From the NCBI GenBank assembly GCA_018304045.1, contig JAGVWZ010000010.1, positions 1 through 56,654 on the forward strand: DNA of 56,654 nucleotides, given 5' to 3'. Positions 1 through 56,654 of this stretch are shown here, in pieces. A model generated the notes under the pieces. The model did not search any database. It was not told the origin of the DNA and was given only the letters and a program-made list of their open reading frames with translations. The position numbers and the translations under genes were made by a program. Position 1 is the first letter of the stretch. Each line of letters starts with the position of its first letter. The stretch is from Candidatus Pacearchaeota archaeon. Its GTDB lineage: Archaea; Nanobdellota; Nanobdellia; Pacearchaeales; GW2011-AR1.

Positions 1-322
1 ATTTTGTTAAGTTTCCTATTGTTCTTCCTTGAGTTCCTATGATTCTTCCTTTTACTCTTTCTAGATCATGTCTTTTTGTAATGTCTTTTATATTTACTAT
101 GTGCAGAAGTTTAGTTTCATCTGTTAATAAAAGAGCTTTTTCAGCTGAAAAACCTAGGTCAATTGCTTTAAAAATTTCCAGGGTAAGATATTCATTTTCA
201 GGACTTCCATTAATAACAAACCAATTGCCTTGATTTTTTATTTTCATTTTCAATTGTTTTTCTAGTTTTAATTTATTTTTTAAAACTTTTGCTATGTCTT
301 CAATATAAATTTCTTGTGTCAT
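1..322 (-). CDS. KH-domain RNA-binding protein, Pno1/Dim2-like (3' end beyond window)
   Basis: The minus-strand frame opens at ATG 322-320 and is still open at base 1, giving 107 residues of an N-terminal fragment. Near its end it reads RVKGRIIGTQGRTIGNL, the GxxG-loop signature (IIGxxGRT) of the KH domain in archaeal Dim2/Pno1 proteins, which bind pre-rRNA during small-subunit maturation. The sequence before it fits the first, degenerate KH unit of that family. A TTATAAA-like box lies about 25 bases upstream. In many archaea this gene follows eIF1A and a RIO kinase; here eIF1A and a TFS-like gene precede it and no RIO kinase is seen. The C-terminus is not visible. Confidence 0.8.
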   Translation of the reverse strand, partial: MTQEIYIEDIAKVLKNKLKLEKQLKMKIKNQGNWFVINGSPENEYLTLEIFKAIDLGFSAEKALLLTDETKLLHIVNIKDITKRHDLERVKGRIIGTQGRTIGNLTK

Positions 323-381
323 GTTTTAATTATATAATAATGTTTAGTTATAAAATTTGTTATTCCTAAGTTTTTCTAGTT

Positions 382-508
382 TTGTTAATGTCAGAAATCT
401 TTTATGGATTTCTGAGCACTATTGAGAATTAAAAATTCTCAAAGCTTTAGTGTGTGGTGGCACATTGTTTTTTTGATTGTAAATATTATTTGAAGCTCTC
501 ATGCTCGC
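382..508. mobile_element. Short hairpin element, copy 1 (PATE-like remnant or structured RNA)
   Basis: This intergenic block shares its start (TTGTTAATGT.AGAAAT), a 33-nt identical core (445-477, beginning CTTTAGTGTGTGGTGGCAC and ending in a T7 run) and its end (GCTCTCA.GCTCGC) with a second block at 33408-33598. It contains the hairpins AGAAATC/GATTTCT (about 392-412) and TTGAGAATT/AATTCTCAA (about 423-443). A stem next to a TTTAG loop is typical of IS200/IS605-type right ends, so a non-autonomous derivative is one reading; a structured RNA is the other. No ORF of note lies inside. Confidence 0.5.
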
Positions 509-572
509 TTCTTTGTATTTGTTAAGTTAGATTAAGTATTAAGCTTTTTATCTTATAATCAATTGATTATAT

Positions 573-887
573 CTACATATTGTAGGAACCATCTGCCTGC
601 CTTTCAACATAATTGCATTTTAAGCATTTGAATAAATAGATTCCTGCTTCATCACTCACACTTACACCAACATCCTCTATCAGACATTCATTATGGCCAC
701 ATTTTTTGCAAATGTGTGGAAATCCTATTGTTATTTTTTCTTCAATAAGAATTTCATGACTTTTATGTTGTTTTTGTTTCGGAGTTTCTGTTGAATGTAA
801 ATTAAATTCAATTATTTCATGACCGCAGCTACAATTGCCGGTTTTTAGGATTATTTTTTTACAGTTTGGACAAAAATGTAGTGTCAT
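573..887 (-). CDS. TFS/RPB9-like zinc-ribbon protein (transcript cleavage factor S homologue)
   Basis: The 104-residue protein has an N-terminal zinc site (C6, C9, C19, C21) and a C-terminal zinc ribbon (C60, C63, C88, C91). The 24-residue spacing between C63 and C88 equals that of archaeal TFS, and the acidic pair D79-E80 falls exactly where TFS and TFIIS carry the catalytic DE that enters the RNA polymerase funnel and stimulates transcript cleavage. The N-terminal ribbon matches the RPB9-like half. This supports a role in rescuing backtracked RNA polymerase, although the hairpin sequence around DE is divergent. A GTTATAAA box on the plus strand (TTTATAAC on the coding strand) sits 21 nt before the ATG, predicting a leaderless mRNA. 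Confidence 0.75.
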   Translation of the reverse strand: MTLHFCPNCKKIILKTGNCSCGHEIIEFNLHSTETPKQKQHKSHEILIEEKITIGFPHICKKCGHNECLIEDVGVSVSDEAGIYLFKCLKCNYVERQADGSYNM

Positions 888-908
888 ATTATTTTGGATA
901 ATTTTTAG

Positions 909-916
909 GTTATAAA
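909..916 (-). promoter_or_regulatory. TATA box of the TFS-like gene
   Basis: Reads TTTATAAC on the minus strand, with 21 nt between the box and the ATG at 887. Confidence 0.6.
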
Positions 917-1020
917 ACTTATCTATTGAATGTTTTATTTAATTGGTAATGTGATTGGATGGTGAGCTTGTTTTTCTGATTTTAGTATTTTCATAAACTT
1001 TTAATGTTAATAGTCTTTTT

Positions 1021-1040
1021 AACAATTACAAGTAATTGTT
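1021..1040. repeat. Perfect intergenic hairpin
   Basis: AACAATTAC and GTAATTGTT form a 9-bp perfect stem around an AA centre, in the 279-bp gap between eIF1A and the TFS-like gene. It is one of many such hairpins in this window. The rest of the gap shows no gene. Confidence 0.6.
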
Positions 1041-1166
1041 TTAATCTTGGGAAATTATAATGGCTCTATTTTGTGAGTCATCATTAGTTCAATGATTAAA
1101 TTATTAATAAGAACTTAAAACTCTCCTCGTTCTAGTGCTTTCTTGTGATTATTATTTCTAAAAGTC

Positions 1167-1535
1167 CTAGAACTCGTTTGTAGTTTCTTTTTTTATGAAA
1201 CCATTTCTTTTTAACCATTCTACTGCTGCAGGAGTGTATTTGTATATTATATCCCCTTTTTTATCTCCTTCAAATTCCCAAGGTTCTACAATAACAATGT
1301 CTCCAGGTCTTATCCAAAGTGCTCTTCTTAGAGAACCTGGAATTCTGCAGTTTCTTGTTTTTTCATCAAAACATTTGATTATCATTCTATTTGCTCCAAC
1401 TCTTTGTTCAACTATTCCTATGACTTCTTTGCCTCTTGGAATTCTTGCTCTTGTTACAACTTCTGGTGCTGTATTGAATTCCTTGGGCTTGTTCTTTTTT
1501 GCATGATTTTTGAATTTTTGCATATCTGGGCTCAT
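1167..1535 (-). CDS. eif1A: Translation initiation factor aIF1A (eIF-1A)
   Basis: An S1-like OB-fold protein that binds the small ribosomal subunit A site during initiation. The core is clear: ARIPRGKEVIGIVEQRVGANR, then CFDEKTRNCRIPGSLRR, then IRPGDIVIVEPWEFEGDKKGDI and a C-terminal VEWLKRNGFI, all hallmarks of the archaeal family. Length is normal from the chosen start. The frame is open back to 1586, but those extra residues are not conserved in the family. ATG 1535 or ATG 1523 are both possible starts: a TTTATATC motif at 1539-1546 is too close to serve either, while a TTTAAAAG motif at 1576-1583 would give a leader of about 20-30 nt. Product very sure, exact start uncertain. Confidence 0.93.
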   Translation of the reverse strand: MSPDMQKFKNHAKKNKPKEFNTAPEVVTRARIPRGKEVIGIVEQRVGANRMIIKCFDEKTRNCRIPGSLRRALWIRPGDIVIVEPWEFEGDKKGDIIYKYTPAAVEWLKRNGFIKKETTNEF

Positions 1536-1615
1536 TTTGATATAAAGTAAGTTGTTAACCCTCAACAAAAATCCACTTTTAAACAATGGTTAGATTGTTG
1601 GATTTTTCTTGGGTC

Positions 1616-1638
1616 TCACAAAACCTTAGGTTTTGTGA
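1616..1638. repeat. Perfect intergenic hairpin upstream of eIF1A
   Basis: TCACAAAACC and GGTTTTGTGA form a 10-bp perfect stem with a TTA loop, between the eIF1A gene and the 96-residue orphan. It could act as a terminator or processing structure for the orphan gene; function unknown. Confidence 0.65.
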
Positions 1639-1707
1639 TTTTAGTTAGTATCAATATTAGATTATATGAATAGTGGTTTAAAAGGGTTTTGTATAGAATA
1701 AAATGGT

Positions 1708-1998
1708 TTATGCAGCAATAGGCTGATGTCCAAATTGTTGAATTAGCTTATTCATTTCAGCTAATTCTTCTAAAGAAGCATTTATTTTTCTTTTAACACG
1801 TTCACTTGTTTCTGATGGAGGATTTTGATGTTTATAATAATCTGCTTTTAATCTATAGTAGTTTCCTGTTACATATGCATTCATAATCTCTCCATTTGAC
1901 CATTGGTTATATATTGCACCTAACTCTTCTTTTACAGATTTTCTATGTCTTTCTAACCATGCAGATAATTCTTGATCAAGAGTATTGCTATTTGACAT
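1708..1998 (-). CDS. Hypothetical 96-residue helical protein
   Basis: I do not recognise this protein. It is hydrophilic and mostly helical by composition, without Cys motifs, signal peptide or membrane segment. The middle has a Tyr-rich stretch (GNYYRLKADYYKHQ) and the end a regular amphipathic helix. The start is well supported: on the minus strand a TTTATATT box lies exactly 21 nt before the ATG, the standard spacing in this window. It stands alone, divergent from the YkgJ-like gene at 2125. Confidence 0.65.
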   Translation of the reverse strand: MSNSNTLDQELSAWLERHRKSVKEELGAIYNQWSNGEIMNAYVTGNYYRLKADYYKHQNPPSETSERVKRKINASLEELAEMNKLIQQFGHQPIAA

Positions 1999-2095
1999 AA
2001 CTAGATTATATGTTCATATAATATAAAGATTTGTGAGATAGGAATATATTAATACTGATAATTTTGATTAATGTTTTTGCAAATTTTTAACAATC

Positions 2096-2103
2096 TTTAT
2101 ATA
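2096..2103 (+). promoter_or_regulatory. TATA box fixing the start of the YkgJ-like gene
   Basis: TTTATATA followed by 21 nt and ATG at 2125. This selects the internal Met over the longer frame opening at 2071, because the box would lie inside the longer ORF. Confidence 0.7.
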
Positions 2104-2124
2104 CTTTTTAATCTTATTGCTAAA

Positions 2125-2505
2125 ATGGAAATATTTTTTATTGTTATTGACATTATAATTATTTTAATTTTTGTTTATATATTTTATTTTAGGGAATTTA
2201 TTTTAGCAAAAAGAGAATTTAAATGTTTAAGATGTGGAAATTGTTGTAAGTTGAGGGTTAGATTAAATAAACAAGACATAAAAAGAATAGAAAATGCAGG
2301 GTATGGAGATTTTTTGGATAAAGAGGGCAAAAACTTAAAGAGAATAAATGGTTATTGCAAATTTTTAATTCTTGATAATGGAATTACTTCTTGTAGGATA
2401 CAGGATTTAAAACCTGAAATTTGTAATGGATTTCCTAGAGGTAAAGGGCTTTTTGGTAAAAAAGTAGATATTAGATGTAAAGCCTGTGCTAATAAGTTGT
2501 ATTGA
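2125..2505 (+). CDS. YkgJ-family cysteine-cluster protein with N-terminal membrane anchor
   Basis: An N-terminal hydrophobic helix (about residues 4-28) is followed by FKCLRCGNCCKLRV (C34, C37, C40, C41), the CxxCxxCC signature of the YkgJ/UPF0153 family. Two further Cys-containing segments follow (YCKFL, SCRIQDLKPEICNGFP) and a terminal CKAC. The family is thought to bind zinc or an iron-sulfur cluster; its reaction is not established. The membrane helix is unusual relative to the soluble family members I know. Start chosen at 2125 from the TATA spacing; the frame is open from 2071. Confidence 0.78.
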   Translation: MEIFFIVIDIIIILIFVYIFYFREFILAKREFKCLRCGNCCKLRVRLNKQDIKRIENAGYGDFLDKEGKNLKRINGYCKFLILDNGITSCRIQDLKPEICNGFPRGKGLFGKKVDIRCKACANKLY

Positions 2506-2539
2506 TTACATAAGAACCAAGTAAAACAAGTAGTATTAA

Positions 2540-2836
2540 TTACATTAATACTAGGGCTACAGGAATATTATCAATGGTGATTATTCCTTCAGGAGAGATT
2601 ATTTTTGCTTCTAGGGCAGCTTTAACTGATTCCTGGCCTATTATGTTAAAGGTTGCATCTTCTTTATTGAGCTCTATGAGAAGTTCAACTGTTTCTTTAA
2701 AATTCTTTTCTTCACCTTTGAAGAAACCTTCTTTTATGTCTATTTGCTTTATTCCTTCTGAGAAATATTTTCCAAGTAATTCTGTATCACATACAGCAAC
2801 TACTATTCTGTATGCTTCATGAATTTTTACTTGCAT
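2540..2836 (-). CDS. DUF424 family protein
   Basis: A 98-residue archaeal protein with the DUF424 pattern: MQVKIHEAYRIVVAVCDTELLGK at the start, a central acidic helix, then FNIIGQESVKAALEAKIISPEGI and a closing IDNIPVALVLM. The family is conserved in archaea, often near translation genes; its function is unknown. Here it lies in a minus-strand run with DUF5679 and aIF2-beta nearby. Start from family length. Confidence 0.82.
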   Translation of the reverse strand: MQVKIHEAYRIVVAVCDTELLGKYFSEGIKQIDIKEGFFKGEEKNFKETVELLIELNKEDATFNIIGQESVKAALEAKIISPEGIITIDNIPVALVLM

Positions 2837-2883
2837 TTTTTCTTCCTATATAATTTAAAAACACATAAAAAATAAAAAATAAA

Positions 2884-3072
2884 TTAATATGCTTTTTTAG
2901 CGCCTGCTTTTATTGCTTTTTCTGCATTGTCTTTTGACATCATAGCGCACATTGTTGTTCCACAATCAGGGCATTTTCCTTTTCCCATGTATCCGCCTCT
3001 TGCAGTCATAACAATTTCAGCATGTTTCATTTGTTTTGGTGCCTTACATTTCATACATCTTGCTTCTACCAT
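2884..3072 (-). CDS. DUF5679 zinc-ribbon protein
   Basis: A 62-residue protein with a single zinc ribbon: CMKCKAPKQM near the N-terminus and CPDCGTTMCAMM in the second half, with a basic helical end. This matches the DUF5679 family of tiny archaeal zinc proteins, of unknown function. An unusually good Shine-Dalgarno (AGAAGGAGGT) sits just before the ATG, whereas most first genes in this window look leaderless. An A/T box AATATAAA lies further upstream, so the mRNA probably has a short leader. Confidence 0.8.
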   Translation of the reverse strand: MVEARCMKCKAPKQMKHAEIVMTARGGYMGKGKCPDCGTTMCAMMSKDNAEKAIKAGAKKAY

Positions 3073-3125
3073 TTTTTTACCTCCTTCTAAGAGTTTATAT
3101 TTGTTTATGGAAGATTTGTTTTATA

Positions 3126-3179
3126 AAGATTTGCTTTTTGTATGCAAATCTTATGATCATTCAAATCTTACGATTTGAA
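3126..3179. repeat. Two tandem perfect hairpins
   Basis: AAGATTTGC/GCAAATCTT (3126-3152, 9 bp) is followed by TTCAAATC/GATTTGAA (3160-3179, 8 bp). Both stems use the same ATTTG core. They occupy the gap between the divergent DUF5679 and DUF3096-like genes. Confidence 0.65.
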
Positions 3180-3310
3180 GATATAAACCTTTAGTATAAT
3201 TAAAAAATGTAATTTTTACTTGGAAAAGTTTATATGGGGTATTTGATGAAGATTTTTTAGTTTTATTATTAAATATTCAAAAATAAAATTTATTCTATAT
3301 TACATAAAAG

Positions 3311-3318
3311 TATTTAAA
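3311..3318 (+). promoter_or_regulatory. TATA box of the DUF3096-like gene
   Basis: TATTTAAA with 21 nt to ATG 3340. It supports a gene too short for a usual ORF cut-off. Confidence 0.65.
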
Positions 3319-3339
3319 GATTAGAAGTTATACTAATTT

Positions 3340-3513
3340 ATGATAGCTGCGTTGATTATGGGTCTTATTGCAATAATTCTCGGAATATTGGTTCTTATAA
3401 AACCGAAATTACTTAATATTTCTGTTGCAGTTTGGCTTTTAATTTGGGGAGTTTTGCAAGTATTAAATGCCTTGAATATTGTAAGTATTTCTGGTTTTGC
3501 TATTGTTGGTTAG
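3340..3513 (+). CDS. DUF3096-like small membrane protein (57 residues)
   Basis: A short gene read directly from the sequence: MIAALIMGLIAIILGILVL, then KPKLLNISVAVWLLIWGVL and VLNALNIVSISGFAIVG. Two hydrophobic helices are joined by a KPKLLN turn, the arrangement of DUF3096 proteins, which are small two-helix inner-membrane proteins of unknown role. The TATA box at the standard 21-nt spacing supports expression and the start. It converges with the 347-residue orphan, whose stop is at 3538. Confidence 0.75.
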   Translation: MIAALIMGLIAIILGILVLIKPKLLNISVAVWLLIWGVLQVLNALNIVSISGFAIVG

Positions 3514-3537
3514 AGAGAATTTTATTAGTACGTTAAT

Positions 3538-4581
3538 TTATATTGCATTTGGGGGAAGCATTCTATATCTTAATAATTCTGTATTAGTCATTCCTTGAAG
3601 TTTTGCTGATATTGATAATTGAGCATCCTTGACAGCATTTTCGTATATCTTTCTTGAATCTGGAAAGTCGTGCAGAAATTGAGGTATATGTATGTCTCCT
3701 TTGTAAGATAATATTTTCCAAGCTTTTTGTTTTATTGCTTCTGCTGTTGCTACAAGATTTGAATATCCCCCTAGAGTATAGCATCCTCCTGCTGGAATTT
3801 TATTAATTGTTTCTGGATGTAAATAATATTTTCCATCTTTTTGTATCCATTTGTATAAACCCTGCGCGCCCAATGGAGCTTTTAATCTTCCTTCTTGCAA
3901 AGAAAAATTATACATAAATTCTGGATTGAATTGTGGAAAGAATTTTAATAACCTTTCAAGAGAACCAAAACTTTGCCTTTTTCCTATTTGCATGAACTTT
4001 CTTATTTTAATTTTTGATTTGGTTAAGCAAGAATATTCACCAAAATCATCTTCTGGAAGGTGTTCGTCAACTACCTCTTCTGATAATACTTCTTCAACAA
4101 ACCCTATTAAACTTAGCCCATATATATCTGTTAGAATTTCTCCTACAACTATGCTGCCCCTATCAATATGTTCGATTTCTTTAACTTCTTCTGAAGCTAC
4201 GGTTTCTGTAACATATGATACTTCATAACTAGGACTTATCCATTCCCCTTTGTATTTTCTTCCTATTACAGATAGCCATGGGCTTCTTATTGGGATTCCG
4301 AATTTATCTTTTGTTAGCTTGTTTTTAATTTCAAAATCATCGGTTGTTTCTAAACTTAAAACATAGGATGCCAGTCCATGAAGTCCCTTATGAAGGTAAT
4401 CATCTTCATGTTTCAAATATCTTTTTTTTGATTTTTGAAATTCCCATGGTGCTTTTTCTGGTACTGAGGTAATTACTGTTGAATGTGTTTGATTCAATAA
4501 TTCAACAAATTCTTCTCTTGTTATTCCTGGATTACTCAATAATACTGCCGCTGAAATTAAATCCGTACATGGATATCCCAT
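3538..4581 (-). CDS. Hypothetical 347-residue protein
   Basis: I do not recognise this protein. It is soluble by composition, with no signal peptide, membrane helix or Cys motif. Visible landmarks are an N-terminal MGYPCTDLISAAVLL, a GKRQSFGSLERLLKFFPQFNPEF segment in the second half, and a Gly/Tyr-rich PAGGCYTLGGYSNLVATAEAI near residue 265-285. Two copies of a WxxI/V pattern (SPWLSVIGRKYKGEW, GLYKWIQKDGKYYLHP) suggest small beta sheets. A CTTTTTAA box lies 21 nt before the ATG, so the start is well supported. It is probably a lineage-restricted protein. Confidence 0.7.
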   Translation of the reverse strand: MGYPCTDLISAAVLLSNPGITREEFVELLNQTHSTVITSVPEKAPWEFQKSKKRYLKHEDDYLHKGLHGLASYVLSLETTDDFEIKNKLTKDKFGIPIRSPWLSVIGRKYKGEWISPSYEVSYVTETVASEEVKEIEHIDRGSIVVGEILTDIYGLSLIGFVEEVLSEEVVDEHLPEDDFGEYSCLTKSKIKIRKFMQIGKRQSFGSLERLLKFFPQFNPEFMYNFSLQEGRLKAPLGAQGLYKWIQKDGKYYLHPETINKIPAGGCYTLGGYSNLVATAEAIKQKAWKILSYKGDIHIPQFLHDFPDSRKIYENAVKDAQLSISAKLQGMTNTELLRYRMLPPNAI

Positions 4582-4634
4582 ATAATTATTTTTATTAACT
4601 GCTTAAAAAGAATTCCTGTTGTTTAATATACTAA

Positions 4635-5048
4635 TTATATTTTTGATCTAACAGAATGCTTTGCTCCGCAGGCAAGGCAATGTATGAATAAAAAATCTTT
4701 ATCTTTTAGAAGTTCTGTATCTGGTTTTCCACATTGACTACAGATTACAAATTCTTTTATGTAGTCTGTAATTTTATCATTTATTTGCTGTGAATTAATT
4801 GTTCTTTGAAGTATTAGGATGTTATTTTTTACTGTTCCTGAGGTAGCAAGTTCTTTTAATAGGTATTTCACAAAATGTTCTTGTGGTCTTCTTAAATAGG
4901 AAATTATTTGTGGGATGTTAGTAAGAACAGTTTTTGTTCCTTCTAAATGTCCTTCTATTTTTGGAGTTTCAAATCTTTCTCCATTATGTTCAATGGTTTT
5001 TATGCTTTTGAAAGCTTCATTTAGGAGTTGTTCGTATTCATCTGTCAT
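4635..5048 (-). CDS. eif2b: Translation initiation factor aIF2 subunit beta
   Basis: A subunit of heterotrimeric aIF2, which brings initiator Met-tRNA to the ribosome. The 137-residue protein has the helical N-terminal segment that docks on aIF2-gamma (YEQLLNEAF), the central alpha/beta domain with NIPQIISYLRRPQEHFVKYLLKELATSGT, and the C-terminal zinc ribbon (C103, C106, C124, C127). Length is normal for archaea. A TTTTTAAA box at the 21-nt spacing supports the ATG. It lies just downstream of the frameshifted nuclease-like gene but has its own promoter. Confidence 0.95.
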   Translation of the reverse strand: MTDEYEQLLNEAFKSIKTIEHNGERFETPKIEGHLEGTKTVLTNIPQIISYLRRPQEHFVKYLLKELATSGTVKNNILILQRTINSQQINDKITDYIKEFVICSQCGKPDTELLKDKDFLFIHCLACGAKHSVRSKI

Positions 5049-5069
5049 ATAGAATTAGAGAATATGGGC

Positions 5070-5077
5070 TTTAAAAA
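5070..5077 (-). promoter_or_regulatory. TATA box of the aIF2-beta gene
   Basis: TTTTTAAA on the minus strand, 21 nt before the ATG at 5048. Confidence 0.65.
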
Positions 5078-5082
5078 TTATA

Positions 5083-5636
5083 CTAATGGGTTGAATTAAT
5101 GTCAAATATATATTGAGGAACTCCTTGAGTTAAATGAACAAGACCTTTTTCAACCTCATAGGTGGTTTTAATTTTTGGAAGATCTTTTTCTTTAGGATAT
5201 CTTAATATATGATCCCATTCTGTTAATGGGGTTTTACCCTTTGTTCTGTGGGAGGAAATTCATATATCCAGTTCCAATTGACCACATAAAGCTGTCTGAA
5301 AATAACAAATTTTTCTATTGTTTTTGGATCAAAGGTATGTATTCTTTGAAAGGGCCTGTCTATTTCATATAGTCCTAGTGCCCAAAATCCCTGGCCTGAC
5401 CAAATTTCTGCAAATTCTAATTGATGTTCTAGAACTGTCCAACATCTTGGATAATGGCCTTGATTTCCCTTTGGATTTATAAGGGAGAATTTTACTTCTG
5501 CAAATTTTCCACATCCTAGAATATCTGGGCCATTTCCTTCATTTGTTTCCATTGCAAGAACTTTTGCAGCCCAGATTTCATTTGTTCTAGAAACAGGATT
5601 ATTATATGTTCTTGCATGATTTGCTTTTGAAGTCAT
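5083..5636 (-). pseudogene. PD-(D/E)XK-like protein with a one-base frameshift
   Basis: The frame from ATG 5636 runs 137 residues to a stop at 5223-5225. The -1 frame then continues without a break as KTPLTEWDHILRYPKEK... to a stop at 5083, just ahead of the aIF2-beta promoter. The total, 554 nt, is one short of a multiple of three, so one lost base restores a 184-residue protein. The break lies in CAAAGGGTAAAACCCC, a run of homopolymers. Residues near 37-50 read GPDILGCGKFAEVKF, a PD...EVK motif typical of restriction-like nucleases, followed by a Trp-rich region. An ATTAAAAA box 21 nt upstream supports the start. Family not identified; nuclease activity is inference. Confidence 0.6.
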
Positions 5637-5707
5637 AAAAACAATTAAGCTAGGTGTTTTTTAATCATTTATATGATTAGAAGTATCTATCCTTTTAATC
5701 ACACTAA

Positions 5708-5717
5708 TTTTTAAAAA
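5708..5717 (+). promoter_or_regulatory. TATA box of the 144-residue orphan
   Basis: TTTTTAAAAA with 21 nt to ATG 5739. Confidence 0.65.
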
Positions 5718-5738
5718 CAATTTAGAGTAATAATAAAC

Positions 5739-6173
5739 ATGACAAGAGGAAGACAATTGCCTGCATTAAGTTTATGGCTTCTTGAAAATTGTCCTGAAGT
5801 TGTAAGAAAATTAGAAAGAAGTGGTCTTTTAGTTTTAGTTGGAGATAGTAAAAAACTTGATTTGCCTGATATAAAATTAATTGTTCCTGATGGTATTGAG
5901 GTATTTGATGTTCTTTGGGACTATAGAAGTAAGGCACAATTCTTTTTTTGTGCAAGAGCTGGTGATAAAATGAATCCTGGATATTTATCTTTGGTAGAAA
6001 CTCGGCAAGGGATTCTAGATTATGCAAGAAATACTGCTAAATTGCTTTACTATCCTTGGTTTAATAGAGATGATAGTTCTTTTATTTTTGATAGATTAGT
6101 TAATGGAAAAAGAAATGCTCCTATTTATGCAAAAACTCCTAGAACTGAAAGACATCCTTTATTAGGAAATTAA
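5739..6173 (+). CDS. Hypothetical 144-residue protein
   Basis: Not recognised. A soluble alpha/beta protein: N-terminal ALSLWLLENCPEVVRKLERSG helix, two beta-like stretches (LLVLVGDSKK, IKLIVPDGIEVFDVLWDY), an FFFCARAGDKMNPGYL segment and a basic, Arg-rich C-terminus (KTPRTERHPLLGN). No membrane segment. It is a solitary plus-strand gene with the canonical promoter and runs tail to tail into the minus-strand gene ending at 6176. Confidence 0.65.
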   Translation: MTRGRQLPALSLWLLENCPEVVRKLERSGLLVLVGDSKKLDLPDIKLIVPDGIEVFDVLWDYRSKAQFFFCARAGDKMNPGYLSLVETRQGILDYARNTAKLLYYPWFNRDDSSFIFDRLVNGKRNAPIYAKTPRTERHPLLGN

Positions 6174-6175
6174 AA

Positions 6176-6454
6176 TTATCCTAAATTTACTATGCTTTCT
6201 AATGGTACTTTAAAAGTAGAGTTTGTTTGCGAATCATTAATATCTATGATTGCAGTATCTCCCATTATCTCCCTTATTCTAGTAATTCCTACTAAACCTA
6301 AATTTTCATCAACTTGATCTTCATGAATGGTAATATAATCTAAATCTAATTCTCCGTGGAGATTATAATGTTTTATTTCAACAGACCTTTCTGTTGAAAA
6401 CATTCCAGGGTTACAATTACTATATCTATATGCAAATTGAAATCCTTTTAACAT
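6176..6454 (-). CDS. Hypothetical 92-residue protein downstream of the RPA-like gene
   Basis: Not recognised. Mostly beta by composition (SVEIKHYNLHGELDLDYITIHEDQ, TAIIDINDSQTNSTFKVPLESIV), with no Cys motif or membrane segment. Its ATG is 11 nt after the stop of the RPA-like gene and it has no promoter of its own, so the two are probably one transcript; that is the only clue to function. Confidence 0.6.
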   Translation of the reverse strand: MLKGFQFAYRYSNCNPGMFSTERSVEIKHYNLHGELDLDYITIHEDQVDENLGLVGITRIREIMGDTAIIDINDSQTNSTFKVPLESIVNLG

Positions 6455-6465
6455 TGCTTATCCTT

Positions 6466-7104
6466 TTATCCTAGGTATCTTACTCTTCCTGGTCTCGGTT
6501 CATAGATTATTCCTTCATCAAGAAGTTTTTGAATTTCTTGAGAGATTATTTGAGGCTCTGCTGTTTTTAGACTTAGTATTATTTCTTCTTTATCAATGCC
6601 TTCTTTTTCTTCTGCTGTTTTTATTAGGTGAATAACTTCATCCCTTAGAACTTTTATTTCTTGTTTTTTAGGCTGAGATTGTTGAAAGGATTGGAATGAT
6701 TTTTCTATTTCTAGTTTTCTTATTAAAAGATATTTAGTGTCCATTTTTCTTATTATTTCTGGAAGAATATATAATTCGTTATTAAATGATTTTAAAAATC
6801 CTATTATGACTATTGTATCGCCTTGGGATAGATTATCAAATTTATGAAAATCTTCTCCAAAAACTCTTGCTCTTATTTGTCCGCTTCCATCATCAACTGT
6901 AATTGATGCAAATCTTCTTTCTCCATCACTTACATATTTATCAATAACATTTGCAATAAGATTGATTCTTATTAATTGTTTATTTCCTAGTTCTAAAAAT
7001 TTGAATCTTTGATTACCCTCTACTGTTTCAAAAATCTGATTTCCTCTTTGCAGGTCTACGATTCTTTGTTTATGGGCTGTTTCTCTTTTTTTTACTTCTG
7101 GCAT
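6466..7104 (-). CDS. RPA-like single-stranded DNA-binding protein (OB fold plus winged helix)
   Basis: The 212-residue protein has an OB fold at about 45-125 (RINLIANVIDKYV..., RFASITVDDGSGQIRARVFGE, LSQGDTIVIIGFLKSFNNELYILPEII) and a C-terminal winged-helix-like region at about 145-212. This is the RPA32-type layout: the OB fold binds single-stranded DNA and the winged helix recruits partners. It would act at replication forks and in repair; MCM and ligase lie nearby but not in the same operon. No zinc motif. Product class sure, exact RPA subtype not. Confidence 0.85.
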   Translation of the reverse strand: MPEVKKRETAHKQRIVDLQRGNQIFETVEGNQRFKFLELGNKQLIRINLIANVIDKYVSDGERRFASITVDDGSGQIRARVFGEDFHKFDNLSQGDTIVIIGFLKSFNNELYILPEIIRKMDTKYLLIRKLEIEKSFQSFQQSQPKKQEIKVLRDEVIHLIKTAEEKEGIDKEEIILSLKTAEPQIISQEIQKLLDEGIIYEPRPGRVRYLG

Positions 7105-7241
7105 TTTATTATATTTCCTGTTTAAAATGTCTGATTAGAAAAATTCATTTTTCTTTATCTGGCATTTTTATAGGAAACTAAATTTCTTTAAAAAGATTTA
7201 GGTTATTTGAAATATGAAATATATTTTAAATTAGAATAATG

Positions 7242-7249
7242 TTTATATA
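7242..7249 (+). promoter_or_regulatory. TATA box of the 369-residue orphan
   Basis: TTTATATA with exactly 21 nt to ATG 7271. Confidence 0.7.
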
Positions 7250-7270
7250 GAAAGATTTGTAATAAATTTT

Positions 7271-8380
7271 ATGGAAGCAAGAGATAGGTTAAATCTGATA
7301 AAAAGTTTACGTGCTTATTCTGGAGATAGGATTCAGGGAAATAGGCAAGAAGCTGAAAGATTGGCAAAAGTCTTAGTGAGTTTAGAAGGGCCTGTAAAAG
7401 TTACTATTGATTCTCCAATTCGTTATGTAAATTCAAGTGATGCTAGTCTTGCTGCAGGGGAAAATGTGGGCGCTGAGTTATCTTTATATGATCCAAGATT
7501 TTTAAGGGAAACTGGGTTTGATCAGGCTTATCATGATTTTCAATATTCTGGTCCAAGGTTGCCTAGAAATTGGGAAAATGAGGGAGGTAGTGGTTTTTTA
7601 AGGGTCTTGGGGGAAGATTTGGATTTATCTGCTGAAGATTGGAAGGAAAGAACTAGTAAAGTTGAAATTGCTAGAAAAAAATTAGTTGGATATTTAATGG
7701 AATTAGACAGAAAAGGAATTGCTATTCCAAATTATGCGGGACTTGAAAAAGCAGTTGATTTATTTAGAGTAAGATTAAAACAATTACATCATTTGGATTC
7801 AGATGGTGGAAGATTTTTAGAGTGTTTGGATAGGGAAGCAGATGGAAGAAGGCACTTTGGATTATTTGGGGATCTGAATCATGGTGCAGAACCAAAAGTT
7901 TCTGGCCAGGTTCTTGATGTTTTTTGTATTCATGCTCCTTTTCAGGTGTTAGAGAAAAGTGGATTAGAATATCGTGGAAATTTTGGTTTCGCCCATGGAC
8001 ATTTTTATTTAAATAATGTTGAACTAAGGCTTCCACATGAACCTAAATTTGAAATGGCTGGATTTGAAGCTCAGTTTCCTTGGAGAATTCAGTCTTTGAA
8101 AAAGGATTTAGGTCTTGAAGATACTTTTTCAATAAAGGGCCTTGATGTTATTATGGGGGCTCCTGATTATGCTCGTATAAATGTTGTTTTTGATAATTCT
8201 AGAGGAAGTTTGCCTCCTTCATTGGTTCTAAAAGAATCAGGTCATCCTGCAAGAGGTTTTAGTTATAATGCTAATTATTCTCCTGATTTTAGGAAAAGAG
8301 AAGGAGCATTAGCCTATGGAACAGAGATTGCAGATTGGTTAATGGCAAATCAAGTTGGCTCTGCGATGGCTGCTGTTTAA
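7271..8380 (+). CDS. Hypothetical 369-residue protein
   Basis: Not recognised. A soluble protein, rich in Gly, Arg and Asp compared with its Lys/Ile-rich neighbours. Landmarks: a helical N-terminus (RDRLNLIKSLRAY), a Tyr/Pro-rich part near 70-105, a long helix near 125-175 (YLMELDRKGIAIPNYAGLEKAVDLFRVRLKQL), and HAPFQVLEKSG...FAHGHFYLNNVELRLPH in the middle, with several His residues (FAHGHF) that could bind metal. No signal peptide or TM helix. The canonical promoter fixes the start. It is one of several solitary plus-strand orphans in this part of the window. Confidence 0.65.
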   Translation: MEARDRLNLIKSLRAYSGDRIQGNRQEAERLAKVLVSLEGPVKVTIDSPIRYVNSSDASLAAGENVGAELSLYDPRFLRETGFDQAYHDFQYSGPRLPRNWENEGGSGFLRVLGEDLDLSAEDWKERTSKVEIARKKLVGYLMELDRKGIAIPNYAGLEKAVDLFRVRLKQLHHLDSDGGRFLECLDREADGRRHFGLFGDLNHGAEPKVSGQVLDVFCIHAPFQVLEKSGLEYRGNFGFAHGHFYLNNVELRLPHEPKFEMAGFEAQFPWRIQSLKKDLGLEDTFSIKGLDVIMGAPDYARINVVFDNSRGSLPPSLVLKESGHPARGFSYNANYSPDFRKREGALAYGTEIADWLMANQVGSAMAAV

Positions 8381-8397
8381 ATTTTTTAATCGAATGT

Positions 8398-8405
8398 TTT
8401 ATATA
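8398..8405 (+). promoter_or_regulatory. TATA box fixing the start of the DUF5367-like gene
   Basis: TTTATATA, then 21 nt, then ATG 8427. It lies inside the longer frame that opens at 8355, so the internal Met is the better start. Confidence 0.65.
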
Positions 8406-8426
8406 TTTGTAATTATTAATTATTTT

Positions 8427-8798
8427 ATGAAATTATTTAGAGCAATTGGAATCGGGGCATTACTCTGGGTTTTGATATTTTTTGAAGTTAGTATCTTGAT
8501 GTTCGGTTTTGGTTTAAATGCTCCTAATCCTGTGTATTATTGCCTGCATTTTTTATTTGCTAGCTTATTTGTTATTGTTTTTAGTTTGTTTTATTTTTAC
8601 AAAAAAAAGGTCAAAAAAGGATTTTTGCAAGGATTATTACTCGGAGTTATATTTGCTGTTACTGGAATAATTTTAGATGCAATTATAACTGTACCTTTTA
8701 TGCAAATGAACTATGGTTTTTTAATTAGAATTGATATTGTTTTAATGGAATTGTGGGGAATATTGCTTTGTGGGCTTGTTGGGATGATAAGAAAATAG
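8427..8798 (+). CDS. DUF5367-like four-helix membrane protein
   Basis: From the promoter-supported ATG the protein has 123 residues and four hydrophobic helices: IGIGALLWVLIFFEVSILMF, VYYCLHFLFASLFVIVFSLF, a GFLQGLLLGVIFAVTGIILDA helix, and ELWGILLCGLVGMI. The pattern of a basic loop (YKKKVKKGF) between helices two and three and the GIILDA motif resembles DUF5367, small membrane proteins of unknown function. It follows the 369-residue orphan but has its own box. Its 3' end lies 4 nt from the end of the GNAT gene on the other strand. Confidence 0.6.
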   Translation: MKLFRAIGIGALLWVLIFFEVSILMFGFGLNAPNPVYYCLHFLFASLFVIVFSLFYFYKKKVKKGFLQGLLLGVIFAVTGIILDAIITVPFMQMNYGFLIRIDIVLMELWGILLCGLVGMIRK

Positions 8799-8802
8799 GA
8801 AT

Positions 8803-9252
8803 TTATTCAAGATTAAGGCTCATCCAAATTGCAGAATCTTTGCCCCATTCATTTATTTTAAATCCAATTATGTCAAAGCCAAGACTTATTGTCAGTCTTA
8901 ACATATTTCTATATTTGTTAGAGGTTTTTAATAGGAATTTTTTATAACCTTTGGCTTTTGCAAAATTTATTTGTTCCTCTAAAATCTTTTTTCCAGCCCC
9001 ATGTTTTCTGTATTCTGGAAGAACTCCTAGCATCCAAAAATAATATTCTTTTCCTGTTTCAAAATATCCCATACCATAGCCTATTATTTTTCCATTAATC
9101 TTTGCAATAGTAATATGGGGATTTTCATAAATTGAGAGAGATAATTTTTCTTTTATTTGTTCTATTGTTTTTGTTCCACTAAAACAAATTTTATTAATTT
9201 CAGTTATTTCTTGTAGATTTTCATAGCTTCCTTCTGTAATTCCTATTTCCAT
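8803..9252 (-). CDS. GNAT-family N-acetyltransferase
   Basis: A 149-residue GNAT fold: N-terminal MEIGITEGSYENLQEITEIN, the beta strands ITIAKINGKIIGYGMGYFE and YYFWMLGVLPEYRKHGAGKKILEEQI with the acetyl-CoA pyrophosphate loop (RKHGAGKK, an R/QxxGxG/A pattern), and the C-terminal KTSNKYRNMLRLTISLGFDIIGF. The substrate is not predictable; a protein N-terminus or a small amine is typical. The ATG is one base after the MCM stop and GGAG lies just upstream, so it is probably translated from the mcm transcript. The frame is open to 9276, overlapping MCM, which I consider unlikely to be used. Confidence 0.85.
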   Translation of the reverse strand: MEIGITEGSYENLQEITEINKICFSGTKTIEQIKEKLSLSIYENPHITIAKINGKIIGYGMGYFETGKEYYFWMLGVLPEYRKHGAGKKILEEQINFAKAKGYKKFLLKTSNKYRNMLRLTISLGFDIIGFKINEWGKDSAIWMSLNLE

Positions 9253-9253
9253 T

Positions 9254-12200
9254 TTACGCTCCAACTTCTTGAACAAAACCTGATTTAGGTTGGAAAATAT
9301 CGCCTTTTTCTTTTAATTTTTGTATTGCTTCTTCAAACTCAGTGTCGGATAGAGATTCTAGTTTTTGCCTTAGAACATCGAGAGGAACTAGTTTTCCATA
9401 TTGTTCCTCTAATTTTTTTATTGTTTCTTTTACAACAACTATTTTATTTCTTTGGGATGAAGAAATTTTGGTTGTGAATCTATCAATGTCAAAGGTTTTT
9501 GTTTCTGGATCATAGCCTACTTGCATAAGGTAATAGTTTGTGAGTCTAATTGCTACTTGAGAATCTTCTCTATCTACTGTTGCGGATAATCTTAATTTTG
9601 CATGGGCTTCTGCTAGTCTTACAAGTCCTTGGAGTTGTCTTGCTGATATTGAAATAGAATTTGAATCTCCTGAAGATTGAGCATTTCTTAGTTTTACATA
9701 AAAAGTTTTTATTTCATCTACTGCCCCATCTGTTAGTCTTGGTTCTACTTTTTGTTTTGCATAAGCAATGTATTTTTTAAATAATTCTCTTTCAATTGAT
9801 GGTTTAAGGTCTTTTCTTTGATGTGCATTTAATACATGGGTTGCAATTGCTTCATCTTGAAATTTATTTGGAAGATCTCTTAGTACAAAAATCAAATCAA
9901 ATCTATTGATTAATGCTGGAGGAAGGTCTATTTGTTGGGAAATTGGTTGAGTTGGTTCAAATCTACCATATTTGGGGTTTCCTGCTGCAAGTACTGATGT
10001 TTGAGCTGAAAGCGAGGCCTGCACATTAGCTTTTGAAATTGTGACTGTATTATGGAGAATTGCAGCCTGTGAAACAAAAGCATGATTTGGTTCTATTGTA
10101 ATATCATAGACCCAATCTTCTGAATCATTTTCTATTATTTCAATTCCAGAAACTTTTTCCCAACCTATACCTTTTGTTAGTGAATCTAAAAAATCAATAT
10201 TTTCTTTGTTTTTTAATAATTTTTTTAATTCAATTAGTATGTTTCTTGAAAAAGAGAATTTATCTTTTCTTATTGAATGATCATAGATTATATCATACTG
10301 TTTGTATTTTCCAATTTCTTTTATTTTTTCATTTTTTATTATCTCTATTATTTTCTCATTAAATTCTAGTGGAATAATATCTTTTACTGTTCTTTTTATT
10401 ATTTTTTCTTTTAGATATTCTTTTATTATTAAATTCTTTTCAGGAGTAACAAATGAAATATTTTCTAAAAATTTTTTAATATTTTCATATCCAGTTATCA
10501 ATATTTTAAAGTATTCTCTGTCTTCATTTAAATTGTTTCTAATGCCAAATCTTAACAATAAATCTTGAACTTGTTCTGCAAGCCTTCTACTTTTCGTACT
10601 ATAGCCTATCCTGATTGTCCTTTTTTTAATAGATACATGGCCATCTCCTTCAAACATTGCACTTAACATTGATGAGATGTTTTGTTTTTCACCTTTCATT
10701 AGGATTTGCGGAATTTCTTTTTCACCTGATGTCTTCATCATTTCAGGCATATTTTTCATTAAAAAGTCTGCTAATTCTTTGGAAATATAGCGATACATAT
10801 ACCTTAAATCATGTTGGTCTATTCTTGGTTGTCTATAGGGATGAAGACTGAAAACCTGCTCCATACAATTTTCAAAATCTTCAAGTAATCTTGAATCCTT
10901 ATTGGTAAAATTAATGCCTATTATTTTTTTTCTATTAATTTCCCTTGAACCTTCTGCAATAAAATATCCTGCTAATTTGAATATTTCCTTACAATTTTTT
11001 TCAGGTATTTTTATGTGTTGAATTGCTCTTTTATTAATTTCTACTGGATTAAATTCCTGCCTTTTTCCTTCTATGGGAATTACTAAAGGAATTGGAACAG
11101 GTTCATTTATTTTAATTGAATCTGCTCTTTTTGTTATTATTTTTCCATTTTCTACTGTAAAGACTGGATGTTCAGGAGTTATAGTTATACTTCTTCCATT
11201 TGAAAATTTAATTTTTATAAATTTATCAAAAGCCCTATGCTTACTTATTCTATTTACTTTTGTCTTAAATATACTTTTAAAATCTGTTGTTAAAACTTCT
11301 AAATTATTTATTGGAAGGATTAAACAATCTTTCCCTTTGATTATATTGTTTTTATTATGTTCCAATAGATTTTCCACTAAATCTCCTATTTTTGCTTCAG
11401 AACCATCTGCTAAGGTTATATGAGTATTATAATGATAACACTGTTGTTCAAGTGCCTCATGCATTGCAGACCTGTCTGTTGCATCCATTTTTTCTATTTC
11501 ATCAAGACATAGAACTCCTTTGTTTGCGAGAACCATTGCTCCTGCTTCAAGTGCCCAGCCTTTTAGAAATTCATCTTTAACAACAGATGCTGTGATACCT
11601 GCACCAGATGTTGCTCTTCCCACTATATATCTTCCTTTTGGAGCAATATCTGAGATGAATTTAAGTGTGAGCGATTTTGCAACTCCTGGATCTCCTATTA
11701 ACATTAAATGAATATCTCCTCTGTTAGTTGTGCCATCAGGAGCAACTTTTCTAACTCCTCCAAACATTTGAAGAACTAGGGATTCTTTTATTTCTTCATA
11801 ACCCCAAATTGCAGGGGCAATACTTTCTCTGAATTTTTTTAATATTTCTGGTTCTTCTGATAATTCTAAGATTTGTCTTTCATCTTCTTCACTTATTTCT
11901 AATTCTTCATAGGTTGTCTCAAGGGGTATTAGGTTATTTGCTTCAATTGCTAGTTCAAATCTTGTGGAAATAGAACCTGTTGGAAGAGGTATTGGAACTT
12001 CTTTTAATATTCCTAGAACTCTTACTTTTGAACCAGGTGTTGTTTTTTCTTCCATTCTTGGTTCTACTAAGTCTTCTTTTAAAAAAACTTGCATTCTTCT
12101 TGGTTGTTCTCCTCCCATTAAAGCATCAGGAGATTCTTCAATTACTAGTCTTTGAGCATCTACCATTATTTTGCTCATTAATCTGAATTGGCCTTTTCTT

Positions 12201-12667
12201 CCGCAGGAACATCTAGAGGGTTCTCTAAATTTTTTTTCAATTTGTAGAACAGAAATTACTGTTCCGCAAGAAGGGCATTCAAATTTTGCATTTATAACCT
12301 GAGGTCTTACATCTGATGTTTGCCTGATAATTCCTTCAAAAAAGATGAATTGGTTTAGATGTTGAGCACGGATTGTTCTTATTTTTACTTTTTGAGTTTC
12401 AGGAAGGTCATTGAAACGTATTCTTGTGTTTTGGATTCCTAGTCCTATTTCCTCTAATGCTGTTTCTAATATTTGCACTATGTCTTCTGGATTACTTATA
12501 AGTGCTTCTGCAAGTTCAGGTGAATTAGAGGCAAGGTCTGAAAAATTAACAAAAACTACTTTTTGGCCCTTTCTTTTAGTTTCTCCAATTTCCTTTTTAT
12601 ATACTTCTAGGAAGGATTTTGCTTCTGCAATTAGTTCTTCATTACTCTTTTTTTTATCAATCACCAT
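9254..12667 (-). CDS. mcm: Replicative helicase MCM with an in-frame intein
   Basis: MCM forms the hexameric 3'-5' helicase of the archaeal fork. The 1137-residue precursor has the N-terminal domain with a zinc site (C131, C134, C153, C155), the AAA+ Walker A GDPGVAKS (325-332), Walker B LCLDE (386-390), and, after the intein, FDLIFVLRDLP with the arginine finger INRFD and a C-terminal winged helix. Residues 410-873 are an intein; splicing joins ALEQQ to TVTISKA and leaves 673 residues, normal for archaeal MCM. The intein interrupts the ATPase domain between Walker B and sensor 1, so activity depends on splicing. The GNAT gene follows one base after the stop. Confidence 0.96.
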   Translation of the reverse strand: MVIDKKKSNEELIAEAKSFLEVYKKEIGETKRKGQKVVFVNFSDLASNSPELAEALISNPEDIVQILETALEEIGLGIQNTRIRFNDLPETQKVKIRTIRAQHLNQFIFFEGIIRQTSDVRPQVINAKFECPSCGTVISVLQIEKKFREPSRCSCGRKGQFRLMSKIMVDAQRLVIEESPDALMGGEQPRRMQVFLKEDLVEPRMEEKTTPGSKVRVLGILKEVPIPLPTGSISTRFELAIEANNLIPLETTYEELEISEEDERQILELSEEPEILKKFRESIAPAIWGYEEIKESLVLQMFGGVRKVAPDGTTNRGDIHLMLIGDPGVAKSLTLKFISDIAPKGRYIVGRATSGAGITASVVKDEFLKGWALEAGAMVLANKGVLCLDEIEKMDATDRSAMHEALEQQCYHYNTHITLADGSEAKIGDLVENLLEHNKNNIIKGKDCLILPINNLEVLTTDFKSIFKTKVNRISKHRAFDKFIKIKFSNGRSITITPEHPVFTVENGKIITKRADSIKINEPVPIPLVIPIEGKRQEFNPVEINKRAIQHIKIPEKNCKEIFKLAGYFIAEGSREINRKKIIGINFTNKDSRLLEDFENCMEQVFSLHPYRQPRIDQHDLRYMYRYISKELADFLMKNMPEMMKTSGEKEIPQILMKGEKQNISSMLSAMFEGDGHVSIKKRTIRIGYSTKSRRLAEQVQDLLLRFGIRNNLNEDREYFKILITGYENIKKFLENISFVTPEKNLIIKEYLKEKIIKRTVKDIIPLEFNEKIIEIIKNEKIKEIGKYKQYDIIYDHSIRKDKFSFSRNILIELKKLLKNKENIDFLDSLTKGIGWEKVSGIEIIENDSEDWVYDITIEPNHAFVSQAAILHNTVTISKANVQASLSAQTSVLAAGNPKYGRFEPTQPISQQIDLPPALINRFDLIFVLRDLPNKFQDEAIATHVLNAHQRKDLKPSIERELFKKYIAYAKQKVEPRLTDGAVDEIKTFYVKLRNAQSSGDSNSISISARQLQGLVRLAEAHAKLRLSATVDREDSQVAIRLTNYYLMQVGYDPETKTFDIDRFTTKISSSQRNKIVVVKETIKKLEEQYGKLVPLDVLRQKLESLSDTEFEEAIQKLKEKGDIFQPKSGFVQEVGA
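10049..11440 (-). mobile_element. Intein with LAGLIDADG homing endonuclease, inside mcm
   Basis: This segment encodes 464 residues beginning with Cys (CYHYNTHITLADGS, block A) and ending in VYDITIEPNHAFVS...ILHN (blocks F and G), with Thr as the first C-extein residue. Block B is TPEHPVF. Two endonuclease motifs are visible: LAGYFIAEGS and LSAMFEGDGHV, both keeping the acidic residue, so homing activity may be intact. All the splicing residues I can check (C1, the TxxH His, the penultimate His, final Asn, +1 Thr) are present. The site is within the conserved EQQ/TVTISKA motif of the ATPase domain, a place where only an in-frame, splicing-competent insert would be tolerated. Confidence 0.95.
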
Positions 12668-12794
12668 TTTTATAGTTCCCTTATGTTTATTTCAAGCTAC
12701 TCTTATTTATAAGGATTTATAGTAATATTACTATATTTATGCATTATAGACAATTCAAGTAATTCTGTTATATTTCCTCTTGAATTCTCTAATA

Positions 12795-12853
12795 AGGCAA
12801 TTTCTAAACTAGGAAATTGCCTATAATATGTTCTAGAAAAGGGTTTTTAGAAC
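12795..12853. repeat. Two tandem hairpins between mcm and an orphan gene
   Basis: AGGCAATTTC/GAAATTGCCT (12795-12822, perfect 10-bp stem, 8-nt loop) is followed by GTTCTA(G)AAAA/TTTTTAGAAC (12830-12853). The first stem recurs, with one G-U pair, at 19826-19866, where a second hairpin again follows. Confidence 0.65.
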
Positions 12854-12900
12854 TAAGCAATCACTTGATAGTTAAATATATATTTTGAATTTTAATCATG

Positions 12901-12908
12901 TTTATAAA
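12901..12908 (+). promoter_or_regulatory. TATA box of the 100-residue orphan
   Basis: TTTATAAA with 21 nt to ATG 12930. Confidence 0.65.
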
Positions 12909-12929
12909 TAAATTTTTGAATATCTTGTT

Positions 12930-13232
12930 ATGGAATTAAGAAGGGTTTTTGGAATTGAAGATATGTTCAGTTTAGATACTTATATTGATGTTAAAAATAT
13001 TTCTTGGGGAAGGAGAGTGTGTGGCAGTAGACAATTCCATTATCTTAGCATAGGTGTTGATGGACCTTTAGGTTTTAATAATCAAATTGAGTTAAATTCA
13101 AAAGATGGGAGAGAGCTAATTCAATCTATAACAGGAAGCCAAACAACAGATTCCTTACCAGAAAGATTAGGGGGGCATTCTGTAATAGCTTATTATCAGG
13201 GTATAAAATTAGTTGGTATAGAAAAAAGATAA
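12930..13232 (+). CDS. Hypothetical 100-residue protein
   Basis: Not recognised. Small, soluble, with beta-like stretches (TYIDVKNISWGRRVCG, HYLSIGVDGPLGF, HSVIAYYQGIKLVGIEKR) and one Cys. No membrane segment. The canonical box fixes the start. Its stop codon abuts the stop of the TBP gene on the other strand (13232/13233) with no spacer. Confidence 0.6.
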   Translation: MELRRVFGIEDMFSLDTYIDVKNISWGRRVCGSRQFHYLSIGVDGPLGFNNQIELNSKDGRELIQSITGSQTTDSLPERLGGHSVIAYYQGIKLVGIEKR

Positions 13233-13790
13233 TTATTCTTTTTTATTAGCATTAGCTTCTTTTAGCCTTTTTATTAGTTGATTCATTGAATCATCTAATT
13301 GCTGATTGTTTTTTGTACCTGTGCAAACTAATTTTCCATTAGAGAATAGTAGGAATGTTGCATTGGGTTCAACTAGTTTATAGACTAATCCTGGAAATTG
13401 TTCTGGTTCATATTCTGTATTTTCTAATTCTAATGCCAGGAAGTTTAAATTTAATTTCATATCAATGTTTCCTGATGCAACAATATTTTGAACTGTTATT
13501 TTTGGTTTGTCTGTTATTTTTACATTTATTTTTTTTAAGGTTTTTATTACTTGTTCTATGACTTCTTTTACCTGGGCAATTGATTTTGTACCTGTGCAAA
13601 CTAGATTTCCTGATGAAAATACAAGAACTGCTGATTTTGGCTGTTTTATCCTTAGAACTAAGCCTGGAAACTGTTCTGGATTATATTCTGTATTTGCTAT
13701 TGTTTTTGCTAATTTTGTCAATGGAACATCTTTTCCTAGAGAAGTTGTTGCTACAATATTTTGAATTTTTAAAGAACCTTTATTTGTCAT
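13233..13790 (-). CDS. tbp: TATA-box binding protein TBP
   Basis: The 185-residue protein consists of two direct repeats of the TBP saddle. Repeat 1 reads IQNIVATTSLG...NTEYNPEQFPGLVLRIKQP...LVFSSGNLVCTGTKS; repeat 2 reads VQNIVASGNID...NTEYEPEQFPGLVYKLVEP...LLFSNGKLVCTGTKN. Both keep the EQFPGLV stirrup and the (L/V)VCTGTK strand. It recognises the A/T boxes noted throughout this window and nucleates transcription with TFB. Its own gene has a TTTATAAA box 21 nt before the ATG. Length is standard. Confidence 0.97.
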   Translation of the reverse strand: MTNKGSLKIQNIVATTSLGKDVPLTKLAKTIANTEYNPEQFPGLVLRIKQPKSAVLVFSSGNLVCTGTKSIAQVKEVIEQVIKTLKKINVKITDKPKITVQNIVASGNIDMKLNLNFLALELENTEYEPEQFPGLVYKLVEPNATFLLFSNGKLVCTGTKNNQQLDDSMNQLIKRLKEANANKKE

Positions 13791-13811
13791 GGTATTTATA
13801 AAGGCGTTTTA

Positions 13812-13819
13812 TTTATAAA
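13812..13819 (-). promoter_or_regulatory. TATA box of the TBP gene
   Basis: TTTATAAA (palindromic), 21 nt before the ATG at 13790. Since TBP binds such boxes, autoregulation is possible. Confidence 0.65.
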
Positions 13820-13849
13820 GGTTTCTATTTTTATCGTGAATAAAATTAG

Positions 13850-15562
13850 TTAGGAAGAAGAAAATACATTGAAATCTGCTACTTTTTTATGACTTAATAG
13901 TTCTATTAGTAAGAGTATTACTACAATTATTATGGCAATTACAAGTATGGTTATTATACTAAAATAAATATATCTAAATACATCAGATGTTGTTGCACTG
14001 CAATTTTTTGTTTCTGTTTTATCTTGCTGGCAATTTGCATTGTCTTTACATATTCTTGATTGTTTATTTTCTGCATTGCAATTTGACCAGGATGTGCAAT
14101 TCCAGTTTGCTGTGCAGTTGGATTGATTTCCTGGAAGTGAAGTACAGGTTTGATTTGTTGGAGGTTTATTTGCTAAAGAAAAACAGTAGTTTTTGTCAGT
14201 ACAATTTCTTATTTGAATTCCATTAATACAATCCTGCCAAGAAGAACAGGTCCAATTTGGGATACATTCTGTATCATTATACCAAAATTCTGTTGCTCCT
14301 GAGTGAGTAAGGCCTTGTATTTTAAAGGTATTATTGGAAGAAATTTCACAGGTTATTGAATTTGATGAATCTGGGCAATTTAATAATATTTCATCTTGTT
14401 TATTGCAGTTAGAACTTATTGAACTTATTGAACTTATTTCAGAATTTTCTGCGCAAACTTTAGAAGAGGAATTTAATCTATCTACGTAGATTGTTTTATT
14501 TACGTTTACTCCTTTTACAATTAGATATCCTTTGTTTCCAGAGCTTTGCCTTTCTAAGGATATTTTATTTATATCTAGGTAATTTGAAAAATCCCAATAA
14601 AATTCTAGATAGGTTTTTTCAGCTCCTTTGAATTCTACTTTTTCACTAAGATTGGTAAAGTTTTGAGATGAAAGATTGGAAGTATTATTTATAAATATTG
14701 TAATATCTTCTCCTACTAAAGGGTTTATTCTTGATTTGAATTCATCTGAATTTCCTAATATGGTATCGTTGTTATAATTGCAACTAGGAGTTTTATTTTC
14801 TGGAATATTTGAACCACAATTATTTGAATCTGTGTACCAGGATAGCTTGGTTTCTGAAGAATTGCATGACGTATTATGTTCTATTATATTGGGGATACAA
14901 GGAGGTACTTCTACTTCAGTTATTGTTATGAATGAATAACTGTGATTTCCAGATACTGCTGAAAAAACAGATCTATTTTTAGTTGAAATTTCAGTATAAT
15001 TAAAAGAATAAAATGTATCTGTCAAACCCCATAGGTTTGTAATATCTTGCCATGTTGTTGGTTCTACTTTAAATATAGATCTTATTTCAGAATCTGTTTG
15101 ACTTAGGTTGAGGTTTCTGGTTGTTGAATTTTTGTACATATTTATATCAATTAATGTGCTTATTCCACTTGGTAAGGATAATGTTCTTATTTTGTCTGCT
15201 GCTTCTTGAGTAAGATTCATTTTAGCAACACTCATTGAGTTATAGAGACTTAATTCTGACTGACTGTATGCACCTATCATCATATAGATTGTATTGCCAT
15301 TTAATTTATAGGCGGTTATGTTGTCACATCTTCCTGTGTGAGTTGTATTTGCATAGATTTGAATGTTAGTTGAAGTTTCTATAAAAATAGAATTCCATAA
15401 TGCTTTTATGCTTTCATTAGAACAGTCTGCTGGAATGCTTGTGATAAGGACTACATTTCCTGAAAGTATTATTTTATTTAATATTATTGTTAAAAGCATT
15501 AAAATCAAGATTATTAAAAGAATTAATAATTTCTTTATCCTATCCCTCTTTTTATGTTTCAT
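13850..15562 (-). CDS. Surface protein with Cys/Trp TSP1-like repeats and two membrane anchors
   Basis: An N-terminal membrane helix (about 10-30) leads to a long Asn/Ser/Thr-rich exterior, full of N-glycosylation sequons, and a C-terminal TM helix (about 533-560). Two stretches near 440-520 read PNWTCSSWQDCINGIQIRNC and ANWNCTSWSNCNAENKQSRIC, the WxCxxWxxCxxxxxxRxC pattern of thrombospondin-type-1-like modules common in DPANN surface proteins. Function is probably structural or adhesive; no enzyme motif seen. A TTTTTAAA box lies 21 nt before the ATG, independent of the ligase gene upstream. Confidence 0.72.
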   Translation of the reverse strand: MKHKKRDRIKKLLILLIILILMLLTIILNKIILSGNVVLITSIPADCSNESIKALWNSIFIETSTNIQIYANTTHTGRCDNITAYKLNGNTIYMMIGAYSQSELSLYNSMSVAKMNLTQEAADKIRTLSLPSGISTLIDINMYKNSTTRNLNLSQTDSEIRSIFKVEPTTWQDITNLWGLTDTFYSFNYTEISTKNRSVFSAVSGNHSYSFITITEVEVPPCIPNIIEHNTSCNSSETKLSWYTDSNNCGSNIPENKTPSCNYNNDTILGNSDEFKSRINPLVGEDITIFINNTSNLSSQNFTNLSEKVEFKGAEKTYLEFYWDFSNYLDINKISLERQSSGNKGYLIVKGVNVNKTIYVDRLNSSSKVCAENSEISSISSISSNCNKQDEILLNCPDSSNSITCEISSNNTFKIQGLTHSGATEFWYNDTECIPNWTCSSWQDCINGIQIRNCTDKNYCFSLANKPPTNQTCTSLPGNQSNCTANWNCTSWSNCNAENKQSRICKDNANCQQDKTETKNCSATTSDVFRYIYFSIITILVIAIIIVVILLLIELLSHKKVADFNVFSSS

Positions 15563-15583
15563 AGAAATATATGTATGTTGGAG

Positions 15584-15591
15584 TTTAAAAA
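15584..15591 (-). promoter_or_regulatory. TATA box of the TSP1-like surface protein gene
   Basis: TTTTTAAA on the minus strand, 21 nt before ATG 15562; it partly lies at the 3' end of the ligase gene region. Confidence 0.6.
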
Positions 15592-15592
15592 T

Positions 15593-17323
15593 TTAATATT
15601 CTATCTTTAATTCCATTCTTTTGAATTCTTTTTCAATTTCTTCAAGAGTTGCAACATCTCTTAGAGATTTATCATGCCTTAGGGCTGTTACTCTTGGAAA
15701 TCTTAAAGCAAATCCTGATTCATAGGTTGGTGATTTTTGTATATTTTGAAATAATATTGTTACTATTATCTTTGGTTTTATTTTTACTTCTTTTCCATGT
15801 TCATAGGTTATTAATGGTTTTACTAATTTTGTTAATTCTATATAGGATAGACCTTCTTCTTCTTTTTCTTTTAATCCTGTTGAAGCCTTACCAATTTCTA
15901 GATATTTATCGTTTTTAGGGTCATAGCAGGAAAGCGTGAATGATGATAAAATGCCGCCACGTTTTCCAGTACCATATTCTGCACCTGTTATTACTAAATC
16001 AAATTCATTTTCAGCTGGTTTTAATTTTAGCATAAATCCTACTCTTGCACCTGGTTTATATTCTGCTTGAAGATTTTTAATCATTATTCCTTCTTGATTA
16101 TCTTTCAGTGCTTGTTTATAGAATTTTTCTGCAACTTTTTCATCCGAGGTTATTATTTGTTCTGCTGTTCTTATATGATAGGGATGGTGATGAATTATTT
16201 TTCTTATTAATTCAGTTCTTTTTTCAAATGGTTCATTTATCATTGATTTTCCATTGAAATACAAGATATCAAAAACATTTATTTCAACTGGAAGTTTTTT
16301 TTCTAGCTTTTCAATATCATATTTTCTTCTTATTCTTTGTGAAATATCTTGGAATGCTTTATATTTTTTTGTTTTAGGGTCATAGCCAACTGCTTCTGAA
16401 TCAAGAATAAATGATTTGGCTTTAATATTTTCTTTTATGTATTTGACAACATCTGGAAACTGTTTTGTAACTTCATCTAATCTTCTCGTGAAAATTTTAA
16501 TCGTACCTTTTTCATCTTTGTTTATTAACATTCTAAAACCATCGTATTTGTACTCTATTGCTGCTGGTTTTCCTACTCTTTTAAATCCGTCTTCTATTGA
16601 TTGGGCTTTTAATGCAAGCATTACTTTTAATGGATGTCCTGGTTTTAGTTCTGTTGCATGAAGAGATTTTATTCCTTTAATTGCTTTATCAAAGACTAGG
16701 GCAAAATCATTTGCTTTATCATAGGATTCTTGTACTGCTTTGTTTGCTTGTTTTATTTCTTCTGATGAAACATTGTTATTATTAAAACAAGTGTCTGAAA
16801 TTGCATCTCTTATTGTTCCAGATGCAACACCAATTCTTAGATCATTTAGTAGAGTTCTTATGATGTATTTTGCTTCTATTCCTGATGCAGATGTTAGAAG
16901 TTCAGATATGAGGGACATTTTTTTATTAACTGTTCCTTTTCCTACTAGTTCTGGAAGTTTTTTTAAATTATCAAGAACTTTTTGTGTTGTTAATTTATGG
17001 CTGAAAAGTGTATTTTGCTTTTTTTTAGACATTACCTGTTCTGCAACTAATCCTAAATCACCTATTTTTTTCCATTTTTGGATTATTTCTTTTTTTGATA
17101 TTCCTGATGCTTTTTCTAGTGCTTTAATGCAAAGTTGATCTGATATGCCAAATTCTTTTTCAGAATAATCTGGAAATGCTTTTCCTTGTATTAAATAAAT
17201 AATCTCTTTATTTGATTCATGTTTTAATTTTTTTAAGAATTTAGATAGAATTTCTATTTTTTTTAATCTTGAAGGATTTTTTTGTAGTTCTTCATAGGTT
17301 TCACAGAGTTCTTTATATAACAT
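15593..17323 (-). CDS. lig: ATP-dependent DNA ligase (LigI type)
   Basis: Seals nicks, including between Okazaki fragments. The 576 residues contain an N-terminal DNA-binding domain (1-230, with LLNDLRIGVASGTIRDAIS), the adenylation domain with motif I EYKYDGFR (catalytic K259), motif III FILDSEAVGY, motif IV EGIMIKN, motif V FMLKLKP, and the C-terminal OB domain ending in a RFPRVTALRHDK segment, the motif VI region. All expected motifs are present and the length is normal for archaea. The gene is followed by the surface-protein gene with its own promoter. Confidence 0.96.
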   Translation of the reverse strand: MLYKELCETYEELQKNPSRLKKIEILSKFLKKLKHESNKEIIYLIQGKAFPDYSEKEFGISDQLCIKALEKASGISKKEIIQKWKKIGDLGLVAEQVMSKKKQNTLFSHKLTTQKVLDNLKKLPELVGKGTVNKKMSLISELLTSASGIEAKYIIRTLLNDLRIGVASGTIRDAISDTCFNNNNVSSEEIKQANKAVQESYDKANDFALVFDKAIKGIKSLHATELKPGHPLKVMLALKAQSIEDGFKRVGKPAAIEYKYDGFRMLINKDEKGTIKIFTRRLDEVTKQFPDVVKYIKENIKAKSFILDSEAVGYDPKTKKYKAFQDISQRIRRKYDIEKLEKKLPVEINVFDILYFNGKSMINEPFEKRTELIRKIIHHHPYHIRTAEQIITSDEKVAEKFYKQALKDNQEGIMIKNLQAEYKPGARVGFMLKLKPAENEFDLVITGAEYGTGKRGGILSSFTLSCYDPKNDKYLEIGKASTGLKEKEEEGLSYIELTKLVKPLITYEHGKEVKIKPKIIVTILFQNIQKSPTYESGFALRFPRVTALRHDKSLRDVATLEEIEKEFKRMELKIEY

Positions 17324-17713
17324 TTTATCACCTTTTTATATTAAATAGTATAGACGTGTTATTAAATGTTTTGGGATTTGTCAGTGGATGAACATTTTAG
17401 AAGATTTAGGCACTAAAAGTAATTATCTTTACAATATTTTAAAAGTTCATGAATTAACTTTTCTAAGAATTGGTTTAGTTTTGAAGAGCAAGCATATTTT
17501 TATGATACAGATGGAATATCTGCTGATTTGCTTATCTAAGATATATGAAAGTTTTTCTTGAAAAATCTTCTCAATTAAATTTTGATGATACTAACAGAAA
17601 TTTTTGGAATAAATGGTCATCTACTAATTTATTTTGGGTTTGTTTAACATATTCTTCTATATCAAATGTATTGTCTAAGAAATCTCTTACATCTAGCATT
17701 TTACTATAAATCT
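17324..17713. other. 390-bp gap with possible decayed coding sequence
   Basis: On the minus strand ATG 17699 opens MLDVRDFLDNTFDIEEYVKQ and stops after 42 residues at 17568. Farther on, another frame reads NQFLEKLIHELLKYCKDNYF before a stop, which looks coding by amino-acid make-up. The two pieces may be parts of one short gene with internal stops and frame changes. A 57-residue plus-strand frame from ATG 17388 overlaps it and is less convincing. No match to a family; evidence is weak. Confidence 0.25.
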
Positions 17714-18313
17714 CTAACGTAATTTATGGATTAATCTATTTCTTTTATGAGAAATATACATTTTCCTTACACTTGGACGTGCTTTATTTGTAGGAGATTT
17801 AGATGTTAATCCTCTACTTTTTTTACCTGCACTCGTAAGTCCCCTATAGACTCTTTTTTGATTTGTTTTTTTACAAATCCAATTTATTGTAGAATCATTT
17901 TGAATTTCTGGTCTTGATGGATCAACCATTATAACTTCAAAGAAATAATATTTTCCATCTTTTGCTAATTTATAGCTATTTAAAACTTCAAGATTCTGAA
18001 AAAATTTGTTTGCTCTTTGTTCTGCTACCCATTGATAGCTCATTTTTACAACTTTTCTTATTGTATGTCTTTTTGACCTTCTTCCTTTATTTGTTCTATG
18101 TCTTTGTCTTCCACCTCTTGGAACCCTTATTCTTACAATAATAAATCCTTTTTTTGCTTTATAACCTAATGCTCTAGCACGGTCAATTCTTGTGGGATTT
18201 TCAATTTTCAGAGCAGCTGGTTCACTTCTCCATTGAATCATTAATTCTCTTAGTCTTATTGGATCTGGTTTTTTCCATGCCTGTTGCATGTAGTGGTATA
18301 GTCCTTTTGTCAT
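17714..18313 (-). CDS. rpl15e: Ribosomal protein L15e
   Basis: Large-subunit protein shared by archaea and eukaryotes. The 199-residue product is very basic and shows the family landmarks: MTKGLYHYMQQAWKKP, RIDRARALGYKAKKGFIIVRIRVPRGGRQR, YQWVAEQRANKFFQNLEVLNSYKL, YFFEVIMVDPSRPEIQND and RGLTSAGKKSRGL. Length is typical. A TTTTTAAA box lies about 21 nt before the ATG, inside a larger hairpin. Confidence 0.97.
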   Translation of the reverse strand: MTKGLYHYMQQAWKKPDPIRLRELMIQWRSEPAALKIENPTRIDRARALGYKAKKGFIIVRIRVPRGGRQRHRTNKGRRSKRHTIRKVVKMSYQWVAEQRANKFFQNLEVLNSYKLAKDGKYYFFEVIMVDPSRPEIQNDSTINWICKKTNQKRVYRGLTSAGKKSRGLTSKSPTNKARPSVRKMYISHKRNRLIHKLR

Positions 18314-18335
18314 ATTTCTTTTAGATAAAGTTGGT

Positions 18336-18375
18336 TTAAAAACCTAATGGTTTTTAACTCATAGAAAATCTATGA
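18336..18375. repeat. Two tandem hairpins overlapping the L15e promoter
   Basis: TTAAAAACC/GGTTTTTAA (18336-18357, 9 bp, TAAT loop) and TCATAGA/TCTATGA (18359-18375). The first overlaps the TATA box (18335-18342, minus strand), so occupancy or strand pairing could affect L15e transcription; this is inference. Confidence 0.6.
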
Positions 18376-18396
18376 TTTTGAAGATTATTGTTTTTC

Positions 18397-18524
18397 TATT
18401 TGAAAAATCTTGGTTTAAATGAGGCTGCCAAGCGCTCAAGAATTATTCTAATTCTTGGCGACTCTAACTCTCCTTTATCAAGTTGCAGTATTTGAAAAAT
18501 CTTGGTTTAAATGAGGCTGCCAAG
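18397..18524. repeat. 36-bp perfect direct repeat containing the tRNA-Ile 3' end
   Basis: The same 36 bases, starting TATTTGAAAAATCTTGG and ending GAGGCTGCCAAG, occur at 18397-18432 and 18489-18524, 92 bp apart. The second copy includes the last 13 nt of the tRNA gene (18512-18524) and 23 nt of its 3' flank. The pattern resembles an attachment-site duplication or a local tandem duplication. Confidence 0.85.
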
Positions 18525-18620
18525 ATTTGAACTTGGGACCCCCGCCTTTCTGAAATTAATTATGATTACTCATTATATTTATATCAGAGCGATGCTCTAA
18601 CCGAGCTGAGCTACAGCCTC
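18512..18620 (-). tRNA. tRNA-Ile (GAT) with a 34-nt intron
   Basis: Acceptor GAGGCTG/CAGCCTC with discriminator A, D stem GCTC/GAGC, anticodon stem TCGCT/GGCGG (G-U at both ends), anticodon GAT, T stem CCAAG/CTTGG with loop TTCAAAT. Exons are 18582-18620 and 18512-18547, 75 nt in total without encoded CCA. The intron (18548-18581) follows position 37, the canonical site. The central helix CTGA/TCAG with 3-nt bulges TAT and AAA on either side gives a bulge-helix-bulge motif with cuts after the second bulge base, the substrate of archaeal splicing endonuclease. Confidence 0.93.
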
Positions 18621-18664
18621 ATTAATAGTATTTTTAATTATAGGGGTTATTTAAAGGTTTTTGA

Positions 18665-18850
18665 TTAGAACATATTTCTTATAGCTGAATTATAGATTAT
18701 TGCAGCACAAGTTCCTATTACTCCTAATGTTAAATAAAATACAATTCCTTCTTCATACAATCTTTTTGAAACAGAAGTTTGATTATTTGGATTATTTTCA
18801 TCAAAAGGTATTAGTTCTACATTTCTTAAATTTTCTTCAAGATTTTTCAT
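18665..18850 (-). CDS. Hypothetical 61-residue single-helix membrane protein
   Basis: Not recognised. A charged N-terminal half (ENLRNVELIPFDENNPNNQT) is followed by one membrane helix (VFYLTLGVIGTCAAIIYNSA). An A/T-rich box (TTTAAAAT) lies about 23 nt upstream of the ATG, supporting a real small gene between the tRNA and the Hsp20-like gene. Confidence 0.5.
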   Translation of the reverse strand: MKNLEENLRNVELIPFDENNPNNQTSVSKRLYEEGIVFYLTLGVIGTCAAIIYNSAIRNMF

Positions 18851-18900
18851 GTATAAATTAAACTATTGAGGATATTTTAAACTTTATTGTGATTGAGAAT

Positions 18901-19569
18901 TTAAGCTTTTAATTCAAGAATTAGATTTTCCTGCTCTAATTTATATCCTAAAATTGGCAGACTTATATTGAGTGTCTTTGAGTATACTTTATCTTTTCCA
19001 ATGGCTTTTATTTCAATTGAGTCTTCAAATCTATTGACAAATACGTCTTCTATTTTTTTAACTCCGGGCATTTCTAATTCGTAAATTATTTTTCCTGAAA
19101 ATCTTCTTACTTTTGATTTTGGTTCTGTTTTTGGTGATTTTGAAAATCTTTCAGTTTTCTCTCTTGATAATTTATTTATTATTGGTATGATTTCTTCTAC
19201 TTCTTTGGTTTCTTCTTGAGGAAGGACTCTTTTTCCATTTACAAAGAATTGTATTTCTAGATTATTCTGTCTTAGGGTGTTTGGATTTTGTTTAGGTGGT
19301 TGTGGGGGTTGTATTCTTTCAAATTCTTGCGAAGATTTTATTTGTTTTTCTATCATTTTTTCAGCTATTTTCATTGCATTTTCAAAAAGTTTATCTGTAA
19401 AAGAATTTTCAAACATCTCAAAGGGATTATCTTCAATTATGTCTTTTTTTCCTAAAAATCCATAATCTCTTTGATAATTCTCAGACCTAAAACTATTCCC
19501 ACAGTGAGGACAAAAATCATAGTTTTTGCTTACTTTACTATTACATTTTAAACATTTTTGTTTGAACAT
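18901..19569 (-). CDS. Zinc-ribbon protein with C-terminal Hsp20/alpha-crystallin-like domain
   Basis: The N-terminus is a zinc ribbon (FKQKCLKCNSKVSKNYDFCPHCGNSF). A middle region of about 100 residues is charged and partly disordered (QPPQPPKQNPNT). The C-terminus, about 150-222, reads RRFSGKIIYELEMPGVKKIEDVFVNRFEDSIEIKAIGKDKVYSKTLNISLPI, the strand pattern of the alpha-crystallin fold with the diagnostic ELPGV-like ELEMPGV. Small heat-shock proteins hold unfolded clients; the zinc ribbon is not part of the classical family, so a specialised chaperone or adaptor is possible. The IxI tail motif is not obvious. Confidence 0.68.
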   Translation of the reverse strand: MFKQKCLKCNSKVSKNYDFCPHCGNSFRSENYQRDYGFLGKKDIIEDNPFEMFENSFTDKLFENAMKIAEKMIEKQIKSSQEFERIQPPQPPKQNPNTLRQNNLEIQFFVNGKRVLPQEETKEVEEIIPIINKLSREKTERFSKSPKTEPKSKVRRFSGKIIYELEMPGVKKIEDVFVNRFEDSIEIKAIGKDKVYSKTLNISLPILGYKLEQENLILELKA

Positions 19570-20003
19570 GGGATTAATAGGATTATTTTGTTTAAATAGT
19601 TTTTTATGTAATGTACTAGCTTAGAATTCTGAAGTAAAAAAGTAATTTAACAGGATTGCATCTAGGTTAAATTTCTAAAGTTTATCATTATTGTACATAA
19701 ACCAAATAAAATATATTTAAGAGAAGTATTGCATGGGATATATTACATAGCTAATATCTATCGGATTAACAAGAATTATTAAAAAAATAATCTTAGACAA
19801 AGTCGGATTGTTTATTCATTAATATAGGCAATTTCATTGATTAGACGACTTAGTCGGAAATTGTCTTATTAGAGAATCCCTCTAAAAGGGATTGTCTAAA
19901 GCTTCAAAATTCTAAGTAATAACTATAGAATCTATTTGAGCTTATAAAAGTTAAACTTGATTTTTTAGGAAAGTTTTTTAAGAAGAGCTTCTTTATTTAT
20001 GTC
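19570..20003. other. 434-bp intergenic region with nested hairpins
   Basis: No convincing gene. AGGCAATTTC/GAAATTGTCT (19826-19866) encloses a second stem CGACT/AGTCG, and AATCCC/GGGATT (19875-19893) follows. The outer stem is the same as that at 12795-12822. The right end holds the promoter of the endonuclease V-like gene (TTTTTAAG, 19975-19982). Confidence 0.6.
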
Positions 20004-20678
20004 ATGGAAGAAACTAAAGGGGGGATAAAAATGCAAGAATTAATAAAAAAATATAATATTAATTTGGAAGAACTTGAAAAGGAACAGATAAAACTGGCTA
20101 AGGGCCTTGAAATAAAGGATAAAATAGATTTTAATCTTGCAGAAACTTTTGGTGCTATTGATAATACTTTTATTGGAAATAAGCTTTTATCTTGTATTAT
20201 TGTTTGTAATAGGGATATGGAAATTATTGATAAAACCTATGCAATTGAAAGAGTTAAATTTCCTTATATTCCAGGTTTTAGAAATTATAGGGAAATGCCT
20301 ACAATGGTGAGTGCCTATGATAAATTAAATGAAAAACCTGATTTGATATTTGTTAATTCTGGAGGTATAATCCATCCTAGACTCGGGCTTGCAAGCCATT
20401 TTGGACTTGCACTCAGTGTTCCAACAATTGGTATTTCAAATTCTGCTATTGATTGTGAAATAAAGGATAATATTATCTATAGAAACAATAAAAAAGTTGG
20501 AAGGTTATTGTTAAGCAAAGAAGGAAGCAATCCTCTTTATATAAGTCCTGGAAATTTAATCAGTGTTGATAGTGCCTATGATGTATGTAAATTAATGATA
20601 CAATTTCCCCATAAGAATCCAGAACCATTGCATTTAGCTTCAAAATACACTAAAGAGGTTAGAAGAGAGCTTGTTTAG
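20004..20678 (+). CDS. Divergent endonuclease V family protein
   Basis: The C-terminal 180 residues follow endonuclease V: GAIDNTF (D53), YIPGFRNYRE (E97), PDLIFVNSGGIIHPRLGLASHFGLALSVPTIGIS, and NPLYISPGNLISVDSA. The family cuts DNA or RNA next to deaminated bases (inosine). Two usual active-site positions differ: the Asp of the V-D-G motif is N118, and the Lys of the GVAK motif is Asn (GISN). D53, E97 and H124 remain. Activity may be lost or altered. TTTTTAAG lies 21 nt before ATG 20004; an internal ATG at 20031 has an AAGGGGGG site, so a second start is possible. Confidence 0.75.
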   Translation: MEETKGGIKMQELIKKYNINLEELEKEQIKLAKGLEIKDKIDFNLAETFGAIDNTFIGNKLLSCIIVCNRDMEIIDKTYAIERVKFPYIPGFRNYREMPTMVSAYDKLNEKPDLIFVNSGGIIHPRLGLASHFGLALSVPTIGISNSAIDCEIKDNIIYRNNKKVGRLLLSKEGSNPLYISPGNLISVDSAYDVCKLMIQFPHKNPEPLHLASKYTKEVRRELV

Positions 20679-20808
20679 GGAGTAGTAGACTGTTTTTCTT
20701 ATTTTGTTAATGCTAAAAAATATTTTAAATGTTTATAGACTCACATTTTAAGAATTGTATAATACAGAAATATAAGGGGTAATTGGGGATTATTACATTA
20801 ATTGATAT

Positions 20809-22197
20809 TTAGGTTTGCTTAGAATTCAGATAGAATTTTGGATTGATTATTGTATGGATGTAATGTATTTCTTTTATTATTGGAGATTCTATTTTTTTTG
20901 CTATTCTTCCTATTTGTTTTTTTGTTGAAAATCTTTCTTTTATTTTTACTTCTTTTATTCTTGGTATCATTATTATTCCAACTAATAGCCTTAGGACCCC
21001 TGATATGATGAATATTATTAATATTGGATGAAGAATATCAGTTTTTATTTTTTCTATTAGCATTGCCCCTATTGCAGCTCCAATGAAAATGCCAATTCCA
21101 TTTAATAATTCATAGTAGGAAAAAGCAAGACATCTTTTTTGAGGTGTGACACAGTCAAATACATAATTAGAACATGCAAAATTAAACCCCCCCCAACCAA
21201 TACCACTTAGTAACTGTGGAACTATGATTAAATAAATTGGGGATTTTGAAAATAACCAGGCGATTGGACAAAGTGCAATCAATGCAATGGTTATTCTGAA
21301 TATTTGATAGTTTCCATATTTATCTGAAAATCTTCCCCAGGCTTTTATTGTAATGAGTTGAAATAATGTTGCTGCTGATAATATTATTATATAGGTTAAA
21401 TAAGAAAAATTTAATTCTCTAAGCATGTAGATTGTAAAAAATGGTCCTGCAATTGCTGTTGAAAGATTTAACATTGCACGGAATATTGTAAATCTTCCAA
21501 AATTATTAAATGGAGCTTTTTTTACGAATTGGAAAAAACTAAAATAATTTTCTTTTTTAAAAGTTAGTTGAGGTTCATATTGTTTGCTTAAATAATATCT
21601 TGAGATTACTTTGGATATTAGGGTAATTATAAATAGAATTATGAATCCTATTATTAATAGGTTATTTTTTTTAAGAAAATCTAATAATACTGCACATAAT
21701 ATTGCAGAAATTAGAGAAACTGTTCCTAGTATGAATGTTCTTTTTGCAAACCATCTTCCTCTGTGTTCTTCATCAACTAAATCTCCTATCCAGGAAAACC
21801 AAGCTGGTGCAGATGCATTGGCGCATATTACATATAATGAAAAAAATATCAATGTCATTAAAGGTAGAATTCCAGTAAGTATTTGGAAATAATAGAGCAG
21901 GGCTATTGCTATTATTGGTATCCAGGATAATATTTCAAATAATACTGCAGTTAGGACAATTTTTTTTCTTGGATATTTTTCTATGAGGTCTGCTGATTGC
22001 CATTGGCTAATTGGGCCTAGAAGTCCTGGTATTGAAGAAAGCATTGCAATCATAGAATTGCTGGAATTCAATGCTATTGCAAATGGAGATATAAAATTAC
22101 CTGCAATGGAATCTTTTATTGTAGAAAATATACCGTCTTTTATGCTGTAATCTCTTGATTTTTCTTTTAGTGATTTTTCACTTTGCTCTTTTTTCAT
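20809..22197 (-). CDS. MFS-type transporter
   Basis: A 462-residue membrane protein with about twelve hydrophobic helices and a soluble basic N-terminus. The loop between helices 2 and 3 reads SADLIEKYPRKKIVL, a version of the MFS signature, and later segments (AWGRFSDKYGNYQIFR) carry the equivalent in the second half. Substrate unknown. The ATG overlaps the stop of the upstream 107-residue gene as ATGA, so translation is coupled in the operon AbrB - small membrane protein - MFS. Confidence 0.85.
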   Translation of the reverse strand: MKKEQSEKSLKEKSRDYSIKDGIFSTIKDSIAGNFISPFAIALNSSNSMIAMLSSIPGLLGPISQWQSADLIEKYPRKKIVLTAVLFEILSWIPIIAIALLYYFQILTGILPLMTLIFFSLYVICANASAPAWFSWIGDLVDEEHRGRWFAKRTFILGTVSLISAILCAVLLDFLKKNNLLIIGFIILFIITLISKVISRYYLSKQYEPQLTFKKENYFSFFQFVKKAPFNNFGRFTIFRAMLNLSTAIAGPFFTIYMLRELNFSYLTYIIILSAATLFQLITIKAWGRFSDKYGNYQIFRITIALIALCPIAWLFSKSPIYLIIVPQLLSGIGWGGFNFACSNYVFDCVTPQKRCLAFSYYELLNGIGIFIGAAIGAMLIEKIKTDILHPILIIFIISGVLRLLVGIIMIPRIKEVKIKERFSTKKQIGRIAKKIESPIIKEIHYIHTIINPKFYLNSKQT

Positions 22198-22517
22198 GTT
22201 ATATTCGGAATCTGAATTTTATATATAAATCTTATTAAAAGTATTACTATTAGTAAGAATGTTACTAAAATAAATCCATTATAAAAATAATAAGAGGAGG
22301 TTGTTCTGTTATTTTCATTTGAAACAGTATTATTTTTTTCAGCTTGTATTTTTTCATAATCTGAAATAGTCATTCCTTTTGAATATTCAGAGATCATATG
22401 TGCTGTTAATTTGCTGCTGGAATTTTCCATTATGTTCATAAAATTAAATGTGAGTATTAGAGTTAGGATAATTATTCCTAGATAAATAAATGTTGGGTAG
22501 TGTTTACTTTTGAACAT
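22194..22517 (-). CDS. Small two-helix membrane protein in the AbrB-MFS operon
   Basis: Not recognised. 107 residues with an N-terminal helix (FIYLGIIILTLILTFNFMNIM), a polar Asn/Ser/Thr loop of about 45 residues predicted outside, and a second helix (YFYNGFILVTFLLIVILLIRF). Its start overlaps the AbrB gene and its TGA stop overlaps the MFS start, so all three are co-translated; it may be an accessory subunit of the transporter. Confidence 0.65.
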   Translation of the reverse strand: MFKSKHYPTFIYLGIIILTLILTFNFMNIMENSSSKLTAHMISEYSKGMTISDYEKIQAEKNNTVSNENNRTTSSYYFYNGFILVTFLLIVILLIRFIYKIQIPNIT

Positions 22518-22668
22518 TTTTCTTTTCTCCTATTTCTGAAGGGTCTAGCTCTATTGTAAGGTAGTCACTTTCTTTTAGATTGAATCTATCTACAGTATCT
22601 TTTGGAATAGTTACTACATAGGAATTTCCTACTTTTCTCAGTTTTGCATCAAATTTTCTTTTTGACAT
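22504..22668 (-). CDS. AbrB/SpoVT-like swapped-hairpin regulator
   Basis: A 54-residue protein: KFDAKLRKVGNSYVVTIPKDTVDRFNLKESDYLTIEL is the AbrB/MazE-type beta hairpin that dimerises and binds DNA. ATG 22668 (MSKRKFD) is preferred over 22686 because A/T boxes lie immediately upstream of it. As first gene of the operon with the membrane protein and MFS transporter it probably regulates them, and the inverted repeat GTATATA/TATATAC at 22677-22695 next to its start is a plausible operator. Confidence 0.75.
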   Translation of the reverse strand: MSKRKFDAKLRKVGNSYVVTIPKDTVDRFNLKESDYLTIELDPSEIGEKKNVQK

Positions 22669-22676
22669 TTTATTAT

Positions 22677-22695
22677 GTATATACAAAATATATAC
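22677..22695. promoter_or_regulatory. Inverted repeat before the AbrB gene, candidate operator
   Basis: GTATATA-CAAAA-TATATAC, perfect 7-bp arms, overlapping the likely promoter. A looser copy (GTATAT-CTATT-GTATATAC) lies near 22721-22740. Confidence 0.45.
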
Positions 22696-22842
22696 TTGTT
22701 TTTAAACCTTTTTATATATCTGTATATCTATTGTATATACACTTATTTAAATGTTTTTATTGGAAGAAGATTAGTAAAGTTTTTTATATGGTTGATTTTT
22801 TAGGTTTAATGTAACTACTATTAGATGATTAAAATCGGAAGA

Positions 22843-22850
22843 TTTTTAAA
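22843..22850 (+). promoter_or_regulatory. TATA box of the GDPD-like gene
   Basis: TTTTTAAA with 20 nt to ATG 22871. Confidence 0.6.
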
Positions 22851-22870
22851 TAAAAAAATCTTAGATTATT

Positions 22871-23683
22871 ATGGCAAATATTATAGACACTCAAAAAGAA
22901 TTTTTAGTGATTAGGCATGGTTTTCTTAATTCTAATGGTTATTTTATTGAAGAATTAGTTGAAAATGGAAGAAATTTAGAGGGATTTATTGATAGGGGTA
23001 GGGCAGTGAGAAGAAAGGTGGTGACTTGTTTAGAAGGAGATCTTATTCAAGTTGAAGAGACTGGTGAGCCCGTATTTACTCATCAAAGTTTTACAAGACT
23101 TGGTTTAGATAAATTCAGAAGATTAAAAGAAGACAACATAGCAACTAGTTTGTCAGAAGTTCTTGATAATTATCAGGGATTTAAATCTAAACAACCTCAT
23201 GAAAAATTAGTTTTGTGTATTGAACCTAAATTAATTACTTCAATGAATACTCTCAGAAAATTATTTGAGCAGTTAGCAAAAAGACAAATTCCTGATGTTT
23301 ATTTTGATTCTTTTTATGGAAATAGACTCGATGATATACATACTCTCAATCAAGAGACAGGAAATGTTTTTGATAGGAGTTATCATATGCTTTTTGGACA
23401 TTTGGGGCCTATTGGAATAACTTTCCCAGTAATCTCTCCGATACTTGGATATGATATAGTCTCTACTCAGTATCCTATTTCATTTGGAAAATTAAATTTT
23501 CCAACTATTTATGGGGCAGTTGGTTCATTAAAAAAGCTTCAAAAATGTTCTGAAGATTCTAATGCCTTAGGAGCATATGTTAGATTTAAAGAGAGAGATG
23601 GAATTTTAGGATCCACTAGGATGTTGATTAAGTCTGTTCTTAATACAAAGAAAGTTAGGGCGATTAAAAAAGATGCTTCTTAA
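22871..23683 (+). CDS. GDPD-like (glycerophosphodiester phosphodiesterase superfamily) protein
   Basis: 270 residues. The arrangement IRHG (H16), LEGDLIQV (E55, D57), PVFTHQSFTRLGLD (H71) and LVLCIEPKL (E118, K120), followed by VYFDSFYGNRLDDI, follows the order of catalytic and metal residues of GDPD barrels (HR; ExD; HD; ExK; SF). Those enzymes split glycerophosphodiesters to glycerol phosphate and an alcohol. Sequence around the motifs is divergent, so this is a fold-level assignment; lipid turnover would be the natural role. No signal peptide. The gene is bracketed by direct repeats and has the standard promoter. Confidence 0.5.
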   Translation: MANIIDTQKEFLVIRHGFLNSNGYFIEELVENGRNLEGFIDRGRAVRRKVVTCLEGDLIQVEETGEPVFTHQSFTRLGLDKFRRLKEDNIATSLSEVLDNYQGFKSKQPHEKLVLCIEPKLITSMNTLRKLFEQLAKRQIPDVYFDSFYGNRLDDIHTLNQETGNVFDRSYHMLFGHLGPIGITFPVISPILGYDIVSTQYPISFGKLNFPTIYGAVGSLKKLQKCSEDSNALGAYVRFKERDGILGSTRMLIKSVLNTKKVRAIKKDAS

Positions 23684-23808
23684 ACTTCATGAAATATCTA
23701 GGTTGATTAATTATTTAGGATTTGATTAGTAAAGTTTTTTATAGGGTTGATTTTTAGGTTTAATCCCTGCTATAGATTATATAAACTACTTCTAAATTAG
23801 GACATAAA

Positions 23809-23816
23809 CTTAAATA
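23809..23816 (+). promoter_or_regulatory. TATA box of the HTH-LAGLIDADG gene
   Basis: CTTAAATA with 21 nt to ATG 23838; selects that ATG over 23823. Confidence 0.6.
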
Positions 23817-23837
23817 GTTGTTTTGCTTATTTATTTG

Positions 23838-24941
23838 ATGACTGCAAAAATAAAATTATCCAAATATGCTCTTGAAGATTTGTATTTAAACAAAAATTTA
23901 TCTACTTATAAAATTGCTAAAAAATTCAATTGTGATCCTTCAGTTATACAAAATAGATTAAAAGAATATTCAATAAGTTTAAGAAATCCTAAGAAAGAGA
24001 TAAAAATATCCAAAGAGAAACTTATTGATTTATATATTGTTAAGAAACTTTCAACTCAGAGAATAGCTAGAATACTCGGAATAAGTTCTTGTTCTGTTTA
24101 TTATAAATTAAAAAAGGCAGATATAAAACTTCGCTCTAAGAATTTATTAACTATCAACAAAGAGGAATTACAGCAATTGTACATTGAACAGGGATTATCT
24201 CTCTCCCAAATTGCTAAAAAATTAGGTTATAGTAAAGTTACTATTTTTAATAAATTAAAGAAACTAGGAATTAAAACAAGAAACCTTTCGTTAGCAAACA
24301 CTAAATATCCTAAAAAGAGTTTTGATGGTAATAATAAAATTAAAGCATATATGATCGGATTTAGGCTAGGGGATTTGAATGTTAAGGCAATTAACAATGA
24401 TTCCACTGTTTTTATTAAATCAAGTACTACAAAAAAAGAGCAATCAGATTTAATAAAAACAGTTTATGGAAAATATGGGCATTTTAGAATTAATCTTATT
24501 GAAGGAGTTTATTCTATTTATTGTAATTTAAATAGTTCTTTTTATTTTTTGATTCAAAAAAAAGATCAGATTGAAAATTGGATTTTTAGTAATGATAACT
24601 ATTTTTTTGCGTTTTTAGGAGGATATAGTGATGCAGAAGGTAATTTTGGAGTATATAGTGGTATGGCTCGATTTAGATTAGGTACTTATGATAAAAATAT
24701 CCTAATGCAAGCTGCAGATAAATTAAATAAATTAGGTATCATAACTAAATTTAATTTAGAGGGAAGGGCTATTATTGGTAAGCAGAATCAAGACTTTTAT
24801 AGGATAAGTATAAATGAAAAGAAATCCTTATTAAAGTTCATTAAAAATATTAAGCCTTTTATTCTTCATAAAAAAAGATTTAATGACCTTATTCTTTGTG
24901 AAAATAATATTTTAGAAAGAAATAAAAAGCATAGAATTTAA
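23838..24941 (+). CDS. Free-standing HTH-repeat LAGLIDADG homing-endonuclease-like protein
   Basis: Three successive helix-turn-helix units occupy the N-terminal 150 residues (LSTYKIAKKFNCDPSVIQNRL, LSTQRIARILGISSCSVYYKL, LSLSQIAKKLGYSKVTIFNKL), each ending in KxxxIxxR. The rest contains two LAGLIDADG motifs: YMIGFRLGDL and FLGGYSDAEG, both with the catalytic acidic residue. It is not inside an intein or intron that I can see; it sits 8 nt before metS. Either an orphan homing nuclease or one domesticated as a DNA-binding regulator. Start from the TATA spacing. Confidence 0.75.
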   Translation: MTAKIKLSKYALEDLYLNKNLSTYKIAKKFNCDPSVIQNRLKEYSISLRNPKKEIKISKEKLIDLYIVKKLSTQRIARILGISSCSVYYKLKKADIKLRSKNLLTINKEELQQLYIEQGLSLSQIAKKLGYSKVTIFNKLKKLGIKTRNLSLANTKYPKKSFDGNNKIKAYMIGFRLGDLNVKAINNDSTVFIKSSTTKKEQSDLIKTVYGKYGHFRINLIEGVYSIYCNLNSSFYFLIQKKDQIENWIFSNDNYFFAFLGGYSDAEGNFGVYSGMARFRLGTYDKNILMQAADKLNKLGIITKFNLEGRAIIGKQNQDFYRISINEKKSLLKFIKNIKPFILHKKRFNDLILCENNILERNKKHRI

Positions 24942-24949
24942 GTTAGTTT

Positions 24950-26401
24950 ATGAAAAACAAAAAAACATTTTATGTAACAACCCCAATATATTATCCTACT
25001 GCAAAACCTCATCTTGGGACGGCATATACAACTATAGCTGCAGATATACTCGCTAGATGGCATAAGCTTTTAGGAGAAGATGTTTTTTTCTTAACTGGAA
25101 CAGATGAACATGGACAAAAGCTTGATGAAGCTGCAAAAAAAGTAGGTAAGAATCCTAAAGAATATGTTGATGAACTTGTTAAAGAGTTTAAGAATGTGTG
25201 GAAAGAATTAAATATAAATTTTGATGAATTTATAAGAACAACTGATAAAAAGCATGAAGAAATTGTTAAAAAACTTATTAAAAAAATTTATGATAATGGG
25301 GATTTATATGAAGAAGATTATGAAGGATTATATTGTGTTCCTTGCGAATCTTATTGGACTGAAAAAGATTTATTTAATGGAAAATGTCCTTCTTGTGGGA
25401 GAGGAGTTCAGTCAATAAAAGAAAAAGCTTATTTTTTTAGACTTTCAAAATATCAGAAAAAGTTAATTGAGCTTTATAACAATAATTCCGATTTTGTTTT
25501 GCCTAAATCAAAAAAAAATGAAATGATAAATCGGATTGAAGAAGGGTTGAAAGATGTTAGCTTTACAAGAAGTAAATTCAAATGGGGTGTTGAATTTCCT
25601 ATGAACAAAGATTATGTCCTCTGGGTCTGGGCTGATGCACTTACTAATTATATATCTGCTCTTGAATGGCCTGATGGTAAGAATTTTAAAAAATTTTGGC
25701 CAGCCAATATTCATTTAATTGGAAAGGATATTTTATGGTTCCATTCTGTAATCTGGCCTGCAATGCTAATGTCTGCAGGTATTAATATGCCTAAAACAAT
25801 CTTTGCTCATGGTTGGTGGACAGTTGATGGAGAAAAAATGAGTAAAAGTAAGAATAATGTTATAGACCCTCTAGAACTTATTAGGAAATATGGAGTTGAT
25901 AGTTTTAGATATTTTTTATTTAGGGCCTCTACCTTTGGAGAAGATGGGGATTTTTCTGAAAAGGTTTTAATTGAAAGGCATAATAGTGAACTTGCAAATA
26001 AATTTGGAAATTTAATTTCAAGGGTAAGTACACTTGCGGAAAAATATGGTTTAGAAAAAACTGAAAATAAACTCTTGCATAAACTGAATTTAAAACAAAT
26101 TAATTTATATATCAATAATTATGAATTAGATAAGGTATTGAATGAAATATTTAGTTTCATTGATGCATGTAATGAATATGTTCAGGAGAAGAAACCTTGG
26201 GAAACACATGATAAAAAAATTCTCTATCAACTTGTTGATAGCATAAAGGCAATATCTATTTTACTTTGGCCATTTATACCAAGCACTTGTGAAAAAATAT
26301 CTGAACAGTTTGGATTCAAAATTAATTATTCTGAGATTGAAAAACCATTGAAGATTAAGGATATTAGAAAAGGGGAAATTCTATTCAAAAAAATAGAGTA
26401 G
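24950..26401 (+). CDS. metS: Methionyl-tRNA synthetase, catalytic subunit
   Basis: Class I synthetase charging tRNA-Met. Residues 1-483 include PHLGT (HIGH motif, about 20-24) in YYPTAKPHLGTAYT, TGTDEHGQK, a zinc knuckle CVPCESYW...CPSCGR, VWADALTNYISAL, and KMSKS near residue 298 (GEKMSKSKNNV). Only one CxxC pair set is seen, the short archaeal/bacterial type. The usual C-terminal EMAP-like tRNA-binding domain is absent and is encoded separately at 28869-29207. It follows the HTH-LAGLIDADG gene by 8 nt and may use read-through from it. Confidence 0.95.
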   Translation: MKNKKTFYVTTPIYYPTAKPHLGTAYTTIAADILARWHKLLGEDVFFLTGTDEHGQKLDEAAKKVGKNPKEYVDELVKEFKNVWKELNINFDEFIRTTDKKHEEIVKKLIKKIYDNGDLYEEDYEGLYCVPCESYWTEKDLFNGKCPSCGRGVQSIKEKAYFFRLSKYQKKLIELYNNNSDFVLPKSKKNEMINRIEEGLKDVSFTRSKFKWGVEFPMNKDYVLWVWADALTNYISALEWPDGKNFKKFWPANIHLIGKDILWFHSVIWPAMLMSAGINMPKTIFAHGWWTVDGEKMSKSKNNVIDPLELIRKYGVDSFRYFLFRASTFGEDGDFSEKVLIERHNSELANKFGNLISRVSTLAEKYGLEKTENKLLHKLNLKQINLYINNYELDKVLNEIFSFIDACNEYVQEKKPWETHDKKILYQLVDSIKAISILLWPFIPSTCEKISEQFGFKINYSEIEKPLKIKDIRKGEILFKKIE

Positions 26402-26462
26402 ACTTTATATGGATTTTTGATTATACTAATTTTTAAAAAGCATTATTTTATCTTGTATCAAT

Positions 26463-27122
26463 ATGGGAAGTAATAAGGGTATTGAAAAAACTAGACGAGT
26501 TAAGGTACGTCATATGATCTCAGATACTTGTAATGAGGTTGTAGATGCTTTAAACAGGTTAGAAGCTATTTTGCAGACTAATCTTCCTGCAGTGAATTCA
26601 GATACTGCAATGAGTCATTTAGATCTTCAAGAAGCTTGGTATCAGTACTGTCATAGATTAGTTAATAGTATTGAATTAATAAGAATAAAAAATTCTGGAT
26701 CTGAGAGTGTTCTTAATTCTTTATATCCTGAACTGCTTCCAGGTTTTGTAGAATATCTGCAAAAATTTGGGAGTGTTAGTTTTGGAAGACATGTAAGCTA
26801 TAAAAATAATGTCGGAAGAGTTGGTGTTTTTATTGCCAGAGGAATAGAACAAGAAGGTAATTTTTTAGGCATTTTTGAACAAGGAGATGAACATTTTAGT
26901 TATAGTGGCTATGTTCCAATTAATGTTTCTGAAGAAGAATTTCATAGACCTTCTGTTCATGATGTTTCTAAAGAAGAGTCCTTATGCTCTTCGGTTTATC
27001 CTCTAGGTTCTTCTGGAATCGATGGTGGAAACTTTGCCTATGTAAGACTTTTTGCTGAGAAAACTGCTGATGGATTTGAAAGATTAGATGGATTTTTGGA
27101 AAGGGGAATCAAATTTCCTTAG
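26463..27122 (+). CDS. Hypothetical 219-residue protein
   Basis: Not recognised. The first 90 residues are helical (TCNEVVDALNRLEAILQTNL, LQEAWYQYCHRLVNSIELIR), the rest beta-rich with Gly/Phe (VGRVGVFIARGIEQEGNFLGIFEQGDEHFSYSGYVPINV). No membrane segment. An A/T box TTTTTAAAAA lies 23-25 nt upstream of the ATG. It belongs to the group of solitary leaderless orphans. Confidence 0.62.
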   Translation: MGSNKGIEKTRRVKVRHMISDTCNEVVDALNRLEAILQTNLPAVNSDTAMSHLDLQEAWYQYCHRLVNSIELIRIKNSGSESVLNSLYPELLPGFVEYLQKFGSVSFGRHVSYKNNVGRVGVFIARGIEQEGNFLGIFEQGDEHFSYSGYVPINVSEEEFHRPSVHDVSKEESLCSSVYPLGSSGIDGGNFAYVRLFAEKTADGFERLDGFLERGIKFP

Positions 27123-27410
27123 TTTTTTGTTTTATTAATTCGTACTAGCTTACCTTTCTGAAGCATCCTATTATTTATCGACTTCGTCAGATAAATATTT
27201 TTTATAATTGATAGTGTCATGAACTTAAAGTCTTGTAAACATGCATAAGCGATTCTTCTTAGCATCTGCATAACTAAATCTATTGGAAATACTAAATAAC
27301 GTAGAAAAAAATAAGTTGGCAGAGCCACTTATTTTGTACATTGAACTTCAGAATCCTAAGTAAATACATTAATTCAAAAGGTTTAAATTGTTGCCTTGTA
27401 TTCTTTGCAT
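27123..27410. other. Intergenic region with one hairpin
   Basis: ATTTATC-GAC-TTC-GTC-A-GATAAAT near 27174-27197 is a strong hairpin with a short UUC loop. The right end carries the PAP2-like promoter (TTTAAATT, 27382-27389). A 69-codon GTG-started frame on the minus strand has no promoter and I do not accept it as a gene. Confidence 0.5.
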
Positions 27411-28052
27411 ATGGTTGAAAACATATATGTTTATTTAAAGAAGGAGTTTTTTCGATGGAAAATAGAAGTATTGGAACATAGATATTTATTATTGTTATCA
27501 GTTTTATTTTTAATTATTGCAGAAGTAATTAATTATTTTTCTGGAGTCTATACAAATAGGGTTGGTGCTGCTGTTTCTCCTGATTTGATTCTTGATTATA
27601 TTCCTCCAATTGATTTAGGTTTTTTATTTGTCTATGGTTTTATGTTTATTTTAGCAGTTTTAGCAATTTATCCTTTATTTTTTAAACCAAAAAAATTACA
27701 TGAAGTAATAAGTCATGTTAGTTTTCTTTTAATGGTGAGGGCGATATTTATTTGTTTTACACATCTAAAAGTTCCTGTTGGAGCTATTATGAAAGACTTT
27801 CCAGGATGGTTATCTGCTTTTAGTTTTCAAAATGATTTATTTTTTTCAGGACATACTGCTGTTCCTTTTTTAGGATTTTTGCTTTTTCATGATAGTAAAA
27901 TTAAATATTTCTTTTTAGTAGGTTCGATAATAATGGGAATGACTGTATTGTTTATGCATGTTCATTATTCAATTGATGTTTTTAGTGCTTTTTTTATAGC
28001 TTATGGTTGCTATAAATTTGGAGAATGGTTGTTTGGAAAAGTAGAGGAATAG
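27411..28052 (+). CDS. PAP2-like membrane phosphatase (sphingomyelin-synthase-like C-terminal type)
   Basis: A 213-residue protein with about five membrane helices. The motifs DLFFSGHTAVPF and HVHYSIDVFSAFF supply the two His and the Asp of the PAP2 C2 and C3 motifs, arranged as in the PAP2_3/sphingomyelin-synthase branch, while the C1 KxxxxxxRP motif is not seen (also typical of that branch). A likely role is lipid phosphate hydrolysis or head-group transfer in the membrane. TTTAAATT lies 21 nt before ATG 27411, preferred over the frame start 27396. Confidence 0.75.
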   Translation: MVENIYVYLKKEFFRWKIEVLEHRYLLLLSVLFLIIAEVINYFSGVYTNRVGAAVSPDLILDYIPPIDLGFLFVYGFMFILAVLAIYPLFFKPKKLHEVISHVSFLLMVRAIFICFTHLKVPVGAIMKDFPGWLSAFSFQNDLFFSGHTAVPFLGFLLFHDSKIKYFFLVGSIIMGMTVLFMHVHYSIDVFSAFFIAYGCYKFGEWLFGKVEE

Positions 28053-28161
28053 ACTCTTTGATTATTTTAGTATTTTTTGGGTTTTATTTTAATAACCATT
28101 ATAAGTTTGCAGGATTTAATGATTTTTCTTGTGAAGATAATTTCTCTTAACCACAATAATG

Positions 28162-28169
28162 TTTATAAC
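28162..28169 (+). promoter_or_regulatory. TATA box fixing the start of the 208-residue anchored protein
   Basis: TTTATAAC with 21 nt to ATG 28191; the longer frame from 28077 would contain the box. Confidence 0.65.
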
Positions 28170-28190
28170 TATAAAATCTCTATATTTTTC

Positions 28191-28817
28191 ATGACTGATG
28201 AAAAGAGAAGGCAAGGAAGATTATCAAGATTCCTTGAAGAAGCTGTTATATATGGGGTAATTGTATTAAGTGCCGCAGGTATTGGTACTTGTTCTGGAAA
28301 ATATCTTCATAATAGATGTTATAATAATTCTTCAACATTCAACCATGGGGTTTCAAAACAAGGGGTTGCTGAAACTTCTGAAACATATAGATTTTCAGAT
28401 GGATTAGATGGTTTTTGGGAATATACTTTGCATCATGATAAGGCCATGATTGAAATTCTTACAGGACATCTTGATACTAGTTCATTAACTTTTAGAGTAT
28501 ATGCGTTTTTGAAGGGCCATAGTCCAAAAGATTATGCAAAAGTATTTACATATAGGACTGATTCAGGGGATTCATCAGTTAAAAGGATTGATATACCTGA
28601 ATTTGGAGCAAGATGGTTCCGTGGTATTGATAGTCATTATAATTCTCATTGGGATTTTTTTGAAAAAGCGAGTATTGCACTTGCAATGGCAAGAAGAGAA
28701 GCATTTTCAAGGAATCCTTCTTCTAGATATCTAGAAGAATTAAATCAAATACCTAGGATGAGTGACCCTATAAAGAAAATTTCAGAAATATTGCATCAAC
28801 CATTACAGGAAAAATAG
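28191..28817 (+). CDS. Hypothetical membrane-anchored protein
   Basis: Not recognised. 208 residues from the promoter-supported ATG: a short basic cytoplasmic end (MTDEKRRQGRLSRF), one membrane helix (AVIYGVIVLSAAGIGTCSG), then a soluble domain with Trp, His and aromatic residues (DGLDGFWEYTLHHDKAMIEIL, GARWFRGIDSHYNSHWDFFEKASIALAMARREAF). No known catalytic motif. It follows the PAP2-like gene on the same strand but with its own promoter. Confidence 0.62.
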   Translation: MTDEKRRQGRLSRFLEEAVIYGVIVLSAAGIGTCSGKYLHNRCYNNSSTFNHGVSKQGVAETSETYRFSDGLDGFWEYTLHHDKAMIEILTGHLDTSSLTFRVYAFLKGHSPKDYAKVFTYRTDSGDSSVKRIDIPEFGARWFRGIDSHYNSHWDFFEKASIALAMARREAFSRNPSSRYLEELNQIPRMSDPIKKISEILHQPLQEK

Positions 28818-28868
28818 GCCCATTTTTCACTTAAATGATAATAATGAAATCAAAGATTCTTAGATAAT

Positions 28869-29207
28869 TTAACTAATTCTGCTTCCTAATTCAATTGAAC
28901 CATCTGGCTGAATAAGTTTAACTTCTGAATGATCATCATTCACTGCTGCAAGAAGCATTCCTTTACTTTCTATGCCCTTTAGTTTTTTTGGTTCTAGGTT
29001 ACAAAATATGATGCATCTTTTTCCATCTAATTCTTCTTTTTGATAATATTGTTTTAATCCTGCTACCAGGATTCTTGTTTCTGTTCCAAGATCTATTTTT
29101 AGTTTATATAATTTATCTGCTCCTGGAACATCTTCTATTTCTAGAATTTCTCCCACTCTTAGGTCTATTTTTTCCCAATCACTGAATGTTACAATACCTT
29201 CTACCAT
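28869..29207 (-). CDS. MetRS beta-like / Trbp111 tRNA-binding protein
   Basis: 112 residues forming an EMAP-type OB fold: FSDWEKIDLRVGEILEIEDVPGADKLYKLKIDLG, then RILVAGLKQYY, GKRCIIFCNLEPKKLKGIESKGMLLAA and a closing IQPDGSIELGSRI. This is the C-terminal tRNA-binding domain that is fused to MetRS in many organisms; here it is a separate gene about 2.5 kb from metS and on the other strand. It probably binds tRNA as a dimer and aids MetRS. Confidence 0.9.
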   Translation of the reverse strand: MVEGIVTFSDWEKIDLRVGEILEIEDVPGADKLYKLKIDLGTETRILVAGLKQYYQKEELDGKRCIIFCNLEPKKLKGIESKGMLLAAVNDDHSEVKLIQPDGSIELGSRIS

Positions 29208-29261
29208 TTTTTTATTAATTTAAGTCTGTTTAAAAATTTGTCGGTTCAAATTTTTAACCTA

Positions 29262-29280
29262 TTCAATTTTGCAAATTGAA
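29262..29280. repeat. Perfect hairpin upstream of the tRNA-binding gene
   Basis: TTCAATTT/AAATTGAA, 8 bp, TGC loop, between the tRNA-binding gene and the glycosyltransferase. Confidence 0.55.
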
Positions 29281-29311
29281 AGTTTAAAAATATTTGGATT
29301 TTGATTCTTAT

Positions 29312-30343
29312 TTATCCTTTATGTTTTTTTAGGATATTATCTAAAATATCAAATAATATATCATAGTCTTGTTTCTTATTTTTTTTAAGATTTTTTGAAT
29401 AGATATTTATATTTTTAATAAATTCTAGGATTCCTTGTTTTTCTCCATTTTCTAGGAATTTTCCAAATCCTTTTTTTTCAATGTATATGGAATTAAAAAC
29501 CTGTTCAAATTGACCTTTTAATGGAATTGCTAAATATGGTTTTTTTAAATAAATTGCTTCTCCTACAGAAGTAAAACCTGCATTGGATATTATGGCTTTA
29601 CAATCTTTTAATTCATTTAAGAAATTCTCTTTTTTTCTAAAGAATAGGTTTGCCTCTTTTCTTTCTTTTTCATAGGGAAATATTACAAAGTTTTCTTTTA
29701 TTTGCTTTAGGGTTTCAATGAATCTTGGATTTTCTTTTGATAAATATACTACAATTTTATCTTTAATACTTGGTTTTATTTTTTTTATCTCTTCTTTTAT
29801 TATTGGAGCAACAATAAAACTATTAAGATTTTTTGGTTCTAATTTGCATAAAGATAGAGCAATTTTATAGTCTGATTTTGGATTTATTATTTTTATAATT
29901 GTTTTTAAAAGAAAGTAGTCTTTTTTGTATTTTTTTGGAATGTTTAATTTATAGTGAACAAACCTATTTTGGTTGCTTATTGAAATTAAGGGTAGTTTAT
30001 AAATAATGGAAATCCATGCAGAAAAGGGTTCCATATCTGAAATGCAAATTTCTGGTTTAAAATTTTTAATTAAATTTTTTATTTTCTTAATCTTTGAAAA
30101 GTTCCTAATAAAGTGGTTTGAATTTGAAAAAAGAGTTTTTAAGGGATTTATTTTTCCATTCTTACAATCCATGTATAGTCCGTTTACTAAAAATGTTTTA
30201 AACTTATCTTTTAAAACATCATATGCTTTGCCATAGGTTATTATTACTACCTTATGGCCTTTTTTTTCTAAATAACTTGCTATTGCAATGGCATGGGTTG
30301 CATGACCAAAACCTTCTCCTGAGACTCCATAGATTATATTCAT
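29312..30343 (-). CDS. MJ1255-like GT-B glycosyltransferase (copy 1)
   Basis: 343 residues with the N-terminal signature MNIIYGVSGEGFGHATHAIAIASYLEKKGHKVVIITYG and a C-terminal nucleotide-sugar site DCKAIISNAGFTSVGEAIYLKKPYLAIPL, matching the MurG/UGT-like MJ1255 family. Members transfer sugars to lipids or proteins; donor and acceptor are unknown. No membrane helix. It ends the minus-strand cluster after MinD (23-nt gap). A second homologue lies at 31732. Confidence 0.82.
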   Translation of the reverse strand: MNIIYGVSGEGFGHATHAIAIASYLEKKGHKVVIITYGKAYDVLKDKFKTFLVNGLYMDCKNGKINPLKTLFSNSNHFIRNFSKIKKIKNLIKNFKPEICISDMEPFSAWISIIYKLPLISISNQNRFVHYKLNIPKKYKKDYFLLKTIIKIINPKSDYKIALSLCKLEPKNLNSFIVAPIIKEEIKKIKPSIKDKIVVYLSKENPRFIETLKQIKENFVIFPYEKERKEANLFFRKKENFLNELKDCKAIISNAGFTSVGEAIYLKKPYLAIPLKGQFEQVFNSIYIEKKGFGKFLENGEKQGILEFIKNINIYSKNLKKNKKQDYDILFDILDNILKKHKG

Positions 30344-30366
30344 GATAGTAGAATTTATTTATATTT

Positions 30367-31146
30367 TTAATAACTTTGTATTCCTAATGAGCCAAGGAGC
30401 TTTCTTAAAAAGCCTTTTTTATGAACTTCAAATTTTACATTTTCTCCAAGTAATCTTCTTGTTGTTAGATTATAACTTTTTGATGCAGGACTTTTTGGAT
30501 GTGTAAAAATCACTGCGTTTTTCATTACTTGAGATTCTTTTATTGCATCGTCTTCTGGAATTATGCCAAGAATTGGTACTTCAAGCATATCTTTTATGTT
30601 TGAAATGGACATTTCAACAGGTTTGCCTTGGAATCTTGTTATTATCACTCCGGTTACTGGTTTTCCTAGTTCTTCTGCTAATTTTATTGCTTTTAATGCA
30701 TCTGTTACAGCAGACATTTCTGGATTGGTTACAATTATTATTTCATCTGATGCAAGCATGGATGATTTTGCTTCTTCACCTAATCCTGCTGCAGAGTCGA
30801 TTAAAATATTGTTTGATATTTTTTTAAGTTTTCTTGCAAAATCGATTAGTTTTCTATAGTCTACTTTTTCTGATTCTTTTAAAGAAAGTGAGGCAGGTAT
30901 TATCTTTGTTCCAGATTCATGTTCATAGATTGCATCCTCTACTTTTGCTTGGCCATTTAAAACATGATTTAGGGTTGTTGGAACAATTGGAGCACCTAAA
31001 TGTATGCCAATATTTGGGGTTGTTAGATTTCCATCAACAATTATAACATCGTGACCTAATTTATTTAGGGAAGTTCCTAAGTTTATGGTTGTTGTTGTTT
31101 TTCCTACACCACCTTTTCCAGATAATATTGCGTAAACTTTTGCCAT
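30367..31146 (-). CDS. minD: MinD/ParA-family ATPase
   Basis: 259 residues with a deviant Walker A SGKGGVGKTTT (9-19, signature K11 and K16), VIIVDGNLTTPNIGIHLG (switch I region) and NILIDSAAGLGEEA (Walker B). The C-terminal KKGFLRKLLGSLGIQS is a basic amphipathic helix like the MinD membrane-targeting sequence. Such ATPases position division or surface structures at the membrane. It lies between two glycosyltransferases and two small helical proteins, which suggests a role in siting surface glycan synthesis; that is inference. Confidence 0.9.
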   Translation of the reverse strand: MAKVYAILSGKGGVGKTTTTINLGTSLNKLGHDVIIVDGNLTTPNIGIHLGAPIVPTTLNHVLNGQAKVEDAIYEHESGTKIIPASLSLKESEKVDYRKLIDFARKLKKISNNILIDSAAGLGEEAKSSMLASDEIIIVTNPEMSAVTDALKAIKLAEELGKPVTGVIITRFQGKPVEMSISNIKDMLEVPILGIIPEDDAIKESQVMKNAVIFTHPKSPASKSYNLTTRRLLGENVKFEVHKKGFLRKLLGSLGIQSY

Positions 31147-31169
31147 TTTTGAGCAGTTAGAACATCCTG

Positions 31170-31631
31170 CTAATTTTTAGTTAGGAGAAAAAGCTTGGTA
31201 TAATTTATAAACCTTTCTAAGATTTCTGAGTATTCCTTTAGTTTTTCTAGATTGACTGAAATTTCCTTCCATTTGTAGGTTATTCTCAGACATACTCCTT
31301 TTCTGAATTCTCCTTCTTTTGTTTTATTTAAGGAATCAATAATTTTAAACATTTCATATATTTCAACAACTTCCATAACTTCTTTACTATTTTTGAATAC
31401 TTGTTTTATTAGATCTATTTTCAATTTAGGTGCGTCAGGAATGGATTTAATCATTTTTTTCTTTTTTGCCTGATCCAGAAGCCCTTCAAAAGAATAGTCT
31501 ATCATTATTTTCCATCTTTTTAATAGGTTTATCATAACATCGCAGGTTTTTGTGTATTTCATGCTTACATAAAGCAAGTGATCTGCAGATATTTTTTCTT
31601 TCATTATTTTTTCTAAAGATTCTTCTGACAT
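31170..31631 (-). CDS. Small helical protein, paralogue pair member 1
   Basis: 153 residues, entirely helical by pattern, with SADHLLYVSMKYTKTCDVMINLLKRWKIMIDYSFEGLL near the N-terminus. The 158-residue protein at 32868 has the matching ADHMTYVTFPIVNEKKLIIKIFEEIFKSIQNSI, and the C-terminal helices align (LEKLKEYSEILERFINYTKLFL versus IEDIKDYIQASKNIFLKI). Function unknown; the layout resembles HEPN-type four-helix bundles but the RxxxxH motif is not clear. MinD starts 23 nt downstream. Confidence 0.65.
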   Translation of the reverse strand: MSEESLEKIMKEKISADHLLYVSMKYTKTCDVMINLLKRWKIMIDYSFEGLLDQAKKKKMIKSIPDAPKLKIDLIKQVFKNSKEVMEVVEIYEMFKIIDSLNKTKEGEFRKGVCLRITYKWKEISVNLEKLKEYSEILERFINYTKLFLLTKN

Positions 31632-31731
31632 GTTTGTTAGGGGGTAGTTATTTCTCTTCTATTTTTTAATAATTAAGAAGGGGGTTAATTTAAAAAGGGG
31701 ATGTTATATATAAATCTTGTCTTTATACTAC

Positions 31732-32835
31732 CTATTGAAGAATTTTTTTATTATTTATGCTGTTAATGGTGTTAATTATTTTTTTAATAGAGTCTTTGGT
31801 TTTTTCCTTGAATTTTAATAAGTTTGAATTTTTCGCTTTTTCAACCATATTAATCATATTAAAATTTTTAAAATTAAAAGATGGGAAAAGATTCTTTTTA
31901 TCTAAATAATCTGCAAGATATTCCTGTTCTACTTGATTTTGGGTTGGAGTAATTATGGCTCTTTTTCCTAATTCTATTAGATCCATTATAGTGGTATAAC
32001 CACTTCTTGAAATAACTACTTTTGATCTGTTCATTAGGTCATTCCTGAGTTTTCCAGATACATAGGGATATATTTCAATATTGTCTTCTTTATTCTCAGA
32101 ATGAGATTTAGAGAAGGTTTCACCTAATACAAAAACTTTTTTTCCATTTAATAATTTACTTTTTTTTATTAGTTCTTCTATAAAGTCTTTTTTTGTATTT
32201 GGAATATATCCACTGGTTATAAAATAATAATCTATGTCTTCTTTTGTTTTTGTTTTTGTGTAGGAAGATAGTATTCCTATATATTTATGAGGCAGATTAT
32301 TGACAATCCAATTGTGAGACATTTTTCCAGCTAAATTATTTTTTGAATCTTCAAAATCAGGTATTAATATCATGTTAAATTCCTTCAGGCAACTATAATT
32401 GACTAGATCAGATATCATTTGGAATATTTTTAATGATTTTGGCATTATTATTTTTATTTGATGGGAAATTATAAACGATTTTATTTTTTTAGAATAGCTT
32501 CCATATCTGCCATCTGAAATTATTAGGTTTATGTTTTTTTCTTTGATTAGTTTATTTACAAACTTATTTTCTTTTTTTACTATTTTTTTAGTTTCAAAAA
32601 TGTCTTTTATTAGGAAGTAATAAAATTTTAATCCATTTCCTCTTTCAAGAGGTGGATAGTCTTCAAAATCTATGAACTCAATTTTATTATTTTTAAGTTC
32701 ATCTTTTAATATGCTGAGTGCTTTTCCATGGGATAGAATCATTATTTCATTTTTCAACATGAATTCTTTTATTATTGGCAATGTTCTTAATGCATGGCCG
32801 AGTCCTAATGAACTTATGGAAAATAGTATTTTCAT
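31732..32835 (-). CDS. MJ1255-like GT-B glycosyltransferase (copy 2)
   Basis: 367 residues: MKILFSISSLGLGHALRTLPIIKEFML at the start and SKVVISRSGYTTIMDLIELGKRAIITPTQNQVEQEYLADYL at the end, the GT-B acceptor loop and nucleotide-sugar site of the same family as the 29312 gene. It follows the 158-residue helical protein by 32 nt. The two glycosyltransferases differ enough to use different substrates. Confidence 0.82.
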   Translation of the reverse strand: MKILFSISSLGLGHALRTLPIIKEFMLKNEIMILSHGKALSILKDELKNNKIEFIDFEDYPPLERGNGLKFYYFLIKDIFETKKIVKKENKFVNKLIKEKNINLIISDGRYGSYSKKIKSFIISHQIKIIMPKSLKIFQMISDLVNYSCLKEFNMILIPDFEDSKNNLAGKMSHNWIVNNLPHKYIGILSSYTKTKTKEDIDYYFITSGYIPNTKKDFIEELIKKSKLLNGKKVFVLGETFSKSHSENKEDNIEIYPYVSGKLRNDLMNRSKVVISRSGYTTIMDLIELGKRAIITPTQNQVEQEYLADYLDKKNLFPSFNFKNFNMINMVEKAKNSNLLKFKEKTKDSIKKIINTINSINNKKILQ

Positions 32836-32867
32836 TAATATTTTATGTTTAAACTCTTTTTTATATC

Positions 32868-33344
32868 TTATGAATTTATTCTGTTACTTATTTTTAGAAA
32901 AATATTCTTTGAGGCTTGGATATAGTCTTTGATATCTTCTATTGTTAGGGCCTGTATCTTTAAGCTATCTAACATTATTACTACTTTTTCTTTTTTTATA
33001 AATTCCATTGAACTTTTTCTATGTTTTTTTTCTATTTCCAGAATGTTTTTTATTTTATTTATTTCTTTTTCAGTAAAGTCATAGGTTTTTGCTATGTTTT
33101 CCATAAAATTATTTATATTCTTTTCTTGGTTTGTATTTAGTATTAGATTTTTGTTTTCAAATTCATAGTAAATTGCAGAATTAATTGAATTTTGTATTGA
33201 TTTAAATATTTCTTCAAATATTTTTATTATTAGTTTTTTTTCATTTACAATTGGAAATGTAACATAGGTCATATGGTCTGCAATTTGTAGGTGCCTTGCA
33301 GCTTCTTTGAGATATCTTTTGGATTCTTCTTGCATCTTATACAT
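32868..33344 (-). CDS. Small helical protein, paralogue pair member 2
   Basis: 158 residues, helical and charged. It is the first gene of the cluster and is related to the 153-residue protein at 31170 (shared ADHxxYV block and C-terminal helices). Start may be the second Met (residue 4). Function unknown. The duplicated pairing of helical protein with glycosyltransferase suggests they act together. Confidence 0.65.
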   Translation of the reverse strand: MYKMQEESKRYLKEAARHLQIADHMTYVTFPIVNEKKLIIKIFEEIFKSIQNSINSAIYYEFENKNLILNTNQEKNINNFMENIAKTYDFTEKEINKIKNILEIEKKHRKSSMEFIKKEKVVIMLDSLKIQALTIEDIKDYIQASKNIFLKISNRINS

Positions 33345-33682
33345 TATCTATTGCAGAATTCTTAATATAACTATTGGTTTTGGAATGGATATGTTTTTGT
33401 TTTGATATTGTTAATGTTAGAAATTAAACCACATCTTTTAAGATGTGGATTTTTACTTGTTTTAATTTCTGAACATCCTAAAAACAAGTGCCTGTCACAA
33501 ACCACACTTTAGTGTGTGGTGGCACATTGTTTTTTTGATGTGCTGAATAGTTCTTTTATTATTAATGTAAAAAGTACTCTAAATGCTCTCAAGCTCGCAT
33601 TTTAAAAATCAGTAAATTTTGTAGATATTGATATTGGGCAGTATATGTTAATAACGTTTTAGTTATAAATTTAAAATTAAAA
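33345..33682. other. 338-bp gap occupied by a hairpin element
   Basis: Contains the element at 33408-33598 and no gene. The remaining sequence is A/T-rich and shows no other structure. Confidence 0.6.
33408..33598. mobile_element. Short hairpin element, copy 2 (PATE-like)
   Basis: Three hairpins in 110 nt: CCACATCTT/AAGATGTGG (33429-33448) nested in AGAAATTAAA/TTTAATTTCT, ACTTGTTTT/AAAACAAGT (33455-33489), and CCACAC-TTTA-GTGTGTGG (about 33502-33519) closed by GTGCC/GGCAC. The 33-nt core 33507-33539 is identical to 445-477. End hairpins with a TTTA(G) loop and no transposase suit an IS200/IS605-derived non-autonomous element; an RNA gene ending at the T7 run is the alternative. Confidence 0.5.
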
Positions 33683-34033
33683 TTAACTTAAACTTAGAAT
33701 TGCATCTGCTAAATCTCCATCAGAGTTCTCTAATGCTTGTCTTGCTTCTTCTTCTGTGCAGTTTGTTTTTTCAACTATTGTTTTTATGTCCTCATCCCAG
33801 ACACCATCTGGTTTCTGAGATGCGTCTTCCCCTGGATTTACTTCTGAAATATCTCCTGAAATCTGAAAATTAGTTTGTCCCTGCATTTTTATTTTTGTTA
33901 CAGAAGGATTTGAGATGATAATATTCTTATCAGAACATTCGATAATTACTCTCTTTGCGTCAATTTCTTCTTGAGCTATGCCCATTTGTTTCATAACTGC
34001 TTGCATCTTTTTTGGGTCTAGGCCTGGAAACAT
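33683..34033 (-). CDS. nac: Nascent polypeptide-associated complex protein (archaeal NAC)
   Basis: 116 residues: N-terminal MFPGLDPKKMQAVMKQMG, the NAC beta-barrel core (RVIIECSDKNIIISNPSVTKIKMQGQTNFQISGD), and a C-terminal UBA domain (DIKTIVEKTNCTEEEARQALENSDGDLADAILSL). Binds nascent chains at the ribosome exit. Its start is 15 nt after the Sec61-beta stop, placing both co-translational targeting factors in one transcript. Confidence 0.93.
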   Translation of the reverse strand: MFPGLDPKKMQAVMKQMGIAQEEIDAKRVIIECSDKNIIISNPSVTKIKMQGQTNFQISGDISEVNPGEDASQKPDGVWDEDIKTIVEKTNCTEEEARQALENSDGDLADAILSLS

Positions 34034-34048
34034 ATTATTTAGAAATTT

Positions 34049-34213
34049 TTATTTAATTGGAAAGAATAGTTTTAATATTAGAACAAAAACTATTATTAGA
34101 ATTATGAATAGAACTACTTGTGAAGGTTTTAGCATAAACCTGCTTTTATATTCTTCATTGTATCTTATTAATCCGCCGCCTGTTGAAGGCATGCTTATTC
34201 CTTGATTTGCCAT
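34049..34213 (-). CDS. secG: Preprotein translocase subunit Sec61-beta (SecG), 54 residues
   Basis: Read directly from the sequence and too short for usual ORF lists: MANQGISMPSTGGGLIRY, NEEYKSRFMLKPSQVVLFI, then ILIIVFVLILKLFFPIK. The SMPSxGGGLIRY segment followed by an acidic/basic stretch, LKPSQVV and one C-terminal TM helix is the archaeal Sec61-beta signature. A TTTAAAAA box (34235-34242) lies 21 nt before the ATG. First gene of the SecG-NAC operon. Confidence 0.9.
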   Translation of the reverse strand: MANQGISMPSTGGGLIRYNEEYKSRFMLKPSQVVLFIILIIVFVLILKLFFPIK

Positions 34214-34234
34214 ATCTGAGATAGTTAATGACTA

Positions 34235-34242
34235 TTTTTAAA
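34235..34242 (-). promoter_or_regulatory. TATA box of the secG-nac operon
   Basis: TTTAAAAA on the minus strand, 21 nt before ATG 34213. Confidence 0.6.
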
Positions 34243-34296
34243 GGTTTTTATTTGTTATTTATATTTTTGAATATAACTTATGTAGTGATTGTAAAG

Positions 34297-34304
34297 TTTA
34301 TTAA
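34297..34304 (+). promoter_or_regulatory. TATA box of the small anchored orphan
   Basis: TTTATTAA with 21 nt to ATG 34326, which is preferred over the TTG at 34320. Confidence 0.6.
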
Positions 34305-34325
34305 GGTAAATATTCTGATTTGAAT

Positions 34326-34592
34326 ATGAGTGAAATAAGTTCTTTTGTAAGGGGAGGTTTGTGTGGAGCAGGGCTTCTTCTTACATTTTTGGCTGCTGTT
34401 AATTATTATGAACCTCCTAGGACAAGGGTTAATCCTTCTATTTCCTATGCTCCTGTTGTTTCTAGTTGTTTAGATAGTAGGGTTGTTCAAGCTAGTTCAG
34501 GAACTTTAGAAGCTCCTAAAACAGAAAGCCAAAGGCCTGTTTATGGAATTGATTTGCATATTGATTTTATAATGAAAGCCAAAAATTTTTGA
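34326..34592 (+). CDS. Hypothetical 88-residue membrane-anchored protein
   Basis: Not recognised. A basic/Gly-rich start and one membrane helix (RGGLCGAGLLLTFLAAVNYY) are followed by a polar tail of about 55 residues (SSCLDSRVVQASSGTLEAPK). Its last codons and stop lie inside a strong hairpin (34574-34609). Solitary, with its own promoter. Confidence 0.55.
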   Translation: MSEISSFVRGGLCGAGLLLTFLAAVNYYEPPRTRVNPSISYAPVVSSCLDSRVVQASSGTLEAPKTESQRPVYGIDLHIDFIMKAKNF

Positions 34593-34657
34593 GAAAAATT
34601 TTAGCTTTCCTAAATCTAGTCAAGGCGCATTTGAGGGGATCTTAGCTTCCTTGACTA
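34574..34657. repeat. Two strong hairpins between the orphan and valS
   Basis: GAAAGC...GCTTTC with an inner AAAATTTTT/AAAAATTTT stem (34574-34609) covers the stop codon of the upstream gene. TAGTCAAGG/CCTTGACTA (34617-34657, 9 bp) follows and precedes valS. They may end the upstream transcript or shape the valS leader. Confidence 0.6.
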
Positions 34658-34701
34658 TAATGCGAAACTTTTAAAATAGTGTTCTTCTTGGTTTTTATGT
34701 A

Positions 34702-37104
34702 ATGGTTGAGCAATATAATGCAAGGCAAGTTGAAGAAAAGATAAAGACTTCTGAGAAACCAAAGGTTTCTGGAACTTATAATCCTAAAGAAACTGAAACA
34801 AGAATTAAAAGTTTTTGGGAAAAGGAAAAAATATATAGATTTGATTCTAAAAAGAAAGGGAAGATATACAGTATAGATACGCCTCCACCAACTTTATCTG
34901 GAAAAATGCATATTGGTCATGCTTATTCCTATTCTCAGCAGGATTTTATTGTTAGATTTCATAGAATGAATGGAAATGTGTTTTATCCATTTGGAACAGA
35001 TGATAATGGACTTCCTACTGAAAGACTTGTTGAAAAATTGAATAATGTTAAAAGTAAAACAATGAAACGAGAGGATTTTATAAAAATGTGTTTGAAAACA
35101 CTTAAGGAAATAACTCCTGATTTTATTGCAGATTGGAAAAATCTTGGGGTAAGTTGTGATTATGATATATATTATTCTACAATTGATAATAATTCTAGGA
35201 AACTTGCACAAAAATCTTTTATCGAGTTGTATAAAAAAGGACTTATCTATAAAAAGGGATTTCCCACATTATGGTGTCCTGATTGTCAGACAAGTGTTGC
35301 ACAGGCAGAGCTTGATGACAAGGAATTACCTAGTTTGTTTTCAACACTTAGGTTTAAATGTAATGATAAGGATTTATTGATTGCTACAACTCGTCCTGAA
35401 TTGCTTGGTGCTTGTGTTGCAGTATTTGTTAATCCTTCTGATAAAAGATATAAAAATATTGTTGGAAAAAAAGCTAAAGTTCCTTTGTTTAATTTTGAAG
35501 TTCCTATTATTGAAGATGAAAGTGCAGATATTGAAAAAGGAACAGGGGTTTTAATGATTTGTAGTTATGGTGATAAGTATGATGCAGAGGCAATAAATAG
35601 GCATAAACTTTCTCCAAAAATTGTTTTAAATTATAATGGTAGTTTGAATATTGAACCTTATTCTGGATTGAAGCTAAAAGATGCAAGAAAAAAGATTTTA
35701 GAAGATTTGAAAAATAATGGATTTATTGTTGAACAAAAACAGATAAGTCATAATGTTAATACTCATGATAAATGTGGAACTGAGATAGAATTTCTTCCAA
35801 CTAAACAATGGTTTATTAAAATTCTTGATAAAAAGAAAAAATTCTTAGAACAGGGAAATAAAATAAAATGGCATCCTGAATTTATGCATAAACGATATGA
35901 TAATTGGGTTAATGGCTTAGAATGGGATTGGAATATTTCAAGAGATAGGCATTTTGGAGTTCCTATTCCTGTTTGGGAATGTGAAAAGTGCAAGGAGATA
36001 ATTGTTGCGGATGAAAAAGAACTTCCTATTGATCCAACTGAACATAAAAAGAAATGTACTAAATGTAAAATCGAAGCAAAAGCTGAAGGAAAGGTTCTTG
36101 ATACTTGGATGACAAGTTCTATTTCTCCTCAGATAGTAAGCTCACTAGTTAAAACTAGTGAGAATTCCAAAATAGAAATTCCTTTTTCACTTCGTCCACA
36201 GGCCCATGATATAATTAGAACTTGGCTTTTTTACACTGTTGTAAAGTCTTTGTATCAGGAAAATGAGATTCCTTGGAATAATGTTTTTATTTCTGGATTT
36301 GTTACACTTGGTGGAGAAAAAATGAGCAAGAGCAAGGGAAATGTGATAAGTCCTCAGGAAGTTATGGAAAAATATAGTGCTGATGCTCTTAGATTTGCAG
36401 CAGCAGGAGCAAAATTAGGTGAGGATTCAGATTATCAGGAAAAGGATTTAGTTACTGGAAAGAAGTTTGAAACTAAGCTTTGGAATGCAAGTAATTTTGT
36501 TTTTATGAATCTGACTGGATATGATGGAAAGAAACCTAAAAAGATAGAAAGAATTGATGAATTATTTTTAATGAAACTAAATGAACTTGTTAAAACCTGT
36601 ACAGAGTCTTTTGAAAATTATGAATATTCTCGGGCAAAAATTGAAACTGAAAAGTTTTTCTGGCAAATTTTCTGTGACAATTATTTAGAGATTGTTAAGA
36701 AAAGAATTTATGAGAATAAGGCTGGGGAAAAAAGTAGCCAATATGCATTGTACAATGGACTTTTAACAATTTTAAAATTGATTGCTCCAATAATGCCGTT
36801 TATTACAGAAGAGATTTATCAAAGTTACTATAGTAAAAATGAGGCTTATAAATCAATACATCTATCTAGGTGGCCTACTGTTGAAAAGGTTGATAAAACT
36901 GATGAGCTAGATGTTTTTATTAATATTTTGACCAAAGTTAGATATGAAAAATCAAAAGCTCAAAAATCAATGAAAGCAGAAGTAAAGCTGGTTCTTACAA
37001 AAGAGGAGAAATCCAAAATTGTTGATTTATTGGAAGATTTAAAGGATGTTTGTTGTGCTAGGGAAATAAATGAAGGAAAAGAATTTGGGGTTGAGTTTGT
37101 ATAA
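34702..37104 (+). CDS. valS: Valyl-tRNA synthetase
   Basis: Class I synthetase of 800 residues. HIGH is at 70-73 (SGKMHIGHAYSYSQQDFI), followed by FGTDDNGLPTER, the CP1 editing domain (LIATTRPELLGACVAVFVNPSD, which clears Thr-tRNA), a zinc-type CPDC/CEKC...CTKC region near 430-455, KMSKS near 540 (GEKMSKSKGNVISP), and the anticodon-binding domain. The C-terminal coiled-coil arm is short (KVRYEKSKAQKSMKAEV), as in other archaea. No TATA box at the standard distance; hairpins lie just upstream. Confidence 0.96.
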   Translation: MVEQYNARQVEEKIKTSEKPKVSGTYNPKETETRIKSFWEKEKIYRFDSKKKGKIYSIDTPPPTLSGKMHIGHAYSYSQQDFIVRFHRMNGNVFYPFGTDDNGLPTERLVEKLNNVKSKTMKREDFIKMCLKTLKEITPDFIADWKNLGVSCDYDIYYSTIDNNSRKLAQKSFIELYKKGLIYKKGFPTLWCPDCQTSVAQAELDDKELPSLFSTLRFKCNDKDLLIATTRPELLGACVAVFVNPSDKRYKNIVGKKAKVPLFNFEVPIIEDESADIEKGTGVLMICSYGDKYDAEAINRHKLSPKIVLNYNGSLNIEPYSGLKLKDARKKILEDLKNNGFIVEQKQISHNVNTHDKCGTEIEFLPTKQWFIKILDKKKKFLEQGNKIKWHPEFMHKRYDNWVNGLEWDWNISRDRHFGVPIPVWECEKCKEIIVADEKELPIDPTEHKKKCTKCKIEAKAEGKVLDTWMTSSISPQIVSSLVKTSENSKIEIPFSLRPQAHDIIRTWLFYTVVKSLYQENEIPWNNVFISGFVTLGGEKMSKSKGNVISPQEVMEKYSADALRFAAAGAKLGEDSDYQEKDLVTGKKFETKLWNASNFVFMNLTGYDGKKPKKIERIDELFLMKLNELVKTCTESFENYEYSRAKIETEKFFWQIFCDNYLEIVKKRIYENKAGEKSSQYALYNGLLTILKLIAPIMPFITEEIYQSYYSKNEAYKSIHLSRWPTVEKVDKTDELDVFINILTKVRYEKSKAQKSMKAEVKLVLTKEEKSKIVDLLEDLKDVCCAREINEGKEFGVEFV

Positions 37105-37130
37105 CCTTTATAGCAAATCCTATAGTAATC

Positions 37131-37138
37131 CTTATAAA
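37131..37138 (+). promoter_or_regulatory. TATA box of the aRF1 gene
   Basis: CTTATAAA with 21 nt to ATG 37160. Confidence 0.65.
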
Positions 37139-37159
37139 ATCAGTTCTTATTGATTAATT

Positions 37160-38257
37160 ATGGCACTTGACGAACAACAAAGATTCAAACTTGAAGATTT
37201 TGCAGAAAGAATGAAGAGTTATAGGGCAAGGCATACTGAGCTCATAACTGTTTATGTACCTGCTGGTATGGATTTGAATATTATTACAAGGCAGTTGGAA
37301 TCTGAAAAATCAACTGCAGCTAATATTAAATCAACTTCAACTAGAAAGAATGTTGAAACTGCACTTGATAGTTTAATTAGATATTGCAAGCAAACTAGGC
37401 GAGCTCCAAAAAATGGGGTTTGTTTGTTTTCTGGAAATGTTTCACAGGTTGAAGGACAAGATGATTTTATTGTTGAAATATTTGAGCCTCCTGAAGAACT
37501 TGGGATGAGATTGTATAGATGCGATCAAACATTTGTAATGGATCCACTTCTTGAGATGCTTGAGATAAAAGAATTATACGGGCTTTTGGTTATTGAACGA
37601 AAGGAAGCAAGTATTGGTATTTTAATTGGAAAAAAAATAAAATTATTAAAACATATTGATAGTTTTGTTCCTGGAAAAGTAAAGGCAGGTGGCCAGAGTG
37701 CTCAAAGATATCATAGGATTACAGAAGGACTTGCTAAGGATTTTTATAGAAAAATTGCAGATATTGTTAAGACTGAATTTTTCAATTTAAAGGGATTAAA
37801 AGGAATTTTAGTTGGAGGTCCTGGACCAACTAAAGAGGATTTTTTAAAAGAAGGAAATTTAACAACTGCTTTGATGGATAAAGTTCTTGCTGTAAAAGAT
37901 ATAGGTTATGCTGATGAGCATGGTTTAGAATTGTTGGTTGAAGCTTCTCAAGATGTTTTAGCTGGGCAGGAAATTGTTCATGAGCAAAAGCTTTTAGAGA
38001 AATTTTTTAATAGTCTTGGAAAAGATAGGGATAAGACTGCCTATGGTAAAGAAGAGGTTGAAAAAGCCCTGTCCTATGGTGCTGTTGAATTGTTATTGTT
38101 AAGCAAAAAATTGAAAAAAGAAGAAATAAGAAATTATGAAAAATTAGCTGGTGAATCTTCAACTAAGGTTGAATTAATATCTATGGACCTTGATGAGGGA
38201 GTTCAATTTTTTAATCTTGGTGGAATCGGCGCTTTGTTGAGATTTAAAATAGCGTAG
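37160..38257 (+). CDS. prf1: Peptide chain release factor aRF1, short form
   Basis: Recognises stop codons and triggers peptide release. 365 residues: NIKS stop-codon motif at 55-58 (TAANIKSTSTRKN), GGQ at 177-179 (KAGGQSAQRYHRI), then domain 3 (KGILVGGPGPTKEDFLKEG...). It is about 50 residues shorter than usual archaeal aRF1 because the zinc-binding minidomain between LLLLSKKLKKEE and the last strands is missing; no CxxC pair occurs there. Canonical promoter; the GT39 gene follows after 6 nt. Confidence 0.95.
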   Translation: MALDEQQRFKLEDFAERMKSYRARHTELITVYVPAGMDLNIITRQLESEKSTAANIKSTSTRKNVETALDSLIRYCKQTRRAPKNGVCLFSGNVSQVEGQDDFIVEIFEPPEELGMRLYRCDQTFVMDPLLEMLEIKELYGLLVIERKEASIGILIGKKIKLLKHIDSFVPGKVKAGGQSAQRYHRITEGLAKDFYRKIADIVKTEFFNLKGLKGILVGGPGPTKEDFLKEGNLTTALMDKVLAVKDIGYADEHGLELLVEASQDVLAGQEIVHEQKLLEKFFNSLGKDRDKTAYGKEEVEKALSYGAVELLLLSKKLKKEEIRNYEKLAGESSTKVELISMDLDEGVQFFNLGGIGALLRFKIA

Positions 38258-38263
38258 AATAAA

Positions 38264-39712
38264 ATGAAAAAAGAAGTTAAATTATTACTTTTAATTTTTT
38301 TTCTAGCACTAGTAATCAGGATAATTTTTGTTTTTATTACTCCTATAAAATATTGGGATGAAACTGTTTATTCTAATTTGGGTTATCAATTAAGTCAGAA
38401 TCCATTTGATTATTCTTTAAAAAATGCTTTCTGGAGTGATTTTATTCCCAGTGCAGGGAATTTAATATATTCATGGCCGAATATTGGTTTTAGGGCACCA
38501 CTGTTACCTTATTTCTTGAGTATTTTTTATTTTTTTAGAATAGATTTTTTAATTGATTTTTTAATACCTTTAATTGGAGCATTGAGTGTTGTTTTAATTT
38601 ATTTAATTGGAAAGAAATTGTTTGATTATAAAACAGGATTATATGCTGCTTTATTATTCTGCTTTGTTCCCTTGCATGTCTTTTATAGTGCTAAAATTCT
38701 TACTGATGTATTTTTTACTTTTTTAGTTCTTATTATGGTATTCTTCTTTTGGAAAGGCTTTGAAGAAAATAGAAATAAATATAAGGTTTTATTTGGATTA
38801 TTTTTTGGATCATGTATTTTGTCTAGATATAATGGACTATGGTTTATTCCTATTTTTGGATTGTATCTTTTTATTAGAAATAGGTTTAATGTGTTTAAAG
38901 ATAAATATTTTTGGATTTCTTTTCTAATGTTTATTTTAGTATTATCTCCTTTGTTAATTTACAGTTTTATCACCTATGGAAATATATTTGGAGCATTTAT
39001 TCATGGTATTCCTGCTAGCAGTTACTGGGGCGGACTACAAAACTGGAGTTTCTTTTTTGAAAACTGGTTTGACATGTTTTCTATGGCTGGATTGGTTTTT
39101 GTGGTTGGATTGTTTTATATTTTTTATAAAAAAGAATATACAAAAAAAGAGGTTTATTTTTTACTTATTTATTTTGTTTTATTTTTATTTTTAGCCATGA
39201 TTATGCCCCATAAGGAAGATAGGATAATTTTACCAATTGTTCCTGTAATTTGTTTAATCTTAGGATTATTTTTAAGTAAAATCAAGAAATATAGGCTAAT
39301 TGTTTTGTTATTGATAGTTGGAATAACCCTTTATTCTTTATATGGTTCTTTGAATCAATCTTATGCAATTTCTAATAATATTAATTCTAGATGTTTTAAT
39401 GAAATTGTAAAATATTTATCTGTTCAAAAAGATGATTCTTTGCTTATAAGCGAAAATTCCCCTATTTTTTATTATTACATTAAAAAAGAGAGCCAGTATT
39501 ATCCTTACCCCCTTGATTTAGATGGTCTTAATTTTATCGTTAATTCTTCCAAAAAAAGAGTTTACTTTGTTTTTACTAGGCTTAATTCTGGGATGAGTTA
39601 TGAAGAATTTTTGGGTTTCAAAAATATATTAAATGAAAATTATGAATTGGTTTTTAATTGTTCAATTGATCCAGATGTTAATTTTATTTATTCTAAGCAT
39701 AATTTTCAATAA
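38264..39712 (+). CDS. Membrane glycosyltransferase, GT39/ArnT-like
   Basis: 482 residues with about twelve membrane helices. The first extracytoplasmic loop has KYWDETVYSNLG, the DE pair that is catalytic in GT39/PMT and ArnT-type enzymes using polyprenyl-phosphate sugars. Later, LHVFYSAKILTDVFFTF is the second family motif region, and the end is a soluble domain. It probably glycosylates surface protein or lipid, together with the GT2 gene. Starts 6 nt after aRF1, so it may be read from that transcript. Confidence 0.8.
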   Translation: MKKEVKLLLLIFFLALVIRIIFVFITPIKYWDETVYSNLGYQLSQNPFDYSLKNAFWSDFIPSAGNLIYSWPNIGFRAPLLPYFLSIFYFFRIDFLIDFLIPLIGALSVVLIYLIGKKLFDYKTGLYAALLFCFVPLHVFYSAKILTDVFFTFLVLIMVFFFWKGFEENRNKYKVLFGLFFGSCILSRYNGLWFIPIFGLYLFIRNRFNVFKDKYFWISFLMFILVLSPLLIYSFITYGNIFGAFIHGIPASSYWGGLQNWSFFFENWFDMFSMAGLVFVVGLFYIFYKKEYTKKEVYFLLIYFVLFLFLAMIMPHKEDRIILPIVPVICLILGLFLSKIKKYRLIVLLLIVGITLYSLYGSLNQSYAISNNINSRCFNEIVKYLSVQKDDSLLISENSPIFYYYIKKESQYYPYPLDLDGLNFIVNSSKKRVYFVFTRLNSGMSYEEFLGFKNILNENYELVFNCSIDPDVNFIYSKHNFQ

Positions 39713-39769
39713 CACAAACTTTAAAACATATTTTTAACTTGTTAAAACCATATAAAATAGGGGAATACT

Positions 39770-40339
39770 ATGGAAAATTTAACTTCAGAAACTGCAAAAG
39801 AACTTGAGGAGAATCGTGAAAATGAAAATATGAAAAAGGTAGAGGCAGCTTTATTCATTTCAGCTAGATTCTTGAATCTGCAGGATTTGATTATGCTTAC
39901 TGATGTTAATCCTTTAATGATTAAGGAATTGTTAAATAAGTTGATTGTTAGATATAATCGAGATGATTCTGCAATAGAGATTATTATAAAGGATAATATG
40001 TGGAAAATGGATGTTAGGCAAGAATATGTATCTATGATTAATAAGCTGGCTACCGGAAGTGCAGAATTTACAAAGGCTGAACAAGAAACTCTTGCTGTAA
40101 TTGCCTATAAACAACCTGCAAAGCAGTCTGTTGTGATTAAGATTAGAGGAAATAAAGCCTATGAACATATCAAGAAGTTTATTGATATTGGACTTGTTAT
40201 TGCTAAAAAACAAGGTCATACTTTAGATTTGACATTAAGTGAAGACTTTTTTGATTATTTTCACTTGCAAAAAAAAGAAAGTGGAGAGGTTGTAGAATCA
40301 GGGGAAGAGGGCGGTGAATTAGATACAGGAGAGACTTAA
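39770..40339 (+). CDS. scpB: Segregation and condensation protein ScpB
   Basis: Partner of SMC and ScpA in chromosome condensation. 189 residues with two winged-helix units: KKVEAALFISARFLNLQDLIMLTDV..., and FTKAEQETLAVIAYKQPAKQSVVIKIRGNKAYEHIKKFIDIGLVIAKKQGHTLDLTLSEDFFDYF, which contains the conserved ETLAVIAYKQP. An internal Met (about residue 21) is a possible start. GT2 begins 1 nt after the stop. Confidence 0.9.
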   Translation: MENLTSETAKELEENRENENMKKVEAALFISARFLNLQDLIMLTDVNPLMIKELLNKLIVRYNRDDSAIEIIIKDNMWKMDVRQEYVSMINKLATGSAEFTKAEQETLAVIAYKQPAKQSVVIKIRGNKAYEHIKKFIDIGLVIAKKQGHTLDLTLSEDFFDYFHLQKKESGEVVESGEEGGELDTGET

Positions 40340-40340
40340 T

Positions 40341-41573
40341 ATGGATGTATTGCCAATAATTTATTTAATATATATGTTTATTTCTCTTTATATGTTGAAT
40401 TTCTTTTTAATTATTTATTTTAAAAACAGGAAAAATTTTTTTGATTCTCCTGAAACAACAAAAAAATATAGTATTAGTTTTGTTGTTCCTGCATATAATG
40501 AGGGAAAAACAATTGAGGATACTATAAAACATATTTTTGATATTGATTATGCTCATATAAAGCAGGTGATTGTTGTTAATGATTGTTCTACAGACAATAC
40601 TAAGCAGGTTTTACAGAAATTAAAAAAGAAATATAAAAAATTAATTATTATTAATAATAAGATTAATCTTGGTAATGCAGCTAGAAGCCAGAATGTTGGA
40701 TTAAAATATGTAAAAGGAGATTTAATTGCAATTGTTGATGGTGATTCTTTTCCTGCAAGAGATTCACTTAAAAAAATGGTTGGATTTTTTGATGACCCTA
40801 AAGTCGGAGCTGTTACTGTTCCTGTCTTAGCAAGAAATAGGGAAAAGTTTATTGAAAAATTACAGGCATTGGAATATATTGCTATTTCTTTTGGAAGAAA
40901 ATTATTAGAGTATGTGGATGCGATTTATGTTACTCCTGGCCCTCTTGCTTTGTATAGAAAAGAGGCTTTGCTTGGAATAGGTGGTTTTGATGAGGATAAT
41001 TTGACACAGGATATTGAGGCTACTTGGGATATTACTTCAAGAGGGTGGGATAGGAAAATGGCTTTATCTACAAGTGTTACAAGTCAGGTTCCTGATAAAT
41101 GGGGGGTTTGGTGGAAGCAAAGAAGAAGGTGGAATATAGGTGGTTTACAGTGTATTTGGAAGTATAGAAATAGTCTTGGAAGACATGGCATGTTGGGGGC
41201 ATTTATTATTCCTTTTTTTGTTTTAAGTTTGTTTCTTGGTTTAATTGGTTTAGGAATATTTTTTTATTTATTGATAACAAATATTATTTCTAAATTTCTT
41301 TATACAAGATATTCTATTATTGCAGGAACTCCTATTGTGTCTTTAAATGATTTTTATTTAACTCCTAGTTTTCTTAATTATTTGGGGATAATCATGTTTT
41401 TATTGGGATTTGCTTATTTAATATTGATTTTATATGCATTAAAGGAAAAGATTTTTGTAAAAGAGAATATTTTAAATATACCATTTTATTTAATTGTCTA
41501 CTTGATGATATATCCATTTGTATTAGTTGATTCAATATATCATTGGTGGTTTGGGAGCAAGAAATGGAGATAA
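40341..41573 (+). CDS. GT2 family membrane glycosyltransferase
   Basis: 410 residues: one N-terminal TM helix, a GT-A domain (ISFVVPAYNEGKTIEDTI, VNDCSTDNT, IAIVDGDSFPARDSL with DGDS, DNLTQDIEATW, KQRRRWNIGG) and C-terminal membrane helices. The DxD, TED-like TQDIE and QxxRW motifs are those of processive or membrane GT2 enzymes (cellulose/hyaluronan-synthase type). It likely builds a surface polysaccharide or glycolipid. It overlaps the next gene by 10 nt. Confidence 0.87.
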   Translation: MDVLPIIYLIYMFISLYMLNFFLIIYFKNRKNFFDSPETTKKYSISFVVPAYNEGKTIEDTIKHIFDIDYAHIKQVIVVNDCSTDNTKQVLQKLKKKYKKLIIINNKINLGNAARSQNVGLKYVKGDLIAIVDGDSFPARDSLKKMVGFFDDPKVGAVTVPVLARNREKFIEKLQALEYIAISFGRKLLEYVDAIYVTPGPLALYRKEALLGIGGFDEDNLTQDIEATWDITSRGWDRKMALSTSVTSQVPDKWGVWWKQRRRWNIGGLQCIWKYRNSLGRHGMLGAFIIPFFVLSLFLGLIGLGIFFYLLITNIISKFLYTRYSIIAGTPIVSLNDFYLTPSFLNYLGIIMFLLGFAYLILILYALKEKIFVKENILNIPFYLIVYLMIYPFVLVDSIYHWWFGSKKWR

Positions 41574-42238
41574 ATTTATTTAAATCAAATAAAAATGTAT
41601 TTTGGGAGGCATTGTTAGTAACTATCCTTATATTTGTTTTAGGAGTGATTGCTGGTTTTGTTTTAGAGAATTGGAGAACTAGTAATATAGATTATTTGTA
41701 TGTAAATTCTGAATTAAATCTCTTGGATGTTAAGGTTCAAAGTGAAATTTATGGAATTGGTGATTTTGATTGTAATGCAGCTATTAATGAGAATATTAAT
41801 TTTGCCAATAGAATTTATGAAGAAGCAAATACCTTGGAAAAATATCAAAAAGCTAGTATGCTTACTGAAGATTTGATAGTTTCCCATAAGAAATATGATT
41901 TACTTAGAACTTTGTTATTGTTAAATTCAATTAAAATAAAAAAAGAATGCAATGCTAGTTATTCTAATGTTGTTTATTTCTATAGGTTTAGAGATAAAAA
42001 TCCAGATATAATTGCAAAGGAAAGTGTTTTTTCAAAACTGCTTGTACAATTAAAGGAAAAAATGGGTAATGAAATTTTGCTTATTCCTATTGGTTTTGAT
42101 GGTAATGTTTCTTCTGTTAAGCTTATACTTGATAATTATAATATAAGTGAAAATGAACTTCCTGTAATACTTATTAATGAAAAAATTAAGATTAAGGATG
42201 TTGAAACAGTAGAAGATTTAATGAAGTATTTTGATTAA
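41564..42238 (+). CDS. Membrane-anchored protein with thioredoxin-like C-terminus lacking CxxC
   Basis: From ATG 41564 (GGGAG nearby; the frame is open from 41543) the protein has 224 residues: a TM helix (EALLVTILIFVLGVIAGFVL), a helical outer domain with several Tyr and Leu, and a C-terminal alpha/beta part (NEILLIPIGFDGNVSSVKLIL, ENELPVILINEKIKI). The cis-Pro-like LPVILI followed by a short helix recalls a thioredoxin fold without its CxxC. Translation is coupled to GT2 by overlap. Function unknown. Confidence 0.6.
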   Translation: MEINLFKSNKNVFWEALLVTILIFVLGVIAGFVLENWRTSNIDYLYVNSELNLLDVKVQSEIYGIGDFDCNAAINENINFANRIYEEANTLEKYQKASMLTEDLIVSHKKYDLLRTLLLLNSIKIKKECNASYSNVVYFYRFRDKNPDIIAKESVFSKLLVQLKEKMGNEILLIPIGFDGNVSSVKLILDNYNISENELPVILINEKIKIKDVETVEDLMKYFD

Positions 42239-42254
42239 TGAATATTGTATTCAT
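42238..42254. repeat. Hairpin at the end of the GT2 operon
   Basis: ATGAATA/TATTCAT around TTG directly at the stop codon of the preceding gene; terminator-like position. Confidence 0.45.
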
Positions 42255-42323
42255 GTATATATTTTTTAGAATATATAAGCATAAAAAGGAGTTGTTGCAT
42301 TTATTAGCTCAAAGGAGGATAAA

Positions 42324-43262
42324 ATGTTTGGAGATAGATGTGCTAGGTGCTTTGTTAAGGTTGAAAAAGTAAGACTTTTTGATGTTATTTATGAAGGTAA
42401 ATCTGATCTTTTATGTGAAAGATGTGCTATTATTGAAAATATACCTTTAATCAAAAGGCCAGATGAGATTCAATTAAATGAGGCTGAAATGCCAGATAGT
42501 GTTTATAACCGGATGAAGAAGATTTCTGGAATTCCTATTAATAATGAACATAGGGAATCTTTGAGAGCTGAAAGATTGGAGGAATTGGATAAGCATCCTG
42601 AATTAATTGCTCCTGTTAAAGAAAAACCTGATATGATTGAATATTTTGGTTGGGTTATACTTAGGGAAAGAAGGAGAAAAGGATTGACTCAGGAAAGACT
42701 TGCAGAATCTGTTAATCTTCCTGTTGAATTTATTGAGATGTTGGAAAAGGGAAATGTTCCAAATAATCCTGAAATTGTTAAGAAATTAGAGAATTTCTTT
42801 AGAGTTAGATTAATGAAAAAAAGCCCTTTTAAAGAAGAAGTTGAAGAGGTTCCTATTTTATTGGATGAATATGGAAATGTTCTAGATCATATTCCTGAAC
42901 CTGAAACAGAAGATAAGTTTTCAGAAGATGAATATACACATCACTTGATAAAAGGTGATGTTGATGAAGATTTTGATATTCATAAGGCAGATATTAAAAA
43001 AGTTAGTTTAAATGATTTAATGGAATTGCATAGAAAGAAAATAATTGCCAGTAAAGAAGAGCAGAAGATTGAGCAGACTAAAATTCAAAAAAAAGAGAAC
43101 TTGATTGAAGCTAGAAAAGAAGAATTGAGGTTGCTTAGGGAAAGGCAGTCAAAGGAATTGGATAATCTATTGGGCGGAAGTGAGTTATTGGGTGTGAAAA
43201 AAGAAGAAATAGAAAAAGAGAACAAGGTTGACAAATTGTTTGATGAAGCTTTTGGAGAATAG
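42324..43262 (+). CDS. MBF1-like regulator (zinc ribbon plus HTH), extended
   Basis: 312 residues. An N-terminal zinc ribbon (C6, C9, C31, C34) is followed by an HTH of the Cro type (GWVILRERRRKGLTQERLAESVNLPVEFIEMLEKG, about 108-145), the MBF1 arrangement. The C-terminal half is long, acidic then Lys/Glu-rich coiled coil, longer than usual archaeal MBF1 (about 150-170 residues). MBF1 bridges TBP to activators in eukaryotes and contacts the ribosome in archaea. A strong Shine-Dalgarno AAAGGAGG precedes the ATG. Confidence 0.85.
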   Translation: MFGDRCARCFVKVEKVRLFDVIYEGKSDLLCERCAIIENIPLIKRPDEIQLNEAEMPDSVYNRMKKISGIPINNEHRESLRAERLEELDKHPELIAPVKEKPDMIEYFGWVILRERRRKGLTQERLAESVNLPVEFIEMLEKGNVPNNPEIVKKLENFFRVRLMKKSPFKEEVEEVPILLDEYGNVLDHIPEPETEDKFSEDEYTHHLIKGDVDEDFDIHKADIKKVSLNDLMELHRKKIIASKEEQKIEQTKIQKKENLIEARKEELRLLRERQSKELDNLLGGSELLGVKKEEIEKENKVDKLFDEAFGE

Positions 43263-43375
43263 TTGGAATTTGGAGTAGGAAGTTTTAAAAAGCTGTTTTT
43301 TGTTTAATTTTCATGGAAATGAAAAAAATTTTGATAAATTTTTAGTCTTTCCATTTTATAACCTGTATAAACAAA

Positions 43376-43642
43376 ATGGAAATAAAAATTATCAAAGATG
43401 AAAAGAATGAACTTGAAGTTCTTATAGATAATCAGACTATTGTTGAGATAGTTAGAGTTTATTTAAATGAAGATGATGGTGTTAAGGTTGCTGCTTGGAG
43501 AAAAGAACATTATTCTAAGCCTTTACATTTGAAAATAGTCACAGAAGGAAAAAGTGCTAAGAAAGCACTTGCTGATGCAATTGCAAAAGCTCAAAAAGAT
43601 TTAGAAAAATATTCTGATGAATTGAAGAAGGCGATAAAATGA
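43376..43642 (+). CDS. rpoL: RNA polymerase subunit Rpo11 (RpoL)
   Basis: 88 residues of the Rpb11/Rpo11 fold: MEIKIIKDEKNELEVLIDNQTIVEIVRVYL, then a GVKVAAWRKEHYSKPLHLKIVTEGK segment and a C-terminal helix AKKALADAIAKAQKDLEKY. It dimerises with Rpo3 in core assembly. Length is normal. An A/T box (TTATAACC) lies about 20 nt upstream. Its TGA overlaps an ATG (ATGA) that opens a broken frame downstream. Confidence 0.92.
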   Translation: MEIKIIKDEKNELEVLIDNQTIVEIVRVYLNEDDGVKVAAWRKEHYSKPLHLKIVTEGKSAKKALADAIAKAQKDLEKYSDELKKAIK

Positions 43643-43916
43643 CTGAATATAATTATCTCTGGCAAAAAAATTAATCGTTTCTACAATTTAGAGGGTCGGA
43701 GGTATCTTTGGATTTCAAATATTTATTTATGAAGATAGTAAATTAATTGAGTTTCTTCATACAAATGAACATGATAAAATTGAAAAACTTTTGGAAGAAG
43801 CAAGGAAATATGTTGAGGAATTAAGATTTAAAAATCCTAATTCTAAATATTCGATTAGAAATTCTAGTGAAAATGTAAAACCTTCTGGAAGAGGTTGGTG
43901 GGGGTGTGGGTTTTAA
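43639..43916 (+). pseudogene. Broken ORF coupled to rpoL
   Basis: An ATG overlapping the rpoL stop opens MTEYNYLWQK and stops at once. A shift at a run of seven A gives KINRFYNLEGRRY, and after a second shift the frame reads FGFQIFIYEDSKLIEFLHTNEHD and on to GWWGCGF and TAA 43916. Composition of the last part is coding-like, with helices and a terminal GWWGCGF. I do not recognise the family. The A7 run makes a sequencing or replication slip likely. Confidence 0.45.
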
Positions 43917-43948
43917 ATCTTTATTTTTTTATTGAAAGTTTGATATAT

Positions 43949-43956
43949 TTTATATA
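43949..43956 (+). promoter_or_regulatory. TATA box of the TGA-interrupted membrane gene
   Basis: TTTATATA with exactly 21 nt to ATG 43978, proving the intended start lies before the in-frame TGA. Confidence 0.7.
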
Positions 43957-43977
43957 GTAATTTAATTTAAGTTATGT

Positions 43978-44403
43978 ATGAAAAATAAAAGATATTTGTA
44001 TTGATTTATACTGGTTTTACTTTTTGTGTTTGTTCTTAACTTAATTTGGGAACTTTTTCATTACCAATTATATAATGATTTATCTAGAATTCCCAAATAT
44101 CTCCATATTTTGTTAGCTGTTTTTGCAGACACTTTAATTATTGTTGGAATATTTTTGTTGATTTCGTTCAAGAATAAGAATTTTGGTTGGATTGAAAAAC
44201 CGAGATTTGTTGATTATTTTGTAGTAATCTTTTTTGGAATAGTAATAGCAATATTAATAGAATCTTGGGCTCTTTTTGTAGGAAGATGGTCTTATAGAGA
44301 AACTATGCCTTTATTATATGGATTAGGAATTAGTCCTTTGGTGCAGTTGTTTGTAACTGCAATATTATCTTTAAAATTAACTAAATTTTTAATTAAATAT
44401 TGA
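43978..44403 (+). pseudogene. Four-helix membrane protein with in-frame TGA at codon 9
   Basis: From ATG 43978 the frame reads MKNKRYLY-TGA-FILVLLFVFVLNLIWELFHY and continues open to 44403 as a four-helix membrane protein. Trp (TGG) at codon 9 would complete a typical signal-anchor helix. Without read-through translation could only restart at a GTG at 44026, losing part of helix one. TGA is a true stop elsewhere here (rpoL, the 107-residue gene), so a changed code is unlikely. A point mutation, sequencing error or suppression remain. Protein family unknown. Confidence 0.65.
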
Positions 44404-44468
44404 ATCTTTTTTCTTCTTAAATCTATAGGAAACTATTAATACTCTATTTGTTTAATTGATCTATAAAA

Positions 44469-44705
44469 ATGGTGAATAAAAATAATAACTTAGTCATTGG
44501 AATAGTTGTTATACTCGTTGTTATTTTTCTTTTAGGAATTTTTGGTAGTGGTTATGGGATGATGAATAGTGGCTACGGAATGATGGGAGGATTGAATGGT
44601 GGCTATGGTTATGGAATGATGGCTTTTGGATGGATTACTTGGATATTAATAATTGCACTTATTATTGCTGCTATTTATTGGTTAATTAAAACTGCAAATA
44701 AATAA
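44469..44705 (+). CDS. Met/Gly-rich small membrane protein (copper-island type)
   Basis: 78 residues: TM helix (LVIGIVVILVVIFLLGIFG), a loop GSGYGMMNSGYGMMGGLNG followed by GYGYGMM, and a second TM helix (WITWILIIALIIAAIYWLI). The same WITWIL/WITYIL...IIAAIYWL end occurs in the 75-residue protein at 50093, so the two are paralogues at either side of the island. Paired Met residues outside the membrane could bind Cu(I); inference. Confidence 0.65.
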   Translation: MVNKNNNLVIGIVVILVVIFLLGIFGSGYGMMNSGYGMMGGLNGGYGYGMMAFGWITWILIIALIIAAIYWLIKTANK

Positions 44706-44726
44706 TAATTTTGCTTTTTTAATATA

Positions 44727-45320
44727 TCATTTTTTACCTATTGTTAATAATAAGAATAGATTTATTCTTTTTTGCATTACATTCTTAAATCTATATTGTT
44801 TAAATAATCTTTTAAATTCTTCAGGAGAATGCATTTTACTATTTCCAGGCTCAATTGAGTGAAAAATCTTGTTTAATAAAAAACCAAAATCAAAATCTAG
44901 GACAATTAATTTTCCATCTTTCTTTAAAATCTTATTAAAATTTTCCATAATTAAATTATAATCTGAATAATGATGAAAAGCTTCTGTTGAAAAAACATAA
45001 TCAAAAGATTCTTTAAAATAAATGTTCTCTGTAGATTGCAGTTTAAGTTTTACATTAATTAATTTTTTTTTTGCAATTTTTAACATTTCTTCTGAAATGT
45101 CAATTCCTGATAGATTATATTTTTTGTTTTGTTTTTCTAAAAGATGAAGCAAGTTTCCTGTTCCGCATCCTGCGTCTAAGATTTTAGAATTTTCTTTTAT
45201 TTTAATAAAATCAAGCATTTTATTCTGTGAATTTGTTAGATATTTAAGAAATATTTTATTATCATAATATCTTGCAATTTTATTAAAGAATTTTTTATTT
45301 TTATCTAATAATTTTTCCAT
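44727..45320 (-). CDS. Class I SAM-dependent methyltransferase
   Basis: 197 residues with motif I ILDAGCGTGNLLHLL, a following acidic strand (YNLSGIDISEEML), FDYVFSTEAFHHYSDYNLI and DGKLIVLDFDFGFLLNKIF, the COQ5/UbiE-like Rossmann pattern. Substrate unknown. An ATATAAAT box lies about 21 nt before the ATG, divergent from the DUF5676 gene. Confidence 0.83.
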   Translation of the reverse strand: MEKLLDKNKKFFNKIARYYDNKIFLKYLTNSQNKMLDFIKIKENSKILDAGCGTGNLLHLLEKQNKKYNLSGIDISEEMLKIAKKKLINVKLKLQSTENIYFKESFDYVFSTEAFHHYSDYNLIMENFNKILKKDGKLIVLDFDFGFLLNKIFHSIEPGNSKMHSPEEFKRLFKQYRFKNVMQKRINLFLLLTIGKK

Positions 45321-45366
45321 AAGATTAATAAACTATTCATTATTTATATTCTTACTGGAGGTGAAA

Positions 45367-45633
45367 ATGGTACAGAAACTTAGTCCAAAGGGAATTGGAA
45401 TTGCTCTTGCAGCAATAACTTTTATTATATCTATTCTTTGTCTTTTAGCTGTTTTGTTATTTGGAGATGCTTCTATGAAACTTTTTAATTTATTCTTTCA
45501 TGGAATTGATATAACTAGTATAAAAACAACTGCTAATCTTGTACAAGGCCTAATTGGAACTGTTATAATAACTATAATAGGATATTTTGTAGGATGGATA
45601 TTTGCAATTGTTTATAATAAATATTCTAATTAA
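45367..45633 (+). CDS. DUF5676 membrane protein
   Basis: 88 residues with two to three helices: LSPKGIGIALAAITFIISILCLLAVLLFG, KLFNLFFHGIDITSI and LVQGLIGTVIITIIGYFVGWIFAIVYNKY. The LFNLFFHGIDI motif is diagnostic of DUF5676, which often lies in metal-resistance loci. Shine-Dalgarno GGAGGTG directly before ATG 45367 (the GTG at 45361 is inside it). Converges with copA. Confidence 0.75.
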   Translation: MVQKLSPKGIGIALAAITFIISILCLLAVLLFGDASMKLFNLFFHGIDITSIKTTANLVQGLIGTVIITIIGYFVGWIFAIVYNKYSN

Positions 45634-45650
45634 ATCATTTTTTATTTTTT

Positions 45651-47912
45651 TTAGAACTTTTTCTTTTTCATTAAAAGAGTATTGAGAACTACACTTACTG
45701 ATGAAGCAGCCATTGCTCCTCCTGCAATTATTGGACTTAATAACCAACCTGTTGAGGGATATAGAACTCCTGCTGCAATAGGTATTCCAAGTGCATTATA
45801 AAATAATGCCCAGAACATGTTTTGTTTTATTTTTTTAATTGTTATTCTGCTTAGTCTTATTGCTCTTACAACATCTGTTGTTTTATTGTTCATTAAAACT
45901 ATATTTCCTGTTTCCATTGCTACATCTGTTCCACTTCCTATTGCTATTCCTATATCTGCCTGAGCTAATGCAGGAGCATCATTGATACCATCTCCAACCA
46001 TTGCAACTTTTCCTTTTTTTTGTAATTGTTTAACATGCTTTGCCTTGTCTTCTGGAAGAACTTCTGAAATTACATGATTGATCCCTAATTGTTTTGCAAT
46101 TGCATTTGCAGTTCTTTTATTATCTCCTGTTATCATGTAGACGAGGATTTTTTCTTTTTGCAGCATTTTTACTGCTTCTATAGAATCTTTTCTAGGAGTA
46201 TCTGCTATCCCTATGAATCCTTCAACTTTTTTGTCAATGCAAAGAACAACAACTGTTTTTCCATTTTCTTCTAATTCTGTAATCTTCTTTTCAAAAGAGC
46301 CAAGGTCTGCTAATTTTCTTATGCTGAGAAAATTTTCATTGCTTTCAGATTTTCGAGGTGATAAAAAACCTTTTTTAAGAAGGTTTTTTACATATTCAGG
46401 TTTTCCTACAATTATTTTATTTTTTTTCAACATTCCTTCAACACCATGCCCTGGAATAGCTTTAAAATTCTTTATATCTTCTAATTTGATATTTTTTTCC
46501 TTAGTCTTGTTTACTATTGCCTGAGCTAATGGATGTTCGCTGAATTGCTCTACACTTGCTGCAAATTTCAAAACCTCAGTTTCATTCATATTTTTTACTG
46601 AAATGATATCTGTAACTTCTGGTTTTCCTTGGGTTAGGGTTCCTGTTTTATCAAAAACAACTGCATATACTTTATGGGCTGTTTCTAATGCATCTCCACC
46701 TTTGATTAAAATGCCTTTTTCAGCGCCTTTTCCTGTTCCAACCATTATGGCAGTTGGAGTTGCTAATCCTAGTGCACAGGGACAGGCAATAACTAGGACA
46801 GAAACTGCAATTATAAGTGAGAATTCAAAGGTTTGTCCTATCCAAAAATACCAGATTAAAAATGAAGCTATTGCTATTAGAATAACTATTGGAACAAAAT
46901 AGGCTGAAATTCTATCTGCAAACTTTTGAATTGGTGCTTTTTTTCCTTGAGCATCTTCTATTAATTTTATAATGAGTGCTAGGGTTGAATTTGCTCCGAC
47001 TTTTGTTGCTTTGAATTTAAAACTTCCATGTTTATTTATTGTAGCACCGATTACTGTATCATTTTTCTTTTTTTCAACAGGCATTGATTCTCCTGTTATC
47101 ATTGATTCATCAATTGCACTTTCTCCTTCAATAATGATTCCATCTACTGGAACTTTTTCACCTGGCTTTACAATAACAATATCTCCCATAACTACACTAT
47201 CAATTGCAATTTTTTCTTCTTTTCCATTTCTTATAACTGTTGCTATTTTTGGAGATAGATTCATTAATTTTTTAATTGCTTCGCTGGTTTTTCCCTTTGC
47301 AACTGCTTCTAGGTATCTTCCTAATATCACAAAGGTGATAAGCACTGCTGCTGCTTCAAAATACTGATCTCCTATTGGATTAAATAATATAACATACAAA
47401 CTATAGAAATAGGCTGCACTTGTTCCAATTGCTATTAATGTATCCATATTTGCAGATTTGTTTTTTAATGCTCCAAATGCACTTTTATAAATATCCCATC
47501 CAACTATAAATTGAACAGGAGTTGCTAATAGGAATAAAATAAGATTTCTGTGAGGGACATCTATTCCCACTAGCATTAAAACCATACCAATTATTAATGC
47601 TGGAAAAGCAAATATAAAACTAAAAATAAATGTATTCATTAACTTTTTAATTTCTTTTTGTTTTTTCTGATTTTCATATTCAGGAGATCTTTCTGAATCT
47701 GATAGAATTCTTGCTTTATATCCTAGGCTTTCTATTGAGCTTATTATAGAATTTTCAGAAGATTTTGTTTCATCAAATTCAATGGTTGCTTTTTCTGTTG
47801 TTTGATTTACATTAACATACTTTATTCCAGGCTCTCTTTGAATTCTCTTTGTAATAAGCATTCCACAGCTTGCGCAGTGCATACCAGTTATATCCAATGT
47901 AATCTTTTTCAT
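45651..47912 (-). CDS. copA: Cu(+)-exporting P1B-type ATPase CopA
   Basis: 753 residues: N-terminal HMA domain (GMHCASC, C13 and C16), eight membrane helices with CPC at 377-379 (VIACPCALGLATP), actuator TGES (about 273), phosphorylation motif DKTGT (421), HP loop (SVEQFSEHPLAQAI) and GDGINDAPAL. The C-terminal helix includes ALFYNALGIPIAAG and GWLLSPIIAGGAMAASSVSVVLN, the YN and MxxS elements of Cu(I) pumps. Start is one base after the stop of the upstream membrane protein; last gene of the ArsR operon. Confidence 0.96.
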   Translation of the reverse strand: MKKITLDITGMHCASCGMLITKRIQREPGIKYVNVNQTTEKATIEFDETKSSENSIISSIESLGYKARILSDSERSPEYENQKKQKEIKKLMNTFIFSFIFAFPALIIGMVLMLVGIDVPHRNLILFLLATPVQFIVGWDIYKSAFGALKNKSANMDTLIAIGTSAAYFYSLYVILFNPIGDQYFEAAAVLITFVILGRYLEAVAKGKTSEAIKKLMNLSPKIATVIRNGKEEKIAIDSVVMGDIVIVKPGEKVPVDGIIIEGESAIDESMITGESMPVEKKKNDTVIGATINKHGSFKFKATKVGANSTLALIIKLIEDAQGKKAPIQKFADRISAYFVPIVILIAIASFLIWYFWIGQTFEFSLIIAVSVLVIACPCALGLATPTAIMVGTGKGAEKGILIKGGDALETAHKVYAVVFDKTGTLTQGKPEVTDIISVKNMNETEVLKFAASVEQFSEHPLAQAIVNKTKEKNIKLEDIKNFKAIPGHGVEGMLKKNKIIVGKPEYVKNLLKKGFLSPRKSESNENFLSIRKLADLGSFEKKITELEENGKTVVVLCIDKKVEGFIGIADTPRKDSIEAVKMLQKEKILVYMITGDNKRTANAIAKQLGINHVISEVLPEDKAKHVKQLQKKGKVAMVGDGINDAPALAQADIGIAIGSGTDVAMETGNIVLMNNKTTDVVRAIRLSRITIKKIKQNMFWALFYNALGIPIAAGVLYPSTGWLLSPIIAGGAMAASSVSVVLNTLLMKKKKF

Positions 47913-47913
47913 A

Positions 47914-48543
47914 TTAATTTAATTCCTCACTGGTTAATGGAATAAGATGAACTGTATCTAAAATGCTATTTGTTTTATTCATAACTCCAACAATTACTAT
48001 GTTTTTTCCAAAGAAATTTTTTATAGGGTCCCCTATATTTGTGAAAAGACCTTCTTCCCTCATTGTTTTTGCTTCTTCATATCCTAAAATAAGTGGGTAA
48101 TATTTTTGTCCCCCAATAGAATGAATTTCGTATTCATTTATGTCTCCTTCTGATAATTGGATTTCCATAGGTTCCTCTTTAGTATAATAATAAAATAGTT
48201 TTATATATCCTTCTGAATTTTTCTTTGTGAATATTTTATTTTCTTGTTCAATATGATTGAATAGTGAATTAGAAGTTTGTTTTGTTTCGGGAGAATTTTC
48301 TTTTATGGATTCTTTGGTAATTGTATTTGTTTCAGTTGTATTATTTTCTTTTATAGAATTATAACCTGGTGCCATTTCTTCAGGAGTTTTTGAGTCTACA
48401 GATTCTTTTAATTTCATCCCTGTTGCATCGATTTTGTTTATGGCATTAAAATAGAAAATAGTTCCAATTATTAAAATTAAAATAGTTAGAACTAATGCTA
48501 ATAGTTTGCCTTTTATTGGATTTGTTGATTCATTTTGCTTAAT
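47914..48543 (-). CDS. Membrane-anchored protein between arsR and copA, probable AUU start
   Basis: From ATG 48417 the frame gives only 167 residues and lacks an anchor, but upstream it remains open through NPIKGKLLALVLTILILIIGTIFYFNAIN, a clear TM helix. No ATG, GTG or TTG lies in that part. The first codon after GGAGACAAAA is ATT 48543, which overlaps the arsR stop as ATTAA. With AUU as start the protein has 209 residues: cytoplasmic tail, TM, Thr/Glu-rich linker and a C-terminal domain (GYIKLFYYYTKEEPMEIQLSEGDINEYEIHSIGGQKYYPLIL). A base change from ATG or a frameshift is the alternative. It may modulate CopA. Confidence 0.6.
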   Translation of the reverse strand: MKQNESTNPIKGKLLALVLTILILIIGTIFYFNAINKIDATGMKLKESVDSKTPEEMAPGYNSIKENNTTETNTITKESIKENSPETKQTSNSLFNHIEQENKIFTKKNSEGYIKLFYYYTKEEPMEIQLSEGDINEYEIHSIGGQKYYPLILGYEEAKTMREEGLFTNIGDPIKNFFGKNIVIVGVMNKTNSILDTVHLIPLTSEELN

Positions 48544-48904
48544 TTTTGTCTCCTTCTCTTTTTCTGATATTTATTTTTTCACATTTTTTACAATTTATTT
48601 TTATATTGGTATTAAATTGTGAAAATGCATCTCTTAATATGCACCAGCAGAACTTGTCTGAAAGCTCAAAGAATTTTTCTTTGCCATCTTTTCTATATAT
48701 TACAATTCCAATATCATTTAGTTGTTTTAATTGATGGGAAATTGCAGATAAGGTCATTTTATCTCTTCCAACAAAATTATATATTTCATTGACATTTTTT
48801 GGATTTTCAGCTATGCTTAATAAAATATGTAGTCTTGTTTTATCAGCAAGACTAGAAAAGAATTGCATTACTTTTTCTTCTGATTGTTCTATTTTTTGTT
48901 TCAT
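48539..48904 (-). CDS. ArsR/SmtB-family metal-responsive repressor
   Basis: 121 residues: winged helix with FSSLADKTRLHILLSIAENPKNVNEIY and TLSAISHQLKQLNDIGIVIYRKDGK. The recognition-helix S-x-S-x-SHHL-like motif is LSAISHQL. Candidate metal ligands are C86 and C88 (CWC) and C105 and C108 (CKKC) in the C-terminal part. ATG 48904 is preferred to the TTG at 48928. ATTTAAATA lies about 24 nt before it and TTGAATAATTGCTCAA, an imperfect palindrome, lies between. It probably represses itself, the membrane protein and copA until metal binds. Confidence 0.82.
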   Translation of the reverse strand: MKQKIEQSEEKVMQFFSSLADKTRLHILLSIAENPKNVNEIYNFVGRDKMTLSAISHQLKQLNDIGIVIYRKDGKEKFFELSDKFCWCILRDAFSQFNTNIKINCKKCEKINIRKREGDKN

Positions 48905-48938
48905 GTTAATAGTTGAGCAATTATTCAAGTATTTAAAT
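48905..48938. promoter_or_regulatory. arsR promoter with palindromic candidate operator
   Basis: ATTTAAATA box and, downstream of it, TTGA-N8-TCAA centred near 48920. ArsR-type repressors commonly bind AT-rich TTGAA/TTCAA palindromes at this position. Confidence 0.4.
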
Positions 48939-48995
48939 GTTGTGAATTTAATTTCTATTGATAAAATTTATAAAAAGAAAAAAAGAAAAAATGAT

Positions 48996-49358
48996 TTATT
49001 TTACAATTAGTTTTCCACTCATAGCTTTATGTCCTTCTCCACACATATTTGTACAATACCAAGTAAACTCTCCTGTTTTATTTGCTGTAAATTCTAATAT
49101 TTCATTATCCCTTAGTCCTAAATCTGGAATTCTTATTCCATGGAGTACATCTGTGTTGTTTATTATTATTTTTACTTTATCTCCTTTATTGACTGTTATT
49201 GTATCTGGAGAATAGCCAAATTTAAATGCCTTTACTGTGAATTCTTTAATTTCAGGGTTTAGTTCTTTAATAGAATTACCTGTAATTGATTTTACAATGA
49301 AAATTCCAAATATTGCTAGGATTATTATAATTGTTATTGCTATTATGTATTTTTTCAT
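48996..49358 (-). CDS. Membrane-anchored cupredoxin with CuA-type site
   Basis: 120 residues: TM helix (YIIAITIIIILAIFGIFIV), then a cupredoxin domain. Ligands are H73 (VLHGIRIPDLG) and the loop YCTNMCGEGHKAMSG with C102, C106, E108, H110 and M113, the full set of the binuclear CuA centre of cytochrome oxidase subunit II and N2O reductase. No oxidase genes are in this window, so a copper carrier or electron-transfer role is open. Shine-Dalgarno AAGGAGGT precedes the ATG. Confidence 0.85.
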   Translation of the reverse strand: MKKYIIAITIIIILAIFGIFIVKSITGNSIKELNPEIKEFTVKAFKFGYSPDTITVNKGDKVKIIINNTDVLHGIRIPDLGLRDNEILEFTANKTGEFTWYCTNMCGEGHKAMSGKLIVK

Positions 49359-49399
49359 TTTTATATTACCTCCTTTTAGTATTTCAATATAAATTTTAT

Positions 49400-49885
49400 T
49401 TACTCAACTATTATTGTTCCTGTTCCCATGTGCATTCCACAGGCGTAGACAAAAGAACCTTTTTTATCTGGTGTAAATAAAATAGTATTAGATGGTTTTG
49501 AAGAAGTTTGCCTTACTCCTAAATCTTTAATTACAAATGTTCTGAAACATCCCCTTATTGAACTATCCAGAGTTATTTCAACTGGAATGCCTTCTTTTAC
49601 GGTTATAGTTTGGGGATAATAGTTATAATTCTTAAAACTAAGAGTTATTTTTTGGACTTCACCACTATTATTTGGATTAGCTATGGAATTTCCATTTATT
49701 GTATTATTAAAAAAGAAAAATCCTCCTATTAATAATAAAGATATTATTATGACTATAAATATTGTTTTTGCGTGGTTTTTTTTAGGTTCTGAAATATTCT
49801 GATGCTTGGCTGAATTATGCATATTTAGGGCATCCTGATTAGGAAAATTCCTATTGCAAGCTTCACAAAATGTTTTTTCTGCCAT
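49400..49885 (-). CDS. C2H2 zinc finger - TM - cupredoxin fusion
   Basis: 161 residues from ATG 49885 (the frame is open from a TTG at 49918). An N-terminal zinc finger (C7, C10, H23, H28; CEACNRNFPNQDALNMHNSAKH) faces the cytoplasm, one TM helix follows (IFIVIIISLLLIGGFFFF), then an extracytoplasmic cupredoxin (SFKNYNYYPQTITVKEG, RGCFRTFVIKDLG, FVYACGMHMGTGTI). Cys and Met/His in YACGMHM are probable copper ligands. The pairing of a finger with a cupredoxin through the membrane suggests signalling or scaffolding; inference. Confidence 0.75.
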   Translation of the reverse strand: MAEKTFCEACNRNFPNQDALNMHNSAKHQNISEPKKNHAKTIFIVIIISLLLIGGFFFFNNTINGNSIANPNNSGEVQKITLSFKNYNYYPQTITVKEGIPVEITLDSSIRGCFRTFVIKDLGVRQTSSKPSNTILFTPDKKGSFVYACGMHMGTGTIIVE

Positions 49886-49901
49886 TTTTTTATTTTGATA
49901 A

Positions 49902-50096
49902 TTAGGCTTGATAGCCAAGTTCTTTGATTATATCTTTAATTTGTTGTTCTGTAATTTTTTTCTCATCAAATTCTATTGAAGATTTGCCACTTTCTTGAAC
50001 TTGTGCTTTTATCCCTTTGTCTTGTAATTCACTTTCTATGAGTTTTGAACAACTTGAACAATGCATCCCTTTTATATTTAGATTTATTTTTTTCAT
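49902..50096 (-). CDS. CopZ-like HMA copper chaperone, 64 residues
   Basis: MKKINLNIKGMHCSSCSKLI gives the MxCxxC metal site (C13, C16), then a beta-alpha-beta-beta-alpha-beta fold ending KDIIKELGYQ, a complete HMA domain. It delivers Cu(I) to ATPases such as CopA. ATG 50096 overlaps the previous stop as ATGA and is preceded by GGGAGG; the frame is open to 50177 but that part is the previous gene. Confidence 0.85.
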   Translation of the reverse strand: MKKINLNIKGMHCSSCSKLIESELQDKGIKAQVQESGKSSIEFDEKKITEQQIKDIIKELGYQA

Positions 50097-50320
50097 TTTA
50101 ACCTCCCTTTTGCATTTGTAAATAGCCAGTATATTCCTGCTATTATCAAAAGAATAACTAGTATGTATGTTATCCAACCAATAATTACAAATCCTGAGCC
50201 ATAGTAACCTGACATCATGCCATTAATTCCCCCACAGGTTTGTGGAGTGTATGCTTGCTCTGCAAATACAGAGACTATGCTAATTACTATAATAAAGATA
50301 AGTATGGATGTTTTTTTCAT
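50093..50320 (-). CDS. Small secreted/membrane protein, paralogue of the 44469 protein
   Basis: 75 residues: signal-like helix (SILIFIIVISIVSVFAEQA), a loop with Cys and Met (TCGGINGMMSGYYGSG) and a TM helix (IIGWITYILVILLIIAGIYWLF). The C-terminal helix matches the 44469 protein. GGGAG before the ATG; overlaps the HMA gene by ATGA. Confidence 0.68.
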   Translation of the reverse strand: MKKTSILIFIIVISIVSVFAEQAYTPQTCGGINGMMSGYYGSGFVIIGWITYILVILLIIAGIYWLFTNAKGRLK

Positions 50321-50323
50321 TGT

Positions 50324-50479
50324 TTATTTCTCCCTTTTTCCTGATTTTAAGTAGTATATTCCTGAGATTATAAGGATTGTTAACAAAACCCCTAATGTAA
50401 TCCAAAAGAGATTATTTATTATTGGATTTGAACCATAGAGTCCTCCATGCATTGGACAACTATAGGTTGAGTCTGCCAT
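50324..50479 (-). CDS. 51-residue membrane protein with CPMH motif
   Basis: A gene read directly from the gap: MADSTYSCPMHGGLYGSN, then PIINNLFWITLGVLLTILIISGIYYLK and a basic end. CPMH is a known heavy-metal-binding (YHS/CPMH-type) motif. It starts within the stop of the TauE fusion (TAATG) and ends 3 nt before the 75-residue gene, so it belongs to the operon. One TM helix. Confidence 0.7.
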   Translation of the reverse strand: MADSTYSCPMHGGLYGSNPIINNLFWITLGVLLTILIISGIYYLKSGKREK

Positions 50480-52092
50480 TATCTAGCTCCTCCTCCGCAT
50501 CCACAGCCGCCTCCACTACTTCCTCCACAACTTCCTCCTCCACAGCCCCCTCCATTTGCACCCATGTTGCATGTTGATCCTGCTTTAGGTATTGCTGCTT
50601 TTACTTGCGCTTGATTTGCTGTTCCTGATTCTGTTACAATAAAACTTCCTCTTAACATACCCATACCGCAGCTAAATGGAATTGTTCCTTCTTTATCTGG
50701 GGTGAATTCAATTACATTTAATCCTTGTTTTAATTGTTTGTTAATATTATATTGATTTAAGATTAGTTCACTATTACATCCTGTAAGTTGTTTGACATTG
50801 ACATTCCATTTGACAGGAACTCCTTTTTTTAATACAAAGGAATTTGGTGAATAACCTGATCCGCTTACATCCATGTTTACTATTTGATAACCATTTTCAA
50901 TAATTACTCCTGAAGTATCTGGATTTATGTTTGTTCCTGAGATTTTTTCTTTGATTGAATCAAAATTATAATTGTTTCCTGTTAATGAAAGTCCCCTATT
51001 AATCATTATTAAACCTAGTATTAGGACAACTATTGCTGAAAATTTTAATATTTTTTTAGTTGTACCATGGCTTATTACTGTTGCCAAGCTTCCGAATCCT
51101 AACATTATTGGAAGAGTTCCTAGACCAAAAACAGCTAGGCTTGTTGAACCTTTGATAAAACTACCTGTTCCTGCTGCATATAGATACATTGCTTGAAGTG
51201 GTCCGCAGGCAATAAATAATCCATTTAATAATCCTGTTACAAATGGACCTTTGTATGGACCCTTTGCATTTTGGCCTGCTTTTAATGTGAATTTTGTTAA
51301 GAATTTTGGATTAAATTGAAATTTTCTAAAGAATTTTAATCCAAACATAGATAATGCATAGAATATCATAAATATTCCTGCGAAAATAGCAACATAGCCT
51401 CTTAGGGAAGTACTAAATGCAATAAACCCACCAATTAATCCAAATATTCCTCCGATAATTGCATAGGATAAAACTTTTGAGCCACCATAGACAAGATGCT
51501 GTTTGAAACTCTTATGGCCATTTATTGCATTTTTAGAGGTATAGGATACTACAAATCCTCCACACATGGAAATGCAATGAAATCCAGTAAGTATTCCAAC
51601 TAAAAATAATAGAAAAATACTTGCATTATCTCCTAGGTCCTGGACAGTCATTTCTGGCATTGATATGTGTCTTAATAAAAAGAAATAAAGAATAAAAATT
51701 AATAGGCCTACTGAGGCAATTAACATAAGCAAACCTAGCTTATTTCCTGAGGGGGTTTGTTTATATGCCTTTATTAGGGCATGTTCAGTTTTTTCTTCTT
51801 TAGCATCTTCTTTTTCTTTTTGGTTTATTTTATGATAGATGGTTTTGTTTTTTATTTTGTCAGGGATTTCTTTAGTTTCCTCTTCTTCAACATTATATCT
51901 AACTTCATAACCAAGCTTTTCTAATCTTTCTTTTATTTCCTTTTCTGAAATTTTTTCAGAGTCAAAATCAATCTCTACATTTTCTTTAGAATAACTTGCA
52001 GATATTTCATTAACTTGATTTTGGAATTCTCTTTCTATGAGCATTGCGCAGGAGTTGCAATGCATTCCTTTTATTTTGTAAGTTTTTTTCAT
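50479..52092 (-). CDS. HMA - TauE/SafE(DsbD-like) - cupredoxin fusion with Cys/Gly tail
   Basis: 537 residues in four parts. Residues 1-70: HMA domain with C12 and C15 (GMHCNSC). About 160-370: seven to eight membrane helices of the TauE/SafE or DsbD_2 type, with the motif GFHCISMCGG (C173, C177) and ACGPLQ (C296). About 390-490: cupredoxin (GYSPNSFVLKKGVPVKWNVN, LTGCN, FSCGMGM; C439, C475, M477). 508-537: a tail of Cys and Gly (GGGCGGGSCGGSSGGGCGCG). First gene of the metal operon. It may collect Cu outside and hand it on or reduce it; inference. Confidence 0.85.
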   Translation of the reverse strand: MKKTYKIKGMHCNSCAMLIEREFQNQVNEISASYSKENVEIDFDSEKISEKEIKERLEKLGYEVRYNVEEEETKEIPDKIKNKTIYHKINQKEKEDAKEEKTEHALIKAYKQTPSGNKLGLLMLIASVGLLIFILYFFLLRHISMPEMTVQDLGDNASIFLLFLVGILTGFHCISMCGGFVVSYTSKNAINGHKSFKQHLVYGGSKVLSYAIIGGIFGLIGGFIAFSTSLRGYVAIFAGIFMIFYALSMFGLKFFRKFQFNPKFLTKFTLKAGQNAKGPYKGPFVTGLLNGLFIACGPLQAMYLYAAGTGSFIKGSTSLAVFGLGTLPIMLGFGSLATVISHGTTKKILKFSAIVVLILGLIMINRGLSLTGNNYNFDSIKEKISGTNINPDTSGVIIENGYQIVNMDVSGSGYSPNSFVLKKGVPVKWNVNVKQLTGCNSELILNQYNINKQLKQGLNVIEFTPDKEGTIPFSCGMGMLRGSFIVTESGTANQAQVKAAIPKAGSTCNMGANGGGCGGGSCGGSSGGGCGCGGGAR

Positions 52093-52161
52093 ATTAATTA
52101 GTTTTTTTATTGCTTTTTATAGCTTGTGAATTTATGATTTGTTTTATTAATTTTTTATAGA

Positions 52162-52209
52162 AAAAGCTGTTTGAAACAGCTTTTAAACATTGAGATGAAA
52201 CTGGTTTCA
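52162..52209. repeat. Tandem hairpins between the regulator and the metal operon
   Basis: AAAAGCTGTTT/AAACAGCTTTT (52162-52184, 11 bp) and TGAAAC/GTTTCA (52196-52209). They follow the stop of the winged-helix gene, so a terminator or attenuator of the metal operon is plausible. Confidence 0.55.
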
Positions 52210-52210
52210 A

Positions 52211-52708
52211 TTAGTTGTTTTTTAAGATAACTATGTTTGTCATCCCCCTTCTTTTTCTTTCTATTAGTTCTTGTGCTTCCAGACTATCAAGAATTCTTGT
52301 TATTTTTACTTTATTGAAGCCTGTTTTTTCTATTAGTTCTGATTGAAATATAGAACCTTTGTTTTCTAAAAGTGTATTTAGGATTTTCTTTTCTTCTTCA
52401 TTTAAATTTTCTAGGGAAGTTTTGTTGAATTTTTTTGGTTCAAGGGATGCAAGAGGTTTAATTCTTTTAATTACTATTCTTTCATTTTCTTTTGAAAATA
52501 TGAAAAATAATCCTATTAAAAATACTATCCCTGTAATTACTAAACTTAGATAGGTTTGAGTTTTTATTGTTTTATACATTGTGCAAGAATCTCCATGAGC
52601 ACAGGAGTCATTGACAATAGCAGTCATTCCCTGATTGAATATAATTATTACAAATATAATCAAGACAGCTATTCCAAGTATTAGAAAACCGACATTTTTA
52701 TTTTTCAT
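52211..52708 (-). CDS. Membrane-bound winged-helix regulator
   Basis: 165 residues: two TM helices (NVGFLILGIAVLIIFVIIIF; YLSLVITGIVFLIGLFFIF) separated by an extracytoplasmic loop with Cys/His (DSCAHGDSCTMYK), and a C-terminal MarR-like winged helix (LNEEEKKILNTLLENKGSIFQSELIEKTGFNKVKITRILDSLEAQELIERK). The arrangement is a one-component membrane sensor; the CAHGDSC loop could sense metal. It is the first minus-strand gene of the island and probably regulates it. Confidence 0.75.
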   Translation of the reverse strand: MKNKNVGFLILGIAVLIIFVIIIFNQGMTAIVNDSCAHGDSCTMYKTIKTQTYLSLVITGIVFLIGLFFIFSKENERIVIKRIKPLASLEPKKFNKTSLENLNEEEKKILNTLLENKGSIFQSELIEKTGFNKVKITRILDSLEAQELIERKRRGMTNIVILKNN

Positions 52709-52822
52709 GTTGTTAGATTATACATATGAATTATATTTCATACGTTTATATAGTTTTTGGTTATTATTTGTTAGTATTTTAGGTTTAAAATCTGTAGGAA
52801 TTTGAGATTTGGTACAATAATG

Positions 52823-52830
52823 CTTATAAT
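52823..52830 (+). promoter_or_regulatory. TATA box of radB
   Basis: CTTATAAT with 21 nt to ATG 52852. Confidence 0.65.
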
Positions 52831-52851
52831 CTAGTTTTTATTGTTATTTTT

Positions 52852-53613
52852 ATGGAAAATTTGGAGATTAATGAAAAAATAAGAGCCTTGGACAGTAAGG
52901 TTATGACTGGAAGCAGGGATTTGAATATCTGGCTAGATGGTGGATATGAAAGAGGAATAATAACTCTTTTTTATGGGCCTGCTGCATCTGGAAAAAGCAA
53001 TTTTGTTATTCTTGCTGCTTGTCATTGTGCTAAAAAAGATAAAAAGGTTATATTTGTTGATACAGAGGGCAGTTTTTCAATTGATAGGGTTAAGCAAATT
53101 GCAGGAGGTATTCCTGAAATGATTTTGAAGAATATTATTATATTTAAGCCAAACAGTTTTCAAGAACAAAAAAATGCTTTTTTAAAAATTGAAAAAGAAT
53201 CTAGAAGCAAAAATGTAGGATTGATTATTGTAGATAGTATGACTATGTTTTATAGATTAGAGTTGGCTGATGCAAGAAAAAAAGGTTTAGAATATATACA
53301 GAGAGTTAATTCTGATCTTGCAAAGCAGATGAAATCTTTGTATGAGATTGCTAGAAATCTTGATATTCCTGTTTTAGTAACTAGTCAGGTTTACCATGAT
53401 TTTTTAAGTGAAGAAGAATGGATAAGTGGAAAAGAAGCAGGAGTTAATGTTGTTGGTGGTGATATTTTGAAATATTGGAGCAAATGTTTGATTGAATTGA
53501 AGAATAAAAATGGCAAGAAAAAAGCTATATTAAGAAAACATAGAAGCTTGTCTGAAAGTGATTTTAATTTTGTTATTGTGGACGAAGGAATTGTGAAGAG
53601 AAGTTGGCTTTAA
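52852..53613 (+). CDS. radB: RadB, RecA-superfamily recombination protein
   Basis: 253 residues, the RecA core only. Walker A GPAASGKS (42-49), IFVDTEGSFSIDRVKQIAG, Walker B VGLIIVDSM, and VLVTSQVYHDF. No N-terminal HhH domain, which separates RadB from RadA. RadB assists RadA filament formation in recombination and repair. Canonical promoter and start. Confidence 0.93.
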   Translation: MENLEINEKIRALDSKVMTGSRDLNIWLDGGYERGIITLFYGPAASGKSNFVILAACHCAKKDKKVIFVDTEGSFSIDRVKQIAGGIPEMILKNIIIFKPNSFQEQKNAFLKIEKESRSKNVGLIIVDSMTMFYRLELADARKKGLEYIQRVNSDLAKQMKSLYEIARNLDIPVLVTSQVYHDFLSEEEWISGKEAGVNVVGGDILKYWSKCLIELKNKNGKKKAILRKHRSLSESDFNFVIVDEGIVKRSWL

Positions 53614-53712
53614 ATTGTACTTTTTTTATTGAATTACCCCTACAAAATCTATGTTTTTCTGATTACAAACCTTTTTAAATTACTTTTACTTAATTTTTAT
53701 TAGAAAAAGAGG

Positions 53713-56654
<2,942 letters not shown>

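Follow-up and report, generated by a model that had tools for sequence, protein, structure and literature searches.

A single 537-residue protein of a Candidatus Pacearchaeota archaeon (GCA_018304045.1) joins an HMA domain, a DsbD-like membrane domain, a CupA-type cupredoxin and a Gly/Cys tail, and it probably helps to keep copper reduced outside the cell within a copper-defence operon, a reading that draws on metal-binding residues kept in dozens of relatives. The three-domain core is a widespread, largely unstudied arrangement, and the conserved CGCGG tail is the distinctive part of the protein, new relative to that core. A literature search, which reached few subscription papers, found no functional study of an HMA-DsbD_2-cupredoxin fusion or of a relative. 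Coordinates refer to the window, the whole stretch of 56,654 nucleotides of contig JAGVWZ010000010.1 that was analysed. An earlier note had described a four-part fusion; all four parts are present, together with an extra TM helix that had gone unmentioned:

50479-52092, minus strand: fusion gene, HMA - TM - DsbD_2 - cupredoxin - Gly/Cys tail (open reading frame, translation, Pfam)
51904-52083, minus strand: HMA domain, residues 4-63 (PF00403, 1.6e-11)
51670-51738, minus strand: extra TM helix, residues 119-141 (family hydropathy; helix 118-141 in the AF2 model)
51010-51609, minus strand: DsbD_2 membrane domain, residues 162-361 (PF13386, 1.6e-43; DsbD profile alignment)
50635-50892, minus strand: CupA-type cupredoxin, residues 401-486 (PF13473, Cupredoxin_1, 8.8e-8)
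50482-50583, minus strand: Gly/Cys tail, residues 504-537, with the CxC core GCGCGG (translation; conserved in the clade)

The open reading frame is real, starts with ATG and has exactly the bounds first claimed for it, and a domain search of the kind proposed earlier places HMA, DsbD_2 and cupredoxin each above the curated Pfam cut-offs, the tail having no passing model. The HMA domain scores 44.9 bits against PF00403 (cut-off 24.8) and contains MxCxxC; its motif GMHCNSC supplies C12 and C15, the CxxC that had been put forward as the inner copper site, and a long charged linker and the extra helix (119-141) separate it from DsbD_2. The whole-protein AF2 model has a mean pLDDT of 62, which is higher across the HMA and cupredoxin domains.

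Conservation was followed in two alignments, the first comprising 40 DPANN sequences of the close clade, the window's included (Nanoarchaeota, Woesearchaeota and uncultured archaeon by record title; one of them, L010, reads frameshifted near its end). C12, C15, H172, C173, M176, C177, H199, C296, C439 and C475 are invariant in all 40, M477 and M479 are kept in 39, and the tail cysteines C530, C532 and C508 in 39, 38 and 36 respectively, so that the pattern is not a product of chance; cysteines varying among homologues, which would have told against the earlier note, were not what the alignment showed. The second alignment, of 95 rows, adds a second DPANN clade and bacteria, and here C12/C15, C173, C296, C439, C475, M477 and M479 are kept almost throughout. 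Judged by E-values, members of the close clade occur in about 34 of the 279 genomes sampled from the phylum and members of the distant one in about 21; a peptide-pattern scan of the genome collection reaches close relatives only.

The membrane domain had been called TauE/DsbD-like, and of the two names it is DsbD that stands. DsbD_2 matches with 149.4 bits against a cut-off of 24.9 and the DsbD_TM profile also matches above its Pfam cut-off (residues 160-366, 6.3e-11), whereas TauE/SafE (PF01925) has no Pfam match in the fusion at E<=0.1 and identity as a TauE/SafE transporter was therefore rejected. The cysteines of the MCGG and ACGP motifs are confirmed as C177 and C296, and to these is added C173 (HCxxMCGG), which the earlier note does not mention and which is conserved more widely than C177. 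In a profile alignment C173 and C296 fall on C182 and C304 of the E. coli DsbD precursor, that is C163 and C285 of the mature protein, the established redox pair of DsbD. Both are present in every row of the 95-row alignment that covers them; H172, M176, C177, P298 and M363 are largely specific to the window protein's own clade, and the second DPANN clade and most CPR homologues keep only C173/C296, often with H199, of the TM ligands. Judged from these alignments, the membrane domain is homologous to DsbD, its redox cysteine pair included. It shares this homology and the aligned redox pair with the DsbD/CcdA/ScsB thiol reductases, from which the fusion differs in having HMA and cupredoxin instead of a thioredoxin-like output domain; no thioredoxin-like domain such as that at the DsbD C-terminus has a Pfam match in it. 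CcdA/DsbD is not among the best 60 PDB-sequence matches by profile, and the AF2 model of the membrane part (pLDDT 67.7) has no PDB fold match at E<=0.001; with a weak model and no significant match, recognition of the membrane fold from structure was abandoned.

The predicted topology, which rests on hydropathy and positive-inside charge, the membrane AF2 model being weak (pLDDT ~68), is N inside, 7 TM and C outside. In family hydropathy the TM peaks are compatible with seven helices, loops 2, 4 and 6 have net charges of +2.5, +6.2 and +1.3 against -0.8, +1.1 and -0.6 for loops 1, 3 and 5, and the segment beyond the last TM is acidic (-2.4). The K/R-rich loops 2, 4 and 6 would thus be inside, placing HMA in the cytoplasm and the cupredoxin and tail outside, the sidedness that the earlier note had assumed; the converse, a cupredoxin or tail on the cytoplasmic side, is not predicted for either.

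The best solved-structure match of the cupredoxin by sequence is CupA of S. pneumoniae (2mry/4f2e, E 2.9e-12), and C439, C475, M477 and M479 align with CupA C74, C111, M113 and M115; the top Foldseek match of the AF2 model is also 4f2e (E 1.4e-6, TMt 0.89). The Cys and Met ligands expected of the outer cupredoxin are these four residues, and by its aligned sequence the domain is of the CupA type with a Cu(I) Cys2Met2 ligand set. No His occurs within residues 401-486 of the translation, so the domain is not a blue-copper protein, and a type 1 electron carrier was rejected as its two-His-one-Cys ligand set is absent. CupA and the N-terminal domain of the S. pneumoniae CopA (4f2e, 2mry, 4f2f) share the four Cu(I) ligands and the cupredoxin fold with the fusion, and CupA is, like the fusion cupredoxin, membrane-tethered and copA-linked. 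However, CupA is described as acting inside the cell and is without HMA, DsbD_2 and tail, whereas charge bias predicts the fusion cupredoxin to be outside.

How such a protein might work had been left as movement of copper or electrons in either direction; the evidence leans towards electrons moving outward, since the cysteines kept family-wide in the membrane are those of the DsbD redox pair, and places carriage of Cu(I) second. The reading we rank first, tentatively and at a little under even chances, is an outward transmembrane thiol relay dedicated to copper, in which we infer the flow of electrons. Cytoplasmic thiols, either thioredoxin or the HMA CxxC, would reduce the C173-C296 pair of DsbD_2, which would hand electrons outward to C439/C475 of the cupredoxin and to the CxC tail; the ligands of cupredoxin and tail would thereby stay reduced and copper would stay as Cu(I) after its export by the neighbouring CopA, whilst HMA would hold Cu(I) at the inner face and the flexible CGCGG tail could serve as an exchange arm or as an additional Cu(I) site. 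Its ranking draws on the kept redox pair together with two precedents, the cysteine pair of CupA, which reduces Cu2+ and must then be re-reduced from an electron source stated to be unknown (PMC5646241), and ScsB, a DsbD relative that maintains ScsC, a Cu(I)-binding protein, in its reduced state (PMC8900818). The fusion also holds the only DsbD_TM/DsbD_2 domain detected in the genome, no second one being found elsewhere in it, and the genome has three thioredoxin matches and no match to a heme-copper oxidase; absences from this genome are provisional, as it is ~86% complete. Against the relay, there is no thioredoxin-like domain to pass electrons on as there is in DsbD, HMA suits the delivery of Cu(I) better than the donation of electrons, and a membrane site of two cysteines could itself bind Cu(I). 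It is possible, though we would hold it with some doubt, that the relay is of a new kind: one transmembrane protein combining copper reductase and chaperone, whose DsbD-type pair drives the CupA-type cupredoxin, with the recurrent and sequence-specific CGCGG tail as the Cu(I) exchange arm.

The same membrane residues can be read as a path for the metal, in which Cu(I) would pass from HMA to C173/C296, with H172, M176, C177 and other TM ligands, and on to the outer cupredoxin and tail. One chain has Cu(I)-type ligands at both faces as well as in the membrane, H172, M176, C177, H199, M249 and M363 are invariant or nearly so in the tail-bearing clade (40-sequence alignment), and HMA is either fused or an adjacent gene in several phyla; the extra TM ligands are, however, missing from the second DPANN clade and most CPR homologues, and a CopA in the same operon already exports Cu(I). 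We regard this carrier as possible but rather doubtful, and give a similarly guarded place to its proposed mode, in which the DsbD-like fold would alternate its opening and form an ATP-independent exit or exchange route beside CopA.

The surroundings of the gene are those of a copper operon, which, with the domain matches and the conservation of ligands, upholds the copper role first proposed. On the same strand the fusion is followed by a series of five genes and preceded by another:

52211-52708, minus strand: membrane-bound winged-helix protein, a probable regulator, upstream of the fusion (DUF7343/MarR matches)
49902-50177, minus strand: CopZ-like stand-alone HMA (PF00403, 2.2e-7)
49400-49918, minus strand: zinc-finger - TM - CupA-type cupredoxin protein (PF13473, 1.2e-12)
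48996-49358, minus strand: small CuA-like cupredoxin, CxxxCxxxHxxM (NCBIfam L-NosZ 4.5e-18 and CoxB 1.7e-12, both below cut-offs)
48539-48928, minus strand: ArsR-family metalloregulator (PF01022, 2.3e-8; HTH_metalloreg 5.6e-15, at 54.9 bits just under its 55-bit cut-off)
45651-47912, minus strand: CopA-like copper-exporting P1B-type ATPase (TIGR01525 1.5e-204 and TIGR01511 1.5e-193, above cut-offs)

A CopA ATPase lies within ~6 kb on either side of the fusion in 50 of 60 loci, which also favours the electron relay, and several fusions among the other 10 are at contig ends. The winged-helix protein, found near the fusion in 40/60 loci, has a CxHGxxCxM loop between two TM helices with C36 and C42 kept in 41/41; it is the probable regulator of the operon and a candidate outward-facing sensor of copper or thiols. 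The true start of the CopZ-like gene is probably an ATG near 50099 and not the listed ORF start. Two small Gly/Tyr/Met-rich membrane proteins with no clear family match, at 44469-44705 (plus strand) and 50093-50320 (minus strand), also lie by the operon.

Two further explanations bear on this neighbourhood. In the first the membrane part would be mainly an anchor, with cupredoxin and tail sequestering Cu(I) outside and HMA inside as a buffer or chaperone without net flow. The outer module can evidently act alone, as cupredoxins with the same tail stand by themselves in related genomes in which no fusion was detected, and the operon includes the zinc-finger-TM-cupredoxin, whose relatives occur near 16/60 fusions and keep C124, C160, M162 and M164 in 17/17 (finger CxxC in 15/17). 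Such buffering is nevertheless improbable, a mere anchor having no need of the invariant C173/C296. Less probable still is that tail and cupredoxin catch copper outside and deliver it to the cell interior, or else to a cuproenzyme, for which the CuA-like protein is one candidate. The operon encodes that protein, which resembles NosZ-like DPANN proteins (PMC10936187) and keeps its ligands in 8/8, and a DsbD-family gene of Nitrososphaera viennensis is upregulated under copper limitation (PMC7785015); yet the CuA-like gene lies near only 7/60 fusions, no heme-copper oxidase has a match in the genome (~86% complete), and CopA and the ArsR-type regulator nearby point to detoxification.

The HMA-DsbD_2-cupredoxin core is also found in CPR bacteria, the second DPANN clade and Acetoanaerobium, mostly without the tail. 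In Acetoanaerobium noterae (Bacillota, NZ_CP154629.1) it is encoded directly before copA, with the same cupredoxin ligands and HCxxMCGG/CGP as the fusion but without its Gly/Cys tail. The CPR and second-clade DPANN proteins, often beside copA, have the three domains, C173/C296 and C439/C475/M477/M479 in common with the fusion, from which they differ in having only ~28-38% identity, in lacking H172/M176/C177, in usually being tailless and, in some, in having two cupredoxins; the CPR homologues L152, L154-L158, L162, L164 and L169 have a second, C-terminal cupredoxin-like C-x-M-G motif, so that two cupredoxins apparently follow one another. A match at E<=1e-15 is present in 109 of the 287 genomes sampled from the phylum of a Woesebacteria genome, and most such matches span DsbD_2 and cupredoxin. 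In Woesebacteria, Chlorohelix and Deinococcus the protein is DsbD_2-cupredoxin and HMA is encoded by the adjacent gene, and this pattern of fused or next-gene HMA ties the parts together in function. The COG2836 proteins of gut Firmicutes, listed with HMA, DsbD_2 and DUF2318 and inferred to belong to the CsoR copper regulon (PMC4938975), are alike in their copper context and in the order HMA - DsbD_2 - further metal domain, with DUF2318 where the fusion has cupredoxin.

The tail ends ...GSTCNMGANGGGCGGGSCGGSSGGGCGCGGGAR and has five cysteines (508, 517, 522, 530 and 532) rather than the six or so first counted. Most tails in the 40-sequence DPANN alignment carry CGCG, and the 1.16 Mb genome has a single instance of codons specifying GCGCG, at the fusion gene. 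In genomes of the window's family without a reported fusion, stand-alone cupredoxins end in the same tail, ...CGxxGGGCGCGG, which suggests that the tail follows the outer cupredoxin and not the membrane domain; stand-alone CupA-like cupredoxins with a terminal CGCGG, or a close variant of it, were seen at L029:1501-2043, L033:1501-2022, L032, L034, L035, L041 and others. A tree built from the DsbD_2-cupredoxin part by a quick method with SH-aLRT places the tail-bearing rows together with three CPR bacteria in a single clade; apart from it, the tail also occurs in two further CPR rows, L163 and L178. The starred branches require no fewer than two changes in the tail, which on this tree arose at least twice. 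CGCGG rSAM-modified peptides exist as a RiPP-type family, but the tail matches no NCBIfam model, and none of these peptides at E<=10, short tails being poorly detected. The superoxide dismutase copper chaperone has a CxC motif near its C-terminus that binds or passes Cu(I), and by analogy the tail may be a Cu(I) exchange arm or an extra Cu(I) site.

A short CxC tail therefore recurs on copper cupredoxins, and an elaborate copper-handling operon is retained by reduced-genome archaea in which no heme-copper oxidase was detected. The DsbD-type domain fused to a CupA-type cupredoxin could be the electron source that was stated to be unknown for CupA (PMC5646241), and because this fusion is shared by many CPR bacteria and DPANN archaea, that question becomes directly testable.
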